Assembly (NCBI RefSeq): GCF_015143595.1
Contig: NZ_WYEU01000002.1
Coordinates: 248,001 to 312,000 of the forward strand
Source: Sneathiella sp. P13V-1
GTDB lineage: Bacteria; Pseudomonadota; Alphaproteobacteria; Sneathiellales; Sneathiellaceae
Direction: 5' to 3'
DNA length: 64,000 bases
Translations under genes and position numbers: made by a program
Part shown: positions 1 through 64,000 of the stretch, in pieces
How positions within the stretch are numbered: position 1 is the stretch's first letter
How the letters are laid out: the number at the start of each line of letters is the position of its first letter
The notes under the pieces: generated by a model
The model's input: only the letters and a program-made list of their open reading frames with translations
Told to the model about the DNA's origin: nothing
Databases searched by the model: none

Positions 1-342
1 TTGGGGGCATCACGTGTATTCTATTGGCTATCCAATGAAAATAAGGAACTGGCCCACAAATTTGCTGTAGCTGTTTTTGAAGCATATTTCGTCAATGGCC
101 GGGATATCTCGGAGAGGCAAGTTGTTCTTCAAATAGCGGAAGAATGTGGGTTATTTGCCAAAGAAATTGGTGACGTCATGGACGATCCAGAGGTGAAAGA
201 AGCCTATAAGGCTTCAGTGGAAGAGATCGTCAATACCAAGGATATTTTTGGCGCGCCTTTCTTTATCGTCGACGGGGAGCCGTTTTGGGGCGCAGATCGT
301 GTCGTTCAAGTGGATGAGTGGTTGGCAACAGGAGGCTGGTAG
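1..342 (+). CDS. 2-hydroxychromene-2-carboxylate isomerase-like protein, C-terminal part
   Basis: The reading frame is open from the first base, so the gene is cut at its 5' end and the TTG at base 1 need not be a start. About 113 C-terminal residues are visible. The motif GAPFFIVDGEPFWGADR near the end is characteristic of the DsbA-fold (thioredoxin-like, kappa-class GST) HCCA isomerase family, with the cis-proline in GAPFF. Family members are about 200 residues, so roughly 85-90 residues should lie to the left. These enzymes isomerise 2-hydroxychromene-2-carboxylate in naphthalene-type pathways, but many homologues are generic glutathione-dependent oxidoreductases of unknown substrate. No aromatic-degradation genes follow, so the substrate cannot be inferred. 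Family call good, exact reaction uncertain. Confidence 0.8.
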   Translation: MGASRVFYWLSNENKELAHKFAVAVFEAYFVNGRDISERQVVLQIAEECGLFAKEIGDVMDDPEVKEAYKASVEEIVNTKDIFGAPFFIVDGEPFWGADRVVQVDEWLATGGW

Positions 343-375
343 GCTTTCGGTTAAGGTTTGCCAAGTAATAGGAAA

Positions 376-401
376 ATCGGCCCCACCCAAGCAGGGCCGA
401 T
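376..401 (-). terminator. Rho-independent terminator of the SDR gene
   Basis: An 8-bp perfect stem (ATCGGCCC / GGGCCGAT) closes a 10-base loop. Read on the minus strand it is followed by a short T-run (TTTTCC). It lies about 17 bases past the stop codon of the minus-strand SDR gene. On the plus strand it follows the isomerase gene but has no T-run there. Confidence 0.75.
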
Positions 402-417
402 ATAAAAAAGCGGACTT

Positions 418-1200
418 CTAGTAGAGGAAATATCCGCCATCAACGAGGAAAGTATCGCCTGTATGGTAACTGCTGGCACCAGACATAATGTAGACGGCAA
501 TGCCGCCGAAGTCCTCAGGGTTGCCCCAGCGACCTGCCGGGATGCGTGGCAGAACGTTGTCAGAAAATCTGTCCCAGTTAAACAGCGGGTCCGTCATGGC
601 GGTTTCAATCCAGCCAGGCAGGATAGCGTTCGCGGTGATACCAAGCGGTGCGAACTCAACAGCCATGGCTTTCAGCATGGAGATAAGTCCACCTTTGGTC
701 GCGGCGTAATGCTCATTACGGGCAGCACCAGAGATCGCAGCAAGGCTGGCCGTTCCCACAAGACGCCCGCCCGGATCACCGGCTTTAGCGCGTTCCGCCA
801 TATGTTTAGCAGCTTCTTGCAGCGTGTAAAAGGCGCCATCCATGTTGATGCCCATGACGCGCTTCCACTCGTCATCTTGCATATCAAGGAAAGATTGTCC
901 TCGTCCGCTTACACCGGCATTGGCGAAACATCCGTCAACGCGGCCGTATTGAGACAGAGTTTCAGCAAAGCAATCCTGAACTTCTTTTTGATCGGCGACA
1001 TTACAGACGAGGGACGAAACTTTCGTTCCAAACTCTTTCAATTCTTCAATCGCATCGGCGTTTTTCTTCTCGTTTGTTCCCCAGATGCAAACGTCACCTC
1101 CCGCGGCGGCAATGGCTTTAGCCATTCCAAGTCCGATACCACCGTTACCACCGGTGATCAGAGCGACTTTTCCGGAGAGATCAAATGCGTTGTAGGCCAT
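418..1200 (-). CDS. Short-chain dehydrogenase/reductase (SDR)
   Basis: A 260-residue classical SDR, an NAD(P)-dependent oxidoreductase of cytosolic type. Visible features are the cofactor motif TGGNGGIG (residues 16-23), the NAG motif (94-96), catalytic Asn119, Ser152, Tyr165 and Lys169 (YAATK), and the usual C-terminal TGDTFLVDGG. Length is typical of the family. It reads away from the divergent leucine-degradation operon that begins 147 bases to the right, so the two may share a control region. The sequence does not identify the substrate. Homologues are often annotated as 3-oxoacyl-ACP reductase-like or gluconate/glucose dehydrogenase-like, and neither name is justified here. Confidence 0.9.
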   Translation of the reverse strand: MAYNAFDLSGKVALITGGNGGIGLGMAKAIAAAGGDVCIWGTNEKKNADAIEELKEFGTKVSSLVCNVADQKEVQDCFAETLSQYGRVDGCFANAGVSGRGQSFLDMQDDEWKRVMGINMDGAFYTLQEAAKHMAERAKAGDPGGRLVGTASLAAISGAARNEHYAATKGGLISMLKAMAVEFAPLGITANAILPGWIETAMTDPLFNWDRFSDNVLPRIPAGRWGNPEDFGGIAVYIMSGASSYHTGDTFLVDGGYFLY

Positions 1201-1347
1201 TTATGGCTCCCTTACTTTTTTATGGTTATCGATCAAGGCGTATCACAAAGCCTGTCGGAGGCCAAGAATTTGATAGCTAGCGCCCTTAGAGAGTGTGCTG
1301 ACTATTTCGGTGTTTTCTTCATTTCTGCAAAAAGGAATTTTGCGTAA

Positions 1348-2955
1348 ATGTCTGTTTTAAAAAGCAATCTAAATACGAGGAGCGATGACTTCAAAGCCAA
1401 TGCTGCACATATGCAGTCGCTGGTGGATGATCTTCGCGAAAAAGTCTCTGACGCCAAACTTGGGGGTGGTGAGAAGGCCCGTGACAAACATTTGTCTCGC
1501 GGAAAACTGTTGCCGCGTGAACGTGTGCGCAAACTCCTTGATCCGGGATCCCCGTTTCTGGAGCTTAGCCAGCTTGCTGCCTATGACATGTATGGCGGGG
1601 ATATCAATTCGGCCGGTATCATTACGGGGATTGGTCGCATTCAGGGCCGCGAATGTGTTGTTGTTTGTAACGATGCGACAGTTAAGGGTGGTACTTACTA
1701 TCCAATGACAGTGAAGAAACACCTTCGCGCGCAGGAAGTTGCAGAACAAAATAATCTGCCTTGTGTGTATCTGGTGGATAGTGGCGGGGCCAACCTTCCA
1801 AACCAACAGGATGTGTTCCCGGACCGTGAACATTTTGGCCGTATTTTCTTCAATCAGGCGAACATGTCCGCGAAGGGCATTCCTCAGGTTGCTGTTGTTA
1901 TGGGTTCCTGTACTGCGGGTGGAGCATATGTGCCGGCCATGTCAGACGAAAGCGTCATCGTTCGGAACCAAGGTACGATCTTTCTGGGCGGACCGCCTTT
2001 GGTGAAAGCGGCGACAGGCGAGATAGTTTCTGCAGAAGATCTGGGCGGTGCGGATGTTCACTCTCGTACTTCCGGTGTAACGGACCATTATGCTGAGAAT
2101 GATCTGCATGCGCTTGAAATTGCCCGCAATATTGTCGGCACATTCAATCGTCCAAAACCAATGTCTTTGGATATTCGTAAACCGGTCGATCCGCTTTATG
2201 ATCCAAAAGAAATCTATGGATTGATCCCGCAAGATACACGTCAGCCATTTGATGTACGTGAAGTGATTGCCCGTGTGGTCGACGGCTCTGAATTTGATGA
2301 GTTCAAGAAGCTGTACGGAACAACTTTGGTAACTGGCTTTGCCCATTTGCATGGTTATCCGGTTGGTATCATTGCCAATAACGGTATTCTCTTCTCAGAA
2401 TCCGCTGTGAAGGGCGCTCACTTCATTGAGCTATGCTGCCAGCGCAATATCCCACTTGTGTTCCTGCAGAACATCACTGGCTTTATGGTGGGACAGAAAT
2501 ATGAAAGCGGCGGTATCGCGAAAGATGGTGCGAAACTGGTAACAGCTGTTGCCACCGCTAAAGTTCCAAAATTCACTATGGTTTTTGGTGGCTCTTTTGG
2601 TGCCGGTAACTATGGCATGTGTGGCCGTGCTTACAGCCCGCGTATGCTCTGGATGTGGCCAAACTCACGTATCTCCGTGATGGGTGGTGAACAGGCAGCT
2701 TCTGTTCTGGCAACGGTTAAACGTGACGGTATGGAAGCGCGTGGTCAGAGCTGGAGCGCAGAAGAAGAAGAAGCCTTCAAAGCGCCAGTTCGTGAACAGT
2801 ATGAAGTTGAAGGTCATCCATATTTCGCAAGTGCGCGTCTGTGGGATGACGGTATTATTGATCCGGCAGATACACGCCGTGTTCTTGGACTTGGGCTATC
2901 AGCATCATTGAACGCCCCAATTGAGCCAACCAAATTTGGCCTCTTCAGAATGTAA
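1348..2955 (+). CDS. liuB: Methylcrotonyl-CoA carboxylase, carboxyltransferase (beta) subunit
   Basis: A 535-residue carboxyltransferase of the acyl-CoA carboxylase beta family. It transfers carboxyl from biotin on LiuD to 3-methylcrotonyl-CoA, giving 3-methylglutaconyl-CoA in leucine breakdown. The N-terminal half carries the acyl-CoA-binding crotonase fold ([28 protein letters not shown]). The C-terminal half carries the carboxybiotin site ([25 protein letters not shown]). The [15 protein letters not shown] motif is the form seen in methylcrotonyl- rather than propionyl-CoA carboxylases. The ATG at 1348 has AAAGGA 11 bases upstream. It is the first gene of a run with the order liuB-liuC-liuD-liuE known from Pseudomonas. 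The isovaleryl-CoA dehydrogenase (liuA) and regulator (liuR) of that operon are absent here. Confidence 0.95.
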
Positions 2956-2965
2956 GGATGATAAG

Positions 2966-3760
2966 ATGAGCGAAGAATCTGCTGTATTGCATTTCTCAAC
3001 TGACGGCATTGCAACCGTTACGCTGAACCGTCCGGATCTGCACAATGCGTTCGATGAAGAACTTATTGAACGTCTGGGTGATATGTTCGAAGACCTGGGC
3101 CACCAGGAAGGTGTTCGTGCCGTTGTGGTTGCCGCTGCTGGGAAAAGTTTCTGCGCCGGTGCGGACCTGAATTGGATGAAACGGGCCGCTGGCTTCACCG
3201 AGGAAGATAACCGCGAAGATGCGCTTGCGTTGGGCCGGATGCTGAAAAACCTGCACAACATTCCAAAGCCAACCATCGCTCTCGTTCAAGGAGCCGCTTA
3301 TGGTGGCGGTGTTGGACTTGTCGCTGCTTGTGACATCGCGATTGGTGTGAAAGCCTCTAAATTCTGCTTGTCAGAAGTGAAGTTAGGCCTGATCCCAGCC
3401 GTAATTTCTCCATATGTGGTGGAAGCCATGGGTGTTCGTGCCTGCCGTCGTTACTTCCTGACTGCAGAACTGTTTGGATCGGAAGAAGCCCATCACAATG
3501 GTCTGCTCCATGAAGTCGTAGAAGATGTTCATCATCTGGCGGAAGCACGTGATCGTGTGTTGAATCAGCTTCGTGCCAATGCTCCAGATGCGATGGCCGA
3601 CGCAAAAGATCTTGTCTACACGGTCGCAGGACGCCCAATTGCACAAGACGTTATCAATGAAACCGCAGACCGCATCGCGGCCCGTCGCACAACAGATGAG
3701 GCTAAGGAAGGCATTACAGCATTCCTTGAAAAACGCAAAGCTGCATGGAATAACTCCTGA
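2966..3760 (+). CDS. liuC: 3-methylglutaconyl-CoA hydratase
   Basis: A 264-residue enoyl-CoA hydratase/isomerase (crotonase fold) expected to hydrate 3-methylglutaconyl-CoA to HMG-CoA. The first oxyanion-hole segment FCAGADLNWM is the form seen in AUH/LiuC proteins, and the second is GAAYGGGVGLVAACD. A longer reading from 2921 would overlap liuB. I chose the ATG at 2966 because AAGGAT precedes it and it lies just past the liuB stop at 2953-2955. The function is supported by its place between the two carboxylase subunits. Confidence 0.92.
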   Translation: MSEESAVLHFSTDGIATVTLNRPDLHNAFDEELIERLGDMFEDLGHQEGVRAVVVAAAGKSFCAGADLNWMKRAAGFTEEDNREDALALGRMLKNLHNIPKPTIALVQGAAYGGGVGLVAACDIAIGVKASKFCLSEVKLGLIPAVISPYVVEAMGVRACRRYFLTAELFGSEEAHHNGLLHEVVEDVHHLAEARDRVLNQLRANAPDAMADAKDLVYTVAGRPIAQDVINETADRIAARRTTDEAKEGITAFLEKRKAAWNNS

Positions 3761-3777
3761 TATAGGTGGATTAACCG

Positions 3778-5799
3778 GTGTTTCGAAAAATACTAATTGC
3801 AAACCGCGGTGAAATTGCCTGCCGCGTAATGGATACAGCCCGCAAAATGGGCATTAAAACCGTTGCTGTTTATTCAGAGGCAGATGCGACGTCTCGTCAT
3901 GTACAGATGGCGGATGAAGCCGTTCTTCTTGGCCCTGCGGAAGTTTCAGAAAGTTATCTAAAGGCGGATAAAATTCTGGATATCGCGAAAATGACAGGCG
4001 CGGAAGCAATCCACCCTGGATATGGCTTCCTGTCAGAAAATGCTGAATTTGCTGATAAGTGCGAAAAAGAAGGTGTTGTCTTTATTGGTCCACCTTCTGA
4101 TGCAATTCGCGCCATGGGTCTGAAAGATGCCGCGAAAGCCATGATGGAAGAGGCTAACGTGCCTGTTGTTCCTGGCTATCACGGTGAAGATCAAGATCCT
4201 GATATGCTGGCAAAAGAAGCTGAAAGAATTGGATATCCGGTTCTGATTAAAGCCGTTGCAGGCGGTGGTGGTAAAGGGATGCGTCGTGTCGATAGCGCGG
4301 CAGAATTTCCGGATGCCTTGGGCGGTGCGCAACGTGAAGCAGCAAATGCCTTTGGTGATGACCGTGTTCTGATCGAAAAATTCTTGGTCAAACCACGCCA
4401 CATTGAAATTCAGGTTTTTGCTGACGGGCAAGGCAACGCAGTTCATTTGTTTGAGCGTGATTGTTCCCTTCAGCGTCGTCATCAGAAAGTCATTGAAGAG
4501 GCCCCAGCACCAGGTATGCCAGTTTCCATGCGTGAAGCCATGGGTGCGGCAGCCGTTGCTGCAGCAAAAGCTATCAATTATGAAGGCGCAGGTACCGTTG
4601 AATTTATCGCTGATGTGAGCGATGGCCTGAAAGAAGACGGTTTCTTCTTTATGGAAATGAACACCCGCCTTCAGGTGGAACACCCTGTGACGGAACTGAT
4701 CACCGGTCAGGACCTTGTGGAGTGGCAATTGATTGTTGCTTCCGGCGGCGCATTGCCAGTAACTCAGGATGAATTGTCCATTTCCGGTCATTCCTTTGAG
4801 GCTCGCCTTTATGCTGAAGATCCACATAATGACTTCCTCCCGGCGACAGGACCGCTACTTCGTCTGCGGGCACCGGCAGAGGTTAATGGTGTGCGTGTGG
4901 ACACTGGTGTTCGCGAAGGCGATAATGTGACTCCGTTCTATGATCCGATGATTGCCAAACTCGTTGTTTGGGATGAAAATCGGGACGCGGCCCTTCGAAA
5001 GTTGGGCGCGGCTCTTGGCAATTATCAGGTGGCAGGTCTGGTGACAAACCTTGAGTTTCTGAAAAATGTTGCAGCAAGTAAATCTTTTGCAGATGCGGAT
5101 CTGGATACTGGGTTTATTGATCGTTTCCGCGATGAACTCATCCCTGAAAAACCACCGGTAACCAATCATCATTTGGCGCTGGTATCCTTGTGGCAGGTTC
5201 TCACCGAAGCGGAAGAGAAGGCGGCGATTGCGGCTGACAGCAACGACCCTTACTCCCCTTGGAATGATACGTCTTCATGGCGCATGAATGATCGTGCCCA
5301 TCACGATTACACATTTGCTGGGAATGAGGGTGACATTGATGTGATGGTATCTTCCGAAGATGGGAAATACATCATTGATGTCGCGGGATCTGAAATCCTG
5401 AGCTCAGCAACCTTGCTGGAAGATGGATCTTTACGGGCCGATCTGGATGGCCATATTGTTCAGGCAAGTGTTGTCCGTGATGATAACCGTTACATTGTCA
5501 TCTTTGATGGCAAGCAGGTTGAGATCAATCGTGTTGTGAATGATTTTGATGGTACGGGTGATGATGGTGGCGCGGGTGCGATTACATCGCCAATGCCAGG
5601 TAAGATCATTCAAATGGCTGTCGCTGCTGGTGATACCGTTGCCAAAGGCGATACGCTGGCTGTTATGGAAGCCATGAAAATGGAGCATTCCTTGACGGCT
5701 GCTGCTGACGGAACCGTTGCCGAAGTCTATTACGAAGTGGGCGATCAGGTGGATGAAGGTGAACTTCTAATCCGTCTGGAAGCAGAAGAGGAGGGGTGA
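3778..5799 (+). CDS. liuD: Methylcrotonyl-CoA carboxylase, biotin carboxylase/BCCP (alpha) subunit
   Basis: A 673-residue biotin-dependent carboxylase subunit that carboxylates its own biotin with ATP and bicarbonate. The order is an N-terminal biotin carboxylase domain (FRKILIANRGEIACRV at the start, ATP-grasp glycine loop around residues 161-170, EMNTRLQVEHPVTE), a middle linker domain, and a C-terminal biotinyl domain. The biotinylation motif MEAMKMEH places the acceptor lysine at about residue 634, 40 residues from the end. The start is GTG at 3778 with AGGTGG 8 bases upstream. The first residues match the invariant family start, so this start is secure. The stop overlaps the start of liuE (TGATG), which suggests translational coupling. 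Confidence 0.95.
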   Translation: MFRKILIANRGEIACRVMDTARKMGIKTVAVYSEADATSRHVQMADEAVLLGPAEVSESYLKADKILDIAKMTGAEAIHPGYGFLSENAEFADKCEKEGVVFIGPPSDAIRAMGLKDAAKAMMEEANVPVVPGYHGEDQDPDMLAKEAERIGYPVLIKAVAGGGGKGMRRVDSAAEFPDALGGAQREAANAFGDDRVLIEKFLVKPRHIEIQVFADGQGNAVHLFERDCSLQRRHQKVIEEAPAPGMPVSMREAMGAAAVAAAKAINYEGAGTVEFIADVSDGLKEDGFFFMEMNTRLQVEHPVTELITGQDLVEWQLIVASGGALPVTQDELSISGHSFEARLYAEDPHNDFLPATGPLLRLRAPAEVNGVRVDTGVREGDNVTPFYDPMIAKLVVWDENRDAALRKLGAALGNYQVAGLVTNLEFLKNVAASKSFADADLDTGFIDRFRDELIPEKPPVTNHHLALVSLWQVLTEAEEKAAIAADSNDPYSPWNDTSSWRMNDRAHHDYTFAGNEGDIDVMVSSEDGKYIIDVAGSEILSSATLLEDGSLRADLDGHIVQASVVRDDNRYIVIFDGKQVEINRVVNDFDGTGDDGGAGAITSPMPGKIIQMAVAAGDTVAKGDTLAVMEAMKMEHSLTAAADGTVAEVYYEVGDQVDEGELLIRLEAEEEG

Positions 5800-6728
5800 T
5801 GACTTCCTTCCCGACAATTGCACGTATTTTCGAAGTTGGAGCCCGTGATGGGCTCCAAAACGAAAAGGAACAGATCCCAACGAATATCAAGCTGGAATTG
5901 ATCGACCGCCTTGTCGATGCTGGTGTGACGGCTTTAGAAGCTGGTGCTTTTGTGTCCCCAAAATGGGTGCCTCAGATGGCCGACACAAAGGACATCATGG
6001 AAAAGTTGAGCCGTAAAGAAGCTGTTTCCTATGCGGTTCTGACCCCGAACATGAAAGGCTTTGACGGCGCCGTTGCTGGTAACGCAGATGAAATTCTGTT
6101 GTTTACAGCGGCGTCCGAACAATTCAATCAGAAGAATATCAACTGTTCTATTGATGAAAGTTTTGAACGTTTTGCACCTGTAGTGGATGCTGCGAAAGCG
6201 GCAAATATGCCATTTCGTGTGAGCGTTTCCTGTTCTTTGGGAAGTCCTTTTGGTGAAGAAATTACACCGGCACAAGTGGCCTCTGTTGCAAAACGCGCCT
6301 ATGCACTGGGGGCCTATGAGATTTCAATTGCCGATACCATTGGTGTGGGAACACCAGTGCTCACCCGTCAGGTTTTAGAAGCTGTGGCTAATGAAATCCC
6401 AGTGGATGCCATCAGCGTACATCTTCATGACACCTACGGTCAGGCGCTTGCCAATATTCTGGCGGCTCTTGAACTTGGTATTAACAAGATCGACAGCTCT
6501 GTTGCGGGGCTTGGCGGATGTCCTTATGCACCTGGCGCAACAGGGAATGTTGCAACTGAAGATGTTCTCTATATGTTAGAGGGGATGGGAATCGATACAG
6601 GTATTGATCTTGAGAAGATGGTACGGACCGCTTGGTTCATTTCCGGCTTCCTTGGACGTCCTCCGGTTTCCAGCGTCGCAAAAGCATTAAAGAACAAATT
6701 CAATATCGATGACAGTACATCTTGTTAA
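5799..6728 (+). CDS. liuE: Hydroxymethylglutaryl-CoA lyase
   Basis: A 309-residue DRE-TIM metallolyase that cleaves HMG-CoA to acetyl-CoA and acetoacetate, the last step of leucine degradation. Visible signatures are FEVGARDGLQNE (metal-binding Asp), SIADTIGVGTP, VHLHDTYGQ (metal-binding His pair), and the HMG-CoA lyase signature GLGGCPYAPGATGN with the active-site Cys. The ATG at 5799 overlaps the liuD stop and is preceded by GAGGAGGGG. A GTG at 5796 in the same frame is a weaker alternative. The 3' end overlaps the next gene by 20 bases. Confidence 0.95.
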   Translation: MTSFPTIARIFEVGARDGLQNEKEQIPTNIKLELIDRLVDAGVTALEAGAFVSPKWVPQMADTKDIMEKLSRKEAVSYAVLTPNMKGFDGAVAGNADEILLFTAASEQFNQKNINCSIDESFERFAPVVDAAKAANMPFRVSVSCSLGSPFGEEITPAQVASVAKRAYALGAYEISIADTIGVGTPVLTRQVLEAVANEIPVDAISVHLHDTYGQALANILAALELGINKIDSSVAGLGGCPYAPGATGNVATEDVLYMLEGMGIDTGIDLEKMVRTAWFISGFLGRPPVSSVAKALKNKFNIDDSTSC

Positions 6729-7143
6729 AGTTTGTGTTGGTGTAACCTCAATCGATCAGCTGCGCTCCTCTCAGGAGCGAAGGCTGATCGGTGGACCTTT
6801 ATGCCATGCAACAAAGCAGCGTCCCCAACGGGAAGAAGAACTGCTGGCCGGCGGATCCCTCTATTGGATCATTAAAGGCAATATCGCTGTTCGACAGCGT
6901 ATCACAAAACTCGAACGCCTCTACGATCCCGACGGAGAGAAATGCGGCCTTATTCTGGATCCAGAACTTGTGGAAACAGAACTGGTTCAACGCGGACCCC
7001 ATCAAGGCTGGCGTTATCTTGAAGAAAAAGACGCCCCGCGTGATCTTCGGGATATCGTTGATGAAGCCAATCAGGATGAAGATACTGAAGGCGAAATGTC
7101 GCCTGAGATGGCGGCGGAGCTTAGAGAGCTGGGGTTGTTGTAA
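6709..7143 (+). CDS. DUF1489 family protein
   Basis: A 144-residue protein with the DUF1489 layout: N-terminal MTVHLVKVCVG, a middle segment with LAGGSLYWIIKG and IAVRQRI, and an acidic C-terminal tail. DUF1489 is widespread in Alphaproteobacteria and has no established function that I know of. The ATG at 6709 lies inside the end of liuE in another frame. I see no separate ribosome-binding site, so translation probably depends on coupling to liuE. The GGSxYWIIKG segment recalls small RNA-binding folds, but that is only an impression. It is not known to be a leucine-degradation enzyme, and the link to the liu operon here is positional. Confidence 0.85.
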   Translation: MTVHLVKVCVGVTSIDQLRSSQERRLIGGPLCHATKQRPQREEELLAGGSLYWIIKGNIAVRQRITKLERLYDPDGEKCGLILDPELVETELVQRGPHQGWRYLEEKDAPRDLRDIVDEANQDEDTEGEMSPEMAAELRELGLL

Positions 7144-7151
7144 ACCCCAGC
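7128..7151. other. Strong hairpin across the DUF1489 stop codon
   Basis: A perfect 9-bp stem (GCTGGGGTT / AACCCCAGC) with a 6-base loop spans the TAA stop at 7141-7143. No T-run follows on either strand, so it is not a textbook intrinsic terminator. It may protect the 3' end of the liu transcript or slow convergent transcription from the gene that ends at 7163. Confidence 0.5.
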
Positions 7152-7162
7152 CCGATAAAGGC

Positions 7163-9232
7163 TTAACCTTCTTTTGTGATCCAAACCGCGGTGTCGTGGA
7201 ATGCGGCCCCGCCATTTGGTTTGGCTGCATCTGATCCCACCAGAATGTTGATCCCCACCTTTTCGATAAAGAACTTGCTGGGCCAAATGCCCTCTGAAAT
7301 CACCACATCAGGTTGCAGGCCATCAAAAATCTCAGCGTGGATAAGTATGGATCCTTGCTTGTTTCCCATGCGAACAACATCGTCATTTTCAATGCCAAGT
7401 CTGGCCGCAGCTTCGCTATGGATCATCACGGTAGGCTTCTTTTCCCGTTTTAGTGAAGAAGGCGTTGCTGTGAAACTGGTGTTCAGGAAATTGCGGGCAG
7501 GGGCCGTTACCAGACGGAACGGATGTTCCTCGGTTGCGTTTTGAATAACATCCCAATGCCCCGGCATATCGGGCATCCCCGCAAAATCAGGGCCTGCGAT
7601 CGACCAGTCAGGTGAAAAGTGATATTTCCCATCCTGGTGTCCAAATCCATTTAAGAAATGTGCATCCTGAAACGGAATTTGCTTGTCCAGGAAATTGGTT
7701 TTCTGATGCGCTTCGATGGAGGGCATACCAGAATCTACCAGAGTTTGCTCAATCAATTCGACTTCCGTCATGTCAAACCCGCGATGTTTTGCGCCTAGGC
7801 GCTTGGCAAGTTCACATACGACCCAGTGGTTGGATTTGCATTCACCTAGCGGTTCGATAACCTTCAACCCAAGGCTGACATGGCTTTGACCGCCGCCTTG
7901 ATACACATCGTCATGCTCTACGAAGGTTGTCGCTGGTAACACAATGTCCGCCATTTTTGCTGTTTCTGTCATGAACTGTTCGTGGACACAAACAAACAGG
8001 TCTTCACGGGCAAAGCCTTTATGAACTTTGGCGAGATCTGGGGCGATATCCATCGGATTGGTGTTTTGAATAATCATCGCCGTCACAGGAGGGCCATCCC
8101 CAAGATCCTGCTTATCGCCCATAAGGATTGGTCCAATCCGTGATTGATCCAGCATACGAATGGACGGATCGCGGACATCCAGACCTTCAATAAGATCTTT
8201 GTTCCAGCCGAAAATAGCTCCATTTGTGTGGAAAGCACCGCCACCTTCATATTTCCAGCTACCTGTCACAGCGGCAATGGAAAGAGCTGCGTGCATGTTG
8301 ACCGCACCATTACGGCTGCGGGAGAAACCATATCCAAGACGCAGGAAAGTTTTCTTCGTCTGTCCAATGGCTTCGGCAAAGTCTTCGATTTCCTGTACCG
8401 GTAGGCCAGTAATTTCTGCGGCCCATTCAGGTGTTTTATTTTTTAGATATGCTTCTAGCTTATCGTGATCTTTGGTGTATTTCTCCAGATAGTCGCGATC
8501 TTCAAATCCATCGCGGAAAAGGATATGCATCACAGCCGTTGCAAGCGCACCATCAGTGCCAGGTTTCAGCATTAGGTGGGTGTCTGCCGCCATTGCCGTC
8601 GCATTGCGGTATGGGTCAATCACAACAATTTTCGCGCCGTGTTCTTTACGGGCGCGGGTGGCGTGGGTCATGACATTGATCTGGGTATGAACCGCATTGG
8701 TTCCCCAAATGACCACCATATCAGATTTCGCCATTTCGCGAGGGTCTGCCCCGACAAATTTACCGGCCCCTGCTTTCCATCCTGCGCGGGCGAGGTTGAT
8801 ACAAATCGTGCCGAAAAAGCCGCTGTATTTTTTCGCATGGCGCAACCGCTCCAACCCGTCGCGGTGAACAAGTCCCATAGTGCCAGCGTAGTAGTATGGC
8901 CAGACAGTTTCAGATCCGTACTTTTCTTCACGCTCAAGAAATTCTTTCGCGACTGTGTCCAGTGCTTCATCCCAGCTGATCCGTTCAAACTGACCACTTC
9001 CCTTTGAGCCGGTTCGCTTCATAGGGTGCATCAAACGGTCAGGGTGATGAGTGCGTTCTGCATAGCGCGCGACTTTGGCGCAAATAACGCCAGCTGTGTA
9101 GGTGTTGTCTTCTGAACCCCGAACACGGCCAATTTCCTGTTTTCCTAACTTTTCAATCTCCAATGAACAGGTGGAGGGGCAATCATGTGGGCAGGAGGAA
9201 GGCCTAATTTCAATATTATCAATCTTGTTCAT
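7163..9232 (-). CDS. Molybdopterin-dependent oxidoreductase (Mo-bis-MGD, 4Fe-4S)
   Basis: A 689-residue member of the DMSO-reductase superfamily. The N-terminal 4Fe-4S domain is visible as Cys14-X3-Cys18-X3-Cys22-X28-Cys51. It is followed by the molybdopterin oxidoreductase domain (MVVIWGTNAVHTQINVMTH, IVVIDPYRNATA, LRLGYGFSRSRNG) and a C-terminal dinucleotide-binding domain (FRLVTAPARNFLNTSF). There is no twin-arginine signal, so it should be cytosolic. No subunit for electron transfer or maturation lies next to it. This standalone type is common in proteobacteria and usually unassigned, so the substrate is unknown. The gene is convergent with the liu operon and divergent from the lipid A cluster. 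Confidence 0.9.
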   Translation of the reverse strand: MNKIDNIEIRPSSCPHDCPSTCSLEIEKLGKQEIGRVRGSEDNTYTAGVICAKVARYAERTHHPDRLMHPMKRTGSKGSGQFERISWDEALDTVAKEFLEREEKYGSETVWPYYYAGTMGLVHRDGLERLRHAKKYSGFFGTICINLARAGWKAGAGKFVGADPREMAKSDMVVIWGTNAVHTQINVMTHATRARKEHGAKIVVIDPYRNATAMAADTHLMLKPGTDGALATAVMHILFRDGFEDRDYLEKYTKDHDKLEAYLKNKTPEWAAEITGLPVQEIEDFAEAIGQTKKTFLRLGYGFSRSRNGAVNMHAALSIAAVTGSWKYEGGGAFHTNGAIFGWNKDLIEGLDVRDPSIRMLDQSRIGPILMGDKQDLGDGPPVTAMIIQNTNPMDIAPDLAKVHKGFAREDLFVCVHEQFMTETAKMADIVLPATTFVEHDDVYQGGGQSHVSLGLKVIEPLGECKSNHWVVCELAKRLGAKHRGFDMTEVELIEQTLVDSGMPSIEAHQKTNFLDKQIPFQDAHFLNGFGHQDGKYHFSPDWSIAGPDFAGMPDMPGHWDVIQNATEEHPFRLVTAPARNFLNTSFTATPSSLKREKKPTVMIHSEAAARLGIENDDVVRMGNKQGSILIHAEIFDGLQPDVVISEGIWPSKFFIEKVGINILVGSDAAKPNGGAAFHDTAVWITKEG

Positions 9233-9326
9233 TCGCTTTTACTTCTTTCAGACCTGAGGGCGCCCAATCCACATAAAGTAATCAGTCCGGGGAAGCACTG
9301 CAATACACGTTTAGATAATCAGGAAA

Positions 9327-9440
9327 TTGCCACTAGAAGGTGCTGAAAAGGCTGGAACTGAACAATGGGTCAGGATATATCCTGAAATAGAAATTGTTGA
9401 TGGGAAAGTACTGATCATTGAAGAAGATACTGAAGAGTGA
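9327..9440 (+). CDS. Possible 37-residue ORF ahead of the lipid A cluster
   Basis: An open frame from TTG 9327 to TGA 9438-9440 would encode an acidic 37-residue peptide ending IEIVDGKVLIIEEDTEE. Its composition looks like real protein and it overlaps the next gene by 23 bases. Against it, the frame is closed by TAG shortly upstream, there is no ATG, and AGGAAA is only one base from the TTG. A TAGATAAT box at 9313-9320 could be a -10 element, which would put a transcript start almost on the TTG. It could also be the remnant of a longer gene. Not recognised as any family. Confidence 0.25.
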   Translation: MPLEGAEKAGTEQWVRIYPEIEIVDGKVLIIEEDTEE

Positions 9441-10140
9441 CGGAATGAAGGCGATTATTAGTCGCTTTGCAGCTGGATATATCTGGCTCGTCTATCGCAC
9501 CAGTCGCTGGCAAGTGATCAATGCAGAGCTTCCCCATCAGTTTATTAAAGAGAAAAAGCCTTTCATCATGGCCTTCTGGCATGGGCGATTGTTGATGATG
9601 CCAACCTGTGTAACAGATGGTGCCAAAGCGCATGTTATGATTTCCCACCATGGTGACGGTGAGTTAATTGCCCGAACAATTGAGCACTGGGGACTTCATA
9701 GCGTAAGAGGGTCCAGTTCCAAGGGAGCTTTGGGGGCTATCAAGGGGATGTTACAGATCATCCGCAAAAACGAGATATGTGTGATTACACCCGATGGACC
9801 GCGGGGGCCGCGTATGCGGGCGCAGGATGGTATTGCACGCATTGCCTCCATGTCTGGTGTGCCGGTTTTTCCATCGGCTTTTTCTACATCGCGGGGACGA
9901 CGCTTGAAGTCTTGGGACAGGTTTATGTTGGCAAAACCTTTTAGCCGCGGGGTAATTATCTGGGGGGATCCGATTTATGTTCCAAAGAAACTGGATGATG
10001 AAGGATTGCTCCGCGCGAGAAACGAAATTGAAAGTAGTTTGAATTACATAACTCAAGAGGCAGACCGTCTTTGCGGCCAAGTGCCGGTAGAACCAGCCGA
10101 AGAAGTAATTGATCCCACTCAGGGCGAAAAGGTCAAATAG
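9418..10140 (+). CDS. DUF374 lysophospholipid/lipid A acyltransferase-like protein
   Basis: A 240-residue protein of the DUF374 family. It has the acyltransferase-like block FIMAFWHGRLLMMP and the conserved ISHHGDGELIARTIEHWG, RGSSSKGALGAIKGM and ITPDGPRGPRMRAQDG. In alphaproteobacteria this gene usually precedes waaA, and the protein is thought to act in envelope lipid assembly at the inner membrane. I chose TTG 9418 because KKILKSDG extends the family-like N-terminus. ATG 9445 is the alternative. The stop lies 3 bases before waaA, so it belongs to the lipid A operon. Biochemical activity is inferred, not demonstrated for this family as far as I know. Confidence 0.85.
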   Translation: MKKILKSDGMKAIISRFAAGYIWLVYRTSRWQVINAELPHQFIKEKKPFIMAFWHGRLLMMPTCVTDGAKAHVMISHHGDGELIARTIEHWGLHSVRGSSSKGALGAIKGMLQIIRKNEICVITPDGPRGPRMRAQDGIARIASMSGVPVFPSAFSTSRGRRLKSWDRFMLAKPFSRGVIIWGDPIYVPKKLDDEGLLRARNEIESSLNYITQEADRLCGQVPVEPAEEVIDPTQGEKVK

Positions 10141-10143
10141 AGT

Positions 10144-11412
10144 ATGTATCTGTCTTTGTATAATGGACTGTTGAAGCTGGTTTCTCCTGCTATTCATCGG
10201 CATTTGAAGAAGCGGGTTGCTGAAGGCAAAGAGGATGAAACGCGTCTTGACGAAAGGTTAGGAGAGCCATCCCGAAACCGTCCTGCCGGTGAATTGATCT
10301 GGATGCACGCGGCCTCCGTCGGTGAATCATTGTCAGTACTTCCCCTGATCAATGTACTACTCTCACGAAATCCGGAAAGAACTGTTCTCATTACAACAGG
10401 TTCAGTCACATCTGCACGCCTGATGGAAGAAAGGCTGCCAACAGGCGCAATTCATCAATTTGTTCCTATTGATACAAAAGTGGCGGTACAGGGTTTTCTA
10501 GATCATTGGCAACCGCAACTGGCAATTTGGGTTGAATCAGAGATTTGGCCCAATCTGATTTCGGAAACATCTCGTAGAGGTATTCCGATGATGCTCATAA
10601 ATGCGCGGATAACGTCCAACAGTTTTTCCATGTGGCGTAAAACAGGAGGTTTGATCAAACGGATCCTTCGTAAATTCGATTATATACATGCACAATCGCA
10701 GCTGGCTGCTGATCGTTTGGAATATCTGGGAGCCAAGGATGTTGAAGTTTTAGGAAATCTGAAATTCTCTTCACCGCCCTTGCCTTTCCATACTGAACGC
10801 TTCCGTGAAATGACACGTCAGACAGAGCGTCGCAAAATCTGGTTGGCAGCAAGCACCCATAAAGGGGAAGAGGCTATTGCCGCGGCCACACATTTGGCTT
10901 TGTCCCCGAAAATTAAAGGACTTCTGACAATCATCGTGCCTCGCCATCCCGACCGGGCTGATGAGATCATGGACAAACTCCAGGAAGCCGGGTTCAAAGT
11001 TGCCCAACGTTCAAGGCGCCAGAATATTGAGCCCGATACGGATATTTATCTTGCCGATACAATGGGGGAGATGGGTCTTTTCTATCGCTTGGCAGATGTT
11101 GTCTTTGTGGGCGGTTCCTTGGTTGATAAGGGCGGGCAAAATCCATTGGAGCCAGCCAGACTAAATTCTGCGATTATGTTTGGGCCTTATATGAGTAATT
11201 TTAACGAAATTGCTACTGATCTGCTGCAAAATCGAGCGGCCCTGCAAGTTAAAGATGGAACTGAACTGGTACAGGCAGCATATAGTCTTATATCAGAGGT
11301 TAAGGTTCGAGGAGCTCTCGCCGAGCGCGCAGATGAAGTTGTGAAATCTGGTGAAGCGGTGCTTAGTAAACTTGTCGTTGAAATTGAAAAGACATTATCA
11401 GGAAAAGAGTAG
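10144..11412 (+). CDS. waaA: 3-deoxy-D-manno-octulosonic acid (Kdo) transferase
   Basis: A 422-residue glycosyltransferase that adds Kdo to lipid IVA at the cytoplasmic face of the inner membrane. Family marks are the short membrane-anchoring N-terminus followed by ERLGEPS, the nucleophile-side motif WMHAASVGE with its conserved Glu, the paired WVESEIWPNLI, and the C-terminal CMP-Kdo site (FVGGSLVDKGGQNPLEPA). Length is normal. It is spaced 3 bases from the DUF374 gene and directly abuts lpxK, which supports one transcript. Confidence 0.95.
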   Translation: MYLSLYNGLLKLVSPAIHRHLKKRVAEGKEDETRLDERLGEPSRNRPAGELIWMHAASVGESLSVLPLINVLLSRNPERTVLITTGSVTSARLMEERLPTGAIHQFVPIDTKVAVQGFLDHWQPQLAIWVESEIWPNLISETSRRGIPMMLINARITSNSFSMWRKTGGLIKRILRKFDYIHAQSQLAADRLEYLGAKDVEVLGNLKFSSPPLPFHTERFREMTRQTERRKIWLAASTHKGEEAIAAATHLALSPKIKGLLTIIVPRHPDRADEIMDKLQEAGFKVAQRSRRQNIEPDTDIYLADTMGEMGLFYRLADVVFVGGSLVDKGGQNPLEPARLNSAIMFGPYMSNFNEIATDLLQNRAALQVKDGTELVQAAYSLISEVKVRGALAERADEVVKSGEAVLSKLVVEIEKTLSGKE

Positions 11413-12399
11413 GTGAAAGCGCCCAAATTCTGGAATAAAGGATCAGGTTCTATTCTGCAGCAGTTGCTGAGGCCTCTCAGTGCAGTTTATGTTGTGATTG
11501 ATCGTATGAACCGGGCGCGTGTTATGCCTCAGTCAGTGTCGATACCTGTGATTTGTGTGGGGAACGCTGTTGCTGGCGGGGCAGGGAAAACACCTGTTTC
11601 AATTTCCATCGCCAGATTTCTGATCGCCAAAGGCTGGAAGGTTCATTTTCTCTCCCGCGGGTATGGGGGGAGTTACAAGGGGCCGACAAGAGTTGTTCCT
11701 GATGTACATGGAGCAAATGAAGTCGGTGATGAGCCCCTTATTTTGGCGAATACTGCGCCTACTTGGATAAGTCAGGATAGGGTGATTGGTGCAAAAGCCG
11801 CCGTTGAGGCCGGTGCTGAAGTCATCATTATGGATGACGGATTTCAAAATCCATCCTTACATAAAGACATAAGTTTCCTGGTGGTAGATGGCGGTTATGG
11901 TCTAGGAAACGGGTCACTATTGCCTGCAGGCCCTTTACGGGAGACCTGGGGAACTGCTCTGGGACGGGCAGACGCCGTAATTGTTGTAGACCCCTCTCCA
12001 ATTACAAGTGATCTCAATTGTGATGATAAGCCCAAGTTTAACGCGCAAATTGTGCCACTGGATCTTCAAACCGAAATCGTAGGGCAGAAGGTTATAGCCT
12101 TTGCGGGGATTGGGCGGCCTGAAAAATTCTTCAAAAGCCTTCAAAATATAGGTGCTGATGTGATAGAAAGCGTCGAGTTTTCTGATCATCATAAATTCTC
12201 ACAGGATGATATTATGAAGCTGGTGGAAAGGGCTGCCAATCTGGAGGCAGCGCTTGTCACCACTCGAAAAGATTATGTTCGCCTGTCACCTGAAGCAAAA
12301 CTTATGACCACTGTATTTGATATTGATCTGACATTTGAGAAGCCACAAAGATTGCAAACTTTGCTTGCGGAAAAACTGGGTGATCGTGAGCATGTCTAA
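11413..12399 (+). CDS. lpxK: Tetraacyldisaccharide 4'-kinase
   Basis: A 328-residue membrane-associated kinase that phosphorylates the 4' position of the lipid A disaccharide. Marks are the Walker A segment GNAVAGGAGKTP, the family motifs FLSRGYGGSYKGP, VGDEPLI, IIMDDGFQNPSL, PLRE and the C-terminal TTRKDYVRL. The start is GTG at 11413, immediately after the waaA stop (TAG then GTG) with no spacer. The end overlaps the following acyltransferase gene by 8 bases. Confidence 0.95.
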   Translation: MKAPKFWNKGSGSILQQLLRPLSAVYVVIDRMNRARVMPQSVSIPVICVGNAVAGGAGKTPVSISIARFLIAKGWKVHFLSRGYGGSYKGPTRVVPDVHGANEVGDEPLILANTAPTWISQDRVIGAKAAVEAGAEVIIMDDGFQNPSLHKDISFLVVDGGYGLGNGSLLPAGPLRETWGTALGRADAVIVVDPSPITSDLNCDDKPKFNAQIVPLDLQTEIVGQKVIAFAGIGRPEKFFKSLQNIGADVIESVEFSDHHKFSQDDIMKLVERAANLEAALVTTRKDYVRLSPEAKLMTTVFDIDLTFEKPQRLQTLLAEKLGDREHV

Positions 12400-13270
12400 A
12401 AATCAAAAAGAAGTTAAACTTAAGCATAGGCTTGAATATGTCGGTGTACGTTTTGCCTTTTGGATGTTTCGGGCATTGGGCAAAAATCGTGCTTGTAATT
12501 TAGCGGCTTGGGTGGCGTGCAAAGTGGGGCCTTTGTTGTCCGCACACAAAACGGCACGAAATAACATTGAACAGGCTATGCCAGAGCTAAGTTCCGAACA
12601 AATTGACAATATTCTTCATGATATGTGGGATAATCTGGGCCGAAATATTGGTGAACTTCCCTTTATCAGAGAGATAACTCTTACTTCCCCGGATGTGGAT
12701 GTTGAAGGTATTGAAATCCTTGAAGAAATAAAGAAGAGCAAAACACCAGTGCTTTTTTTGGCTGCCCATTATGGCCCTTGGGAACTTTGTGCGGCTGCGT
12801 GCCGTTATTGCGATAATGACGTTCACATCGTTTACCGCGCGGCGAACAATCCATTGGTTGACGATTATTTCCAGCAAAACCGTGAAGTTCCCGAATGCTC
12901 CTTTATTCCTAAGGGGAAGAGAGGGGCCAGAGCGTTGTTAAAAGCGCTGAAAGACGCGGGAGGTGTTGTGCTTTTGAACGATCAAAAACAAAACACAGGC
13001 CTGCCCATTCCTTTTTTTGGTCGCGAGGCAATGACGGCTACTGCGATTGCTGATCTTGCTGTTCGGGACCGATATCCGATTATTCCTCTGCGAGCTGAGC
13101 GCCAAGAAAATGGCCGTGTGAAACTATCTATTCTACCCGCGTTTTACGCCCCGACAGAGGGAGAGCGACAAGAGAAAGTGGTCGAGCTACTGACACAGAT
13201 CAATGGAATCTATGAAGATTGGATCCGTGCGCGACCCGACCACTGGTTTTGGGTTCATAATCGCTGGTAG
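12392..13270 (+). CDS. Lipid A lauroyl/myristoyl acyltransferase (LpxL/HtrB family)
   Basis: A 292-residue late acyltransferase of lipid A synthesis. The catalytic HX4D/E-type motif is seen as AAHYGPWE. It is followed by the family block KGKRGARALLKALKDAGGVVLLNDQK and PFFG. The ATG at 12392 overlaps the lpxK stop (ATGTCTAA). An upstream start would run further into lpxK and is not needed. The protein carries a basic N-terminus rather than a clear signal peptide, as usual for this peripheral membrane family. Which acyl chain it transfers cannot be told from sequence. Confidence 0.9.
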   Translation: MSKNQKEVKLKHRLEYVGVRFAFWMFRALGKNRACNLAAWVACKVGPLLSAHKTARNNIEQAMPELSSEQIDNILHDMWDNLGRNIGELPFIREITLTSPDVDVEGIEILEEIKKSKTPVLFLAAHYGPWELCAAACRYCDNDVHIVYRAANNPLVDDYFQQNREVPECSFIPKGKRGARALLKALKDAGGVVLLNDQKQNTGLPIPFFGREAMTATAIADLAVRDRYPIIPLRAERQENGRVKLSILPAFYAPTEGERQEKVVELLTQINGIYEDWIRARPDHWFWVHNRW

Positions 13271-13278
13271 GAAGCGCT

Positions 13279-14349
13279 TTAGGCGGAAACTTTCTGTCCC
13301 GCTTCAGACTTTTTTCCAGCATTCTCCAAAATTTCGAGAGCGATTTTATCTGCAACAACGTCTGTTGGTTTTTGCTCAGCCTCAGCCCGTGCGAAAATAT
13401 CAAGAAGCGTATCATGAATGTCCGAGACTTGTTTCATAGCAGCATCACGGTTGAAGGTTGGCCCCTCATGACTGATGAGGATAATACCACCAGCATTGAT
13501 GACATAATCCGGCGCATACAGAATACCTCTTGCCCGTAACGCTTCACCCATTTCAGGTGTTTCAAGCTGGTTGTTGGCAGAGCCTGCCACGATGCTCGCT
13601 TTTAATTCAGATAATGTATTTGGGTTAATGGCGCCTCCGAGCGCACATGGTGCAAAAACATCGGTGTCCACTTTGTGAATTTCATCTGCAGGAACTGCTG
13701 TTGCGCCAAGTTCCTGAACCGCACGTTTAACGCTGTCTTCGAAAATATCAGCGACAAGCAATTCTGCACCTGCTTCATGAAGATATTGGCACAAGATGTA
13801 TCCAACATGCCCCAGGCCCTGAACGGCGACTTTAACGCCCTCTAGATTGTCTTTACCGAGTTTGTGTTTCACAGATGCTTTGATGCCATTGAATACGCCC
13901 CAAGCTGTAGCTGGTGAAGGATCACCGGCACCGCCTTCAGAAATGCCAGCAATGTGAGGAGTTACGCGCCGGGCTACTTCAAGATCCGCAACGGAAGTGC
14001 CGACATCCTCTGCTGCAATATATGATCCGTTTAAGCGGTCAACTGCCCGGCCGAAAGCCTCAAACAGCGCTTCACTCTTATCCGAATGAGGATCTGCAAT
14101 AATAACAGATTTGCCGCCGCCCAATTTTAGACCGGCAAGTGCGGATTTATAGGTCATGCCTCGGGATAACCTTAATACGTCTTTTAAGGCTTCTTCCTCT
14201 GACGTGTAATTCCACATACGCGTTCCGCCCAGTGCTGGGCCAAGCGTCGTGTCGTGGACTGCTAGTATGGCTTTCAAGCCTGTTTCTTTGTCGTTGAAGA
14301 ACAGAACAGATTCGTGCTCATCGAAGTCAGGAGAACTAAATACTTTCAT
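13279..14349 (-). CDS. ldh: Leucine dehydrogenase (Glu/Leu/Phe/Val dehydrogenase family)
   Basis: A 356-residue NAD-dependent amino acid dehydrogenase. The glycine-rich N-terminal catalytic part shows LGPALGGTRMW, then Lys68 and Lys80 in YKSALAGLKLGGGK, the same positions as the substrate-binding and catalytic lysines of characterised leucine dehydrogenases. The NAD domain shows GLGHVGYILCQYLHEAGAELLVAD. It would convert leucine, isoleucine and valine to 2-oxoacids, which fits the liu operon at 1348-6728. A phenylalanine dehydrogenase is the main alternative. GAGGAAA precedes the ATG at 14349. The gene is convergent with the lipid A cluster, with 8 bases between stops. Confidence 0.88.
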   Translation of the reverse strand: MKVFSSPDFDEHESVLFFNDKETGLKAILAVHDTTLGPALGGTRMWNYTSEEEALKDVLRLSRGMTYKSALAGLKLGGGKSVIIADPHSDKSEALFEAFGRAVDRLNGSYIAAEDVGTSVADLEVARRVTPHIAGISEGGAGDPSPATAWGVFNGIKASVKHKLGKDNLEGVKVAVQGLGHVGYILCQYLHEAGAELLVADIFEDSVKRAVQELGATAVPADEIHKVDTDVFAPCALGGAINPNTLSELKASIVAGSANNQLETPEMGEALRARGILYAPDYVINAGGIILISHEGPTFNRDAAMKQVSDIHDTLLDIFARAEAEQKPTDVVADKIALEILENAGKKSEAGQKVSA

Positions 14350-14563
14350 AATTTCCTCGCAGAATTTTCCCTGTCAGTACTAATGAGGTTTTGCTTTTTG
14401 GCGAGAAAATCAACGCTTTTCGGAAGTGTTCCTAAAATTCGCACGAAGATTACGAAAAATATTCAAAATTGGTAATATGCTAATTTTATTTCGCGAAGTC
14501 AGGAAATATTTAGAGTGGGTCCCCTTTCGAGGATTTGGTGGATTTTGTTGGAAACGATTCAAA

Positions 14564-15778
14564 TTACATATTGTATGTAGAGAACATTTTGTCTGCATCG
14601 AACCCGATTGTCAGCATTCCAAGCATTTCTTTAGTGCCATGTTTTTTGATCGGTAGTGAGACCTGAATTTGGAATTTTCGAGTGGAGTGATCAAACATGA
14701 TGTCTGAAATATACTGTGCTTGATCATTTATAAGCGCTTGATGTGCAGCTTCATCTCCCTGCCAATAATCGCTTGTCGCCATGTTCATGGCGACGTTGAA
14801 CCCTTTGTTGTCAGTTACAAAAATCTCCGTAACTGCCTTCTGTTCCAGTGCCAATTCCCTTAGCAGGTTAGATAGAGGATTTGACAGTATTTCCTTCATT
14901 TTGCCGGTTTGTTGGCCTTCTGTCACAGCTAGTTTCCAGGATTTGTCTTCCTGATGTAACTTATTGATATCAGAATATGCGGTTGTTTTTTTTAATTCGC
15001 TTCGTATTTGCGAAACGAGTTTGTCCGCTATCGATTCTGCCCTTCTTGTTAAAAGAAGTTCCTCTTGGGTGTTCGTGGACCACAAATCATCTACACATTT
15101 TGAAAGTGCCGCATTGAAACTGGTAATGAATTCAGGGTTACGTGAAACAAACTCTTTTGAAAAATAGGCGACTAAAGGGACATACCTTACGAAACTCGTT
15201 GAAAACTCTACAGATTCAACCTTAGCCTGATGGAGAGCTTGCGAAAATGTCACTTCATCAGCCAAGGCATATTTAATTCGGTTGCTCAGCAGCAATTTTG
15301 CAAGAGATATGGTATTTGGTGCGGGTTTATTATTCGCCAGACCTTTTTCTTTCATCCAGGTTTCTTCATTGGAACCCAGAACAGCAGCTATTTTGTGCCG
15401 TTCCGGCTGTGCAGGAAGGCCGGATGAAGCAAGGTGGTAAAAATTCCACCTCTCCAAGTGAAGGGGATCTGTTGCGATAGAATATTCTTCAAGCTCTTTG
15501 TCAGGAATGCTGAGGAAAAACCCGTCAATACTCCCATGTTTGAGGAGTTCTTTATTTCTTTTCCTGGGAGCCAATGAAATTTTATATGGTCTACTAATTG
15601 ACCGGAAAATACATTCCAGGGTCTGAGGAACGCTGCCGACGAGTTCACTACCTTGTAAGTAATGGTAGGGTGGCTGAACGTGTGTATTTATCGTGATACC
15701 GTTACTGTCGGCATTTGTAGTTGAAGAATACAGAACGCTTAAAACTAATGAATTTCGCAATAATCGTAGTTTGTCCAT
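14564..15778 (-). CDS. Exported binding-protein-like/Cache (PDC) fusion, no signalling domain
   Basis: A 404-residue protein with a signal-peptide-like N-terminus ending near residue 24. Residues about 28-245 look like a type-3 periplasmic solute-binding domain (YHYLQGSELVGSVPQTLECIF, GSNEETWMKEKG, RIKYALADEVTF, FITSFNAALSKCV). Residues about 250-404 look like a PDC/Cache sensor module (ALEQKAVTEIFVTDNKGFNVAM, SDYWQGDEAA, VSLPIKK, MLGMLTIGFDADKM). No transmembrane anchor, kinase, cyclase or chemotaxis domain follows, so it should be a free periplasmic protein. GAGG precedes the ATG. It may feed a signal to a separate membrane protein. Domain calls are by motif appearance and moderately certain. 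Confidence 0.65.
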   Translation of the reverse strand: MDKLRLLRNSLVLSVLYSSTTNADSNGITINTHVQPPYHYLQGSELVGSVPQTLECIFRSISRPYKISLAPRKRNKELLKHGSIDGFFLSIPDKELEEYSIATDPLHLERWNFYHLASSGLPAQPERHKIAAVLGSNEETWMKEKGLANNKPAPNTISLAKLLLSNRIKYALADEVTFSQALHQAKVESVEFSTSFVRYVPLVAYFSKEFVSRNPEFITSFNAALSKCVDDLWSTNTQEELLLTRRAESIADKLVSQIRSELKKTTAYSDINKLHQEDKSWKLAVTEGQQTGKMKEILSNPLSNLLRELALEQKAVTEIFVTDNKGFNVAMNMATSDYWQGDEAAHQALINDQAQYISDIMFDHSTRKFQIQVSLPIKKHGTKEMLGMLTIGFDADKMFSTYNM

Positions 15779-15883
15779 GTTACCTCGTCGGATGATGAAC
15801 GTTCGTATCTTCTCACACGTTATATTAAATATAGGTAAAATAAATTTAAATGTTATGAGGTGCCGTTTGCAGTGTGGCTTTTT

Positions 15884-16975
15884 CTAGATTTTTCCGATCA
15901 CCTCGCGCGCAATTGCCAAACTTGAAGTAAGTCCCGGACTCTCAATACCGAAAAGATTTACAAGCCCCTTTATTCCATGGATATCACTTCCTTCGATCCT
16001 GAAATCCATATGGGGGTCGGTTGGAGACTGGATTTTTGGACGTATGCCGCTGTAGGCGGGGATAAGGCTGTTGTCAGGAAGATCTGGCCAGTATTTACGG
16101 ATCGCGTCATAAAAACTGTTACCGCGGGCTGGGTTTACTTCGTAATCCAGTTCCTTTACCCATTCCTGATCCGGTCCAAATCTAATTTGTCCGGCCATAT
16201 CCAATGTGACATGAACCCCTAAAGAGGCAGATTGTGGTACGGGATAAATAAGCCGTTTAAATGGTGAAGCGGCGTTCATTGTGAAGTAATTGCCCTTTGC
16301 GAGATATCTAGGTGGAATAAATTGCTCAGCAAGACCTTTGATATTGCTCGCGACATCTTGGGCGAACAAGCCTGCGCTGTTAATCAGTTGACGACATTTG
16401 AGTGTGTGGCCACCTGCCGTCACTTCAAACCCATCATTACAAATGGTCGCGGCTTCAAATGGAGTGTCATAGGCAATCGCTCCACCGTTTGCTTCGATCT
16501 CTCCGACCAAAGATAGCATATATTGGTGGGTATCAATAATGCCGGTTGAGGGGGAGAGAAGGGCCTTTTCACATTTGAGATGAGGTTCTAAACCAAACAC
16601 CTCTTCTTTGGTGAGCCATTTCAGGTCATTAACACTATTGTCTTCTGCCTTGGCCTTAATCTGTTCCAATGTTGAAATCTCATCTTCATTGGTTGCAACT
16701 ATCAGTTTTCCAAGATTTTTGTAAGCAACGCCATGGGCATCGCAATACTGATAGAGCATCTTTTTCCCAGCAACACATAGTTTCGCCTTTAAGCTATCCT
16801 TCGGGTAATAAATGCCTGCGTGAATAACCTCGCTATTTCTAGATGAGGTCTCTTCACCAAAATGGTGGTTTTTTTCAAGGATAACGACATCACGCCCTGA
16901 TTTGGCAAGTTTACGGGCGATTGCAAGACCAACCACTCCCGCACCAATGACCACACACTCAACAAAATCACTCAT
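15884..16975 (-). CDS. FAD-dependent oxidoreductase, L-2-hydroxyglutarate oxidase-like
   Basis: A 363-residue DAO-family flavoprotein. The N-terminal Rossmann motif is VVIGAGVVGLAIARKLAKSG, ending in the acidic VVILEK. The block SSRNSEVIHAGIYYP is the hallmark of the L-2-hydroxyglutarate dehydrogenase/LhgO group. A likely substrate is L-2-hydroxyglutarate, with electrons passed to quinone or oxygen, but glycerol-3-phosphate-like substrates are possible. I placed the start at 16975, where GGAG lies about 7 bases upstream. A frame extension to 17020 lacks this support. It diverges from the DUF3179 gene. Confidence 0.85.
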   Translation of the reverse strand: MSDFVECVVIGAGVVGLAIARKLAKSGRDVVILEKNHHFGEETSSRNSEVIHAGIYYPKDSLKAKLCVAGKKMLYQYCDAHGVAYKNLGKLIVATNEDEISTLEQIKAKAEDNSVNDLKWLTKEEVFGLEPHLKCEKALLSPSTGIIDTHQYMLSLVGEIEANGGAIAYDTPFEAATICNDGFEVTAGGHTLKCRQLINSAGLFAQDVASNIKGLAEQFIPPRYLAKGNYFTMNAASPFKRLIYPVPQSASLGVHVTLDMAGQIRFGPDQEWVKELDYEVNPARGNSFYDAIRKYWPDLPDNSLIPAYSGIRPKIQSPTDPHMDFRIEGSDIHGIKGLVNLFGIESPGLTSSLAIAREVIGKI

Positions 16976-17103
16976 GATAAGTCTCCAAGAAGATAGAGGG
17001 CCTATCTTAAGCAGCCTCATTTTGGACTAAAGGAAAATCGTTACTCACAAAAGAGTGAAGTCTGAGCTGTGTAATTCTTGTGAAAAAAGATTAGACTTTT
17101 ATC

Positions 17104-18102
17104 ATGATCAAATTTCTTTCAAGAATGGCGTGGCTGTTTGTGCCCTTATTGACCTCTGCAAGTCTTGCCTGGGCAGATCCAGATTTCTGGAAGTATGAGT
17201 GGCCTAAAACTGATTTCACGAAAACGTCGGTTAGTTTTGTAGAGATTTTGTCAGGCGGGCCTCCAAAGGATGGGATTCCAGCTATCGATAACCCGCGTTT
17301 TATCTCCGTGAAGGATGCTGTTCATCTAAAGCTGACTGAGCCGGTAATAGGGGTGTCCATCAATGGTGATGCCAGAGCTTACCCTTTGCAAGTATTGATG
17401 TGGCACGAAATTGTTAATGACAAAGTGGGAGGCGTGCCGATCTCGGTCACTTTCTGTCCACTCTGTAATGCATCTATCGTTTTTGACAGAAGGTACAGGC
17501 ATCCTGAGAAAGGAGACTTGATCCTTGATTTTGGGACAACGGGTAAGCTCCGGAACTCTGATCTTGTGATGTATGACCGGCAAACGGAAAGCTGGTGGCA
17601 ACAATTTACGGGTAAAGCAATAGTGGGGGAGCTGTTGGGGGCCGAACTTGAAAGATTACCGGTCCGTATCGAATCGTTGCTTAAATTTAAGGAACGACAC
17701 CCAGATGGAAAAGTTCTGATCCCTAGCGGAGATATTGAGCGTGCTTATGGGATCAATCCATATGAAGGGTATGACAAACTTTCACGACCATTTTTATATT
17801 CTGGGAAAATGCCAACGAATATCGCGCCCTTGGCCAGAGTGGTGACGGTGGGCGAGCGTGCCTGGTCTTTGGACTTCCTTCGTCAGAAAAAAACATTTGA
17901 GACAGAGGATGGCTTAATCATCACTTGGGAGAAAGGGCAGAATTCTGCGCTTGGCGCGTCCGAAATCGGCGAGGGGGTGGATATCGGCAATATCACCGTC
18001 CAGAGACACGAATCTGGAGCGTTGATAGACGTTGTTTACGGAGTTGACTTTGCGTTTGCTTTTCACGCCTTTCATCCAGATGTGGAGATTGTAACTCAAT
18101 AA
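17104..18102 (+). CDS. Exported DUF3179 domain protein
   Basis: A 332-residue protein with a clear signal peptide (hydrophobic run then SLAWA, cleavage near residue 24). The rest is the DUF3179 domain: GGPPKDGIPAIDNPRF near the start, VSINGDARAYPLQVLMWHEIVND, then the conserved cysteine motif TFCPLCNASIVFDR. The two Cys and following residues could bind a metal or heme, but function is unknown. The family occurs in bacteria and archaea. Nothing in the neighbours explains it. Confidence 0.85.
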   Translation: MIKFLSRMAWLFVPLLTSASLAWADPDFWKYEWPKTDFTKTSVSFVEILSGGPPKDGIPAIDNPRFISVKDAVHLKLTEPVIGVSINGDARAYPLQVLMWHEIVNDKVGGVPISVTFCPLCNASIVFDRRYRHPEKGDLILDFGTTGKLRNSDLVMYDRQTESWWQQFTGKAIVGELLGAELERLPVRIESLLKFKERHPDGKVLIPSGDIERAYGINPYEGYDKLSRPFLYSGKMPTNIAPLARVVTVGERAWSLDFLRQKKTFETEDGLIITWEKGQNSALGASEIGEGVDIGNITVQRHESGALIDVVYGVDFAFAFHAFHPDVEIVTQ

Positions 18103-18273
18103 ATCCTACTAGACCTTGATTTTTCTCACTTCTTTATGGTTAATGAAATTCCTGTTTTTTTTTGGGAAATAAGGCGCTTGTCATCTAGGGAACGCTGGTT
18201 TAATCCTGAATTTAATATTTTGGAGTTTGATTCACAAAAGAGATCAAATTGCCTTGGATAACAGGAGTAGGGT

Positions 18274-19146
18274 GTGACAGTTACTGCCGATGCAGCAAAG
18301 CCTGCTAGCGATGCACAAAGCACACGTGCGCATATTATCGTCATAGGGAATGCAAAGGGGGGATCCGGTAAATCCACCACCGCCATGCATGTCATCGTCT
18401 CGTTGCTGACAATGGGTTACCGAGTTGGTGCTATCGACCTCGACGGTAAGCAAAAAACACTGGGCCGCTATATTGAAAACCGGCAGGATTTTGTATCAAA
18501 GAAGCAGCTTGATCTCCCAATGCCGTCGCTCAAAGTGATCGAACCCAGCCAAAAGAAAAACATGGATGAAGCGCAAAGCGATGAGCGCTCCCGCTTCGTA
18601 GCGGCCCTGCAAGAGCAGGTGTATAACAATGATTTTGTTGTTGTAGATTGTCCTGGTGCTGACAGCTTCATCGCTAAATTGGGCCATTCATTTGCGGATA
18701 CTTTGCTCACTCCAATGAACGACAGTTTTATCGATTTGGATCTATTGGCGACTGTTAACGAGAAAACCTACGATGTGGAGCGCCCGAGCTGGTATAGCGA
18801 AATGGTGTGGGAGCAGCGCAAGCGCCGGGCAATGATTGATAAACATCAGATCGACTGGATCGTTATGAGAAACCGTTTGTCTCATACGGATGCCCATAAC
18901 AAACGCAACATCGAACAAATTCTCGATAAACTGGCAAATCGGATTTCCTTCAGATCTGCAGCCGGTTTTGGCGAACGTGTAATTTTTAGGGAGCTGTTCC
19001 TAAAGGGGCTGACTGTTCTTGATTTAAGGAATAAGGGCGTTGGTATTCGCATGTCCATGAGCCATGTAGCCGCCCGGCAGGAAATTCGCCACTTGGTGAA
19101 GTCTTTATCACTCCCCAATGTGGGTGATCGTATCGAGTTAATATAA
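18274..19146 (+). CDS. mipZ: Division-plane positioning ATPase MipZ
   Basis: A 290-residue ParA/MinD-type P-loop ATPase. The deviant Walker A GNAKGGSGKSTTAMH (residues 25-39, Lys33) is followed by AIDLDGKQKTLGRYIENR, VVVDCPGADS, the MipZ-specific DSFIDLDLLA, PSWYSEMVWEQRKRR, DWIVMRNRLSHTDA and GFGERVIFRELFLKG. In Caulobacter MipZ binds the ParB-parS complex, forms a bipolar gradient and blocks FtsZ assembly away from midcell. The start is GTG at 18274 with AGGAGTAG 3-10 bases upstream. The AT-rich leader before it may hold its promoter. Presence of MipZ supports the alphaproteobacterial assignment. Confidence 0.95.
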   Translation: MTVTADAAKPASDAQSTRAHIIVIGNAKGGSGKSTTAMHVIVSLLTMGYRVGAIDLDGKQKTLGRYIENRQDFVSKKQLDLPMPSLKVIEPSQKKNMDEAQSDERSRFVAALQEQVYNNDFVVVDCPGADSFIAKLGHSFADTLLTPMNDSFIDLDLLATVNEKTYDVERPSWYSEMVWEQRKRRAMIDKHQIDWIVMRNRLSHTDAHNKRNIEQILDKLANRISFRSAAGFGERVIFRELFLKGLTVLDLRNKGVGIRMSMSHVAARQEIRHLVKSLSLPNVGDRIELI

Positions 19147-19149
19147 CCT

Positions 19150-19203
19150 ATTTGGTGATTTTTTATAAGATAAATTCAATTAAAAGAAGAAAAATCACCA
19201 AAT
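19150..19203. repeat. Long AT-rich inverted repeat after mipZ
   Basis: Two perfect 14-base arms (ATTTGGTGATTTTT at 19150-19163 and its complement at 19190-19203) flank a 26-base spacer. The left arm starts 4 bases after the mipZ stop. The T-rich end of the left arm faces the spacer, so it is not a standard terminator. It could be an RNA hairpin ending mipZ mRNA or a double protein-binding site. Confidence 0.6.
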
Positions 19204-19219
19204 TGTGAAATTCATCACA
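19204..19219. promoter_or_regulatory. CRP-type palindrome (TGTGA-N6-TCACA)
   Basis: TGTGA at 19204-19208 and TCACA at 19215-19219 are separated by 6 bases. This is the exact consensus half-site arrangement of the CRP/FNR superfamily CRP class. It lies about 210 bases upstream of the small secreted protein gene. Binding is inferred only. Confidence 0.5.
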
Positions 19220-19279
19220 TCGATTTTTTCAAAATTTAGTCGTTTAAAATCAACGTGATAAATTTGATTTAAGCCAGAT

Positions 19280-19295
19280 TGTGACCAAAATCACC
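19280..19295. promoter_or_regulatory. Second CRP-like palindrome
   Basis: TGTGA at 19280-19284 and TCACC at 19291-19295, also with 6 bases between, differ from the CRP consensus at one base. The centre is 76 bases from that of the first site, about seven helical turns. A weaker GTGA half-site with TGAT occurs near 19255-19268. Confidence 0.4.
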
Positions 19296-19426
19296 TCCCC
19301 AATATGGCTGTATATCTAATATTAAGAAATTCTGATTATAAGTATAGAGTATTAGGTAGGCCAATAGTGGTTGGCAAAGTAACGCACACTTCTATTGGTC
19401 AGTAATTTTTACTGTAGGAGGAGCGT

Positions 19427-19792
19427 ATGAAGAACTTGCTTAATCACATTCGACCAGCAAACAGCCATTCACTCATGCGCTCTGTCATTTCTATTGGACT
19501 TTCAGTGCTTGTTGTTGCGGCCATGACAGTTTCATTTCAAGTGACAGACGCATCAGCCCAAAACGCATGTTTTGATCGGGGCGCGCTGGTGAAACATCTG
19601 GACGGCAAATTTAAAGAGGCACCAGTTGCCGCTGGCCTTGCAGCCAATGGAAGTGTACTGGAAGTCTTTACAAGCCCGGACGGAGTGACCTGGACCATTG
19701 TTTTAACACAGCCTGGCGGAGCCACTTGTGTTATGGCATCTGGCGAGTCCTGGATGGGGTTCAAGATGAAGAAAAAGGATAAGCTTAGCTGA
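19427..19792 (+). CDS. Small exported protein of unknown function
   Basis: A 121-residue protein starting at ATG 19427 behind a strong AGGAGG. An N-terminal basic region and a hydrophobic stretch (ISIGLSVLVVAAMTVSF) end in DASAQ, a good signal-peptidase site near residue 45. The mature part of about 76 residues contains two cysteines (NACFDRG, GATCVMASGESW) that could form a disulfide, and a WTIVLTQPGG segment. Similar short proteins with a C-terminal CVxAxGExW occur in alphaproteobacteria, but I know of no assigned function. It has its own long leader with CRP-like palindromes and a strong terminator, so it appears to be an independent, regulated gene. Confidence 0.75.
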   Translation: MKNLLNHIRPANSHSLMRSVISIGLSVLVVAAMTVSFQVTDASAQNACFDRGALVKHLDGKFKEAPVAAGLAANGSVLEVFTSPDGVTWTIVLTQPGGATCVMASGESWMGFKMKKKDKLS

Positions 19793-19821
19793 TTTCTATG
19801 GCTAAACACGATGTCCAAAAG

Positions 19822-19856
19822 AAAAGCGCTTCCCTTTGGTCAGGAAGCGCTTTTTT
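19822..19856. terminator. Bidirectional intrinsic terminator
   Basis: Stem AAAAGCGCTTCC / GGAAGCGCTTTT with a 9-base loop has an A-run on the left and a T-run on the right. It serves the plus-strand small exported protein gene and the convergent phosphomannomutase gene that ends at 19860. Confidence 0.9.
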
Positions 19857-19859
19857 AGT

Positions 19860-21248
19860 CTAAAAATCAGGACAATCTATTCCGGCCTGTACAAGATTGC
19901 TACGAAGGTTTGCTTTCACAAGCTCGAGCCGGGTTTCATCAGGTGCCTCGCATCTAGCCACAAGAACTGCCTGAGTGTTGGAGGCACGAAGAAGCCACCA
20001 ACCTCCTTCAAAATTAACACGAACACCGTCTACTGTAGAAAAGTCAGCACCGGCTTCCTCTAGTTGCGATTTCAACGTTTCAACAGCTTTAAATTTCTCT
20101 TCATCGGAGCAGGCAAATCGGATTTCGGGTGTGTTAATTGCAACGGGCAAATTGTCGAGCATCTCATCAAGAGTATCGTCACAATTCCCCAGCATATTTA
20201 AAAGGCGAATGCCCACATAAATGGCATCGTCATAGCCATAGTAGTGATCATTGTAGAAAATGTGACCACTCATTTCTCCTGCGAGGGGAGAGGCCAGTTC
20301 CGCCATTTTCGTTTTGATTAACGAATGACCCGTTTTCCACATAACAGGCGATCCACCCAGGTTGGCAATTTGATCAAAAAGAAGTTTGCTGGCTTTGACA
20401 TCTGCGATGATAGAGGCGCCTGGTGTTTTCTGAAGAATTTCGCGGGACAGAATAGCGAGCAACTGATCGCCCCAAATGATGTTCCCGCGGCTGTCTACTG
20501 CGCCAATTCTGTCCCCATCTCCGTCAAAGGCAATGCCAAGATCAGCGTCGAGACCCTTTACAGTTCTGATAAGGTCTTGAAGGTTTTCTTCGACGGTTGG
20601 ATCAGGGTGATGATTAGGGAAGTTACTGTCAATTTCATCAAATAAAAGAATGTGACGCCCTGGTAGTTTGCTAACCACTTTACGAAGGGCTTCACCTGTC
20701 ACACCATTTCCGCAATCCCATACAACGGTAAACTCCGATGGATAGACGTAATCATCCAGTACGCGTTCTACATACTTATCCAGCATTGGATGTTCGGTTA
20801 CAGAGCCGTTATTTGCAGGGGGTAGTCCATTTGAAACGACAGGTCCCATCTTTTGGATATCTTTACCAAAAAAAGGTTTGCCGTTCATGATCATTTTAAA
20901 GCCATTATGGCTGGGCGGATTATGTGATCCTGTGATCATGATCCCATTTTGTGTTTCCAGTTTATATGTGGAGTAATAGAGCATGGGCGTTGGCCCCATG
21001 CCGACGCGGATCACATCTACACCTCCATCGGTAAGACCATTGATCAGTTCTTTTTCCAAAACCGGAGAAGAAGCCCGACCATCGTAACCAACGCAAACCT
21101 TGTTATCGCCCGCTTCAATCATGAAGGTGGCAAAAGCGCGCCCAATTGCGTACGCGTCTTCGTTAAAGAGCGTTTCATCAATGATGCCGCGAATATCATA
21201 TTCCCTAAGGATTGTTGGGTGAAATTCGTGTTTGAAAAGGTCAGTCAT
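19860..21248 (-). CDS. Phosphomannomutase/phosphoglucomutase
   Basis: A 462-residue alpha-D-phosphohexomutase of the AlgC type, interconverting mannose or glucose 6- and 1-phosphates. Catalytic phosphoserine 108 sits in TGSHNP, the same number as in the Pseudomonas enzyme. The metal loop is AFDGDGDRIG, the sugar-binding loop is GEMSGH, and the C-terminal phosphate site includes RASNTQ. I placed the start at 21248, where GAAGGGAAATG leads into the ATG. Upstream in-frame residues belong to the end of ugd. It is the last gene of the galU-ugd-mutase run, supplying sugar nucleotides for polysaccharide or lipopolysaccharide. Confidence 0.92.
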   Translation of the reverse strand: MTDLFKHEFHPTILREYDIRGIIDETLFNEDAYAIGRAFATFMIEAGDNKVCVGYDGRASSPVLEKELINGLTDGGVDVIRVGMGPTPMLYYSTYKLETQNGIMITGSHNPPSHNGFKMIMNGKPFFGKDIQKMGPVVSNGLPPANNGSVTEHPMLDKYVERVLDDYVYPSEFTVVWDCGNGVTGEALRKVVSKLPGRHILLFDEIDSNFPNHHPDPTVEENLQDLIRTVKGLDADLGIAFDGDGDRIGAVDSRGNIIWGDQLLAILSREILQKTPGASIIADVKASKLLFDQIANLGGSPVMWKTGHSLIKTKMAELASPLAGEMSGHIFYNDHYYGYDDAIYVGIRLLNMLGNCDDTLDEMLDNLPVAINTPEIRFACSDEEKFKAVETLKSQLEEAGADFSTVDGVRVNFEGGWWLLRASNTQAVLVARCEAPDETRLELVKANLRSNLVQAGIDCPDF

Positions 21249-21249
21249 T

Positions 21250-22578
21250 TCATTTCCCTTCAATCTGGGAGGGGGTTGGTCGTCCCACACACATATATTT
21301 GAAGCCGAGCGTTTCCATTTCTTCCGGCTCATAAATGTTCCGAAGATCAACCAGGACGGGATCTTTGAGCAATGACTTGATCCGCTTTAGGTCAAGAGCA
21401 CGAAATTCATTCCATTCTGTAATAATCACGACTGCATCAGCGCCTTCAGCCGGCTCGTAAGCGTTTTTACAAAATGAGACATTGTTGAATATCTCTTCTG
21501 CTTCCTTCATCCCTTCAGGATCATAAGCGTGGATATTCGCGCCAGCCTTCTGAAGGCTTTCAATTATATCGATGCTAGGGCTTTCCCGCATGTCATCGGT
21601 ATTGGGTTTGAAGGTCAGGCCGAGGATGGCGATCTTTTTGCCTTGGGCATTCCCGCCGAGCATATGGACCACTTTGTCTGCCATCTTCGATTTTCTATCC
21701 TCGTTAAAATCAATAACGGTTCCAACAAGCTGTGTGGGAACTCCATATTCTTTTGAGGTTTCGTACAATGCGCGGGTATCTTTTGGAAAGCAGGATCCGC
21801 CAAAACCTGGGCCTGGATGCAAAAACTTAGATCCAATTCGCCCATCCAAGCCAATGCCTTTGGCTACATCATGGACATCGGCCCCAACTTTTTCGCAGAG
21901 GTTTGCCATTTCATTGATGAAGGTGATTTTGGTCGCAAGAAAAGCGTTTCCTGCATATTTAATCAGTTCAGAACTTTCGCGTGATGTGAATAAAATAGGT
22001 GTCTGGATTAAGGAAAGAGGGCGATAAATCCCCTCCATCACTTTACGTGCCCTTTCTGACTCTGTCCCTACAACCACACGGTCAGGGCGCATGAAATCCT
22101 CAATGGCGGCACCTTCTCTCAAGAACTCTGGATTGGACACCACATCAAATTTATTTTCGTCACAAACGTCGCTCAGGATTTTCGAAACTTCAGCGCCGGT
22201 TCCAACCGGGACGGTGGACTTGGTGACAACAACGGTATAGTCAGTTATTGCTTCGCCAATTTCTTTTGCCGCCGCATAAACATAGGTCAAATCAGCTTTG
22301 CCATCACCACGCCGACTTGGTGTTCCCACACCAATAAAGACAGCGTCGGCGTCGGCCACAGCTGCTCGCAGATCCGTGGTGAAGGTCAGGCGACCCGCTT
22401 TCACGTTTTTGGCGACAAGCGTGTCCAGACCAGGCTCGTAAATTGGCATGACGCCATCTTCCAGGAGCTCGATTTTCTTTGCGTCCTTATCAACGCAAAT
22501 GACGTCGTGTCCAAATTCAGAAAAACAGGCGCCGGACACCAGTCCAACATAACCGCTGCCAATCATTGCTATGCGCAT
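21250..22578 (-). CDS. ugd: UDP-glucose 6-dehydrogenase
   Basis: A 442-residue NAD-dependent enzyme making UDP-glucuronate from UDP-glucose. The N-terminal Rossmann motif is MIGSGYVGLVSGACFSEFGHDV. Lys207 and Asn211 lie in LIKYAGNAFLATK and the thioester Cys263 in GPGFGGSCFPKD. The C-terminal UDP domain shows ILGLTFKPNTDDMRESPS. The stop lies one base before the start of the downstream mutase, and the start lies 16 bases after galU. Confidence 0.95.
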   Translation of the reverse strand: MRIAMIGSGYVGLVSGACFSEFGHDVICVDKDAKKIELLEDGVMPIYEPGLDTLVAKNVKAGRLTFTTDLRAAVADADAVFIGVGTPSRRGDGKADLTYVYAAAKEIGEAITDYTVVVTKSTVPVGTGAEVSKILSDVCDENKFDVVSNPEFLREGAAIEDFMRPDRVVVGTESERARKVMEGIYRPLSLIQTPILFTSRESSELIKYAGNAFLATKITFINEMANLCEKVGADVHDVAKGIGLDGRIGSKFLHPGPGFGGSCFPKDTRALYETSKEYGVPTQLVGTVIDFNEDRKSKMADKVVHMLGGNAQGKKIAILGLTFKPNTDDMRESPSIDIIESLQKAGANIHAYDPEGMKEAEEIFNNVSFCKNAYEPAEGADAVVIITEWNEFRALDLKRIKSLLKDPVLVDLRNIYEPEEMETLGFKYMCVGRPTPSQIEGK

Positions 22579-22594
22579 GGCAATTACCTATAGT

Positions 22595-23476
22595 TTAGAG
22601 TGTTTCGCTTACTTGTTTGACAATTTCCTTGAAGTCAGCCCCAATATCATCCCGCGCCAGTGCAAATGCCAGATTGGCATGTAAGAAGCCGATTTTATCA
22701 CCGCAATCAAAGCGGGTTCCATCAAAGCGTAGACCGTAAAAAGGTCTGTTTTCAAGCAGTTTGGAAAGAGCGTCTGTCAATTGGATTTCATTACCTGCAC
22801 CGCGAGCCTGATTTTCGAGAAGATCAAAAACGGTTGGCTCCAGAATATAGCGGCCGATCACGGCAAGGTTAGAAGGGGCGACAGATGGATCCGGCTTTTC
22901 AACCAGGTTTGTAATCTCGACGGTTTTGCCGTCATCATATCCTGGGCTTAAGATACCATATCGGGAAGTTTGCTCTTTTGGGACTTCCATTGCTGCCAGA
23001 ATATTGCCACCACCGAGATTATCGCGGGCGTCTATCATCTGTTTAAGGGCAGGTGTATCGCTTAAAATAAGGTCGTCGGCCAAAATGACAGCAAATGGTT
23101 CGTCGCCGACAAATCGCTTTGCACACCACACGGCATGTCCAAGCCCCAAGGGTTCTCTCTGGCGGGTGTATGCAACTGCACCTGTGCTTGGCAGGCTTTC
23201 GGTCAGTTTCTCCAATACCGCATCCTTGCCACGTTCAATAAGAACCTGCTCCAGCTCGTAAGACCGATCAAAGTGATCTTCTATCAGAACTTTCCCGCGG
23301 CCTGTGACAAAGATAAATTCTTCAATGCCAGCTTCTCGTGCTTCATCTACCGCATACTGAATAAGCGGCTTGTCTACCACTGGAAGCATCTCTTTTGGCA
23401 TGGCCTTGGTGGCAGGCAGGAAGCGCGTTCCAAGACCCCCTACAGGAAAGACAGCTTTACGTACTTTGTTTTGCAT
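22595..23476 (-). CDS. galU: UTP-glucose-1-phosphate uridylyltransferase
   Basis: A 293-residue nucleotidyltransferase that makes UDP-glucose. The signature RKAVFPVGGLGTRFLPATKAMPKEMLP opens the protein. VEKPDPSVAPSNLAVIGRYIL and the C-terminal DCGDKIGFLHANLAFAL are typical GalU blocks. It is first in the galU-ugd-mutase operon, so the product passes to Ugd. Length is normal. Confidence 0.95.
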   Translation of the reverse strand: MQNKVRKAVFPVGGLGTRFLPATKAMPKEMLPVVDKPLIQYAVDEAREAGIEEFIFVTGRGKVLIEDHFDRSYELEQVLIERGKDAVLEKLTESLPSTGAVAYTRQREPLGLGHAVWCAKRFVGDEPFAVILADDLILSDTPALKQMIDARDNLGGGNILAAMEVPKEQTSRYGILSPGYDDGKTVEITNLVEKPDPSVAPSNLAVIGRYILEPTVFDLLENQARGAGNEIQLTDALSKLLENRPFYGLRFDGTRFDCGDKIGFLHANLAFALARDDIGADFKEIVKQVSETL

Positions 23477-23549
23477 CTAGACCCCTCGACGCAATAGAAA
23501 ATTGCGATTTTAATGCAATAGATCAGTGGGACATGCAAGCGTCATTAGG

Positions 23550-24233
23550 TTAAGATTTTATGAGAATGTCTCTCGCTTGGTTTATTTTTGTGGTCATGTA
23601 GGCCGATCCTCCCCGGTCTGGATGAAATTTTTTAACAAGTCGGCGATGGGCCGCTTTAATTTCCTCAAGGGTTGCTCCGGCCGAAAGTTCAAGGATTTCA
23701 TAGGCCTCATCCTTGCTCATGCCTTTGTTTTTAACGGTTCCAGAATGGGTTTCATGTTCGTCCGTTTTACTTTCGCCTGCGAAATATCTGTTAAGATACG
23801 CTTGTAAAATTGCAACGCTTTTTTCATCCCGTTCTAACTCTTTAAGGAGTTGCTGCAATTCATCATAACTAAGATCAGATAGCTTTTTCCCGGCAAAAAC
23901 GCCTTTGTTGATGCTCGCATTCATTTCACCACTATCATGATCAAGTGTCGCTTCCAGCCAGTCCGTGGAAACACCACTTTGTTGCCCTGGATTTTGAGTG
24001 CTGGAGGAGAAAAAGGGCTTGTTCCTAAGGCAGAAAAGAGCCGCGGCACCGAACCCCATTGCATATTGATAGCGCGCTGTAACAGCGAAATAGGCTGCGG
24101 CGGATGAAAAAAGCACCAACCCCACAATTCTCAATGCTTTAAGCAAGGTAGAGGGTTTGGCGGACGCGATAGCTTGTCCCCCAACGATCAATGCCAGCAA
24201 AAGGGCTGCACCAAATATAAAATATCCAAGCAT
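23550..24233 (-). CDS. Membrane-anchored J-domain protein
   Basis: A 227-residue protein. Two hydrophobic segments (about residues 3-22 and 36-66) are followed by a charged middle part and a C-terminal J domain of about 60 residues (SKDEAYEILELSAGATLEEIKAAHRRLVKKFHPDRGGS) with the diagnostic HPD. The layout resembles TIM14/DjlA-like co-chaperones that recruit DnaK at a membrane. The conserved middle block TLDHDSGEMNASINKGVFAGKKLSDLS recurs in alphaproteobacterial J proteins, from memory. It starts 6 bases after the VWA gene and is probably co-translated with it. Confidence 0.85.
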   Translation of the reverse strand: MLGYFIFGAALLLALIVGGQAIASAKPSTLLKALRIVGLVLFSSAAAYFAVTARYQYAMGFGAAALFCLRNKPFFSSSTQNPGQQSGVSTDWLEATLDHDSGEMNASINKGVFAGKKLSDLSYDELQQLLKELERDEKSVAILQAYLNRYFAGESKTDEHETHSGTVKNKGMSKDEAYEILELSAGATLEEIKAAHRRLVKKFHPDRGGSAYMTTKINQARDILIKS

Positions 24234-24239
24234 ATTCCG

Positions 24240-24947
24240 TTACTTCAGCTGTTCGAGGAGTAGCGTAACATCTGAACCCTTTTTTCGTCCATAATCACTT
24301 AACGCTTTTCTGCCACCAACCGCATAGATTGCGACAGCTTTGAGCAGGTCTTTCAAACGATCTGCGCTTTTTTCATCAAAATGACAAAAAGCTCCACCAC
24401 TCAATCGGGCCATTTGACGAAAGCAGTTTTCAGCTGTGGGCTCGTACCCTTCTTGAAAAATAAAAATAGGAATGTTCTTTAGGCCCATTTCACCCGCCAG
24501 ATGACAAAGGTCATCAACGTCTTCTTCAACACAATCCCCAACGAATACAAGGGCACTAATGGACTTATCTTCATGCTGCTGAAGGGCATGTTTCAGAACC
24601 TTTTTAATCTGTGTATATCCGCCCAGGCAGTTTACGCGCGACATGGGACCTGTAAGGGAGCGACTGTCTTTTGTCCATGGTGTCGCTTTAAACTCTCCAT
24701 ACCCACGAAAGAAGGAAATTTGCAGGGAGAGGGTGCCAACGTCTGCAACTTCATTGAACATTTCCCTTTGAATGTGACTGGCACGATCCCATGTTGGTTG
24801 TCTGCTGGCTGTGGCGTCCAGAGCAAATATGAGCCGTCCTTCCCCGGCCCCTCCACGGGCCACTGGCGTGGATTGAACCTTTTTTAAAAAGGCATCAATG
24901 TCTCCATTGCTCTTGTCGTCTTGGGTAGTCTTAAGATCACGCCCCAT
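24240..24947 (-). CDS. VWA domain protein
   Basis: A 235-residue soluble protein. After a short charged N-terminus comes a von Willebrand A-like domain: LIFALDATASRQPTWDRA carries a DxTxS metal-site variant, SLQISFFRGYGEF supplies the next strand, GGYTQIKKVL a threonine, and ALVFVGDCVEEDVDDL the Asp-containing strand. No signal peptide or membrane segment is seen. It is bicistronic with the J-domain gene, suggesting a chaperone- or assembly-related role. Function unknown. Confidence 0.8.
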   Translation of the reverse strand: MGRDLKTTQDDKSNGDIDAFLKKVQSTPVARGGAGEGRLIFALDATASRQPTWDRASHIQREMFNEVADVGTLSLQISFFRGYGEFKATPWTKDSRSLTGPMSRVNCLGGYTQIKKVLKHALQQHEDKSISALVFVGDCVEEDVDDLCHLAGEMGLKNIPIFIFQEGYEPTAENCFRQMARLSGGAFCHFDEKSADRLKDLLKAVAIYAVGGRKALSDYGRKKGSDVTLLLEQLK

Positions 24948-25042
24948 AATTGAATTCCTGTTTTACCTTCCCCATGGAAAAAGGTAGGAAGTATTGTAAC
25001 ACATTTCAAACCTTACCGTCCAAAATCACAAGGACCCATACA

Positions 25043-26329
25043 TTGACCAAGTCTGATCTCAAGCCTTTCCCTTATTGGTGGGAGAGTGGTTTATTTACCG
25101 CTGACGCAGAAGATATGGGAAAAAGCAGATGGGACGTTGTTGTCATTGGAGCAGGTTATACAGGGCTTAATGCTGCGCTAACCTTAAAAGAAAATGGCTT
25201 GGATGTTTTGGTTCTTGAAGCGGGTCGAATTGGTGAAGGGGCAAGTGGCCGCAATGGTGGAATGCTTGGCCGGCTACTGATCCCAGGTCTTGGAGAGCTG
25301 TGTGATGAGCATGGTGAAAGGAAAGCGACCGAGCTTTACCGTGAAGCATGCCAGTCACTAGATTTTACTGCGGATCGCGTAAAGAATCTTGGGATTGAGT
25401 GTGATCTCGAATTGGCCGGGCGGGTGTTCCCGGCAGCTAATCAGCGCCATCTGGACGCTCAGAAACGCGGAGGTGATCTTCGGACACGGTTGCTGGGTAC
25501 CGAAGAAACTCTATTAAATCAAAATGATATTCAAGCTGATCTTAATTCCCCGCTATATGTTGGTGGCATTTCACAGCCAGACACTGGGAGCCTCCACCCC
25601 GGAAAATACGTGACTGGTCTTGCTGAAAAAGCAGCTGAACAGGGCGTGGATATTTGGCAGAAATCAAGCGTTACTCAAGTTAATGAAATTCATAACGGGT
25701 TTGAAATCATTCTTCAGGGAAGAAGTATTCGCGCAGAAAACATACTAATGGCGACAAACGGCTATCATGGCTTTTTGCATGCAGAGTTTTATCACCGTAT
25801 TATCCCCATTGGTAGCAGTGTTATTGTGACCGAAGAAATGGAAGCAGAACTGGTGCGCAATGCCATGCCCACAGGAAAGGCGATGGCGGATAGTTTTAAA
25901 GTGCTCAACTATTTCAGGCCGACACCAGATGGACGACGCTTGTTGATTGGGGGCCGACCTTCAATTTTCAAAACCCCACTTCAAAAACAAGCTGGAATTT
26001 TGGAAGAGCGCCTTAGGAAGATTTTTCCGGACCTTCCCGAAATCAGAGCAGAGTATGTCTGGAGCGGAAATGTTGCATACGGCTTTAATTCCCTGCCACA
26101 TATCGGGCAAATGAAGGGAATTTACTTTGCTTCGGGCTATGGTGGGTCGGGGGTCGCCATGTCTGGGTATATGGGACATAAAGCGGCTCTTAAAATATTG
26201 AATAAAAGCGATCATGAAACTGCATTTGATGATCTGCCCTTTGAAACCCGCTTTTATTACAACGGACAGCCATGGTTCCTACCGCTTGCAATGCTTGGCT
26301 ATAAAATAAAAGACAAGTTGGGAATGTAA
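25043..26329 (+). CDS. FAD-dependent amine oxidase-like protein (gamma-glutamylputrescine oxidase type)
   Basis: A 428-residue DAO-family flavoprotein. The N-terminal PYWWES is typical of the PuuB-like group, followed by the Rossmann motif VVVIGAGYTGLNAALTLKENG and GRIGEGASGRNGG. C-terminal features are the FAD-contacting SGNVAYGFNSLPHIG and GYGGSGVAMSGYMG. I prefer TTG 25043 as start because AAGGA lies about 9 bases upstream and the encoded TKSDLKPFPYWW matches family N-termini. An in-frame start at 24950 would extend into the divergent promoter. The substrate is a guess: gamma-glutamyl polyamines, sarcosine or another secondary amine. It is followed 2 bases later by the MATE gene. Confidence 0.8.
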   Translation: MTKSDLKPFPYWWESGLFTADAEDMGKSRWDVVVIGAGYTGLNAALTLKENGLDVLVLEAGRIGEGASGRNGGMLGRLLIPGLGELCDEHGERKATELYREACQSLDFTADRVKNLGIECDLELAGRVFPAANQRHLDAQKRGGDLRTRLLGTEETLLNQNDIQADLNSPLYVGGISQPDTGSLHPGKYVTGLAEKAAEQGVDIWQKSSVTQVNEIHNGFEIILQGRSIRAENILMATNGYHGFLHAEFYHRIIPIGSSVIVTEEMEAELVRNAMPTGKAMADSFKVLNYFRPTPDGRRLLIGGRPSIFKTPLQKQAGILEERLRKIFPDLPEIRAEYVWSGNVAYGFNSLPHIGQMKGIYFASGYGGSGVAMSGYMGHKAALKILNKSDHETAFDDLPFETRFYYNGQPWFLPLAMLGYKIKDKLGM

Positions 26330-26331
26330 GC

Positions 26332-27660
26332 ATGACGACTTTCATGGGTTTACCCTTTCAGTCTTATTCGAAAATACTGTATCTGGCGTGGCCAGTCATT
26401 CTTGCCAATTTGTCAGTGCCCCTTCTTGGAGCCGTGGATACAGCGGTAATTGGTCACCTTCCTGACCCAAGTTATTTGGGATCAGTGGCCATTGGTGCCA
26501 TGATCTTCAGTTTTATTTATTGGGGATTTGGATTTCTTCGGATGGGAACCACCGGTTTCGTGGCGCAGGCCGCCGGGGCAGAAGATATTCCCGAAGTGAA
26601 ACTATCTGTTTCTCGCGCCATCCTTGTTGCACTCGGACTTTCTGCTGTCATTCTGGTTATCCAAGTGCCTCTTATTCAATTTGCTTTGCAAATGGTGGAA
26701 AGCAGCCCTGCCGTTGAAACTGGTGCACGGGAGTATTTTGATATCCGGATCTGGGGGGCGCCAGCGGCGTTGATCAATTACTGCCTGATTGGCACATTTA
26801 TTGGCCTTGGAAAGACGAAGCTCGCCCTCGCGACACAGATTTTCATGAACAGTATGAATATCGTGTTGGATCTGGTTTTTGTTATTGTTCTGGATATGAA
26901 AGTGCCGGGTGTCGCCTTGGCCACCGCGATTTCAGAATATGCTGCGGTTGGGGTGGGGGCTCTTTTGCTGCTGGCTCATTTAAAGACACAGCATGGCTTA
27001 TTACCGAAAAGTCAGATTTGGAACCTTGCGGCACTTCGCAAGATGATTGCTGTGAACGGAGATATTTTCGTTCGGACGATCTTGCTGATTTTCACTTTTG
27101 CATTTTTTACAACTCGGGCCGCATTGCAGGGAGAAGTTGTTCTGGCTGCGACAGCCGTACTCATGAACTTTATGCATTTTCTGGCTTTCGGACTGGATGG
27201 TTTTGCTCATGCAGCGGAAAGTCTAGTAGGTCAATCAGTTGGCGGAAAAAACAAATCTGCGCTGGATGAAGCCGTAAAAGCGAGCAGTGTGCTTGCGGTG
27301 ATCGTCGCGGGGCTTTATGCCGTCATTTATTGGATCGCGGGGGAAGGGATCGTCAACCTTCTAACCGGTATCGAAGAAGTGCAGGCTATTTCATATGAGT
27401 ATCTAGGCTGGATGGTTCTCATGCCACTGCTTGCTGTGTGGTCTTATCAATTGGACGGGATCTTTATCGGGGCCATGCGCACAAAAGAAATGCGCAATGG
27501 CATGGTGTTGTCTTTTGCAGCCTATATGGCGTCGATCTTGGTCTTGCCGCCTTATTTCGGTGTCCACGGATTATTTGCCGCCATAGGGGTGTTTATGATT
27601 GCAAGGGCGGTCACATTGGCAATGGTTTATGGCAGGGTCAGGCAGGCGGCTGCCCTTTAA
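26332..27660 (+). CDS. MATE family efflux transporter (DinF-like)
   Basis: A 442-residue, about 12-helix inner-membrane protein with MATE marks: LAWPVILANLSVPLLGAVDTAVIGHL at the N-terminus, GFGFLRMGTTGFVAQAAG in the first half, and GFAHAAESLVGQSVGGKN at the start of the second. The DTAVIGHL and TTGFVAQ forms are those of the DinF branch. It probably exports cationic or other toxic compounds using H+ or Na+. It follows the amine-oxidase-like gene by 2 bases, so the two are likely co-expressed. The last 23 bases overlap the convergent AbrB gene. Confidence 0.92.
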   Translation: MTTFMGLPFQSYSKILYLAWPVILANLSVPLLGAVDTAVIGHLPDPSYLGSVAIGAMIFSFIYWGFGFLRMGTTGFVAQAAGAEDIPEVKLSVSRAILVALGLSAVILVIQVPLIQFALQMVESSPAVETGAREYFDIRIWGAPAALINYCLIGTFIGLGKTKLALATQIFMNSMNIVLDLVFVIVLDMKVPGVALATAISEYAAVGVGALLLLAHLKTQHGLLPKSQIWNLAALRKMIAVNGDIFVRTILLIFTFAFFTTRAALQGEVVLAATAVLMNFMHFLAFGLDGFAHAAESLVGQSVGGKNKSALDEAVKASSVLAVIVAGLYAVIYWIAGEGIVNLLTGIEEVQAISYEYLGWMVLMPLLAVWSYQLDGIFIGAMRTKEMRNGMVLSFAAYMASILVLPPYFGVHGLFAAIGVFMIARAVTLAMVYGRVRQAAAL

Positions 27661-28708
27661 ATAACCTGTCCTTTATTCGCCAAGCTTGTTGCGTAACTGG
27701 ATAGAGGGCCGGGATCAGCGCAATGATCAGCATAATGCGGACCACATGCATTACCGAGACGAAGGCCACATCAATGCCCAAAGCAAGCGCCACCAATGCC
27801 ATTTCAGCAAGCCCACCCGGGGCAAGAGCTAGCACTAATCCGGGGATCGAAACCGAGATGAGGCTGGTTGCTTCATAAGCCAGGAAAACGACAACAACCA
27901 TCATCAGGGACGTGGAAACACAGCTGATAAGAATGATACGCCGGACCTCCCGGAAACTGCTTCCTAAAAAGCGAAGTCCGATCGCTGTTCCGATAACGAG
28001 TTGGGCCGCATATACAAGGATCATTGGCGGTTCAGAAGACGAAATATCGACAACATGCAGAGCTGCGACGACGACGAGAGGCCCCATTAGATGAGGAGCC
28101 GGTAATTTGAGCTTTGTCCCACCAAAATATCCGACAACCCCTGCTAATGCCAAAAGAACATAGTCTTTTAGCTGGGTGGGATCCCCCCAGATGCTATGCG
28201 TTACTGCATTGCCGGTATTCTCGAAAGTGAGGCCATAGTTAAAGACCAGCGGAATAACCATAACCAGCAGCAGAATGCGGGTCGCATGAACAAGGGCAAT
28301 GGTGCGTCCATCTCCCCCTGCGGCCTCACCTGCTTCATACATAATGTTAAACCCACCGGGTGAAGCCGAGAAATAAGAAGTGATGCGATCGAAGTTGCAG
28401 AATTTGCGATAGAAGACATACACCACTCCCATCGACAGAAAAATACTGAGAACCAAAAGTAATAGACCGCCTGACCACCCGATCAGACTTTGAACAGTAT
28501 CTGCGGAAAAACTGCTTCCTAGCATCACACCAAGAACAGCTGTCATAACCTTTCGCAATGTTGCGTCCACATGCATCTGAACTCCACGAACTGCAAATAC
28601 CGTGGCAATACACATGGATCCCAACATCCAAGCGAGAGGCAGGTCCAACAAAAAGAATATCCCGCCGCCTATGGATCCTATAAGAAGGGATTTTCCTGTT
28701 TCTTTCAT
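27638..28708 (-). CDS. AbrB-duplication family permease
   Basis: A 356-residue integral membrane protein with about 10 hydrophobic helices and two repeats of the membrane AbrB-duplication domain (first repeat LLDLPLAWMLGSM; second KLPAPHLMGPLVVVA). The conserved block SASPGGFNIMYEAGEAAGGD and its repeat LALAPGGLAEMALVALALG identify the family, whose members were once mis-named ammonia monooxygenases. A transport role is likely and the substrate unknown. Its ATG overlaps the stop of the upstream gene (ATGA), so it is translationally coupled to it. It is the last gene of an SDR-unknown-AbrB operon. Confidence 0.85.
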   Translation of the reverse strand: MKETGKSLLIGSIGGGIFFLLDLPLAWMLGSMCIATVFAVRGVQMHVDATLRKVMTAVLGVMLGSSFSADTVQSLIGWSGGLLLLVLSIFLSMGVVYVFYRKFCNFDRITSYFSASPGGFNIMYEAGEAAGGDGRTIALVHATRILLLVMVIPLVFNYGLTFENTGNAVTHSIWGDPTQLKDYVLLALAGVVGYFGGTKLKLPAPHLMGPLVVVAALHVVDISSSEPPMILVYAAQLVIGTAIGLRFLGSSFREVRRIILISCVSTSLMMVVVVFLAYEATSLISVSIPGLVLALAPGGLAEMALVALALGIDVAFVSVMHVVRIMLIIALIPALYPVTQQAWRIKDRLFKGQPPA

Positions 28709-29469
28709 TTATTCTTATCCAGTAGAATCTCTTCCTGAAAGTCAGGATAGTCTTCGCGGTAGTTTTGCAATTTTTCTATTCTGCTATTTCTGATTAATTT
28801 ATCTGTATTTTCAACAATATACCGGTTTAAGTTAATTTTATCAGTTAGCTTATGCATGACTTTAACCTGTACTGCTTCTTGGGTAAGCGGCAGGCAATTG
28901 TGCCAAGATCGGGAAAAGGGAATTTCCTTTAAGACAGCAGGCTGATTATTGAAGCTAAGGTATCCGCGTCTTCCAATATATGCGTGAATTGAGTGATGAT
29001 GACCAGTGAGGTCACAATTGAGGTTTATATTTGAAAGCTTTGAATATCTATAGTTGACCCCGACAGCTTCGCTTTTGTGCATGACATCCAATTGTTCCGG
29101 TGTAAGCCAGGTGATGTGGCAGGAGGTGGATGCGCCTTCCATCGGAAGTAAGGTTGCGGGGATCGCCCCATATCCTGAAATGTGAGGTGAGTAGGCGGAC
29201 ACAAAGTTATCCAGCCTTGTATAAGTCACCGGAATTTCTGAAGTCTCGATCCCGGAAAATTTACGAATGAGTTGTTCGGGAGCAGCGTTTGAACCGCAGG
29301 CAAGGACTGGGGTGCGATTTGTTTCAGGCGTGTATGCATCAAGTCGTTGGATGCGCCCGTTTTTCAATATGTAGGAGTGCAGCGGGCGCAAATAGGGATA
29401 CCCAAGCGCCCGCTTCACTATGTCACTGTCTTTCGTCACGGGATCAGCTGACCAAGTGCATGCCACCAT
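28705..29469 (-). CDS. Unrecognised protein, possibly gamma-glutamylcyclotransferase-like
   Basis: About 254 residues. I do not recognise the family firmly. The segment TPVLACGSNAAPEQLIRKF resembles the YGSN phosphate-loop of gamma-glutamylcyclotransferase-like folds. SGYGAIPATLLPMEGA followed by CHITWLTPEQLDVMHKSE also fits that fold, where a Glu after an HxTWL-like turn is expected. There is no signal peptide or membrane segment. The start is uncertain: the only nearby ATG is 29469, inside the end of the upstream SDR. GTG 29439 just past the SDR stop is an alternative, and neither has a good ribosome-binding site. Its stop overlaps the AbrB start. Confidence 0.65.
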   Translation of the reverse strand: MVACTWSADPVTKDSDIVKRALGYPYLRPLHSYILKNGRIQRLDAYTPETNRTPVLACGSNAAPEQLIRKFSGIETSEIPVTYTRLDNFVSAYSPHISGYGAIPATLLPMEGASTSCHITWLTPEQLDVMHKSEAVGVNYRYSKLSNINLNCDLTGHHHSIHAYIGRRGYLSFNNQPAVLKEIPFSRSWHNCLPLTQEAVQVKVMHKLTDKINLNRYIVENTDKLIRNSRIEKLQNYREDYPDFQEEILLDKNK

Positions 29470-30208
29470 CAACCATGAGAAGCTCTCCGGTGACAGGTGC
29501 GGTGCCAAGAACAAACCATAGAACCGCGTCGGCAATATCTTCGGGCTGCGATACGGTTGCCAATGGGACTTTTCGCATCATGGCCTGTCTGTTCTGTTCG
29601 TAATTTTCCTCACCCCAGCCTTCACGAAGCCAGCGAGTTTCAATCATACCTGGGCAAATCGCATTAACCGTGATTTCTGGCCCCAATGCGCGAGCCAATC
29701 CTTTTGTCATGGAATTGAGGCCCCCTTTTGAGGCGACATAAGCAAGGGAGGAACCGTGACCATGAGTTCCCGCGACAGATGAAATCATCACGACCCGGCC
29801 CGCACCGGAGGCTTTCAGATGAGGGGCGCAAGCACGTGTCATTTGAAAGGGACCAATTGTATTTACTGCGTAGATATCTTGGAAATCTTGCGCATCCAGT
29901 CCATCCAGATCGCCGTGAGGGACAAATTTTGTACGGCCTGCGTTGTTAATCAGCGCGTCAATACGTCCCCATTTTTGAACGGCGGCCTCTACCATTGCTC
30001 GGCAGTCTTCGTCTTTTGAGACATCGCCTTGGAACAGAACAACATCAGCGCCTTTGTCGGCGGCAGTTTTCGCAGTTTCTTCAGCTTCGCTTTTACTTTT
30101 TGTGTAATTGATCAAGACATTATAGCCTTTTTCCGCAAGAGCAATTGCGATAGCGGCCCCTGTGCCCGTAGCGGAGCCAGTAACGATGGCGACTTTTTTG
30201 TCAGACAT
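29444..30208 (-). CDS. Short-chain dehydrogenase/reductase (SDR)
   Basis: A 254-residue classical SDR. The cofactor motif is TGSATGTG (residues 10-17), NNAG is present, a catalytic Ser lies in MISSVAG, and Tyr and Lys in YVASKGG. The C-terminus PVTGELLMVDGGMHL is typical. It resembles 3-oxoacyl-ACP-reductase-like or acetoacetyl-CoA-reductase-like enzymes, but the substrate is unknown. It is first in an operon with the unrecognised gene and the AbrB permease, and diverges from psuG. Confidence 0.9.
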   Translation of the reverse strand: MSDKKVAIVTGSATGTGAAIAIALAEKGYNVLINYTKSKSEAEETAKTAADKGADVVLFQGDVSKDEDCRAMVEAAVQKWGRIDALINNAGRTKFVPHGDLDGLDAQDFQDIYAVNTIGPFQMTRACAPHLKASGAGRVVMISSVAGTHGHGSSLAYVASKGGLNSMTKGLARALGPEITVNAICPGMIETRWLREGWGEENYEQNRQAMMRKVPLATVSQPEDIADAVLWFVLGTAPVTGELLMVDGGMHLVS

Positions 30209-30364
30209 GCTGGTACTTTCCTTTTATTATTGTTTTATATCGGCGGGTATCTAACTCTAACTGATACGGGTTCTGTTTTCCATATTCACTGTTATTTTTC
30301 TTGAAATTGGAGGCCCAGAGCTGTAGCCACATTCTTCTTTTAATTTTGTATTCCGAGGAAAAGC

Positions 30365-31270
30365 ATGAAGATCGAGTATTCATCAAAGGTAAAAGCTGCC
30401 ATGGATAACGGCAAACCTGTCGTTGCCCTTGAATCCACAATCATCAGTCATGGTTTTCCTTACCCAGAGAATATTGCGCTTGCCAATGAAATGGAAGCAG
30501 TGATCGAAGCAGAGGGCGCAGTGCCGGCTACAATCGCAATCATCGACGGTGTGATCAAATGCGGCCTGGAAGAAGCGGAGCTTAAGAAACTGGCATCCTC
30601 CGGTGACGTAATGAAATGCTCCGTTCGCGATCTACCACTCGTCATCAGTGAAGGGAAAACCGGCGCGACGACGGTTGCTTCTACCTCTTTTATTGCGGCA
30701 AAGGCAGGTATCAAGGTTTTTGCAACGGGTGGAATTGGTGGCGTTCACCGTGCCGAAGAAGGGGGTAACGGATTTGATATTTCTGCGGACCTTCTGGAGT
30801 TATCGCGGACACCTGTTGCAGTTGTCGCGGCGGGAGCGAAATCCATTCTTGATCTTCCTGCCACCATGGAAGTCTTGGAAAGCTATAGCGTACCTGTTAT
30901 CGGATATGAAACTGATGAGTTTCCAGCCTTTCATTGCCGTACAAGCGGGTTGAAATTGCCAGCTTCGGCTGGTGATATGGACGCTCTTGGTAAGATGGTT
31001 GCGGCCCATTTTGATATGGAGTTGCCATCAGGCCTTCTTGTTTGCAATCCAATTCCTCATGAAAATGCCATGAGTGAAGAAGAGGTTGAGGGGCTGATTA
31101 AGGCCGCGCAGGAAGAAGCGATTAATGCTGGGGTTAAAGGGGCTGCGATGACGCCTTACATCCTTGGTGCGCTGAACAGATTATCCGGCGGGAAAACGAG
31201 CGAGGTGAACCATGCCCTCGCTCTTAATAATGGTAAGGTTGCCGCAAAGCTTGCGGCAATCCTCGGTTAG
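30365..31270 (+). CDS. psuG: Pseudouridine-5'-phosphate glycosidase
   Basis: A 301-residue enzyme that splits the C-glycosidic bond of pseudouridine 5'-phosphate to uracil and ribose 5-phosphate, acting reversibly. Marks are VVALESTIISHGFPYPEN at the N-terminus, GKTGATTVASTSFIAAKAGI with the catalytic Lys region, FATGGIGGVHRAEEGGNGFDISADL and NPIPHENAM. GAGGAAAAGC precedes the ATG. The usual partner kinase PsuK and a nucleoside transporter are not adjacent. The stop overlaps the convergent stop of the YeeE-type gene. Confidence 0.95.
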   Translation: MKIEYSSKVKAAMDNGKPVVALESTIISHGFPYPENIALANEMEAVIEAEGAVPATIAIIDGVIKCGLEEAELKKLASSGDVMKCSVRDLPLVISEGKTGATTVASTSFIAAKAGIKVFATGGIGGVHRAEEGGNGFDISADLLELSRTPVAVVAAGAKSILDLPATMEVLESYSVPVIGYETDEFPAFHCRTSGLKLPASAGDMDALGKMVAAHFDMELPSGLLVCNPIPHENAMSEEEVEGLIKAAQEEAINAGVKGAAMTPYILGALNRLSGGKTSEVNHALALNNGKVAAKLAAILG

Positions 31271-31683
31271 CCTTTATTTGGAAAAAGTGTCTTAGCGACG
31301 ATAATGCCCGTTACCATTGCGACAACAAAAACCGCAATCTTTGGACTGGCATACGCAAGTGAACTGATCGCAGGTCCGGGGCAGAGGCCACCAATGCCCC
31401 AACCGGCACCGAAAAGACTTGCACCGATAAGCAAACGCTTGTCGATGTCAGAGCTTTTAGGCAGATAAAATTTATCGCCAAAAATGGGGTGTGGGCGTTT
31501 CAGGATTATATTGAAGGCAATTACGGTAACAACAAGGCCGCCGCCCATAACGAATGCAAGGCTTGGATCCCAGTTGCCTGCGATGTCGAGAAAACCGACA
31601 ACTTTTGAAGGGCTGAGCATTCCAGAAAGTGCAAGGCCATAACCAAACAGTAAGCCTGCTGCAAGTGCAATAACGAGAAACAT
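31267..31683 (-). CDS. YeeE/YedE-type half transporter, second subunit (DUF6691-like)
   Basis: A 138-residue membrane protein with about four helices, corresponding to the C-terminal half of a full-length YeeE/YedE (TsuA-like) transporter. Marks are GYGLALSGMLSPSKVVGFLDI and the cysteine-containing FGAGWGIGGLCPGPA. In TsuA-type thiosulfate transporters, cysteines in such motifs pass sulfur anions through the membrane. The ATG at 31683 follows GGAGG. It starts 5 bases after the first half-size gene. The paired arrangement equals the two DUF395 proteins of BigR-type operons (PmpA/PmpB-like). Confidence 0.88.
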   Translation of the reverse strand: MFLVIALAAGLLFGYGLALSGMLSPSKVVGFLDIAGNWDPSLAFVMGGGLVVTVIAFNIILKRPHPIFGDKFYLPKSSDIDKRLLIGASLFGAGWGIGGLCPGPAISSLAYASPKIAVFVVAMVTGIIVAKTLFPNKG

Positions 31684-31687
31684 GGGT

Positions 31688-32134
31688 TTAGCCTCCTGTA
31701 ACGGTGCGAATAACAAAAACAACGATTCCGGCGACCAACATAAAGGTCATGACGGAGGCGAGAGAGCGGATGGATAAACGGCCAAGACCGCAGATGCCGT
31801 GACCACTGGTGCAGCCCGATCCGATGGTTGTGCCAAGGCCAACCAGAAGGCCACCTGCGACCAATGCCGCATAATGAAGTTCTTCACTCAAGTTATACGG
31901 GTTGATATTGATGTAGCTGATATCGCCGCCCAGAACCGGGAAGAGAACAGCGCCGCCGATCAGTCCTAACAGGAACAACCAGCGCCATTTCCGGTCAGAT
32001 GCCGGGGCGGGGGGGATAAGGCCTCCCAAGATGCCACTGATGCCAGCGATACGGCCGCCAGCGAGCAATAGCGTTGCTGCTATGCCGATTATCAGTCCCC
32101 CTGCGAGGGACAGGAAGGGTGTAAAGTTTTCCAT
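31688..32134 (-). CDS. YeeE/YedE-type half transporter, first subunit
   Basis: A 148-residue membrane protein with about four helices, corresponding to the N-terminal half of YeeE/YedE transporters. It has LLLAGGRIAGISGILGG and GLGTTIGSGCTSGHGICGLGRLS, where SGCTSGHG holds the cysteine seen in TsuA-like proteins. It is expected to form a heterodimer with the following half protein and to move a sulfur compound such as thiosulfate, sulfite or persulfide. The gene abuts the SulP stop at 32135. Confidence 0.88.
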   Translation of the reverse strand: MENFTPFLSLAGGLIIGIAATLLLAGGRIAGISGILGGLIPPAPASDRKWRWLFLLGLIGGAVLFPVLGGDISYININPYNLSEELHYAALVAGGLLVGLGTTIGSGCTSGHGICGLGRLSIRSLASVMTFMLVAGIVVFVIRTVTGG

Positions 32135-33895
32135 TTAAATACTCCACTCAGGATCATTGAATAAGGGATTTCCCTTTGCTCCCAGTTCTTTAAAAGCTTC
32201 ATAAGTGCTTAGGTACACTTGGCCATTTTGATGTTCTTTGAAGAAATGAGTTTCCTTTAGCCTGTCCATCACGGGGCCTTTCACTTCGGCAAAATGAATT
32301 TCTACATTTTGCTCCGCCAACTCCTCATGCAGCATTTCAAGTGAATGCAAGGCGCTGCCATCGATGGAGTTGATAGCACTGCAAATGATCAACACGTCAG
32401 TAACTTCTTTGTTCGCCGCTACCTGATTGAGGATGAAATTTTCCAAATAACTTGCATTGGCAAAAAACAGGCTTTCATCAATGCGCAGTGCCAATAGGTG
32501 AGGGTAGGTTTTTACCTTATGGCGTTTGATGTTCCTGAAATGCTCTGTGTCGCCAACCTGACCGACAATGGCAATATGGGGACGACTACTACGCCAGAAG
32601 TGCAGGCTTAAGGATATTAGAATACCGATGGTAAGTCCGGTTTCAATGCCCCCAAACAGCACGGCTATAAAGGTCGCACCTTCTGCTATACCATCCGCTT
32701 TGTCATAGGAAAGGTTTTTAATGAACCCTTTTATATTCACCAGCTCCAAAATGGCAACCAGAATAATCGCCGCCAATACAGTTTTGGGAACGTAGTAGAA
32801 GAGCGGTGTGAAGAAGGCGAGTGTCAATCCAATGAGGCTGGCTGTGATGATCGCGGCAAGCTGCGTATTTGCACCTGCTGAGAAATTTACAACTGAACGG
32901 CTAAAGCCACCACAAACAGGGCTGCCACCAGTAAATCCAGCGCCGAGATTGGCAAAGCCCAACCCCCAGGCTTCCTGATTAACTTCAAGTTTCTGACGTC
33001 GTTTGCTGGCAAGTACCTTGGCAATTGCCACACTTTCCACATAGCTGATCAAAGTGATAAGAAGCGCAGAAGGAGCGAGCTGTTCGATAATATCAAAGCT
33101 AAAGCCGGGCATTGAAAGGCTCGGGATGCCTTCCGGAATTACACCAATGACCTTTACTCCAGCTGCTTGATCCAGTCCGTAAGACATCACGACTGATGTC
33201 ATTAGAACAAGCACCATCAACGGGCCCGTTTTTGAGAGGCCGGGTGCCAATGGGGCAAGGGCGGGGATTTTGGAAATCAACCCAGCGAGATATTTCTTTG
33301 CCAGATATAATAGGCTGATACTTACAGCGCCGATGGCAAGCGAGGTGCCGTTAATGCGTTGCCATATATTCTTGAGGCCATCCTCCTGCACAAAGTCGCT
33401 AAACAGCAACTTGGTTTCAAATCCAGCAAAAGGGGTAAGCTGACTGAAGGCGATCAAAATAGCGGCGGCGCTTGTAAAACCAGCCATCACAGGATGACTT
33501 AGGAATTCGGTCAGAAAGCCAAGTTTCAAGGCGCCAATAATTAAAAACAGAACGCCGATCATCACCGAGAGGACCAGTGCGGCAGCTAGATATTCTTCTG
33601 TGCCTTGCGCCGTGATAGAGGACAGCGCGTGAGCCACCATCAAGGACGCAACGGCGACAGGGCCAACGGCCAAAGTGCGACTGCTGCCAAACATGGCATA
33701 CATGATGGGCGGTGCAATGCTCGCATAGAGACCAATTTCAGGCGGTAGACCTGCAAGGGCGGAGTAGGCCATTGCTTGCGGGATCAGCAGGATCGCTGTG
33801 ATGATGCCCGCCGTTAGATCACCACTAAATGTTTTCCGCTCATAGGTCCTGAGCCATTCAAAGGCGGGTATGATGCGAGATAAGGAGATATTCAT
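32135..33895 (-). CDS. SulP family anion transporter with STAS domain
   Basis: A 586-residue SLC26/SulP protein. The membrane part of about 14 helices begins FSGDLTAGIITAILLIPQAMAYSALAGLPPEIGLYAS, the family signature. The cytosolic STAS domain of about 110 residues at the C-terminus shows LIICSAINSIDGSALHSLEML. It probably carries sulfate, sulfite or bicarbonate. Its ATG overlaps the stop of the ArsR gene (ATGA), making regulator, SulP and the two YeeE/YedE halves one operon. The setting points to sulfite or sulfate export after sulfide oxidation, which is inference. Confidence 0.93.
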   Translation of the reverse strand: MNISLSRIIPAFEWLRTYERKTFSGDLTAGIITAILLIPQAMAYSALAGLPPEIGLYASIAPPIMYAMFGSSRTLAVGPVAVASLMVAHALSSITAQGTEEYLAAALVLSVMIGVLFLIIGALKLGFLTEFLSHPVMAGFTSAAAILIAFSQLTPFAGFETKLLFSDFVQEDGLKNIWQRINGTSLAIGAVSISLLYLAKKYLAGLISKIPALAPLAPGLSKTGPLMVLVLMTSVVMSYGLDQAAGVKVIGVIPEGIPSLSMPGFSFDIIEQLAPSALLITLISYVESVAIAKVLASKRRQKLEVNQEAWGLGFANLGAGFTGGSPVCGGFSRSVVNFSAGANTQLAAIITASLIGLTLAFFTPLFYYVPKTVLAAIILVAILELVNIKGFIKNLSYDKADGIAEGATFIAVLFGGIETGLTIGILISLSLHFWRSSRPHIAIVGQVGDTEHFRNIKRHKVKTYPHLLALRIDESLFFANASYLENFILNQVAANKEVTDVLIICSAINSIDGSALHSLEMLHEELAEQNVEIHFAEVKGPVMDRLKETHFFKEHQNGQVYLSTYEAFKELGAKGNPLFNDPEWSI

Positions 33896-34200
33896 TCGTC
33901 CTCAACATCCTTGCAATATAGCTCATAAAGAACAGTTATGATGTTCTTTGCTTCTTCACCTTCTAGTGAATAGTAGATGGTTTGGCCATTACGGCGCGTG
34001 CTGACGAGGTTGTCCTTACGCAATAGAGCAAGCTGCTGGGAAATGGACGCGGGACGCATTTCCAAAGCATCTGCCAGTTCACTGACAGACTTTTCGCCTT
34101 CACCCATTTGGCACAGTAACATCAGCCGTGTCTCGTTGGACAAAGCCTTCATTAAAGTGCCGGCGCGAGTGGCTGCTTGTTTCATTTGATTTATATTCAT
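33892..34200 (-). CDS. SqrR/BigR-type persulfide-sensing ArsR repressor
   Basis: A 102-residue winged-helix ArsR protein. The recognition region is MRPASISQQLALLRKDNLVSTRRNGQTIYYSLE. Two cysteines, Cys30 (LLCQMGEGEKSVSEL) and Cys96 (LYELYC), are 66 residues apart, the same spacing as Cys41 and Cys107 in SqrR. Those residues form a di- or tetrasulfide bridge with persulfides and release DNA. It lacks the metal-site Cys-X-Cys of arsenic sensors. The gene is followed by SulP and diverges from a persulfide dioxygenase across a perfect palindrome, which is the expected autoregulated layout. Confidence 0.9.
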   Translation of the reverse strand: MNINQMKQAATRAGTLMKALSNETRLMLLCQMGEGEKSVSELADALEMRPASISQQLALLRKDNLVSTRRNGQTIYYSLEGEEAKNIITVLYELYCKDVEDE

Positions 34201-34206
34201 ACTTGC

Positions 34207-34228
34207 ATATCTATAGATTTATAGATAT
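34207..34228. promoter_or_regulatory. Probable operator of the SqrR/BigR-type repressor
   Basis: Perfect 9-base arms (ATATCTATA / TATAGATAT) with GATT between them, lying 7 bases upstream of the repressor start codon and about 50 bases upstream of the dioxygenase start. It is AT-rich and could overlap -10 elements on both strands. ArsR-family dimers bind such palindromes. Confidence 0.75.
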
Positions 34229-34278
34229 ATAGTCAATAGAAATTGAGTGTGACGATGGAAAAAATAGCGAGGGTGCAA

Positions 34279-35139
34279 ATGAAACCTGAAATTAAAGCGT
34301 TCTTTCATGAGCCAACATTTACAGTGACTTACGTGGTTGCTGATCCCCAGACTTCTAAATGTGCTATCATTGATAGTGCGCTGGATTATGATCCGAAATC
34401 AGGTCGTACAGAAACCATCGCAGCGGATGAAGTGATTGCCTATGTGCAAGATAAAAATCTGTCTGTTGAGTGGATTTTGGAAACCCATGTGCACGCAGAT
34501 CATCTGACAGCAGCTCCTTATCTCAAGGAGAAGTTGGGCGGCACTGTCTGTATTGGGGACAACGTTCCTGCAGTACAGAAAGTGTTCAAGGGTGTCTTTA
34601 ATGCAGAAGCTAAGATGCCGGTAGATGGGTCGCAATTTGATCAACTTCTCAAGGATGGTGAAGTTATCAAATGTGGTGATCTTGATATTGAGGTGATCTA
34701 CACACCAGGCCATACCCCCGCATGTGTTAGCTATGTTATCGGTGATGCGGTCTTTGTTGGCGATACGATGTTTATGCCTGATTTCGGAACGGCCCGTTGT
34801 GATTTCCCGGGTGGGGATGCAGCGCAGTTGTATGCATCAATCCAGAAAATTTTGGCGATGTCGGACGAGACACGTTTGTTTATGTGTCATGACTATGCGC
34901 CTGGTGGTCGTGAATATCTGTGGGAAACAACGGTTGGTGAGCAAAAAGCCAAAAATATCCATGTGAACTCTGGTGTGGATGAGGCTTCATTTGTCGAAAT
35001 GCGGACTAGTCGTGATAAGGAACTGGACATGCCAGTGCTTATCTTGCCATCCGTTCAAGTTAACATGCGTGCTGGTGATTTCCCAGAGCCAGAAGATAAC
35101 GGTGTCTCATACTTGAAGATTCCGCTTAACGCGCTCTAA
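34279..35139 (+). CDS. blh: Persulfide dioxygenase-like MBL-fold protein (ETHE1/Blh type)
   Basis: A 286-residue metallo-beta-lactamase-fold non-heme iron protein. Metal ligands are in THVHADHLT, TPGHTPAC, VGDTMF and FMCHDYAPGG. The layout is that of ETHE1-like persulfide dioxygenases and the Blh protein of the BigR operon, which oxidise glutathione persulfide to sulfite. I chose ATG 34279 because GAGGGTG precedes it and the encoded MKPEIKAFF matches family starts. In-frame TTG 34243 and ATG 34255 lack this support. There is no rhodanese domain fused. Divergent from the repressor gene. Confidence 0.9.
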   Translation: MKPEIKAFFHEPTFTVTYVVADPQTSKCAIIDSALDYDPKSGRTETIAADEVIAYVQDKNLSVEWILETHVHADHLTAAPYLKEKLGGTVCIGDNVPAVQKVFKGVFNAEAKMPVDGSQFDQLLKDGEVIKCGDLDIEVIYTPGHTPACVSYVIGDAVFVGDTMFMPDFGTARCDFPGGDAAQLYASIQKILAMSDETRLFMCHDYAPGGREYLWETTVGEQKAKNIHVNSGVDEASFVEMRTSRDKELDMPVLILPSVQVNMRAGDFPEPEDNGVSYLKIPLNAL

Positions 35140-35145
35140 TCAGAG

Positions 35146-36435
35146 TTAGTTCTGAGCAACTCTCAGGAGGTTTCCAGTTTCTGGTGTTACGATGAAGCAG
35201 GAAACTTCCTGGCGTTGCAGCGTTTTGCAAACATTGCTTGCCTGGCCCTTTGTAAAGCCATGCATTTGTGCCCGGTAGATAGTTGTTCCGTCATGAGTCA
35301 CGCGACGGATATTATATAGGCCGCTATCCATCATCCCGTCTGTTAGATTTCTTGCCATCTCAAGCTGGTCTCGTGCACGTGTGGCGCGGGAGAAGGCGCC
35401 AACCTGAATGCCCCAGTTTTTCGCTGAGTTGACCGCAGGTGCTTTTGGGGCTTCTTTCGTGGGTGTTACGATCTCGCGCTGGTGAGCAGAGGCAACCTGA
35501 ACAGTGCTACGCGTGTGGCCAGAGCCATAGGCGATTTGCGCGGGCCGCATGACCGGGAGCGGGATCACAAATGGACGAATGGTTTCCATTTTTGCAAAAC
35601 CCTGATCCAGAAGTTTTTGCATGTGGCGGTCGCGGCTTTTTGCAGTTCTCCCGCCAAAAATAACACCGATTAGGCGGTTGTCGCCGCGCTTTGCTGAGGC
35701 TACAAGGTTGAAGCCAGAGGCCCTAATATACCCAGTTTTAATGCCATCAGCGCCTGCATACTTCCCAAGAAGGTTATTGTGGTTCTTGAAGGTTTTGCCT
35801 TTGTAGTTAAAGCTCTGCAAGGACATGTAATTGTAATACTGAGGGAAGTCATGGATAAGAGCGGCACCCAGAATGGCCATGTCGCGCGCTGTGCTTTTCT
35901 GGCGCCGATTTGGCAGTCCGCTTGCGTTTCTAAAACTTGTGCGGGTCATCCCGAGCTTCTGCGCTTTCTCCGTCATCATGTTTGCAAAGACTGCTTCAGT
36001 CGGAGCCATGGCTTCTGCCAGTACTGTGGCGGCGTCATTGGCTGACTTTGTGATCAGGCCTAGCATTGCGTTTTTGACAGTAATGTAGCTGCCTTTCTTT
36101 AGACCAAGTTTGGTGGGGGTCTGGCCTGCGGCGCGCGCTGATACTCGAAGTTTCTGATCTATTTTCAGTTCGCCACGGCTCAATGCGTCGAAAGTCATGT
36201 ACAGTGTCATGATCTTTGTTAGAGAGGCCGGGTAAAGTTTCTTGTCCGCGTGGCGGGAAGAGAGAACTTGCCCCGTGCGGCTGTCAATGACGACGGAAGA
36301 ATATCTGGAGGCTTCTGCGTTCGGTGAGATGAAAGAGGTGGCGACAATTGAAAGGGCAGCCAAAGCAGCAACCTGAAGAGACTTCAGTGAAAAACCTTTA
36401 GAAGTATTTCCTGTTTTGACCCTGCTTGGAAGCAT
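35146..36435 (-). CDS. D-alanyl-D-alanine carboxypeptidase with SPOR domain
   Basis: A 429-residue penicillin-binding protein of the DacA/DacC class that trims peptidoglycan pentapeptides in the periplasm. An N-terminal hydrophobic segment serves as signal (ALAALSIVATSFISPNAEA). The serine site is SLTKIM, the second motif is KSANDA, and the third is DGIKTGYIRASG. After a linker, the C-terminal part (NWGIQVGAFSRATRARDQL onward) is a SPOR domain that binds denuded glycan at the septum, a fusion often seen in alphaproteobacteria. No membrane-anchoring amphipathic helix is seen at the C-terminus. Confidence 0.92.
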   Translation of the reverse strand: MLPSRVKTGNTSKGFSLKSLQVAALAALSIVATSFISPNAEASRYSSVVIDSRTGQVLSSRHADKKLYPASLTKIMTLYMTFDALSRGELKIDQKLRVSARAAGQTPTKLGLKKGSYITVKNAMLGLITKSANDAATVLAEAMAPTEAVFANMMTEKAQKLGMTRTSFRNASGLPNRRQKSTARDMAILGAALIHDFPQYYNYMSLQSFNYKGKTFKNHNNLLGKYAGADGIKTGYIRASGFNLVASAKRGDNRLIGVIFGGRTAKSRDRHMQKLLDQGFAKMETIRPFVIPLPVMRPAQIAYGSGHTRSTVQVASAHQREIVTPTKEAPKAPAVNSAKNWGIQVGAFSRATRARDQLEMARNLTDGMMDSGLYNIRRVTHDGTTIYRAQMHGFTKGQASNVCKTLQRQEVSCFIVTPETGNLLRVAQN

Positions 36436-36829
36436 ATGTCGACTCTCTCGTATTAAATCTAAGCTGCACTCAAAGACACTTCTTTAGACATGGCGCAACA
36501 CCTGAAACGCAAAACTTTTCAGGATTCTAGAAAATGTAGCGAATCCTGTCCATTAAAAACCGGCAAATAACAATATCTTTTGTGTTAAGTGGTGATCGAT
36601 GCCACCAGTTACGCACTAGTCCAGCTTATGCCTCAGCTCTAATTTCCTTCATTATTGTTAAGATAAGGTAATGAAAAGAACGAATTTTTAGTAGGAGGGT
36701 ATGGGCGTTTTTGGCTTGAGGGTTTCTGGTGCGCCGCGAAATATTTTTTGTTAAACTTTCTTTTCTGAAATGTGTCATATGTAAAATAAATCAATTAAAT
36801 CAAATGGATAAGTTTGCATCTATGCTCTA
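36436..36829. other. Gene-free region between the carboxypeptidase and phasin genes
   Basis: No convincing coding frame is seen in this stretch. It contains a 7-bp inverted repeat (AGGATTC at 36521-36527, GAATCCT at 36541-36547) that carries two GANTC sites, the target of the cell-cycle methylase CcrM, about 90-105 bases upstream of the carboxypeptidase start. The rest is AT-rich with no structure I can interpret, and it presumably holds that gene's promoter. Confidence 0.4.
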
Positions 36830-36844
36830 TTGTGCGGTGCACAA
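36830..36844. promoter_or_regulatory. TGC-N3-GCA palindrome, possible PhaR operator
   Basis: Perfect 6-3-6 palindrome TTGTGC-GGT-GCACAA ending 6 bases before the -35 element of the phasin promoter. TGC-N3-GCA cores resemble the TGC-rich sites described for the PHA regulator PhaR. No PhaR gene is in the window. Confidence 0.55.
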
Positions 36845-36850
36845 AAAGTA

Positions 36851-36878
36851 TTGACAAAGTAGATTTTTCAAATATATT
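36851..36878 (+). promoter_or_regulatory. Sigma70-type promoter of the phasin gene
   Basis: TTGACA at 36851-36856 and TATATT at 36873-36878 with a 16-base spacer. This is close to consensus and leaves a leader of about 50 bases before the ATG at 36935. Confidence 0.7.
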
Positions 36879-36890
36879 AGGTGATATTGT

Positions 36891-36899
36891 TGCAATGCA
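36891..36899. promoter_or_regulatory. Second TGC-N3-GCA box at the phasin transcript start
   Basis: TGCAATGCA lies just after the expected transcription start. Together with the box at 36830-36844 it brackets the promoter, an arrangement suited to repression. Confidence 0.45.
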
Positions 36900-36934
36900 G
36901 CATATTGAATTCTCATTTCGACAAAGGTTTACTT

Positions 36935-37513
36935 ATGAGCAATACAAAAGCGAAGACCACAACTGCAACAGAAACTGCAAAAGAAGCTGCAGCAGATGTG
37001 ACTAAAGAATTTGAAACAATGATTTCTGCAAACCGCAAGACACTTCAGGACGCTTTCAAGTCTGGTGCTGAAGCTGCTGAAAAAGCAATCCTGTCTGGCA
37101 CAGAAGCTTTCAAAACTAGCTACGAAAAAGCTGTTAAAGACAGCAAAGAGCAAGTTGAAAAAGCAGCGAAAACTTTTGGTGAAAACAAATTCTTCGACAA
37201 CGAAAGTGCGGAGCCATTTGTAAAAGCTGGAACAGCTGCTGCAGAAAAAGGCGAAAAAATTAACGCTGAACTGATCGAATTTGGCACAACACGTGTGAGC
37301 GAGTATTTCACTGCTACACGTTCTGTTCTGGATGCAGACGATTTCCAGAAAGCCGTAGAAGTTCAGACTGAATACGCTCGTAACTCTATTGAGACTTACG
37401 TTAGCGAAGCTGGCAAAATCAATGCAATGGTCATTGATGCCACTAAAACGCTAATGGAACCTTTTGGCGCACAGTATGCAGCCAATATGGATAAGTTCCT
37501 GAACCGCGCCTAA
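36935..37513 (+). CDS. Phasin family protein
   Basis: A 192-residue, mostly helical, Ala/Lys/Glu-rich protein with no signal peptide or membrane segment. The central part carries the phasin_2-like pattern FETMISANRKTLQDAFKSGAEAAEKAI and EYFTATRSVLDADDFQKAVEVQTEYARNSIETYV. Phasins coat polyhydroxyalkanoate granules and set their size and number. AAAGG is 7 bases before the ATG. An in-frame GTG at 36881 has no ribosome-binding site and would start at the transcript start. It is a single-gene unit with its own promoter, paired TGC boxes and terminator, as expected for an abundant regulated protein. Confidence 0.9.
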   Translation: MSNTKAKTTTATETAKEAAADVTKEFETMISANRKTLQDAFKSGAEAAEKAILSGTEAFKTSYEKAVKDSKEQVEKAAKTFGENKFFDNESAEPFVKAGTAAAEKGEKINAELIEFGTTRVSEYFTATRSVLDADDFQKAVEVQTEYARNSIETYVSEAGKINAMVIDATKTLMEPFGAQYAANMDKFLNRA

Positions 37514-37548
37514 GGGTGCGTCTCATAGAGTAACCGTATCGCTTTTGG

Positions 37549-37579
37549 AAAAGCCTGGGGTTTTACCCCGGGCTTTTTT
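37549..37579 (+). terminator. Intrinsic terminator of the phasin gene
   Basis: A 10-bp stem AAGCCTGGGG / CCCCGGGCTT (one G-T pair) with a TTTTA loop is followed by TTTT. It lies 36 bases past the stop. Confidence 0.9.
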
Positions 37580-37731
37580 CGTTTTTGGTGTATTTATTTA
37601 AAATTTGACGAGAAGCCTGTTCATTTTTTTTGAAATTTTCTTCAGGATATCTAACTATGTTAACGAGGGGGTAATCCTGTCCCGTTTATTATGAACCCAT
37701 AAAGAGTGCTTGGAATTTGGTGCGTATATTC

Positions 37732-38061
37732 ATGACCAGTGGAAATGACAAAAGGTTTGACGACGACACAGATTTGGACACCGGTGTTGTCACCAAGACC
37801 AAAACTAAGAAGCCATCCATGTGGCGCGTCCTGTTATTGAATGATGATTATACGCCAATGGAGTTTGTTGTACATGTCCTGCAATCCTTCTTTGGAATGG
37901 ATGAGCAGACAGCAGCGCAAGTGATGCTGCATGTACATCATAAAGGGGTAGGGGTTTGTGGCGTGTTCACTTACGAAGTCGCCGAAACAAAGGTGGCTCA
38001 GGTGATCGAGTTTGCACGAAATAACCAGCATCCACTGCAGTGTACAATGGAGAAAGAATAG
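37732..38061 (+). CDS. clpS: ATP-dependent Clp protease adaptor ClpS
   Basis: A 109-residue N-degron adaptor that delivers substrates with N-terminal Leu, Phe, Tyr or Trp to ClpAP. The core [16 protein letters not shown] with its NDDYT substrate pocket, and [23 protein letters not shown], are diagnostic. The unstructured acidic N-terminal arm is typical. The start is not certain: ATG 37732, or GTG 37720, which has GGA at a fair distance. It sits directly before clpA, with stop and start overlapping by one base. Confidence 0.93.
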
Positions 38062-40421
38062 TGCCCGGATTTTCAAACACCCTTGAAGAAAGTTTACATC
38101 GAGCCATGGCCTTGGCGACCTCGCGTCGTCACGAGTTCGCCATGCTTGAACATCTCCTGTACTCACTAACCGAAGATCAGGATGCTGCCGCAGTTATGAG
38201 GGCGTGCAATGTCGATCTTGAGCTGCTTCGTAAAGATCTGGACGAGTTTATCTCCGAAGAGTTGGATGATCTCGTAATGGATCGCTTCGTGGAGGCGCGG
38301 CCAACGCTTTCCTTCCAGCGTGTGGTACAGCGCGCCCTGATTAATGTTGAAAGCTCCGGCCGTGAAGAAGTGACTGGTGCTAATGTGCTGGTTGCGATTT
38401 TCTCGGAACGGGAAAGCCATGCAGCTTACTTCCTGCAGAAACAGGAAATGACGCGTCTTGATGCGATCAACTATATCAGCCATGGCCTTGCGAAAGCACC
38501 TGGGCAGGATATCCCGCGTGTTGTGCGGGGTATTGACGGGCCGTTTCAGTCAGAAAACGAGGATGGCCGCACTGCGGATGAGGAGGAACCCACAACATCT
38601 TCCGAAGCACTGGATGCCTACTGCGTCAATCTGAATGAAAAAGCAGCCAAGGGTAAAATCGATCCCCTGATTGGTCGTCAGGATGAAGTTGAAAGAACCA
38701 TTCAGATCCTGTGCCGCCGCTCCAAAAACAACCCGCTTCTTGTTGGTGATCCCGGTGTTGGCAAAACTGCCATCGCAGAAGGTCTTGCCCGCCGTATCGT
38801 TGACGGTGATGTACCTGAAGTTTTGCTGACAAGTGTTATCTATTCACTGGATATGGGAACCCTTCTGGCGGGAACGCGTTATCGCGGTGACTTCGAAGAA
38901 CGGTTAAAGGCAGTCATGACAGAGCTTGAGGAAATGGACAATGCTGTATTGTTCATTGACGAGATCCACACCATTATTGGTGCAGGGGCCACAAGTGGCG
39001 GTGCGATGGATGCGTCAAATCTGTTGAAACCAGCCCTCGCAAGTGGTGCCATTCGCTGTATTGGCTCAACTACGTACAAAGAGTTCCGCAGTCATTTCGA
39101 AAAAGACCGTGCCTTGCTTCGCCGGTTCCAGAAAATTGATGTGAATGAACCAAGCGTGCCAGACAGTATCAAGATCCTGAAGGGCTTGAAGCCATATTTC
39201 GAAGAACATCATAAAATCCGTTATACCTCGGAAGCTATCAAGGCTGCGGTCGAGTTAGCGGCTCGCTACATCAATGACCGGAAATTGCCGGACAAGGCGA
39301 TCGACGTGATAGATGAAGTGGGCGCGGCGCAGATGCTGAAACCGGAAAGTAAGCGCAAAAAAACCATTGGTGTGAAAGATGTTGAGGCCGTGGTTGCCAA
39401 AATCGCGCGTATACCGCCTAAATCTGTGAGTAAGGAAGATACAGAAAACCTTCGCAAATTGGATAAGGACCTTAAACGCGTTGTCTTTGGTCAGGATGCG
39501 GCAATTGAAGCGCTTTCCAGCTCCATTAAGCTGGCGCGTGCGGGGCTGCGTGAACCTGAAAAACCCATTGGTAACTATTTGTTCTCCGGTCCAACTGGTG
39601 TCGGTAAGACAGAAGTCGCGCGTCAACTCGCCTCCATCATGGGTGTAGAGCTTATCCGCTTCGATATGTCTGAGTATATGGAACGCCATACAGTAAGTCG
39701 TCTGATCGGTGCCCCTCCTGGATATGTTGGTTATGATCAAGGTGGTCTGCTTACCGATGCTGTGGATCAGCAACCTCACGCAGTATTGCTGCTCGACGAG
39801 ATCGAAAAAGCCCATCCGGATCTGTTCAACATTCTGCTGCAGGTTATGGATCATGGAAAGCTGACCGACCATAACGGTAAGAAGGTTGATTTCCGCAATG
39901 TGGTTTTGATTATGACTACCAACGCTGGTGCCGCTGAAATGAGTAAGCAGGCGATTGGCTTTGGAAGTGATGAGCGCATTGGTGAAGATGAAGAGGCGAT
40001 CAAGCGCCTCTTTACGCCAGAGTTTAGAAACCGTCTTGATGCTATTATTCCGTTTGGAGCGTTGCCAACTGAAGTGGTCGCCCGTGTGGTCGAGAAATTT
40101 GTTCTGCAACTGGAAACACAGCTGGAAGATCGCAATGTGACCTTGTCCCTGACAGATGCTGCGGCCTCTTGGCTTGCGGAAAAAGGGTATGATCGACTCA
40201 ATGGTGCAAGGCCGCTTGGGCGCCTCATTCAGGACAGTATCAAGAAGCCGCTATCTGAAGAGCTGTTGTTCGGAAAACTCGCCAAGGGCGGTCACGTGAA
40301 GATCGGCCTGAAAGCAGGAGAGCTTAAATTTGATATCGAAAGCGCTGAGGAAATAAGTCGGCGTGAAAAGGTGGAAAATGGCTCCAAGGGCAGTAAAATA
40401 GACAGCGAGAATGTCGATTAA
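38061..40421 (+). CDS. clpA: ATP-dependent Clp protease ATP-binding subunit ClpA
   Basis: A 786-residue Hsp100 unfoldase. The N-terminal domain has the ClpA double repeat ([29 protein letters not shown]) that binds ClpS. D1 has Walker [10 protein letters not shown] and D2 has GPTGVGKTE with [13 protein letters not shown] as Walker B. I set the start at GTG 38061, overlapping the clpS stop (TAGTG), with GGAG upstream. The encoded [15 protein letters not shown] matches the family N-terminus. The C-terminal tail after residue about 760 is poorly conserved and polar. No clpP lies here. Confidence 0.95.
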
Positions 40422-40422
40422 T

Positions 40423-40454
40423 AAAAAAAGGCGGGAGATGATCCCGCCTTTTTT
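40423..40454. terminator. Bidirectional intrinsic terminator
   Basis: Stem GGCGGGA / TCCCGCC with a 5-base loop, an A-run on the left and a T-run on the right. It ends clpA on the plus strand and the diiron protein gene (stop at 40458) on the minus strand. Confidence 0.9.
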
Positions 40455-40457
40455 GTT

Positions 40458-41561
40458 TTACTTCTGACCGATCACCCTGCGGCCTTCATTGATGCTTTTC
40501 AGGTATTCGATGCCTTCGTCAGCGATGGCGTAGCCTACCATATCCTCACTTTCACCGTCGATTTCATCCATATCGATCCAGTGTGCATAAAGTGGACGGG
40601 TACGATCAGTAATGATGCCAGATTTCAGGAGAGTCTTTACAAGAACGCGGAAGATGTTCGTGGACTCTTTTAGCGCGTCCCGGCGGTCATGGTCTGTGTA
40701 GACTTCGCGGCACGCATCACGAACCCATTCCCAGTCCAGACCAAACTGTTCGTAAATCACCTGCTTCTGGCGGATGTTGATCAGATTAAACAAAACGGTT
40801 TCGAAGCATTTAGCCGCCCAATCCTCAACGATCTCATGCTCTTTTTCACTGAGTTTCGGGATTGTACGATCAGCCCAGATTTTACCGAACTTGTGATGGA
40901 AGGCCTCGTCTGTCATGACAAGCTGGGTTAGGCGTTTAAGAAGCGGATCACTTGTCTTGGAATGGAAACTTGCAAATGCCCCCATAGCAAGGCCTTCAAT
41001 GAGCATCTGCATTCCAACGAGCTTTTTGTACACTTCTTCTGCTGCAACCAGTTCTTTTAACAATCCACCCAACGCGTTACCAACAGGGTAGGGACTACCA
41101 AAGCGCACCTGAATATACCGGCTGAACGCTGTCACATGGCGGGCTTCTTCACGAGTTTGATTTGACGCATATTCCTGCGCCCCTGGATCCAGAAGAATGT
41201 GACAAAGACTGGCGCTGAGAGACAGGGCGCCTTGCTCACCGTGCAGGATACCTGAAATTCCCCATCTTACACTTTCATTGCCAAGTAAGATTTGTTGCCC
41301 TTCATCCAGTTTGTCAGCAACAGCTGAATTGAGCTCAGGAATGGTATCCTTGGGCATAATCAGCTCTTTAGTGATATCAAATGGGGTGTTGTAATCCAGA
41401 TAGGCCGTATCTAACGGGTCCCAGAAGTGGTCATGTGTAGCGGAAATAATCTTATCAAACGCATCTGTGCGATCACCATAGCGGTTTACATCCAACATTG
41501 CTGGAAAATCGTCTGATGGGACTGCGTTATATATCGGATCGAGTGTTATCTGTCCTGACAT
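40458..41561 (-). CDS. Ferritin-like diiron protein of unknown function
   Basis: A 367-residue protein. A four-helix diiron core is visible as Glu109 (HGEQG), Glu139-X2-His142 (EEARH), Glu189 (MLIEGL) and Glu219-X2-His222 (DEAFHH), a complete set of four Glu and two His. This fits oxygenase- or oxidase-type ferritin-like proteins (AurF-like or RNR-R2-like), but I cannot assign a substrate. No signal peptide. The C-terminal part about residue 240-367 is helical and specific to this group. A TTTACGTAAA palindrome lies about 50 bases upstream, so expression is probably controlled. No reductase gene is next to it. Confidence 0.8.
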   Translation of the reverse strand: MSGQITLDPIYNAVPSDDFPAMLDVNRYGDRTDAFDKIISATHDHFWDPLDTAYLDYNTPFDITKELIMPKDTIPELNSAVADKLDEGQQILLGNESVRWGISGILHGEQGALSLSASLCHILLDPGAQEYASNQTREEARHVTAFSRYIQVRFGSPYPVGNALGGLLKELVAAEEVYKKLVGMQMLIEGLAMGAFASFHSKTSDPLLKRLTQLVMTDEAFHHKFGKIWADRTIPKLSEKEHEIVEDWAAKCFETVLFNLINIRQKQVIYEQFGLDWEWVRDACREVYTDHDRRDALKESTNIFRVLVKTLLKSGIITDRTRPLYAHWIDMDEIDGESEDMVGYAIADEGIEYLKSINEGRRVIGQK

Positions 41562-41609
41562 GAGTTTCTCCCGTTTCCCTGTCTGAATTTATTATTTTTT
41601 TGATTTACC

Positions 41610-41625
41610 TTTACGTAAACGTCAA
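41610..41625. promoter_or_regulatory. TTTACGTAAA palindrome and TTGACG box ahead of the diiron gene
   Basis: The perfect 10-bp palindrome TTTACGTAAA (41610-41619) adjoins TTGACG on the minus strand (41625-41620), which may be a -35 element. Palindromes with ACGTAAAC-like cores are used by MerR-type regulators of acyl-CoA catabolism such as LiuR. That comparison is from memory. Confidence 0.45.
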
Positions 41626-41684
41626 GTTGACCATACCCTAATTTACTAAAAAATGCAACTGGACGATGAGAAGGCAAGAGGGAT

Positions 41685-42830
41685 TTAAGATTTCTTGTAC
41701 GGAGAATGTTGCTTTAAGTAGTTGATTTCAGCATCCATTTGTCGACTTTCCGCTTCCAGAAAATCTCCAACAGCATCATGAAAACCCGGGTCCTGCATCC
41801 AGTGCGCGGACATTGTTTTCACAGGCAAATAACCACGGGCTAGCTTGTGCGGGCCTTGTGCACCCGCTTCCACGCGATCAATGCCTTTTTCAATCGCAAA
41901 ATCGATGGCTTTATAATAACAGGTTTCAAAATGTAGGAAGGGGTGGTCTTCAACGCATCCCCAATACCGACCGTACAGACATTCAGAACCAAACAGGTTC
42001 AGTGCACCAGCGATATAGCGACCTTCACGTTTTACCATGAACAGAAGAATGCTTTGCCCCATGGCTTGGCCGAGTAAGGAAAAGAAAGTCCGGTTTAAGT
42101 ATGGGCGGCCCCATTTGCGGCTGCCTGTATCCATATAGAATTCGTAGAAAGCATCCCAGTGCCGCTCTTCGATATCATCACCGGTTAGGCTTTCAAATTC
42201 CAGATCAAGCGTTTTAACAGCGTTGCGTTCTTTGCGAATGTTTTTACGTTTTCGAGAAGAGAGTTTTGATAGGAAATCATCAAAATCCTCATAGCCTTCA
42301 TTGACCCAGTGGAATTGCTCTCCAACTCGGGTGTGGTATCCCATCTCTCTCGCGGCGCTAAGATCTTCATCTTGCATAAAGGTTGTATGAACCGATGACA
42401 GCCCCAGTTTCACTGCCACTTCTTTGGCGCCTTCAGCCAGCATCATTTTTTGTTTCATTTGGTCAGGGCCGGCAGGTGCCAAGAATCGAGGCCCCGTTAC
42501 AGGGGAGAAAGGCACAGAAAGCTGCAGTTTTGGATAATAGCGTCCGCCAGCGCGTTCATAGGCATCCGCCCAACCATGATCAAAGACATATTCACCCTGG
42601 CTGTGGCCTTTCACATACATGGGGGCGACGGCGCTGATCTTTTCACCTTGCTTTAAAACAAGGTGGTAGGGCATCCAGCCTGTCTCTGCGGTTGCACAGC
42701 CGCTTTCTTCCAACGCTTTCAAAAAGGCGTGGCGTGTGAAAGGATGATCATCTTCCTGACAGGCATCCCATTCTGATGCTGGAATTTCAGTGATTTGTTG
42801 GCAGGTATGCAGGCTATACTGTTCAGACAT
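41685..42830 (-). CDS. GNAT/FemAB-like N-acyltransferase (DUF482)
   Basis: A 381-residue cytosolic protein of the DUF482 family, related by fold to FemAB peptidoglycan transferases. Marks are NPFTRHAFL-like DHPFTRHAFLKALEESG, PMYVKGHSQGEYVFDHGWADAYERAGG and the C-terminal SHWMQDPGFHDAVGDFLEAE. It lies in a conserved set with a GDPD gene and RidA. The function is not known for the family, and a role in peptidoglycan synthesis has been suggested only by fold. Confidence 0.88.
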   Translation of the reverse strand: MSEQYSLHTCQQITEIPASEWDACQEDDHPFTRHAFLKALEESGCATAETGWMPYHLVLKQGEKISAVAPMYVKGHSQGEYVFDHGWADAYERAGGRYYPKLQLSVPFSPVTGPRFLAPAGPDQMKQKMMLAEGAKEVAVKLGLSSVHTTFMQDEDLSAAREMGYHTRVGEQFHWVNEGYEDFDDFLSKLSSRKRKNIRKERNAVKTLDLEFESLTGDDIEERHWDAFYEFYMDTGSRKWGRPYLNRTFFSLLGQAMGQSILLFMVKREGRYIAGALNLFGSECLYGRYWGCVEDHPFLHFETCYYKAIDFAIEKGIDRVEAGAQGPHKLARGYLPVKTMSAHWMQDPGFHDAVGDFLEAESRQMDAEINYLKQHSPYKKS

Positions 42831-42861
42831 GAATTTTAAGATACGCGCTCCGCTTTAACTT

Positions 42862-43632
42862 TCAACGCGCAAATTTTGGGGGAGTTATTTTTTCAAAGAT
42901 AATGTTGTCTGCCATTGCTTTAGCTATCTCCAACTCCGCATTACTATCAACAGTCCACGCCAAAAGAGGAATACCTGCACGATCCGCTCTCTTTCTAAGG
43001 CGAGCTGTTATTCCTTTAGTTTGATATGCAAGGTAGTGGGGTTTGGTTCGAAAATTAAAGGGCATCTTTTTGATGACCATTTTATTTCGGAGACTGAGAT
43101 GTTCCGGTGGGTCCTGCATTCCAAGCTGGCCTCTGATTATCTGAGGGGCGCGGCGTTTTAAGGCAAGCAAGAGAAATGGATTGAAACTTTGAACGGAATA
43201 GTTGCCTTCATAACCTTCAAGCTCTGACAACAAGACGGAAATATAGTGCTCTGGATCTGTGTCCCCTGTTTTTAACTCAATGACCAAAGGTACTTTGCCT
43301 CTAACCAGGCCAAGGGCTTGTCGAAAGCTGGGCAGTTTTTCTTCTGTACCTTCAAGCTTTAGCGGCATCAGCTCATTTAAGGGACAAGCGCTGACATCTT
43401 TTGTAATACCCACTGTCCTTTGTAGTGATGCATCATGGATCACCACAAGATGACCATCTGCGGAAAGATGCAAATCCAGTTCGATGGCGTAGCCTTGTTC
43501 ACATGCCAAAGAAAAGGCGGCCAGACTGTTCTCTGGCACGCCTTTTTCTATATCGTGTAATCCGCGATGGGCGATCGGGTTTTCGGTCAGCCAACGCGGA
43601 ATAGAAGGATTAGCTGATTTCGAAGATGGCAT
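42862..43632 (-). CDS. Glycerophosphodiester phosphodiesterase family protein
   Basis: A 256-residue TIM-barrel phosphodiesterase that hydrolyses glycerophosphodiesters. Family motifs are IAHRGLHDIEKGVPENSLAAF (catalytic His), IELDLHLSADGHLVVIHD (metal Glu/Asp and second His) and VIELK. No signal peptide is evident, so it is likely cytosolic. The start is inside the end of ridA: ATG 43632 is used here and ATG 43650 is an alternative. The overlap of about 23 bases indicates coupling. Confidence 0.88.
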   Translation of the reverse strand: MPSSKSANPSIPRWLTENPIAHRGLHDIEKGVPENSLAAFSLACEQGYAIELDLHLSADGHLVVIHDASLQRTVGITKDVSACPLNELMPLKLEGTEEKLPSFRQALGLVRGKVPLVIELKTGDTDPEHYISVLLSELEGYEGNYSVQSFNPFLLLALKRRAPQIIRGQLGMQDPPEHLSLRNKMVIKKMPFNFRTKPHYLAYQTKGITARLRKRADRAGIPLLAWTVDSNAELEIAKAMADNIIFEKITPPKFAR

Positions 43633-44077
43633 CGATTTCAACAGCAACATTCATTGGAAGCGCATTTGTCCCAACCGCAAAGCGGGCGTGGCGGCCCTTA
43701 TCACCAAATACATCTACCATCAGGTTGGATGCGCCGTTAATCACCTGAGGCTGTTCACCGAACCCATCAACACAGTTAACGAAGCCGCCCAGTTTGACAC
43801 AGCGGACTACGCGGTCCAGATCACCACCACATGCAGCTTTTACCTGTGCAATGATATTGAGCGCACAAATGCTTGCGCATTCCGCCCCTTCCTCGGTCGA
43901 AAAATCAGCGCCGACTTTACCCTGGAAGGCCAATTGACCATCAACAAACGGTACCTGACCAGACACATAAACCAGATTGCCTGAAACCGTATAAGGCACA
44001 TAGTTGGCCGCAGGTGCCGCGGCTTCTGGAACCGTTAATCCCAGCTCTGCGATACGTGCATCAATGATCCCTGCCAT
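43610..44077 (-). CDS. RidA/YjgF family protein
   Basis: A 155-residue Rid protein. Marks are VPYTVSGNLVYVSGQVPFVDGQ, ALNIIAQVKAACGGDLDRVVRCVKLGGFVN and the C-terminal NVAVEIDAIFEI. RidA proper deaminates reactive enamine/imine intermediates. This one belongs to the longer, about 150-residue branch, and the key arginine near the end is not clear, so it may have another activity. It is followed by the GDPD gene and preceded 21 bases by an aldehyde dehydrogenase. Confidence 0.85.
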   Translation of the reverse strand: MAGIIDARIAELGLTVPEAAAPAANYVPYTVSGNLVYVSGQVPFVDGQLAFQGKVGADFSTEEGAECASICALNIIAQVKAACGGDLDRVVRCVKLGGFVNCVDGFGEQPQVINGASNLMVDVFGDKGRHARFAVGTNALPMNVAVEIDAIFEIS

Positions 44078-44098
44078 TCATTTTCTCCTTCGAATTAA

Positions 44099-45571
44099 TT
44101 AGCCGCCCGGACGTCCGCCGCCACCACCTGTGATGTGGATGCCGACATTTTTGGTCTGAACATAATTGAGCAACGCTTCTTGCCCTTTTTCACGACCATA
44201 TCCGGATCTTTTCATACCACCAAATGGAGTTTCGATGCCACCGGCAAACCATTCATTCACAAAAACCTGACCGGCAATCAGCTGGTCTGCGGCCCAGTGT
44301 GCGGTCGCAAGATCTTTGGTGTAAAGACCTGCGCACAAACCGTAGTCTGTGCCATTGGCGATCTGGATCGCTTCTTCCTGATCTTCATAAGTCAGGACAG
44401 CAAGTACGGGTCCAAAAACTTCTTCCTGTGCAATGGTCATGTCTGATTTTACAGACCCAAAGATGGTTGGTTGAATAAAGTGACCTTCCATGTCTGCTTT
44501 GCCACCGCCGCAAACAGCTTCTGCTCCAGCCTGTGTCGCCGCACCGCACATGCCGTGAATTTTGTCAGCCTGGGCGGCGGAAATGACTGGGGTGATATCG
44601 TTGTTATCAATACCGGGACCCACTTTCAAGGTCGCAGCTTTAGCGGCGAGGCGCTCCAGAATCTCGCTTTCCATTTTCTTAGGAACAATCAAACGGGACT
44701 GAGCGGAACAGACCTGACCGGCATTTGAGAAAATGCCGGCGGCTGTTGAATTTACTGCCTGATCGATATCCGCGTCTTCAAAGACGATACCCGCGGATTT
44801 ACCACCAAGTTCCATAACACAAGGAAGGACACGTTCTGCCGCGGCCCGCAAGATAAATTGACCTGTTTTCAGTGATCCGGTGAAGACGATGTGATCCACA
44901 TCATCGTGGGAGACAAGCGATGCGCCACAATCATGACCATAGCCGCAGAGGATATTGACGGCGCCCTTAGGGACACCTGCACGCTCGCAAGCTTCTGCGA
45001 TAAAATAAGTTGAAAGCGGGGAGAGTTCTGGCGATTTCAGGACAACAGTATTTGCAGTTGCCAGCGCACAGGCAACTGAGCGAGCGGCGATCTGTAGTGG
45101 GAAGTTCCAAGGCACGATTTGTGCGGACACACCAAACGGAGTAGGGATCGTGTAGTCCACATAATCAGCACCCAATGGGATCATGCGTCCTTCAAGTTTG
45201 TCAGCAAGGCCGCCGTAATAAGTAAAGTAGCGGGCGGCCGCCAGCGCTTCATTTTTACCGCCGTTCAGAGACTTTCCGTTGTCCAGACATTCGGCAAGGG
45301 CAATCTCGTCTGCCATTTCCGTCATATGACGTGCGATTTCAAACATGAGCGCACCGCGGTTGGTGGGGCGCATATTGTAAAGTTCGCGAGAATTAAAACA
45401 GCGGCGGGCGGCGGCAACAGCGAGATCGACATCCGCCTCCGTTGCACGGGCTACCTCTGCAAGAGGTTGGGCCGTTGCCGGGTTTTCAACGATAATCCGC
45501 TCCCCATTGGCAGCATCAACCCATTGACCATCAATATAATTTTTCCAGTATTTTTTTATTTCTTGGGACAT
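44099..45571 (-). CDS. Aldehyde dehydrogenase
   Basis: A 490-residue NAD(P)-dependent aldehyde dehydrogenase. Catalytic Cys288 lies in SNAGQVCSAQSR, general base Glu254 in MELGGKSAG, and Asn156 in PWNFP. The length and sequence resemble betaine-aldehyde-type enzymes with a C-terminal glycine-rich tail (ITGGGGGRPGG). The substrate is unknown. The gene has no catalytic partner beside it except ridA. Confidence 0.92.
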   Translation of the reverse strand: MSQEIKKYWKNYIDGQWVDAANGERIIVENPATAQPLAEVARATEADVDLAVAAARRCFNSRELYNMRPTNRGALMFEIARHMTEMADEIALAECLDNGKSLNGGKNEALAAARYFTYYGGLADKLEGRMIPLGADYVDYTIPTPFGVSAQIVPWNFPLQIAARSVACALATANTVVLKSPELSPLSTYFIAEACERAGVPKGAVNILCGYGHDCGASLVSHDDVDHIVFTGSLKTGQFILRAAAERVLPCVMELGGKSAGIVFEDADIDQAVNSTAAGIFSNAGQVCSAQSRLIVPKKMESEILERLAAKAATLKVGPGIDNNDITPVISAAQADKIHGMCGAATQAGAEAVCGGGKADMEGHFIQPTIFGSVKSDMTIAQEEVFGPVLAVLTYEDQEEAIQIANGTDYGLCAGLYTKDLATAHWAADQLIAGQVFVNEWFAGGIETPFGGMKRSGYGREKGQEALLNYVQTKNVGIHITGGGGGRPGG

Positions 45572-45766
45572 TGTATCCTCGCTTACATACTCTTAAGCAG
45601 CCTTTGTGTATTGTTGCGGTCAATTATCGCGGAATACGTCAAAATTTCCAGAGATAATTGTTTAATCTCAAACATTATGCTGAGTTGGACAAAATTCTGT
45701 CTTTCAAACCCGGCTATCATTCCTATATCTGATTGTAATTGCAATTCAGTAGGTGAAAGTTCCAAA

Positions 45767-47050
45767 ATGGATCAAGCAGTTAAAACCAGTCCCAACCCCT
45801 GTGATCATTTTCCTCCTGAAAATGAAGAAGAATCCCTCTTTTCGTGGTTGATTTCCTCAGGAATGGGAAATGCTTCGGTTGTTCAATTGCTTGAAGAATT
45901 TTGCGAACGTCTGGCGGATCTTGGCATTAGTGTGTGTCGGGGTAATGTTGCTGTGACGACCATTCACCCGCAAGTGAGCGCCTTCATGTATACGTGGCGC
46001 AAAGGTAAGGGGATTATTACCAATACTCAACATTTGCATTCTGAGGAGCCGGGAGAGGGCTGGTTTGCCAGCCCATTTTTCTACATGCTCGGCAATAACA
46101 TGAATTTCATGCATCGCCCACTTGAAGGCAACGTTGAAATTGATTTCCCTGTGCTTGCAGAATTTAAAAATGAAGGAATGACAGACTGGTTTAGCCAGAT
46201 GTTTGACTTTGGTTGGGAGCTTAAAGACAATCCGATGGACAATTCTGCGGGGATGATTACCTCTTGGGCCTCGGAGGCGTCAGGCGGCTTTTCAACGCGT
46301 GATTTCGGAATATTACGAAAAGCCATTCCGTTGTTTGCCTTGGCCATCAAAGCTGTTGCTTCCTTTGAGGTGGCCAGCACTGTGCTTGAAACCTATGTGG
46401 GACGTATTACGGCAAGGGAAGTGCTGGCAGGGCAAATCCATCGCGGTCAGTCCAAAACAGTTTCCTCCGTATTACTATTTGCGGATCTACGAGGGTTTAC
46501 CAATCTCGCCGATGATGTGGGGCGAGAGGATCTTGTCAGTATTCTGGATCAGTATCTGGAACGCATGGCGGATCCAGTTGCAGAATTTGGTGGTGAAGTG
46601 CTCAAATTTATGGGGGATGGCATGCTTGCGACTTTTCCGTTAATGGGGCAAGAGGAGGCAGACACCTGCCGCAGTGCCTTAATGGCGACCCAAAATATTT
46701 TCACGCGCATTCAAAATTTAAATGAAAAGCGCCGTGCCGCTGGTGCCCCGGTCATGGAGCTGGATATCGCCCTTCATATTGGGGATGTCATGTACGGCAA
46801 TGTGGGATCTGCGGATCGCCTCGACTTCACTGTCGTGGGAAGTGCCGTCAATGAAGTGAGCCGTATGGAAAGCAAATGCGGTGATCTGGATACACCGATC
46901 ATTCTATCTGGTGATTTTGTGGAAAAAGCAGTTTATTGCCGAAGCCACTTCGTGCCGCTGGGAGAGCATGTTCTGCGCGGCATTAAGACACCAAAGGCGC
47001 TTTTCTCCCTGAAAGAGAGTAGCGCCTATCTGGATCACTTGGCAGTTTAG
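45767..47050 (+). CDS. Class III nucleotide (adenylate/guanylate) cyclase
   Basis: A 427-residue cytosolic cyclase. The first about 210 residues form an unassigned N-terminal domain, then a linker helix and the catalytic domain. Metal Asp is in LLFADLRGFTNLADD, the second Asp in KFMGDGMLATF, and GNVGSADRLDFTVVGSAVNEVSRME follows. Lys before MGDG and Asp in the DFTVVG segment favour ATP, but GTP is not excluded. AGGTGA precedes ATG 45767. The open frame extends far upstream through the divergent aldehyde dehydrogenase gene without coding content. Tail to tail with a diguanylate cyclase, one base between stops. Confidence 0.9.
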   Translation: MDQAVKTSPNPCDHFPPENEEESLFSWLISSGMGNASVVQLLEEFCERLADLGISVCRGNVAVTTIHPQVSAFMYTWRKGKGIITNTQHLHSEEPGEGWFASPFFYMLGNNMNFMHRPLEGNVEIDFPVLAEFKNEGMTDWFSQMFDFGWELKDNPMDNSAGMITSWASEASGGFSTRDFGILRKAIPLFALAIKAVASFEVASTVLETYVGRITAREVLAGQIHRGQSKTVSSVLLFADLRGFTNLADDVGREDLVSILDQYLERMADPVAEFGGEVLKFMGDGMLATFPLMGQEEADTCRSALMATQNIFTRIQNLNEKRRAAGAPVMELDIALHIGDVMYGNVGSADRLDFTVVGSAVNEVSRMESKCGDLDTPIILSGDFVEKAVYCRSHFVPLGEHVLRGIKTPKALFSLKESSAYLDHLAV

Positions 47051-47051
47051 A

Positions 47052-47768
47052 TCAGGTGCCGCATTTGCGGCGCTCGGCCTTATCCATATACATCGCCTTA
47101 TCAGCTTCACCTAGTATGCTATTGATTTCACTGTTCTTGTCGTAAGAGGCGACACCAATGCTTGCTGAGAGAGATATCTCTTTTCCGCGTACCGGCAATG
47201 TTGTCTCGCATATCGTTTTGCGAATGAGCTCAGCTTTCATTTTGCCTTGTTCAATATCAGCTTTTTCCAGAACGAAGACAAATTCGTCTCCGCTTAAACG
47301 GGCGGCGAAATCTGTGTTGCGCATGTTTTCTTTTAAGATGCGGGCAACTGTCTTGAGAGCCTGGTCACCTGTGTCATGGCCAAACTGATCGTTGATTTCC
47401 TTGAAGAAATCCATGTCTACGAAAGCGACGACACCTGTCTCTTCGTGTCGAGTTGCAGAGGCAAGAACACGTTGTAGGTGGGATTTCAACGCTCTGCGAT
47501 TTGCAAGGCCTGTCAGCTCATCTGTCGTTGAAAGATTTTCAAGCTCTTTAATTCTGGATTGCTGTTCAGCGATATGCTGTTCGGCGCTTGCCGCATAGGC
47601 AAGGACGCGGTCAATCAGATTCCAATAAGCCTTATTGTCGCTTTCCTGAATGTGAGATCTGGTTTTGATCTTGTCGGCCAAATCTTCCAGATAAGGCATG
47701 ATTTCACTTTCGGGCGCATGTGGGGTTGATGAAAACCCTGCGGCTGTAGCAAACAGATCTGATGACAT
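47052..47768 (-). CDS. Diguanylate cyclase (GGDEF domain)
   Basis: A 238-residue cytosolic protein. A helical N-terminal third is followed by a GGDEF domain: LTGLANRRAL, DMDFFKEINDQFGHDTGDQAL, and the signature as SGDEF with the product-inhibition site RNTD five residues before RL-SGDEF. Ser in the first signature position is tolerated in active enzymes, so c-di-GMP synthesis is likely. The 5' leader holds a hairpin at 47786-47809, then AGGAG before the ATG. Confidence 0.9.
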   Translation of the reverse strand: MSSDLFATAAGFSSTPHAPESEIMPYLEDLADKIKTRSHIQESDNKAYWNLIDRVLAYAASAEQHIAEQQSRIKELENLSTTDELTGLANRRALKSHLQRVLASATRHEETGVVAFVDMDFFKEINDQFGHDTGDQALKTVARILKENMRNTDFAARLSGDEFVFVLEKADIEQGKMKAELIRKTICETTLPVRGKEISLSASIGVASYDKNSEINSILGEADKAMYMDKAERRKCGT

Positions 47769-47785
47769 CTAATTACTCCTGCTTG

Positions 47786-47809
47786 GGAAGTATGCTTTGC
47801 GTACTTTCC
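47786..47809 (-). other. Hairpin in the leader of the diguanylate cyclase gene
   Basis: GGAAGTATGC (47786-47795) pairs with GCGTACTTTCC (47799-47809) around a TTT loop, with one bulge and one wobble pair. On the transcript it sits about 10 bases upstream of the ribosome-binding site. Confidence 0.45.
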
Positions 47810-48043
47810 GTGATACTTGATCCTTTGGCATTTCTTGCCAGTGCAGGATCATTTGCATTTCCCATGCCAATTGCTCTGCCTTGAAAAAAACACATAAAAA
47901 TAAGAGCTTAGTCTTTTCATATCTGATGAAAACCGGAATAAGTTGAGGTTGGGCGGCAATAATTACCTAAAGCCAAGTAAAAGATGCCCATTTGATCAAA
48001 GTGGATTATTGTAATAGACCAAGGAAAAGATTAGGCTGACGAT

Positions 48044-48880
48044 ATGCAATCAAAAATAGAACAGAAGAGAGGGTTATTTTCTAGAGCGTTTGGGGGCGGC
48101 CTTACTGCGGCTCTTGTATTGATGAGTTTGCCTTCAGAAGCCGCAACGCAGGGGCTTGCCTCTCATCGTGCAGTTTATGATTTGTCGCTTAATCAGATGA
48201 AAAAAGGCGGCGGTGTTCTTGATGCCCGCGGACGTATTGTTCTGGAAATCAAAAAAGAATGTGATGGGTTCGTAACTCGCCAGCGAATGCTTGTTGATAT
48301 TCAGCGCCAGGATGGCGGTGGTGTTGTCTCAGATTTTAATTTCTCTGCATGGGAGAGCCTAAACGGCGATCAGCTGCGTTTTACGTCAAGTGACACCATT
48401 AATGGCAGAGTAGCTGAAATGTTCGATGGTTTTGCCACGGCAAATGGTAGCGAAAACAAAGTTACCTTTAATGACGAAGACAAAACTGAAATGAAGCTAC
48501 CCAAGGATGTGATGTTTCCGATGACACATACATACAAAGTGCTGGATGCAGCTAAAGCCGGATTGCCGCTTATCTCCGCCAGAATTTTTGACGGCAGCAA
48601 TATGGACGGACTTCAGGACTCTTTGACGATTATTTCCAAAAAGGGCGGTCAGCGAAGTGAGGTGGCCAAGCAAAGTGGTATGGGGAAGATGCGTTATTGG
48701 CCCATTCAGATGTCTTTCTTTGATCTGAGAGACCGTAAGGATGAGCCTGACTACAGCATTCATTTTCAAATTTATGAAAATGGTGTCGGGGATCAACTGA
48801 AAATGAATTATCGGGATTTCTCCCTAAACGGAAAACTGACAGAGTTGGAACTGTTGGAAGAGCCGAAATGTAATAACTAA
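48044..48880 (+). CDS. eipB: EipB/DUF1849 periplasmic cell-envelope protein
   Basis: A 278-residue exported protein with a signal peptide ending near SEA (about residue 34). The mature part begins GLASHRAVYDLSLNQMKKGGGV, and shows KKECDGFVTRQRM and FSAWESLNGDQLRFTS, with a C-terminal EEPKCNN. These fit DUF1849, known as EipB in Brucella, a beta-spiral periplasmic protein needed for envelope integrity, with two cysteines able to form a disulfide. It is followed 29 bases later by a DUF898 gene and then an M48 peptidase. Confidence 0.85.
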   Translation: MQSKIEQKRGLFSRAFGGGLTAALVLMSLPSEAATQGLASHRAVYDLSLNQMKKGGGVLDARGRIVLEIKKECDGFVTRQRMLVDIQRQDGGGVVSDFNFSAWESLNGDQLRFTSSDTINGRVAEMFDGFATANGSENKVTFNDEDKTEMKLPKDVMFPMTHTYKVLDAAKAGLPLISARIFDGSNMDGLQDSLTIISKKGGQRSEVAKQSGMGKMRYWPIQMSFFDLRDRKDEPDYSIHFQIYENGVGDQLKMNYRDFSLNGKLTELELLEEPKCNN

Positions 48881-48909
48881 GAACAATATCCAATCTACTG
48901 AGGGGTGGC

Positions 48910-50091
48910 ATGGAACAATTTGTGGAAACCGGTTTTGATAAATCGGCAATTTCTAAAAGGCTGTGGATAAACAAGATATTTGGGTTGTTGACGTTAGGTT
49001 TTTACAGGTTTGCTGGAAAGACCCATCTTCGCAGAATTTTGTGGCAGGGCGTTCGGGTCAATGGTGAACGTTTAACATATCATGGCACAGCCATGGAGCT
49101 GTTTATCGGTTTCGTGATTGCCATGGTGCTGCTAAGTATTGCGTTTATTGCATTGGAGCTTGCCTTTGCTTTCCTAAATGCGGCTTCTCCAAGTTTTGCG
49201 ATTGTAACCGCCATACTTAACTATGCACTTCTGTTTTTCATATGGAATTTTGCACGGTATCGGCTCTGGCGTTACCGGATGAGCCGTTCATCTCTTCGAA
49301 CTGTTCGGTTCTACCAGCGAGGAGCGGCTTTAAGATACGCGTCAATTGCTGTGATGTGGACGTTTATTACCATGGTGACATTTGGGATCGCTTATCCAAT
49401 TCAGCGTTATAAACTCAGTAAGTATCAAATAGATCACATGAGTTATGGTGCAGCCGACTTCAGTTTCCGCGGAAACTGGAAATCAATGTTCTCCATTTAT
49501 ATTCCCCAGATCCTGACTTCAGTCGTCATTACGATAGTTTTGGGTGTGGCCTCTTATATGGTTTTTGGAAATATTGCCGCGATTGAGGATCCTGAGTTAT
49601 ACGCAGAGCAGGCGTATGATCAAGCACCCGGATGGTATTTTATTCTTCTGGGTGTTGCTATTCTCATCGGTTGGCTGGTGTTGATTGTCACGCGGATCAT
49701 CGAAACCAAGTATTTGGTTGCAAATTCGATGCTGGACGATGCAAGCTTTTCGTTTGATGTGCCAACGTCATATGCTTTTAAACGGGTAATGGGAATTGCA
49801 GGAAAAGCCTTCTCCATATTGGCCATTGCCATAGCGGTTTATGTAGGTTTGATGTTAATCACTGCGCCTTCAACCATCACCTTTGTCGTGATGATTGGCG
49901 GTGGTTTTCTGCTTCTGGTGCTTTTGGATATCATCCGGGTTCTCTACGTATTGGTGCCGGTTGTCGAATTTATGGCATGGCACCTACGTTCCGATAATCC
50001 TCAAGTTTTCGTTGAGGTTGCAAAAAGCTCGGAAAACTCTCCTAAATACGGGGAAGGCTTTGCTGACGCCTTGGACGTTGGGGCATTTTAA
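48910..50091 (+). CDS. DUF898 (YjgN family) membrane protein
   Basis: A 393-residue integral membrane protein with about 8 hydrophobic helices. The conserved N-terminal KRLWINKIFGLLTLGFYRFAGKTHLRRILWQGVRVNGERLTYHGTAMEL-type region identifies the DUF898/YjgN family, whose function is unknown. GAGGGGTGG precedes the ATG. The next gene (M48) starts 3 bases after the stop, a pair that recurs in proteobacteria. Confidence 0.88.
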   Translation: MEQFVETGFDKSAISKRLWINKIFGLLTLGFYRFAGKTHLRRILWQGVRVNGERLTYHGTAMELFIGFVIAMVLLSIAFIALELAFAFLNAASPSFAIVTAILNYALLFFIWNFARYRLWRYRMSRSSLRTVRFYQRGAALRYASIAVMWTFITMVTFGIAYPIQRYKLSKYQIDHMSYGAADFSFRGNWKSMFSIYIPQILTSVVITIVLGVASYMVFGNIAAIEDPELYAEQAYDQAPGWYFILLGVAILIGWLVLIVTRIIETKYLVANSMLDDASFSFDVPTSYAFKRVMGIAGKAFSILAIAIAVYVGLMLITAPSTITFVVMIGGGFLLLVLLDIIRVLYVLVPVVEFMAWHLRSDNPQVFVEVAKSSENSPKYGEGFADALDVGAF

Positions 50092-50094
50092 TTC

Positions 50095-51195
50095 ATGGAA
50101 TTTGAAGCGGAATATTTTGACGGACAAACGTCTTCCTCACGTACCGTACGTGTTTTAGTAGGGTCGAAAGAACTTGTCTTAAGTGAAGCCGACGGCACAA
50201 ATATCGCGCATTGGCGATGTGACCTTGTTCGGGATGAGAATATTCCGCCCATAAGGGATGAGCTGTTTCTTTCTTTGTCTGAGGCAAATGATGCCAGACT
50301 TCGTGTCTCAGGCAGGGTGAAGGTTCAGTATATTCGAGAGCGATGCAATTTCTTACAAAAACGACGGAAACGGGAGAGCAAATATTACCTGAAAATTGTC
50401 GCTGGATTTGCTCTGGTTGGACTGATCACATGGTATGTTTTGTTTGAGGGATTCCCTGCGCTGGCCAGTGCTGCGTCTGGTTTGTTGCCGGTTGAAATCA
50501 CGGAAAAAATCGGTGATGCGACTGTTGAGCAGATTAAAAAGCAGGCTGCAAAAGGTAACGAAAACATAGAGTGCGTCGGTCACGTTGCAATTGACGCTAT
50601 TTCTGAATTTCTTGTTAAACTGGATATGGCTCACGGAATAGAAGAAGGGGACCGTCCTCCTGTCCGGAAAGTAGTGATACTTAAATCGAATGTAAAAAAC
50701 GCCTTTGCTGTTCCGGGTGGCACAATCGTTATTATGGATGGCCTGATTAAAGCATCCAAGCATCCCAATGCTCTCGCGGGTGTGATTGCCCACGAGTATT
50801 CCCACGCTGCGTTTGACCATCCAATTCGCCTGTACGCGTCCAATGTTGGTATTGCGGCATTTTTGTCTCTCTTGCTTGGTGATACTTCAGGCGGAACCGC
50901 ATTAGCTGTGTTGGGGCAGATGATGTTGGGTGCTTCATATAGCAGAGATCTAGAGGAAGAAGCGGATAATCATGCAATAGAGTTAATGTCGAAACTGAGT
51001 ATGGATGTTTCACATATGGTACCTTTGTTGAAATCTATTCAGGAAGACCATTCTGACAGCGGTTTCTTCACTCTGTTTAACAGTCACCCTGAAATGGGTG
51101 AGAGAATAGAGCAGATTGAGAAAAGTGGTGTCACGGGGGCGGAAAATGCTTTCAATTCAACAGATTGGAATTCCATAAGGAAGATGTGCGAGTAA
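50095..51195 (+). CDS. M48 family zinc metallopeptidase, membrane-anchored
   Basis: A 366-residue protein. Residues about 1-90 form a small soluble domain, residues about 101-118 a single transmembrane helix, and residues about 190-340 the peptidase. The zinc site HEYSH at residues 233-237 is followed by the third ligand Glu in DLEEEADNHAIELM. The topology puts the peptidase outside the cytoplasm if the N-terminus is inside. It resembles BepA/LoiP-like envelope quality-control peptidases. Follows DUF898 by 3 bases. Confidence 0.88.
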   Translation: MEFEAEYFDGQTSSSRTVRVLVGSKELVLSEADGTNIAHWRCDLVRDENIPPIRDELFLSLSEANDARLRVSGRVKVQYIRERCNFLQKRRKRESKYYLKIVAGFALVGLITWYVLFEGFPALASAASGLLPVEITEKIGDATVEQIKKQAAKGNENIECVGHVAIDAISEFLVKLDMAHGIEEGDRPPVRKVVILKSNVKNAFAVPGGTIVIMDGLIKASKHPNALAGVIAHEYSHAAFDHPIRLYASNVGIAAFLSLLLGDTSGGTALAVLGQMMLGASYSRDLEEEADNHAIELMSKLSMDVSHMVPLLKSIQEDHSDSGFFTLFNSHPEMGERIEQIEKSGVTGAENAFNSTDWNSIRKMCE

Positions 51196-51299
51196 GGCGC
51201 AAAGCAGTTTTTGCAGAAAAGCGGTGAGAACTTTCTCTTTACGGTGGATTAACTCAATTCGCGCTACAATAGTTTTGATATTGTACTAGGGGGTTGCTT

Positions 51300-53441
51300 T
51301 TGACACTAATCCTTAGATTAATTCTCTGCGCGTTCGCTGCATTCATTTGGATGCAGGGGGCTCTTGCTATGGCTGATGTGTCGTTTGAAGAATTCTTCGA
51401 AAATCATAATTCCGTTATGCTGGCGATCGAGCCAAAATCTGGAAAAATTTTCAAAGCAAACAAAGCAGCAAGTGCCTTTTACAATTACACTATAGAAGAG
51501 CTGCAAAGCAAAAATATTAAGGAGTTCAATCAATTAACTCCCGAACAGGTCGCTGAGGAAATCAAGCGGGCACAAAAAGAAAAGCGAAACTTCTTTATCT
51601 TCCGCCATAAAACGGGAACTGGTGATGTGAAGACAGTGGAAGTAAGATCAAAGCCCTTTGAACTGAATAACAAGGTGGTGCTGATCTCCGTCATTCATGA
51701 CATTTCCAAACAGAGAAGTTTTGAAGATCAGTTGTGGCATTATCAGCAGAATCTGGAAAACATGGTGGATGCGCAAACATCACGCCTGGAGATGCAAAAT
51801 AGGGTAATTATTATCCTCTTTGTGGTTGGGCTAATAACTACTCTTTTCCTGATTTACCGATTAAAAACGGCGCTGGAAAAACAAAAAGAAACAGCCGAAA
51901 TAGCGGAAGAAGAGCGAACTGCTCTCAATGAGATTATCTGGGGAACAGATATTGGAACCTGGCAATGGAATATCCAGACAGGGGAAACCAAGTTCAATGA
52001 GCGTTGGGCCGAAATTATCGGGTATTCCTTGTCCGAGTTGGAACCTACTACTATCGAAACATGGCAGACGCACGCCCATCCTGATGACCTCGTTTTATCA
52101 GACTCTTTGTTGACGCGGCATTTCAACAAAGAGTCTGAATACTACGAACTTGAATGCAGAATGAAGCACAAAGACGGTCATTGGGTCTGGATCTACGACC
52201 GTGGACGTGTTGTCGAGTGGACGGATACTGGGCGGCCGCTCAGGATGTCGGGAACTCATGCGGATATTACAACGCGAAAGCAGTTGGCTATTGCACTGGA
52301 GAAAGCAAAGTCTGAAGCTATTGAAGCGAATAGAGCGAAAAGTGATTTCCTGGCAAATATGAGCCATGAACTTAGAACCCCTATGATGGGTATCCGAGGG
52401 GTCCTCGATCTTTTGAGGGAAAATCCTGAAGTCGTGAAACACGCAGAGAGTTTATTGCGTGATCTTGATGTCTCGTCCCAAACTTTAATGGCATTGTTGG
52501 ATGATATCCTGGATATTTCTAAAATCGAGGCGGGCAAACTTGATTTGAAATACACCGTTATCGAACCTGCCGGTGTGGTTGGAAGTATCGTCAACGTATT
52601 TTCAATTGCGGCTTCCCAAAACGGCGTTCTACTGACGACCAACGCCAAGGAGCATGAAGGCTATTTCTGCGAAACCGATGATATACGTTTCCGCCAAATT
52701 GTCACAAACCTCATAAGTAATGCCGTCAAGTTCACTGAAAAGGGGAATGTGACGGTTAATCTGGAAATCGACGATAGGCGAACCCCAAATTTTTTGACTG
52801 TATCGGTTGCGGACACAGGTGTTGGCATGAGCGAGGAGGAATTGCAGAAAGTCTTCTCTCGTTTTGAGCAGGCGGAGACAGGTAGAACCCGAAAGCATGG
52901 GGGAACTGGTCTCGGGCTAGCGATATGCAAAGAGTTGGTTGACTTGTTAAGAGGGACCATCGACGTTCAAAGTCGACCCGATGAAGGCTCTACTTTCAGC
53001 TTTAGATTACCGGTTAAGCCTTCCAAAGGAGTAGAGCCGTCAATTGAGCAAGATGAACCGATAGGCCTTCGAATTTTGCTGGCTGAAGACAATGATATTA
53101 ATCAGAAAATTGTCTCTTCCATGCTGCAGAAAAAAGGGCACGAGGTTATCGTTGTTGAGAATGGTTTGAGAGCAGTGGAATATTCCATGGCTCATAAAGT
53201 TGACGTGATCTTGATGGATATGCACATGCCCGTCATGGATGGTTTGGAGGCGACACGAAAAATCAGAAGTGATTGCCCTGTTAATGGCAAAACACCAATA
53301 ATCGCTTTTACTGCTGATGCGCTATCTGAGAACCGCCAAAAATTCCTGGAAGCCGGAGTAGATAGTGTGGTGACCAAACCCCTGAAATTGGACCAGTTGC
53401 AAAAGGAGATCGCCGGGATTATTGGCTATCAACATCGCTAA
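51300..53441 (+). CDS. Hybrid sensor histidine kinase with PAS and REC domains
   Basis: About 713 residues. An N-terminal signal or transmembrane segment leads to a first PAS-like domain (about residues 30-140), then a helix and transmembrane segment (about 168-187). Next come a second PAS (about 210-330), HisKA with His in FLANMSHELRTPMMG (about residue 356), HATPase_c (SNAVKFTEKG, DTGVGMS, GGTGLGLAICKEL) and REC (LLAEDNDINQKI, LMDMHMPVMDG). The start is likely TTG 51300 behind TAGGGGG; TTG 51294 is closer to it. If both segments span the membrane, the first PAS is periplasmic. The partner is unknown. The stop overlaps the convergent dinB gene. Confidence 0.93.
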   Translation: MTLILRLILCAFAAFIWMQGALAMADVSFEEFFENHNSVMLAIEPKSGKIFKANKAASAFYNYTIEELQSKNIKEFNQLTPEQVAEEIKRAQKEKRNFFIFRHKTGTGDVKTVEVRSKPFELNNKVVLISVIHDISKQRSFEDQLWHYQQNLENMVDAQTSRLEMQNRVIIILFVVGLITTLFLIYRLKTALEKQKETAEIAEEERTALNEIIWGTDIGTWQWNIQTGETKFNERWAEIIGYSLSELEPTTIETWQTHAHPDDLVLSDSLLTRHFNKESEYYELECRMKHKDGHWVWIYDRGRVVEWTDTGRPLRMSGTHADITTRKQLAIALEKAKSEAIEANRAKSDFLANMSHELRTPMMGIRGVLDLLRENPEVVKHAESLLRDLDVSSQTLMALLDDILDISKIEAGKLDLKYTVIEPAGVVGSIVNVFSIAASQNGVLLTTNAKEHEGYFCETDDIRFRQIVTNLISNAVKFTEKGNVTVNLEIDDRRTPNFLTVSVADTGVGMSEEELQKVFSRFEQAETGRTRKHGGTGLGLAICKELVDLLRGTIDVQSRPDEGSTFSFRLPVKPSKGVEPSIEQDEPIGLRILLAEDNDINQKIVSSMLQKKGHEVIVVENGLRAVEYSMAHKVDVILMDMHMPVMDGLEATRKIRSDCPVNGKTPIIAFTADALSENRQKFLEAGVDSVVTKPLKLDQLQKEIAGIIGYQHR

Positions 53442-54718
53442 GTCTGTTTCTTTCGAACAGAGCGGCCTTTCTTAATTGCTGCCTCTCCAAACTTTGCCCT
53501 CACGAGATCCATTGCATTTTCTACTTTCTTGAACTTTTCCTTGTCTTGTTCGAGTAGATTGGGCCTGTCCGCATCCCGTAGATCACCGAAAGTGCTGATG
53601 CCAATACCTATTAATCTGAACGACTGCCCATTACTTGCTTTTAGAAGCATTGGAACGGCCTCACGGTACAACGTCTCCGCGAGTTGAGTTGGTTGATCGA
53701 GCGTGTGGCTGCGCGTAACGGTTCTGAAGTCAGGTGTTTTGAGCTTCAGGGTTATTGTTTTTCCAGCTTTATCTTTTGCCTTGAGCCGGGCGGATACTTT
53801 TTCACAAAGGGGCCAGAGGATAAACTTCAGTTCCTCTATCTCGCTGATATCTTTAGAAAACGTTGTCTCGTTGGATATACTTTTCGCTTTGGAATTTGCT
53901 TCAACCTGGCGGCTATCCTCACCTCTGGAGAAATGGAAAAGGCGACTACCCATTAGTCCGTATCGGGCAACGAGATCGTCTTTATCCCGGTGTTGAAGTT
54001 GGCCTATTGTGGTTATGCCATCTGCGGCCAGCTTTTTGTTAAGGGCTCTTCCAACTCCCCAAATGTCGCTAACGGGCCGTCCGCTCAAAAAGGATTTTGC
54101 TTCTTCTCTTCCAATAATAGAAAAGCCATCTGGTTTATCGAGGTCTGATGAGAGCTTGGCGAGAGATTTATTATAGCTTAAGCCAACTGAAACGGTGATC
54201 CCGACCTCTTGCTTCACCCGGTTTGCCAACCAAACCATGGACTGGGCAGTAGTTCGATGGTGCAGGTTTTCGGTTCCTTTCAAATCAAGGAAGGCTTCAT
54301 CCAAAGATAAAGGCTCAATAGAGGGGGTTAGGACTTTGAAAAACTTATGAATTGCGTTGCTGGCAGCTTTGTAAGCATCCATTCTTGGCTTAATGATAAT
54401 GCCATTTGGGCAGAGTTTTTTTGCTTTGAAAAGAGGCATGGCTGAGCGCACACCGGAAAGCCGGGCAAGATAGCAGCATGTGCTGACAACACTTCGTGCG
54501 CCGTCATATGCAACAATAACCGGTTTCGCTGCAAGTTCGGGGTTGTCTCTTTTTTCCACAGACGCATAGAATGAGTCGCAATCCACATGAGCCATTGTCA
54601 GCGTTGCAAGTTCCGGGTGCCGCAGCAGCCTTGGCGAGCGGCATTTTGGGCAACGTGTGATGTGGGAGGGGAGTATCTCCTCCCAATAGTTTTCACAATT
54701 TCTGCAAATGGTCGCCAT
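53438..54718 (-). CDS. dinB: DNA polymerase IV with N-terminal zinc-ribbon-like extension
   Basis: A 426-residue Y-family translesion polymerase. Residues 5-26 form a Cys4 cluster (Cys5, Cys8, Cys23, Cys26) absent from Escherichia coli DinB but usual in alphaproteobacteria. The catalytic part begins AHVDCDSFYASVEKRD, and SLDEAFLDL carries the second metal site, with little-finger region near residues 240-360. I set the start at ATG 54718. An in-frame TTG at 54736 lies inside the ROK gene. It overlaps the end of the hybrid kinase gene by 4 bases. Confidence 0.93.
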   Translation of the reverse strand: MATICRNCENYWEEILPSHITRCPKCRSPRLLRHPELATLTMAHVDCDSFYASVEKRDNPELAAKPVIVAYDGARSVVSTCCYLARLSGVRSAMPLFKAKKLCPNGIIIKPRMDAYKAASNAIHKFFKVLTPSIEPLSLDEAFLDLKGTENLHHRTTAQSMVWLANRVKQEVGITVSVGLSYNKSLAKLSSDLDKPDGFSIIGREEAKSFLSGRPVSDIWGVGRALNKKLAADGITTIGQLQHRDKDDLVARYGLMGSRLFHFSRGEDSRQVEANSKAKSISNETTFSKDISEIEELKFILWPLCEKVSARLKAKDKAGKTITLKLKTPDFRTVTRSHTLDQPTQLAETLYREAVPMLLKASNGQSFRLIGIGISTFGDLRDADRPNLLEQDKEKFKKVENAMDLVRAKFGEAAIKKGRSVRKKQT

Positions 54719-54720
54719 TT

Positions 54721-55629
54721 CTATTCCATCGGCCAAAGCCAGGCCGCACCTCGAACGCCGGAACTATCCCCATATTCTGCAGGAACAATCGGCGTTTCAA
54801 TTTTATCCGAAAATACAAATTGAGGCATCAATTTTGGGACATTCTCATACAGCCGGGAAAGATTGGAAAGGCCGCCACCGCACACAATTATGTCAGGGTC
54901 GATAACGTTTACAACCGATGCTAATGCCTTGGCAAGGCGCCGCTCATAACGCTCCAATGTTTTTTCGGCATCGGTATCGCCATTTGATACGGCTTCCACA
55001 ATCTGATGTGGAGGTATTTTAAAGTCCGTGTGTGAAAAGTGATCCTGCTCAAGTGCGGGACCGGAAAGGAAGGTTTCAATGCAACCGTATTTTCCACAAT
55101 AACATTTTGGACCTGGTTGTTCCGTATTGTCCGGCCAGGGAAGAGGATTATGTCCCCATTCTCCCGCTATTGAATGGGCACCTAGAAGAGGGGTGCCTTT
55201 TATGACTATCCCGCCACCAACACCGGTTCCAATTATAATCCCAAACACCGTATGATGACCAGCGCCCGCCCCGTCTGACGCTTCTGACAAGGCAAAACAG
55301 TTAGCGTCATTGGCAATTCTAACGGGCCTGTTCAGGAGCTGCTCCAAATCACCTTGTAGAGGATGTCCAATGAGCTCTGTCGTGTTTGCATTCTTGACCA
55401 GACCGGAATGAGGGGAGATGGCGCCCGGAATACCGACACCTATAGAGCCTGATGTTCCGGTTTCTTTGTCAGCGTGTTTCACCAGCTTTTCAATATTCGC
55501 CACTATTTCTTTGTAATTTCCCCGTGGGGTAGCGTTGCGCAGGCGAAAAACTTCCCCTCCTGAAGGGGCGAGCGCAACTATTTCAGTTTTTGTTCCCCCA
55601 AGATCAATGCCGTATCGCACTTTTAGCAC
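54721..55629 (-). CDS. ROK family sugar kinase (fructokinase/NagK-like)
   Basis: A 302-residue ROK protein. The ATP-phosphate motif is GIDLGGTKTEIVAL and the catalytic region ANDANCFALSEAS contains Asp. GTGVGGGIVI follows, then AGEWGHNPLPWP with the conserved His, and the zinc cluster CYCGKYGCIETFLSGPA. The CYCGxxGCIETF form is typical of fructokinases and N-acetylglucosamine kinases. The substrate is not decided. Its start overlaps the HAD gene by 7 bases, so it lies in an operon with HAD and DUF3572 genes. Confidence 0.9.
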   Translation of the reverse strand: MLKVRYGIDLGGTKTEIVALAPSGGEVFRLRNATPRGNYKEIVANIEKLVKHADKETGTSGSIGVGIPGAISPHSGLVKNANTTELIGHPLQGDLEQLLNRPVRIANDANCFALSEASDGAGAGHHTVFGIIIGTGVGGGIVIKGTPLLGAHSIAGEWGHNPLPWPDNTEQPGPKCYCGKYGCIETFLSGPALEQDHFSHTDFKIPPHQIVEAVSNGDTDAEKTLERYERRLAKALASVVNVIDPDIIVCGGGLSNLSRLYENVPKLMPQFVFSDKIETPIVPAEYGDSSGVRGAAWLWPME

Positions 55630-56291
55630 CGGTTTAGTGTGTCCTTGATATGATCATGGATTTCTTTCCAGTCATTGAGGCGGACATGGCTGTCTTCTGC
55701 TTTGTCCAGAAGTTTAGCAAGTCTCTCGTCGGCGATGTAATGAAGGCGCTGGACATGTTCCGCATGCTTGGCAACCGATCCATGATTGTGGGGAATGTCA
55801 TCAATGAAGAAGGCATGTCCTTTGGATTTATCGGTCATGTGGCGAACAACCTGACCTTTTGCGCCCACATTAGCGATGAGCGGATAATTTAACCCTGCCT
55901 TTTTCAGACCTGCCTTCCGTTTTTCCGCATATTTTGGAGGGACATTGCTGAGGACAACGATCTGCGCATCTTTGCTTAATTTTTCAAGATTCTCTGCTGC
56001 CCCCTCCACAGCAGGTAACCGATCTGCGTAGTCGTTAAAGAAATTGTCCAGCATGACAGGAAACTTTTCACTATCAACGGGTTGGTCGTTTTTCTTATGG
56101 CGGATATTTCCATGCAATGCGAAGGAAGACCAGTCAAAATACATTCCCTGGTCTTCCAAATATTGTTCCAGTCCTTGCATGAAATTAAACAGCACTTCAT
56201 CAGCATCTGTAATGATTATTGGCTTATGTACGATAAGTTCCAACTCAGCCAACTGAGGCAAAACGTCCTTATGTATATTATTATCGCTCAT
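55623..56291 (-). CDS. HAD-superfamily hydrolase-like protein
   Basis: A 222-residue protein. HAD motif I is IITDADEVLF (Asp-x-Asp), motif II VVLSNV, a Lys in the AEKRKAGLKKAG region and motif IV FFIDDIPHN. A cap-like insert lies between motifs I and II. The form resembles phosphatases of unknown substrate. It overlaps DUF3572 by 4 bases and the ROK gene by 7. Confidence 0.82.
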   Translation of the reverse strand: MSDNNIHKDVLPQLAELELIVHKPIIITDADEVLFNFMQGLEQYLEDQGMYFDWSSFALHGNIRHKKNDQPVDSEKFPVMLDNFFNDYADRLPAVEGAAENLEKLSKDAQIVVLSNVPPKYAEKRKAGLKKAGLNYPLIANVGAKGQVVRHMTDKSKGHAFFIDDIPHNHGSVAKHAEHVQRLHYIADERLAKLLDKAEDSHVRLNDWKEIHDHIKDTLNRC

Positions 56292-56569
56292 GGTGTTTGG
56301 AACTCCTCCCCAAATCCGGGAAAATGTCGACGAACCTTAATGGGAATTTCTGGTGAAAGATCAAATTGCTCACAAAAATCCATCAAAAGGTCTTCGTATG
56401 ATAGCAGGAAATCGAGCACACCCGCCAGTGTCTCCGGGTTTTGTTCGAGGTTCTTAAAATCCTGCATTCCCAGACCTGTTTCGCGCATGAGGTGATCCAG
56501 GCGTTTTTCATCCTTCAGAACATAGGAAACGGCTTGGAAACCGATTGTCTCAGCAAAGTCTTTATCCAT
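56288..56569 (-). CDS. DUF3572 family protein
   Basis: A 93-residue small helical protein with the DUF3572 pattern FQAVSYVLKDEKRLDHLMRETGL and GVLDFLLSYEDLLMDFCEQF. Function unknown. In alphaproteobacteria it is typically found next to divK, as here, in divergent orientation. It is first in the DUF3572-HAD-ROK-dinB run. Confidence 0.88.
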   Translation of the reverse strand: MDKDFAETIGFQAVSYVLKDEKRLDHLMRETGLGMQDFKNLEQNPETLAGVLDFLLSYEDLLMDFCEQFDLSPEIPIKVRRHFPGFGEEFQTP

Positions 56570-56701
56570 GAAAAATTAACTTTTTTAGGGTCCACAGTAA
56601 CTACTTGTTAATCATATATATGTTTATTGGGGGAAGTAGATACGTAATTTCTATGTCTTGTTCACTATTTAGCAATGCATAATGTATAAATAAAGGGGTT
56701 G

Positions 56702-56723
56702 AACCCACACAAAAGTATGGGTT
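56702..56723 (+). other. Hairpin in the divK leader
   Basis: Perfect 6-bp arms AACCCA (56702-56707) and TGGGTT (56718-56723) with a 10-base spacer lie 29 bases upstream of the divK ATG, within the probable transcript leader. Confidence 0.4.
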
Positions 56724-56752
56724 TGGTTAAAGATCGACGGGGCAATCAGAGA

Positions 56753-57130
56753 ATGAACGCTGAGAGCAAAAAACGGGTACTAATCGTTGAAGACAACGAA
56801 TTGAACATGAAGCTTTTCCACGATTTGTTGGAGGCGCATGGGTACGATACATTGCAAACCAAGGATGGCATGGAAGCCCTGACGATTGCCAGAGAGCAGA
56901 AACCAGACTTGATATTGATGGATATCCAACTTCCAGAAGTTTCCGGGCTGGAAGTGACAAAATGGATCAAGGAAGATGAAAACCTTGAATCAATTCCAGT
57001 TATTGCTGTCACAGCTTTCGCGATGAAGGGTGATGAAGAGAAAATCCGTGAGGGCGGTTGCGAAGCGTATGTCGCCAAACCGATTTCTGTAGAAAATTTT
57101 ATCAAAACTGTAAAAGAGTTCTTGGACTGA
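56753..57130 (+). CDS. divK: Single-domain response regulator DivK
   Basis: A 125-residue stand-alone receiver. [28 protein letters not shown], the phospho-acceptor Asp in [23 protein letters not shown], and [26 protein letters not shown] closely match Caulobacter DivK as I recall it. DivK sits in the DivJ-PleC-DivL-CckA relay that controls CtrA. I chose ATG 56753 to give the family length. Earlier in-frame starts at 56699 and 56717 lie in the hairpin leader. pleD follows after one base. Confidence 0.93.
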
Positions 57131-57131
57131 T

Positions 57132-58496
57132 ATGTCTGCACGCATACTTGTCGTAGATGACGTTATTCCAAACGTCAAAATTCTCGAAGCGAAGCTTTCG
57201 GTAGAATATTACGATGTGATCACAGCCTACAATGGGCCTGACGCTTTGGTGCTTGCGAAAGACAAGTCTCCTGATCTTATTCTTCTAGACGTTATGATGC
57301 CGCAGATGGATGGCTTCGAGGTGTGCCGTCGACTGAAGGCGGACCCTGATACTGCCCATATCCCTGTCGTGATGGTGACGGCGCTTAGTGAGGTGACTGA
57401 CCGTGTGCAAGGGCTTGAAGCGGGGGCAGATGATTTTCTGACAAAGCCGGTTGATGATGTGGCTTTGTTTGCACGGGTTAAATCCCTTCTTCGATTGAAG
57501 ATGATGATGGATGAGTTTCGCCTGCGTGAAGAGACCAGTTTGGATCTGGGGGTCATACAGCCTAATAAAGATCAAGTGGAAGGGCAGGTGCGCGGACGTA
57601 TTCTTGCCTTGGATGATAACAACTTTTCCTGCCAGCAACTTTCAAACATTTTCAGTGAAGGGTATGAACTGGTTATCGAAAGTGACTTGGATGAAGCTTT
57701 GGTGTTGGCGCGTGGCGGCGACTTTGATCTGGCCGTTGTGAGCTTGGCGTCCAATAGTTACGATCCACTGCGTTTCTGTTCCCGAATTCGCACTTTTGAA
57801 GAAACACGTCAGTTACCTATTCTGACATTGGTAGATGAGGCCGATACCGGCAAACTCGTTAAAGGTATGGAACTTGGCATTAACGACTATGTCATGCGTC
57901 CTATCGATAAGAATGAGTTGATTGTTAGAACTCGAACGCAGGTCTTAAGAAAGCAATATCAAGATCGTCTTCGGCACAATTACCATCGTAGCATGGAACT
58001 TGCGGTCACGGATGGCCTTACAGGCCTATATAACCGTCGTTACATGACAAATCACTTGGCAACCCTTCAACAGAAATGGGAAGGGGGAGAGAAGCCGATT
58101 TCACTGCTGATCATGGATATTGATTTCTTCAAGAAAGTAAATGATACCCATGGCCATGATGTTGGCGATGTTGTGCTGAAAGAATTCTCCGCCCGTATTT
58201 CAAAAAGTGTTCGTGGTATTGACTTGGCGTGTCGTTACGGCGGTGAAGAATTTGTTGTATTGATGCCTGATACGGATCTTGCGGTTGCAATGGGGGTCGC
58301 AGAACGTCTACGCCGAGATGTCGCCGAGAATGTATTTGAGATCCCAAAAGAGGGATTAAGTTTGGAAATCACCTGTTCTATTGGTGTCGCTATGCTTCAT
58401 GGCGGTGAAGATGTTGATAGTTTGATCAAGCGCGCGGACGAGGCTCTATATCAAGCGAAAAGAGATGGTCGTAATCGGGTAGTGTCCGCTTCTTAA
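57132..58496 (+). CDS. pleD: Diguanylate cyclase response regulator PleD
   Basis: A 454-residue protein with the full PleD layout. The first REC domain is ARILVVDDVIPN, with Asp in LILLDVMMPQMDGFE. The second, degenerate REC is at about residues 155-285. The GGDEF domain is LTGLYNRRYM, DIDFFKKVNDTHGHDVGDVV, then RYGGEEF with the inhibition site RGID before it. It makes c-di-GMP on phosphorylation and drives the swarmer-to-stalked or motile-to-sessile switch in Caulobacter. divK-pleD is the conserved order in alphaproteobacteria. Confidence 0.95.
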   Translation: MSARILVVDDVIPNVKILEAKLSVEYYDVITAYNGPDALVLAKDKSPDLILLDVMMPQMDGFEVCRRLKADPDTAHIPVVMVTALSEVTDRVQGLEAGADDFLTKPVDDVALFARVKSLLRLKMMMDEFRLREETSLDLGVIQPNKDQVEGQVRGRILALDDNNFSCQQLSNIFSEGYELVIESDLDEALVLARGGDFDLAVVSLASNSYDPLRFCSRIRTFEETRQLPILTLVDEADTGKLVKGMELGINDYVMRPIDKNELIVRTRTQVLRKQYQDRLRHNYHRSMELAVTDGLTGLYNRRYMTNHLATLQQKWEGGEKPISLLIMDIDFFKKVNDTHGHDVGDVVLKEFSARISKSVRGIDLACRYGGEEFVVLMPDTDLAVAMGVAERLRRDVAENVFEIPKEGLSLEITCSIGVAMLHGGEDVDSLIKRADEALYQAKRDGRNRVVSAS

Positions 58497-58520
58497 GTAA
58501 CTAGCTGACAACAAGATTTG

Positions 58521-58554
58521 AAAAGCCAATGGTATTGCCGTTGGCTTTTTTTTA
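58521..58554 (+). terminator. Intrinsic terminator of divK-pleD
   Basis: Stem AAAAGCCAA / TTGGCTTTT with an 11-base loop, followed by a T-run, 25 bases after the pleD stop. Confidence 0.9.
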
Positions 58555-58593
58555 TGTCTTTAAAATCATTGAATTTGAGGCAGGTTAACGACA

Positions 58594-58619
58594 AAAACCC
58601 CGGCCGATCAGCCAGGGTT
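58594..58619 (-). terminator. Terminator of rpmG
   Basis: On the minus strand a stem GAACCCTGGC / GCCGGGGTT (one mismatch) leads into TTTTTGT. It lies about 37 bases past the rpmG stop. Confidence 0.7.
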
Positions 58620-58655
58620 CGCCGAAACGCAATATGCAAGTACCCGAAAGCGGGA

Positions 58656-58823
58656 TTACTTGATTTTTGCTTCCTTGAATTCTACGTGTTTGCGTACAAC
58701 TGGATCGTATTTACGCATCACCATTTTCTCAGTCAGTGTGCGAGGGTTCTTCTTTGTTACGTAGTAGAAACCTGTGCCTGCAGTGCTGACCAGTTTGATT
58801 TTAAGTGTGGTTGGCTTAGCCAT
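58656..58823 (-). CDS. rpmG: Large ribosomal subunit protein bL33
   Basis: A 55-residue ribosomal protein starting at the second possible ATG (58823): [26 protein letters not shown] then [28 protein letters not shown]. This matches the cysteine-free (C-) form of bL33. An upstream ATG at 58850 would add residues foreign to the family. Genes on its right continue in the same strand direction, in the order expected in alphaproteobacteria. Confidence 0.95.
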
Positions 58824-58925
58824 TCCAGAAACTCCGTCTTTCACCTGCAAAATGCAGAAGAACTAACAATCGAAGCCCGAAAAATACGGATTTAATCGGT
58901 GAAGTCAAGCATTAGACTCAAGATT

Positions 58926-60101
58926 TTATCCTTTTAGCTCTGCGACACACCGAATTCGATCTTTATGCAGTTCTACATAGGCAATCACAAGGAAGGCAAT
59001 GGATACAGCAATAAAGGTAACAGGCATTCCATGCGGCTCATACAACTCCATGGAATAGCCAGCGGCGGCTGGGCCTATGAGACTGCCAACTCCCCACAAA
59101 ACGCCAGTTGCGGCGTTTGCGGTGACCAGTTCAGCATTTTTAAAGCGTTGCCCCATAATGACCAGAGCAAGAGTATAGGAGCCAACGACAGCACCACCCC
59201 AGACGATCAATACCGGCCACAGGATATACTGAGTTTCAATCAACCAGGGTAGGGAGCAGGCCCCTGCTAGTCCAATGGCGCTACAGATAAAGATCACCTT
59301 GATACGTCCAAAATGGTCGGCAAGCCACCCAATTGGGACTTGAAGCAGGATATTACCCGCAAGAAGAACGCTGGTCATCAAAACGGCAACCTCTGCGGCC
59401 ATCCCAACCTTTACGCCATAGACCGGCAGCAAGGTCATGATGGAGCCGTCAAAGAAAGCTACATAAAGCGCTGCCGCTGAAATGAGGGGTGCGAGGCGGA
59501 AAAAGGAGATAATTGAGAAACTGCTGTGCCCTTGAAGTTTTGGGTAGTTCTTTCCGATCAAAGCGAAGAAAAAACCACCACCAGCCACAATGCAGGCGGC
59601 GATAATGAAACCCATATTACCGTCAGTCCCCACTTGATTAATCAAAAGCGGGCCCGCAGCAAAACCACTGGTCATAAAGGCAACATATAGGGCAACTGTT
59701 CGGCCTCTCGTCTTTTCCAATGCGATCTGATTTAGCCAGGTTTCACTGATCAGGAAGAGAATGGCCATACAAAGGCCAATAAACAGTCGAAGGATAAACC
59801 AGGTTATCAGGGCCTCAGTATAGGCCAGCAGTAAAATTGATAAGGAACACCCGATTAACGCAGTCCATAGAAGGATACCAGCGCCGATTCTCTCAGCAAG
59901 TTTTGGAATAACAGGAGAAAAGAACAGGAAGGTGAGGGCTGGGATGGCTCCCATCAGGCCAATGACATCATTCCCCACACCTCGTTTTTCCAGCATGAGA
60001 GAGACAAGCGGGATGGAGGAAGAAAGGGCAAATGCCATAATTGTAATTGCCGCGATAATGGCGGCGAGAACGCGAAAGCGTTCAGAGGGAGAGAGATTCA
60101 C
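58926..60101 (-). CDS. MFS transporter
   Basis: A 391-residue membrane protein with about 12 hydrophobic helices and the MFS half repeat (first half ERIGAGILLW, GRTVALYVAFMTSGFAAGP; second half LLQVPIGWLADHFGRIKV with the RxGRR-like motif). It resembles YcaD/drug-efflux-type members. Substrate unknown. Its ATG overlaps the Nudix stop (ATGA), so it is coupled to it. Confidence 0.9.
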   Translation of the reverse strand: MNLSPSERFRVLAAIIAAITIMAFALSSSIPLVSLMLEKRGVGNDVIGLMGAIPALTFLFFSPVIPKLAERIGAGILLWTALIGCSLSILLLAYTEALITWFILRLFIGLCMAILFLISETWLNQIALEKTRGRTVALYVAFMTSGFAAGPLLINQVGTDGNMGFIIAACIVAGGGFFFALIGKNYPKLQGHSSFSIISFFRLAPLISAAALYVAFFDGSIMTLLPVYGVKVGMAAEVAVLMTSVLLAGNILLQVPIGWLADHFGRIKVIFICSAIGLAGACSLPWLIETQYILWPVLIVWGGAVVGSYTLALVIMGQRFKNAELVTANAATGVLWGVGSLIGPAAAGYSMELYEPHGMPVTFIAVSIAFLVIAYVELHKDRIRCVAELKG

Positions 60102-60730
60102 AGAGATAGCCTTCGGATAACTGGGCGACCATTATAGTATGTGAATAAAGGAAACTCTCGACGATTACGAGAGGCATTCGTCACAATATCGTTTACTTCT
60201 CTCACAACAAACTCTGTGACATCGACAAGAGGCATGGCAAGCGCTTCTTCGATGGAGAACCAGTTAAGATGCAATAACTCGCCTGAGCCTCCCAATTCAC
60301 CCGTTGCTTTGTTGGCATCCTGCAATAAAAAGCGAGTGTTAAAGCGTATGGGATTTATGGAAGGGGTAATGGCCCGAGCAATGAACTGAAGATCGGAAAA
60401 ATCCCCCTGAACATTTCCATTTTTTTCTTTCCCGATAATCAGCCCTGTTTCTTCATAGGTTTCGCGAACAGCCGCTGCCGCTATCGCATGGGCTTTGGCG
60501 CCTGGATTGGACAGCACTTCTTCAGTTTCGCTGGAAAGCGGGGCATGAGCAACGTGATGTGCGTCTTCCGTATCCACACGGCCACCGGGAAAGACAAAGA
60601 CGTTCGGCAAGAAACGGTGTGCCTTTGCCCGTTTGCCCATCAGCAGAAAAATTTTTTCGCCGCGTTTTTCATATAAAACCAAGCTGGCTGCGTCCCGCGG
60701 CTTTACGGGACGGTTACTGGAAAATTCCAT
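60098..60730 (-). CDS. Nudix hydrolase (first of two)
   Basis: A 210-residue Nudix protein. The Nudix box is split by a long insert: VFPGGRVD, then AVRETYEETGLIIG with the REXXEEXG core. The insert is typical of the NUDT19/NUDT7-like coenzyme A diphosphatase group, but the CoA signature is not clear. The reaction is hydrolysis of a nucleoside diphosphate derivative, substrate unknown. It lies 5 bases after a second Nudix gene and overlaps the MFS gene. Confidence 0.88.
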   Translation of the reverse strand: MEFSSNRPVKPRDAASLVLYEKRGEKIFLLMGKRAKAHRFLPNVFVFPGGRVDTEDAHHVAHAPLSSETEEVLSNPGAKAHAIAAAAVRETYEETGLIIGKEKNGNVQGDFSDLQFIARAITPSINPIRFNTRFLLQDANKATGELGGSGELLHLNWFSIEEALAMPLVDVTEFVVREVNDIVTNASRNRREFPLFTYYNGRPVIRRLSL

Positions 60731-60735
60731 TGGTA

Positions 60736-61455
60736 CTACTCGGTTGTAAAAACACGTTTGCCGTTCACCATTTTGAAAAGGTGAACCGGGTGGTGTGCAA
60801 CCTGCCTGGGGCGATCATCCAGATAATTTTGAACCTGATTTAGGACATATTCAGTGATCAAAGGAATATTGAGGTCTTTTGCCTCTCCAATGGTGACCCA
60901 TTTCATTTCCACCAACTCGTCAGATCCCGTAAGATCTCCTTCAAGGCTTTCGCCGTCCATTACAAAGAAGCGGGTGTTGAACCGTTTTTTGCGCATAGGT
61001 GGTGTTACTGCACGGACAATATAGTCAAGCTGACTGAGATCCGGACCACAGGTTACGGTGCCAAAATCATTCCAGATCTTTAGCTTTGAGCGTCTGGGCG
61101 CATCGTATGAGGCCGCAATTCGCAGTCCTGTTTCCTCGAAAGTTTCACGTATGGCTGCGACAGCAAGGGCCCGTGCACGTGCGGGTGAGCAACCACCCCG
61201 TATCAGGCGCTCAAGTACATCAGGACGAAGATCCTTTGCTGGCGGAATGCGGGCATCAGCAGGATCCACACGCCCGCCAGGAAAAACATATGTATTCGGC
61301 ATAAAACTGTGTTTACCGCTCCGCTCTCCCATCAGGATTTCGGTACGGGGCCCTGCCTGCCGGTATATGACGATTGTGGATGCATCTTTGGGGCGTGGTG
61401 CCGTGGCGCCCTTTTGTCTATCTTCTGCGACAACTCTATTATTGTTATTTTGCAT
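60736..61455 (-). CDS. Nudix hydrolase (second of two, paralogue)
   Basis: A 239-residue Nudix protein of the same split-box type: TYVFPGGRVDPAD, then AAIRETFEETGLRIAA. It aligns along its length with the neighbouring 60098-60730 product (shared ILMGERSGKHSFMPNTYVFPGG-like block), so tandem duplication is likely. It carries an extra N-terminus of about 20 residues. Substrate unknown. Confidence 0.88.
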   Translation of the reverse strand: MQNNNNRVVAEDRQKGATAPRPKDASTIVIYRQAGPRTEILMGERSGKHSFMPNTYVFPGGRVDPADARIPPAKDLRPDVLERLIRGGCSPARARALAVAAIRETFEETGLRIAASYDAPRRSKLKIWNDFGTVTCGPDLSQLDYIVRAVTPPMRKKRFNTRFFVMDGESLEGDLTGSDELVEMKWVTIGEAKDLNIPLITEYVLNQVQNYLDDRPRQVAHHPVHLFKMVNGKRVFTTE

Positions 61456-61538
61456 GTGTCGGGTTCCTCGCTTTTTCCCCTAACATGCCCATTTTTTTAC
61501 AATAAGTCCAGTTCAACGCGTAACCAACCTGTTTGAAG

Positions 61539-61946
61539 TTAATCAATCTGTTGCGCTGTATATCCGTCTTTCTCATCACTAAAGCCGTGCATTTTACGCG
61601 CCCATTGCACAGCGATCAGTGATCCCTTGATGTGAGGGAGGAGAAGGATAGAGGCCAGGAAAGAGGCGGGAAGCCAGATGACAAGTTGGACCCAGGTTGG
61701 GGGACTGAACATCTGTTCTACGGTGAGGATACCCGACACGGCAAAGTGGAGGACAATCATCATTGTAAAATACGGAGGAGCATCATCTGCACGCTGGTGG
61801 TGCAGTTCAAGGCCGCAATGACCACAGTTGTCATTTACCTTGATATAGCCATTAAACATTTTACCCTGACCGCAGTCAGGGCATTTGCGGATAAAGCCTC
61901 TCCATAGCGCAGAGGAGAGCGGACGAGGGTTGTTTTCTGTTATCAT
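61539..61946 (-). CDS. DUF983 membrane protein
   Basis: A 135-residue protein. A Cys4 zinc-ribbon-like N-terminus (CPDCGQGKMF, CGHCGLEL) is followed by two transmembrane segments (about residues 60-80 and 86-105). This fits DUF983, found near rnr in alphaproteobacteria. Start ATG 61946 lacks a clear ribosome-binding site. A TTG at 61958 is an alternative. Function unknown. Confidence 0.85.
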   Translation of the reverse strand: MITENNPRPLSSALWRGFIRKCPDCGQGKMFNGYIKVNDNCGHCGLELHHQRADDAPPYFTMMIVLHFAVSGILTVEQMFSPPTWVQLVIWLPASFLASILLLPHIKGSLIAVQWARKMHGFSDEKDGYTAQQID

Positions 61947-62055
61947 TTTTGGGCACAATATCTTTTAATCTTGGCTAATTTAAACAAATGATACCGTATT
62001 AGTCTGATTTCAAGCTATGTGACATTCTGACGCAATTGCGCGAGATCAATGATTT

Positions 62056-64000
62056 CTAGCTTTTACGCTTTGCAGCCGCCCGTTTTTTACCCTTGGGTGT
62101 TGTTTTCTTTCCCTTTTTCATTTTTCCTCGAGGGTTGCCTTTGGGTTTGGTAACGCGCCCTCTTCGTGGCCCTTTGCGTTTCGCATCGAACGAGTTATTC
62201 CCGTCTCCATCCTCTACGGAAACAATGATACCGCCTGTGACAATATCTACTTCACGAAGTCGTGCCATCAAACGGTCAGCCAGACGATAGGCAACACCCG
62301 TCCGTTCCCCGATCAACATGTGGCGATCCTGATCATAGACAAAATAATCATGGCCTAGTGTAGAAATAGGGGCAAGGCCGTCTGCGCCTGTCGCTTCTAA
62401 TGTTACAAACAAGCCAGCACGGGTGACCCCCGTAACTTTGGCTTCAAAGATTTTATCCACCTGGTTGGCAAGGAATACAGCAGTGAAACGGTCCAATGTC
62501 TGGCGTTCCGCAACCATGGCTCGGCGCTCCAGTGTGGAGATTTCTTCACCGATTTGATCAAACTTCTCTGCGTCGCTGTCTGGCAGACCATCCTTCCCAA
62601 AGCCATGCGCCGAAATCAGACTGCGATGAACCAGCAAATCCGCATAGCGCCGAATAGGGGAGGTAAAGTGCGCGTAATTTTTAAGATTCAGGCCAAAATG
62701 GTGGCGATTGTCAGGGCTATAGACTGCCTGTGATTGCGATCGCAAGACCAACGCACTTACCAGTTCCTTATCCGCATCAGTTTTTGTCTGACCCAAAATC
62801 TGATTAAAGGTCTTGGTGCGCATGACCTGACCTTTGGCAAAACTGATATCCATATCAGCCAGCACTTCACGAAGGCCTTCCAGTTTTTCCATATCCGGTT
62901 CTTCATGAACTCGGAACATGCAAGGGCGGCGTTTTTTGGTGAGAGTTTCTGCAGCAGACACATTTGCCTGAATCATGAACTCTTCGATCATCATATGGGC
63001 CGCAAAACGAACTTTCTTGGAGACGGATTTAATAAACCCATCTTCGTTCAGTTCAATTTTGCGCTCAGGCAGATCCAGATCCAGCGGTTGACGTTTCTCT
63101 CTCGCCATTTTCAATGACTTATAAGCCCTGAAAAGGGGGCGAATAACGCTGTCCATCAAGGGTTCGGTCACATGATCCGGGTGACCTTCATGGGCTGCCT
63201 GTGCCTGCTCGTAGGTGAGAGACGCACATGAATTAATAAGGGCACGCATGAACTTGTGACGCAGTTTATTTCCGCTGGCGTCAAAGACCATACGCACCGC
63301 CATTACGGGGCGGTCTACATTTTCATGGAGAGAGCATAGGTCGCTCGATAGCTCATGCGGTAGCATAGGAACCACACGATCCGGGAAATAGACAGAGTTA
63401 CCACGTTTTCGCGCTGATTTGTCCAGTTCTGAGCCCGGTGTTACGTAATGGGCGACATCGGCAATGGCCACAATGACCTGCCAGCCGCCAGGATTTTCAG
63501 GATCGTCGTCAGGAGCGGCCCATACTGCGTCGTCCCGATCACGCGCATCTTTGGGGTCAATCGTCGCAATGGGGAGATGGCGAAGGTCTGTTCTGTCTTC
63601 TAACTCAACCGGGCGGGCAGATTCCGCCTCTTTAATCACCTTATCACTAAACTCATAGGGGATGCCGTGGGTATGAATGGCGATCATGCTGATGGATTTT
63701 GAATCGCCCAACGGACCCAGGCGCTCGGTAACACGACCCTCTGGCAATCCAAATTGGCGGCCCGGCAAAATGTCGCAAATGACCACTTCACCGCTTTGAG
63801 CACCCATTGAATTTTCATCCAGAATAACAATTTCTTTTTTGTTTTTCCTGTCGGTTGGCTGCACGCGGCCATTGTTCCCTGTCCGGGTGAAGACGCCCAA
63901 TACAGGGCCATCAGCTGATTTCAGATGCCGTATAATTTTGGCTTCGTAGGTACTTTTATTCAGGCGGTTAAGGCGCACCAATACGCGATCACCGATCCCT
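62056..64000 (-). CDS. rnr: Ribonuclease R, 5' end beyond the window
   Basis: About 648 residues of the C-terminal part are visible. The frame is open through the right edge, so the true start lies outside the window. An apparent TTG at 63981 is internal. RNB-domain motifs are IATIDPKDARDRDDAVW (metal-binding Asp cluster), PDRVVPMLPHELSSDLCSLHENVDRPVMAVRM and HFTSPIRRYADLLVHR. The S1 domain is EAKVTGVTRAGLFVTLEATGADGLAPIS. The last about 35 residues are a Lys-rich tail (GPRRGRVTKPK onward), typical of RNase R. It is a 3'-5' exonuclease that degrades structured RNA. Stop at 62056. Confidence 0.95.
   Translation of the reverse strand, partial: GIGDRVLVRLNRLNKSTYEAKIIRHLKSADGPVLGVFTRTGNNGRVQPTDRKNKKEIVILDENSMGAQSGEVVICDILPGRQFGLPEGRVTERLGPLGDSKSISMIAIHTHGIPYEFSDKVIKEAESARPVELEDRTDLRHLPIATIDPKDARDRDDAVWAAPDDDPENPGGWQVIVAIADVAHYVTPGSELDKSARKRGNSVYFPDRVVPMLPHELSSDLCSLHENVDRPVMAVRMVFDASGNKLRHKFMRALINSCASLTYEQAQAAHEGHPDHVTEPLMDSVIRPLFRAYKSLKMAREKRQPLDLDLPERKIELNEDGFIKSVSKKVRFAAHMMIEEFMIQANVSAAETLTKKRRPCMFRVHEEPDMEKLEGLREVLADMDISFAKGQVMRTKTFNQILGQTKTDADKELVSALVLRSQSQAVYSPDNRHHFGLNLKNYAHFTSPIRRYADLLVHRSLISAHGFGKDGLPDSDAEKFDQIGEEISTLERRAMVAERQTLDRFTAVFLANQVDKIFEAKVTGVTRAGLFVTLEATGADGLAPISTLGHDYFVYDQDRHMLIGERTGVAYRLADRLMARLREVDIVTGGIIVSVEDGDGNNSFDAKRKGPRRGRVTKPKGNPRGKMKKGKKTTPKGKKRAAAKRKS

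Follow-up and report, generated by a model that had tools for sequence, protein, structure and literature searches.

Two candidate PhaR operators bracket the phasin promoter of Sneathiella sp. P13V-1 and recur around a small-RNA promoter

The closest described systems are the PhaR-bound phasin promoters of rhizobia. The consensus TGCRNYGCASMA was derived from DNase I footprints of PhaR on two Bradyrhizobium phasin promoters, to which six further bound promoters were aligned, and in the sections of that report available to us binding in vitro was abolished by PHB (PMC6201568). According to the same sections, the PhaR operators of phaP1 and phaP4 of Bradyrhizobium diazoefficiens contain TGC-N3-GCA boxes that fit TGCRNYGCASMA, and phaP1 has two such boxes, the first 6 bp upstream and the second 6 bp downstream of the -35 element. 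For Sinorhizobium meliloti, the available part of PMC12542648 gives near-identical palindromes as operators of PhaR (AniA) at phaP1, phaP2 and mmgR, two per phasin promoter and one listed box at the PHB-linked mmgR; the phasin copies flank the -35 element at an offset of 18 bp (in the row that we take as phaP1) and 28 bp (phaP2). Sinorhizobium PhaR shifted a promoter carrying TTGTGCACTGCACAA in EMSA, such shifts were lost when the palindromes were removed or mutated, and either box copy alone was enough for binding (PMC12542648). MmgR is itself reported, in the accounts at hand, as a phasin repressor in Sinorhizobium. The PhaR sites of Paracoccus denitrificans and Rhodobacter sphaeroides (as cited in the excerpt of PMC10888616) consist of repeated TGC sequences, and we compare them in kind, not in spacing.

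The stretch of DNA analysed here (the window) comprises 64,000 nucleotides of Sneathiella sp. P13V-1, a genus for which a literature search with the terms Sneathiella and polyhydroxy found neither word in any title or abstract. It contains a phasin gene that is the only Phasin_2 match in the genome; TIGR01985 and TIGR01841 match it as well, both under their own cut-offs, and among 17 related records found by the phasin profile the closest is 83% identical. The gene is flanked by a divergent D-Ala-D-Ala carboxypeptidase-like gene on one side and by open reading frames recognised by eye as clpS-clpA on the other. Elsewhere in the window, positions 31267-35139 hold two YeeE/YedE-like open reading frames and a SulP-like permease (all by eye), together with a BigR-like ArsR regulator and a persulfide-dioxygenase-like metallo-hydrolase (both under the NCBIfam cut-offs), perhaps forming a sulfur-handling island. 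The features of the phasin promoter and gene are, in window coordinates:

36798-36810, + strand: IHF-like element AATCAAATGGATA, one mismatch to WATCAANNNNTTR
36830-36844, + strand: box 1, candidate PhaR-type operator TTGTGCGGTGCACAA (TTGTGC-GGT-GCACAA), perfect 6+3+6 palindrome, read directly
36851-36856, + strand: -35 element TTGACA, read directly
36873-36878, + strand: -10 element TATATT, after a 16-bp spacer from the -35 element, read directly
36888-36902, + strand: box 2, candidate PhaR-type operator TGTTGCAATGCAGCA (TGTTGC-AAT-GCAGCA), one arm-to-arm mismatch
36923-36927, + strand: ribosome-binding site AAAGG (shared by 19 of the 22 congeneric phasin leaders, the remaining three having AAGG or GAGG)
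36935-37513, + strand: phasin gene, 192 aa, ATG at 36935, PF09361 (Phasin_2) 66.7 bits against a cut-off of 24.9
37551-37579, + strand: likely intrinsic terminator of the phasin gene, a hairpin followed by a T run, by eye

Where the phasin transcript ends, positions 37507-37579 give a weak SorX match below threshold (26.9 bits against a gathering threshold of 46.6), which is probably just the hairpin of this terminator.

The first-pass annotation had described TGC-N3-GCA boxes on either side of a near-consensus promoter at 36851-36878, and direct reading bears this out: both boxes are in place, one of them being the palindrome announced there, and TTGACA-16-TATATT lies between them. The core of box 2 given at that stage, TGCAATGCA at 36891-36899, extends to 36888-36902. 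The -35 element begins 6 bp past the end of box 1, the same distance as for the first phaP1 box of B. diazoefficiens (PMC6201568, available sections), and the arms of box 1 are those of the Sinorhizobium phasin site TTGTGCACTGCACAA (again the row taken as phaP1), of which only the 3-bp centre differs (PMC12542648, available part). Box 2 is placed differently from the second box of either rhizobium. It begins 9 bp past the -10 element, at or just past the predicted transcript start, so that the offset between the boxes is 58 bp in the window and 57-62 bp in the Sneathiella cases described below, against 18 and 28 bp in S. meliloti. A box beyond the -10 element was not found in the parts of the literature searched, which for PhaR operators at phasin promoters cover those of Bradyrhizobium and Sinorhizobium. 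The kind of operator is already known, and the spacing, its conservation and a small-RNA partner are what this locus adds.

Both boxes match the consensus TGCRNYGCASMA exactly, box 1 on both strands, and there is no other match in the window. Because the boxes fit a consensus derived from footprints and the genome has phaR, phaC and phaZ, and because the pair is kept among relatives (all 22 congeneric phasin promoters, 31 of 35 phasin matches overall), we consider it very probable that they are paired operators for the polymer-binding repressor PhaR, which would keep the promoter shut until polymer titrates PhaR away. When polymer is lacking, PhaR occupying the two boxes, at about -49 (box 1) and about +9 (box 2), would shut a strong, housekeeping-type promoter; granule formation would then titrate PhaR off the boxes, and its release would allow phasin to be produced and to coat the granules. 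Binding by PhaR, repression, release by polymer, the position of the transcript start and co-operation of the two sites are all deduced here from sequence. The locus offers a complete and testable operator map for a phasin promoter outside the studied rhizobia.

How unusual the boxes are depends on the pattern that is counted. With 15 copies observed versus 25.45 expected from shuffles, the plain 9-mer TGCNNNGCA shows no enrichment in the window, and for that reason we dropped plain TGCN3GCA as evidence. The longer consensus and the pairing are, unlike the 9-mer, unusual. The sequence TTGTGCNNNGCACAA occurs exactly at three places in the 3.7-Mb genome, and TGCRNYGCASMA gives 41 strand-wise matches versus 18 for the reversed pattern. 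The strict paired pattern TGCTGCN3GCA-N45-56-TGCN3GCA, which asks for GCAGCA in box 2 (TGCTGC on the opposite strand) and so leaves looser pairs outside its scope, is found at two places in the genome, the phasin promoter and a small-RNA promoter, and at none with the reversed-pattern control. Several of the single-box sites in the genome fall within open reading frames. The sites inspected include PhaR-type boxes at L075:5101-5115 (after a gatB-like gene, by eye), L076:8245-8259 (about 295 bp upstream of an NMT1_2 gene), L078:3613-3627 (about 40 bp ahead of a transporter of the sulfate-permease family) and L026:1501-1512 (77 bp ahead of an HpcH/citrate-lyase-type gene).

The conservation of the pair was examined in 60 genomes, 24 of which belong to the genus (23 besides that of the window). 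The phasin search gave 35 matches in 34 of the 60 genomes, including 22 of the 24 of the genus. In all 22 congeneric phasin promoters both boxes were found, 57-61 bp apart, with TTGACA between them and a TATA-rich stretch at the place of the -10 element, although the other phasins are only 51-84% identical to that of the window and the sequence from box to box is diverged. Outside the genus a pair at 55-62 bp precedes nine of the 13 phasin matches (L065-L071, L219 and L222), which brings the overall count to the 31 of 35 given above. The other four lack a pair at this distance: at L072 the boxes are 68 bp apart and at L220 50 bp, L223 has clustered boxes and L221 has no box, though its genome has phaR (at the five loci L219-L223 the search for boxes reached as far as 700 nt from the protein match). 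A bracket of two sites around the core promoter thus recurs in relatives whose promoters are otherwise diverged.

These counts bear directly on whether the boxes might be chance palindromes, or just conserved promoter sequence, with no regulatory meaning. The window count of the plain 9-mer, no higher than in shuffles, would be compatible with that, and we nevertheless regard it as hardly credible: a pair at 55-62 bp was present at 29 of 30 phasin loci against 0.01 loci expected from dinucleotide-shuffled upstream regions (150 nt at 27 loci, extended to 220 nt at L066, L067 and L071 because of their more distant start codons), an expectation that ignores shared ancestry, and the two paired matches in the genome stand against none for the control. 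Across the 24 genomes of the genus the strict paired pattern gave 47 matches and the control again none. They are divided over the phasin promoter (21 matches in 19 genomes, two of which were matched on both strands), one small-RNA promoter (22) and other places (4, in G001, G002, G008 and G011). In G001 (L168:1546-1580) the boxes are closely spaced and lie between a LysR-type gene, recognised by eye, and a short open reading frame, and the site in G002 (L185) looks similar by eye.

The conserved distance raises a second question, namely whether PhaR binds here with only one box doing the work, the other being weak or accessory and the spacing merely reflecting the promoter in between. A single copy sufficed for EMSA binding in Sinorhizobium, at least in the available part of PMC12542648, and the spacing does track the length of the promoter (58 bp with a 16-bp spacer at phasin, 62 bp with a 17-bp spacer at the small RNA). 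Set against this, all 22 congeneric phasin promoters retain the two boxes despite the diverged DNA between them, and each box keeps its own outer end, GCACAA for box 1 in 21 of 22 congeners and GCAGCA for box 2 in 19 of 22. Since these ends differ, the boxes are not interchangeable copies, which suggests that both have been selected, and we judge a single working box rather unlikely.

Upstream of box 1 a further element appears to be retained. In the congeners WATCAANNNNTTR, which we take to be the IHF consensus, is found at -33 to -29 from the edge of box 1, exactly in 10 of 22 (0.01 expected) and with at most one mismatch at the same offset in 18 of 22 (0.25 expected). Our guess is that this element binds IHF.

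The identity of the protein that binds the boxes was approached through the PHA genes of the genome. The first-pass annotation had proposed to look for phaR, phaC and phaZ with TGC-N3-GCA near them, and had named the absence of phaR as the finding that would speak against PhaR. A single phaR match was found (TIGR01848, 162.8 bits against a cut-off of 109.45), whose product has both the DNA-binding and the accumulation domain (PF07879 and PF05233), and profile searches gave one match apiece for phaC and phaZ; boxes are present at phaR and phaZ and absent at phaC. The TTG start of phaR is preceded at 30 bp by an exact consensus box, which a divergent phaC-like alpha/beta-hydrolase gene shares at 267 bp. 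At the phaZ frame there are two TGCN3GCA boxes, of which one immediately precedes the first ATG and the other overlaps it; neither fits the full consensus. No exact box was found within about 300 nt upstream of phaC, phaA and phaB. In the genus an exact TGCN3GCA is present upstream of phaR (in about 200 nt before the expected start) in 10 of 22 congeners, and the remaining 12 have one-letter variants, [TCG]GC-N3-GC[AG], mostly two at about 20 bp from each other, a looser pattern that was picked post hoc and of which chance matches are fairly frequent in such a stretch. The variants were seen at about -92 and -72 in, for instance, L095, L097, L098, L100, L102 and L108. Taken over the genus, the boxes upstream of phaR may be a weak sign of phaR autoregulation.

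Whether the pair follows the presence of phaR is harder to read. Outside the genus the paired pattern is found in none of the 17 genomes without a phaR match and in 14 of the 19 with one, a contrast that is confounded by the small size of the genomes without phaR and that we count as weak support for dependence on phaR; the 25 non-genus matches (3 for the control) include several that resemble chance matches in coding DNA. The genome-wide density of the consensus is also higher in genomes with phaR (p about 5e-5), those without being small, and the ratio of consensus to reversed control shows no clear difference (p = 0.08; outside the genus p = 0.50). This density comparison took 58 of the 60 genomes, leaving out the congeners G008 and G016, which have paired boxes and no phaR match.

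The two congeners could be taken as a sign that another dimeric regulator recognising TGC-N3-GCA, and not PhaR, binds the boxes. Symmetry does not by itself identify a protein, and phaC, phaA and phaB are without boxes; the assemblies in question are fragmented or incomplete (G008 is 98% complete in about 580 contigs, G016 56% complete). That another regulator is involved seems quite improbable to us, for both boxes fit the PhaR consensus letter for letter, phasin, phaR and phaZ all carry boxes, and the 14 non-genus genomes with the paired pattern all have a phaR match. The proposal of the first-pass annotation that the boxes are PhaR operators is supported by the match to the consensus, the presence of phaR, the boxes at phaR and phaZ and the conservation of the pair, and putative control by PhaR is the reading that we carry on to the second place at which the pair occurs.

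That second site precedes a structured RNA:

L201:2034-2244 (C3 about 270533-270743): structured small RNA with CCUCCC stretches, recognised by the box pair and by covariation

It lies at 270.6 kb of C3, between a preceding gene of LysR type (by eye) and a following gene in the opposite orientation. Its promoter in the genome of the window consists of box 1, ten bases, TGGAAA, 17 bp, TATATT, fourteen bases and box 2, with the boxes offset by 62 bp. With looser boxes the pair was recovered at this RNA in 23 of the 24 genomes of the genus, 61-62 bp apart in each; the one genome in which it was not recovered is G010 (65% complete). RNAalifold predicted five helices on the alignment of the 23 genomes, four of which were counted, the one that overlaps box 2 being excluded. 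In these four, 99.4% of the cells pair and 17 of 29 pairs have changed on both sides; none of 500 shuffles reached the observed values on four measures, and a fifth measure, of further pair types, was unexceptional (187 of 500 shuffles). The pairing is lost when the helix partners are slid. It should be kept in mind with these values that the structure was derived from the alignment on which it was tested, which favours structure.

No Rfam family covers the small RNA at threshold. It resembles mmgR (RF00519), SorX (RF02784) and the alpha-r14 'cuckoo' small RNAs (NfeR1), which are short hairpins exposing a C-rich anti-Shine-Dalgarno stretch, and we assign it to neither mmgR nor SorX, given scores below the gathering thresholds (30.2 bits versus 41 and 29.9 bits versus 46.6, respectively). 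The cuckoo RNAs, as far as described in the accessible text, have CCUCCUCCC in unpaired regions of three hairpins; the sequences of the small RNA that were inspected lack CCUCCUCCC and have CCUCCC in one hairpin loop and in one single-stranded stretch. Two RNA-like stretches flank the small RNA in a tandem cluster, at L201:1800-1960 (CUCCC) and 2250-2440 (CCUCCC). Both are sub-threshold SorX matches, the downstream one with 38.9 bits (gathering threshold 46.6).

By analogy with NfeR1, which was shown to block ribosome-binding sites (PMC10746234, available part), the CCUCCC stretches suggest that the small RNA may act in the same way. Among 14 start regions the strongest predicted pairing was with that of phaR (-19.0 and -17.7 kcal/mol for the two stretches). 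The phaP start reached -5.1 and -6.6 kcal/mol, the weakest of the 14 for one stretch and the fourth weakest for the other, with seven control regions between -4.1 and -15.7; repression of phasin in the manner of MmgR is thus not supported. As the AAAGG of phasin pairs poorly and the phaR site is the best of those tried, the predictions suggest that the RNA would spare phasin and damp phaR, and we treat the phaR start region as a lead for its target. In this genome the ribosome-binding site of phaR is GGGGGG (L074:8008-8040), the best partner for CCUCCC among the 14 start regions. Such a G-rich site at phaR is not general across the genus.

Taking promoter and RNA together, one might see in the bracketing pair a co-operative PhaR clamp used in many Alphaproteobacteria, which in Sneathiella would tie above all the phasin and the small RNA to the polymer level, the RNA sparing phasin and damping phaR. 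We put this forward tentatively, as a possibility about which we have more doubt than belief. If true, polymer would turn on a coat protein plus a broad translational regulator in Sneathiella. Because a search with the signature by itself leads to a conserved small RNA, polymer state may be coupled to post-transcriptional control in this group. Sinorhizobium offers a parallel for such a link, via a different small RNA, mmgR, with the single listed box against the pair found here (PMC12542648, available part).

Canonical mmgR is present in the genome too, as a homologue above the Rfam gathering threshold at L082:4126-4200 (C1 233125-233199). The TGCN3GCA nearest to it is a TGTTGCAATGCAGCA box 280 bp upstream, a distance that makes it doubtful as a direct target with a simple operator; in three congeners (L123, L133 and L134) TGCN3GCA boxes lie 282-309 bp upstream of mmgR. 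Outside the genus, boxes of the form TGC-N3-GCG-RCA, a GCG variant of the PhaR box, were seen by eye just upstream of mmgR-family matches at L119, L120 and L126.
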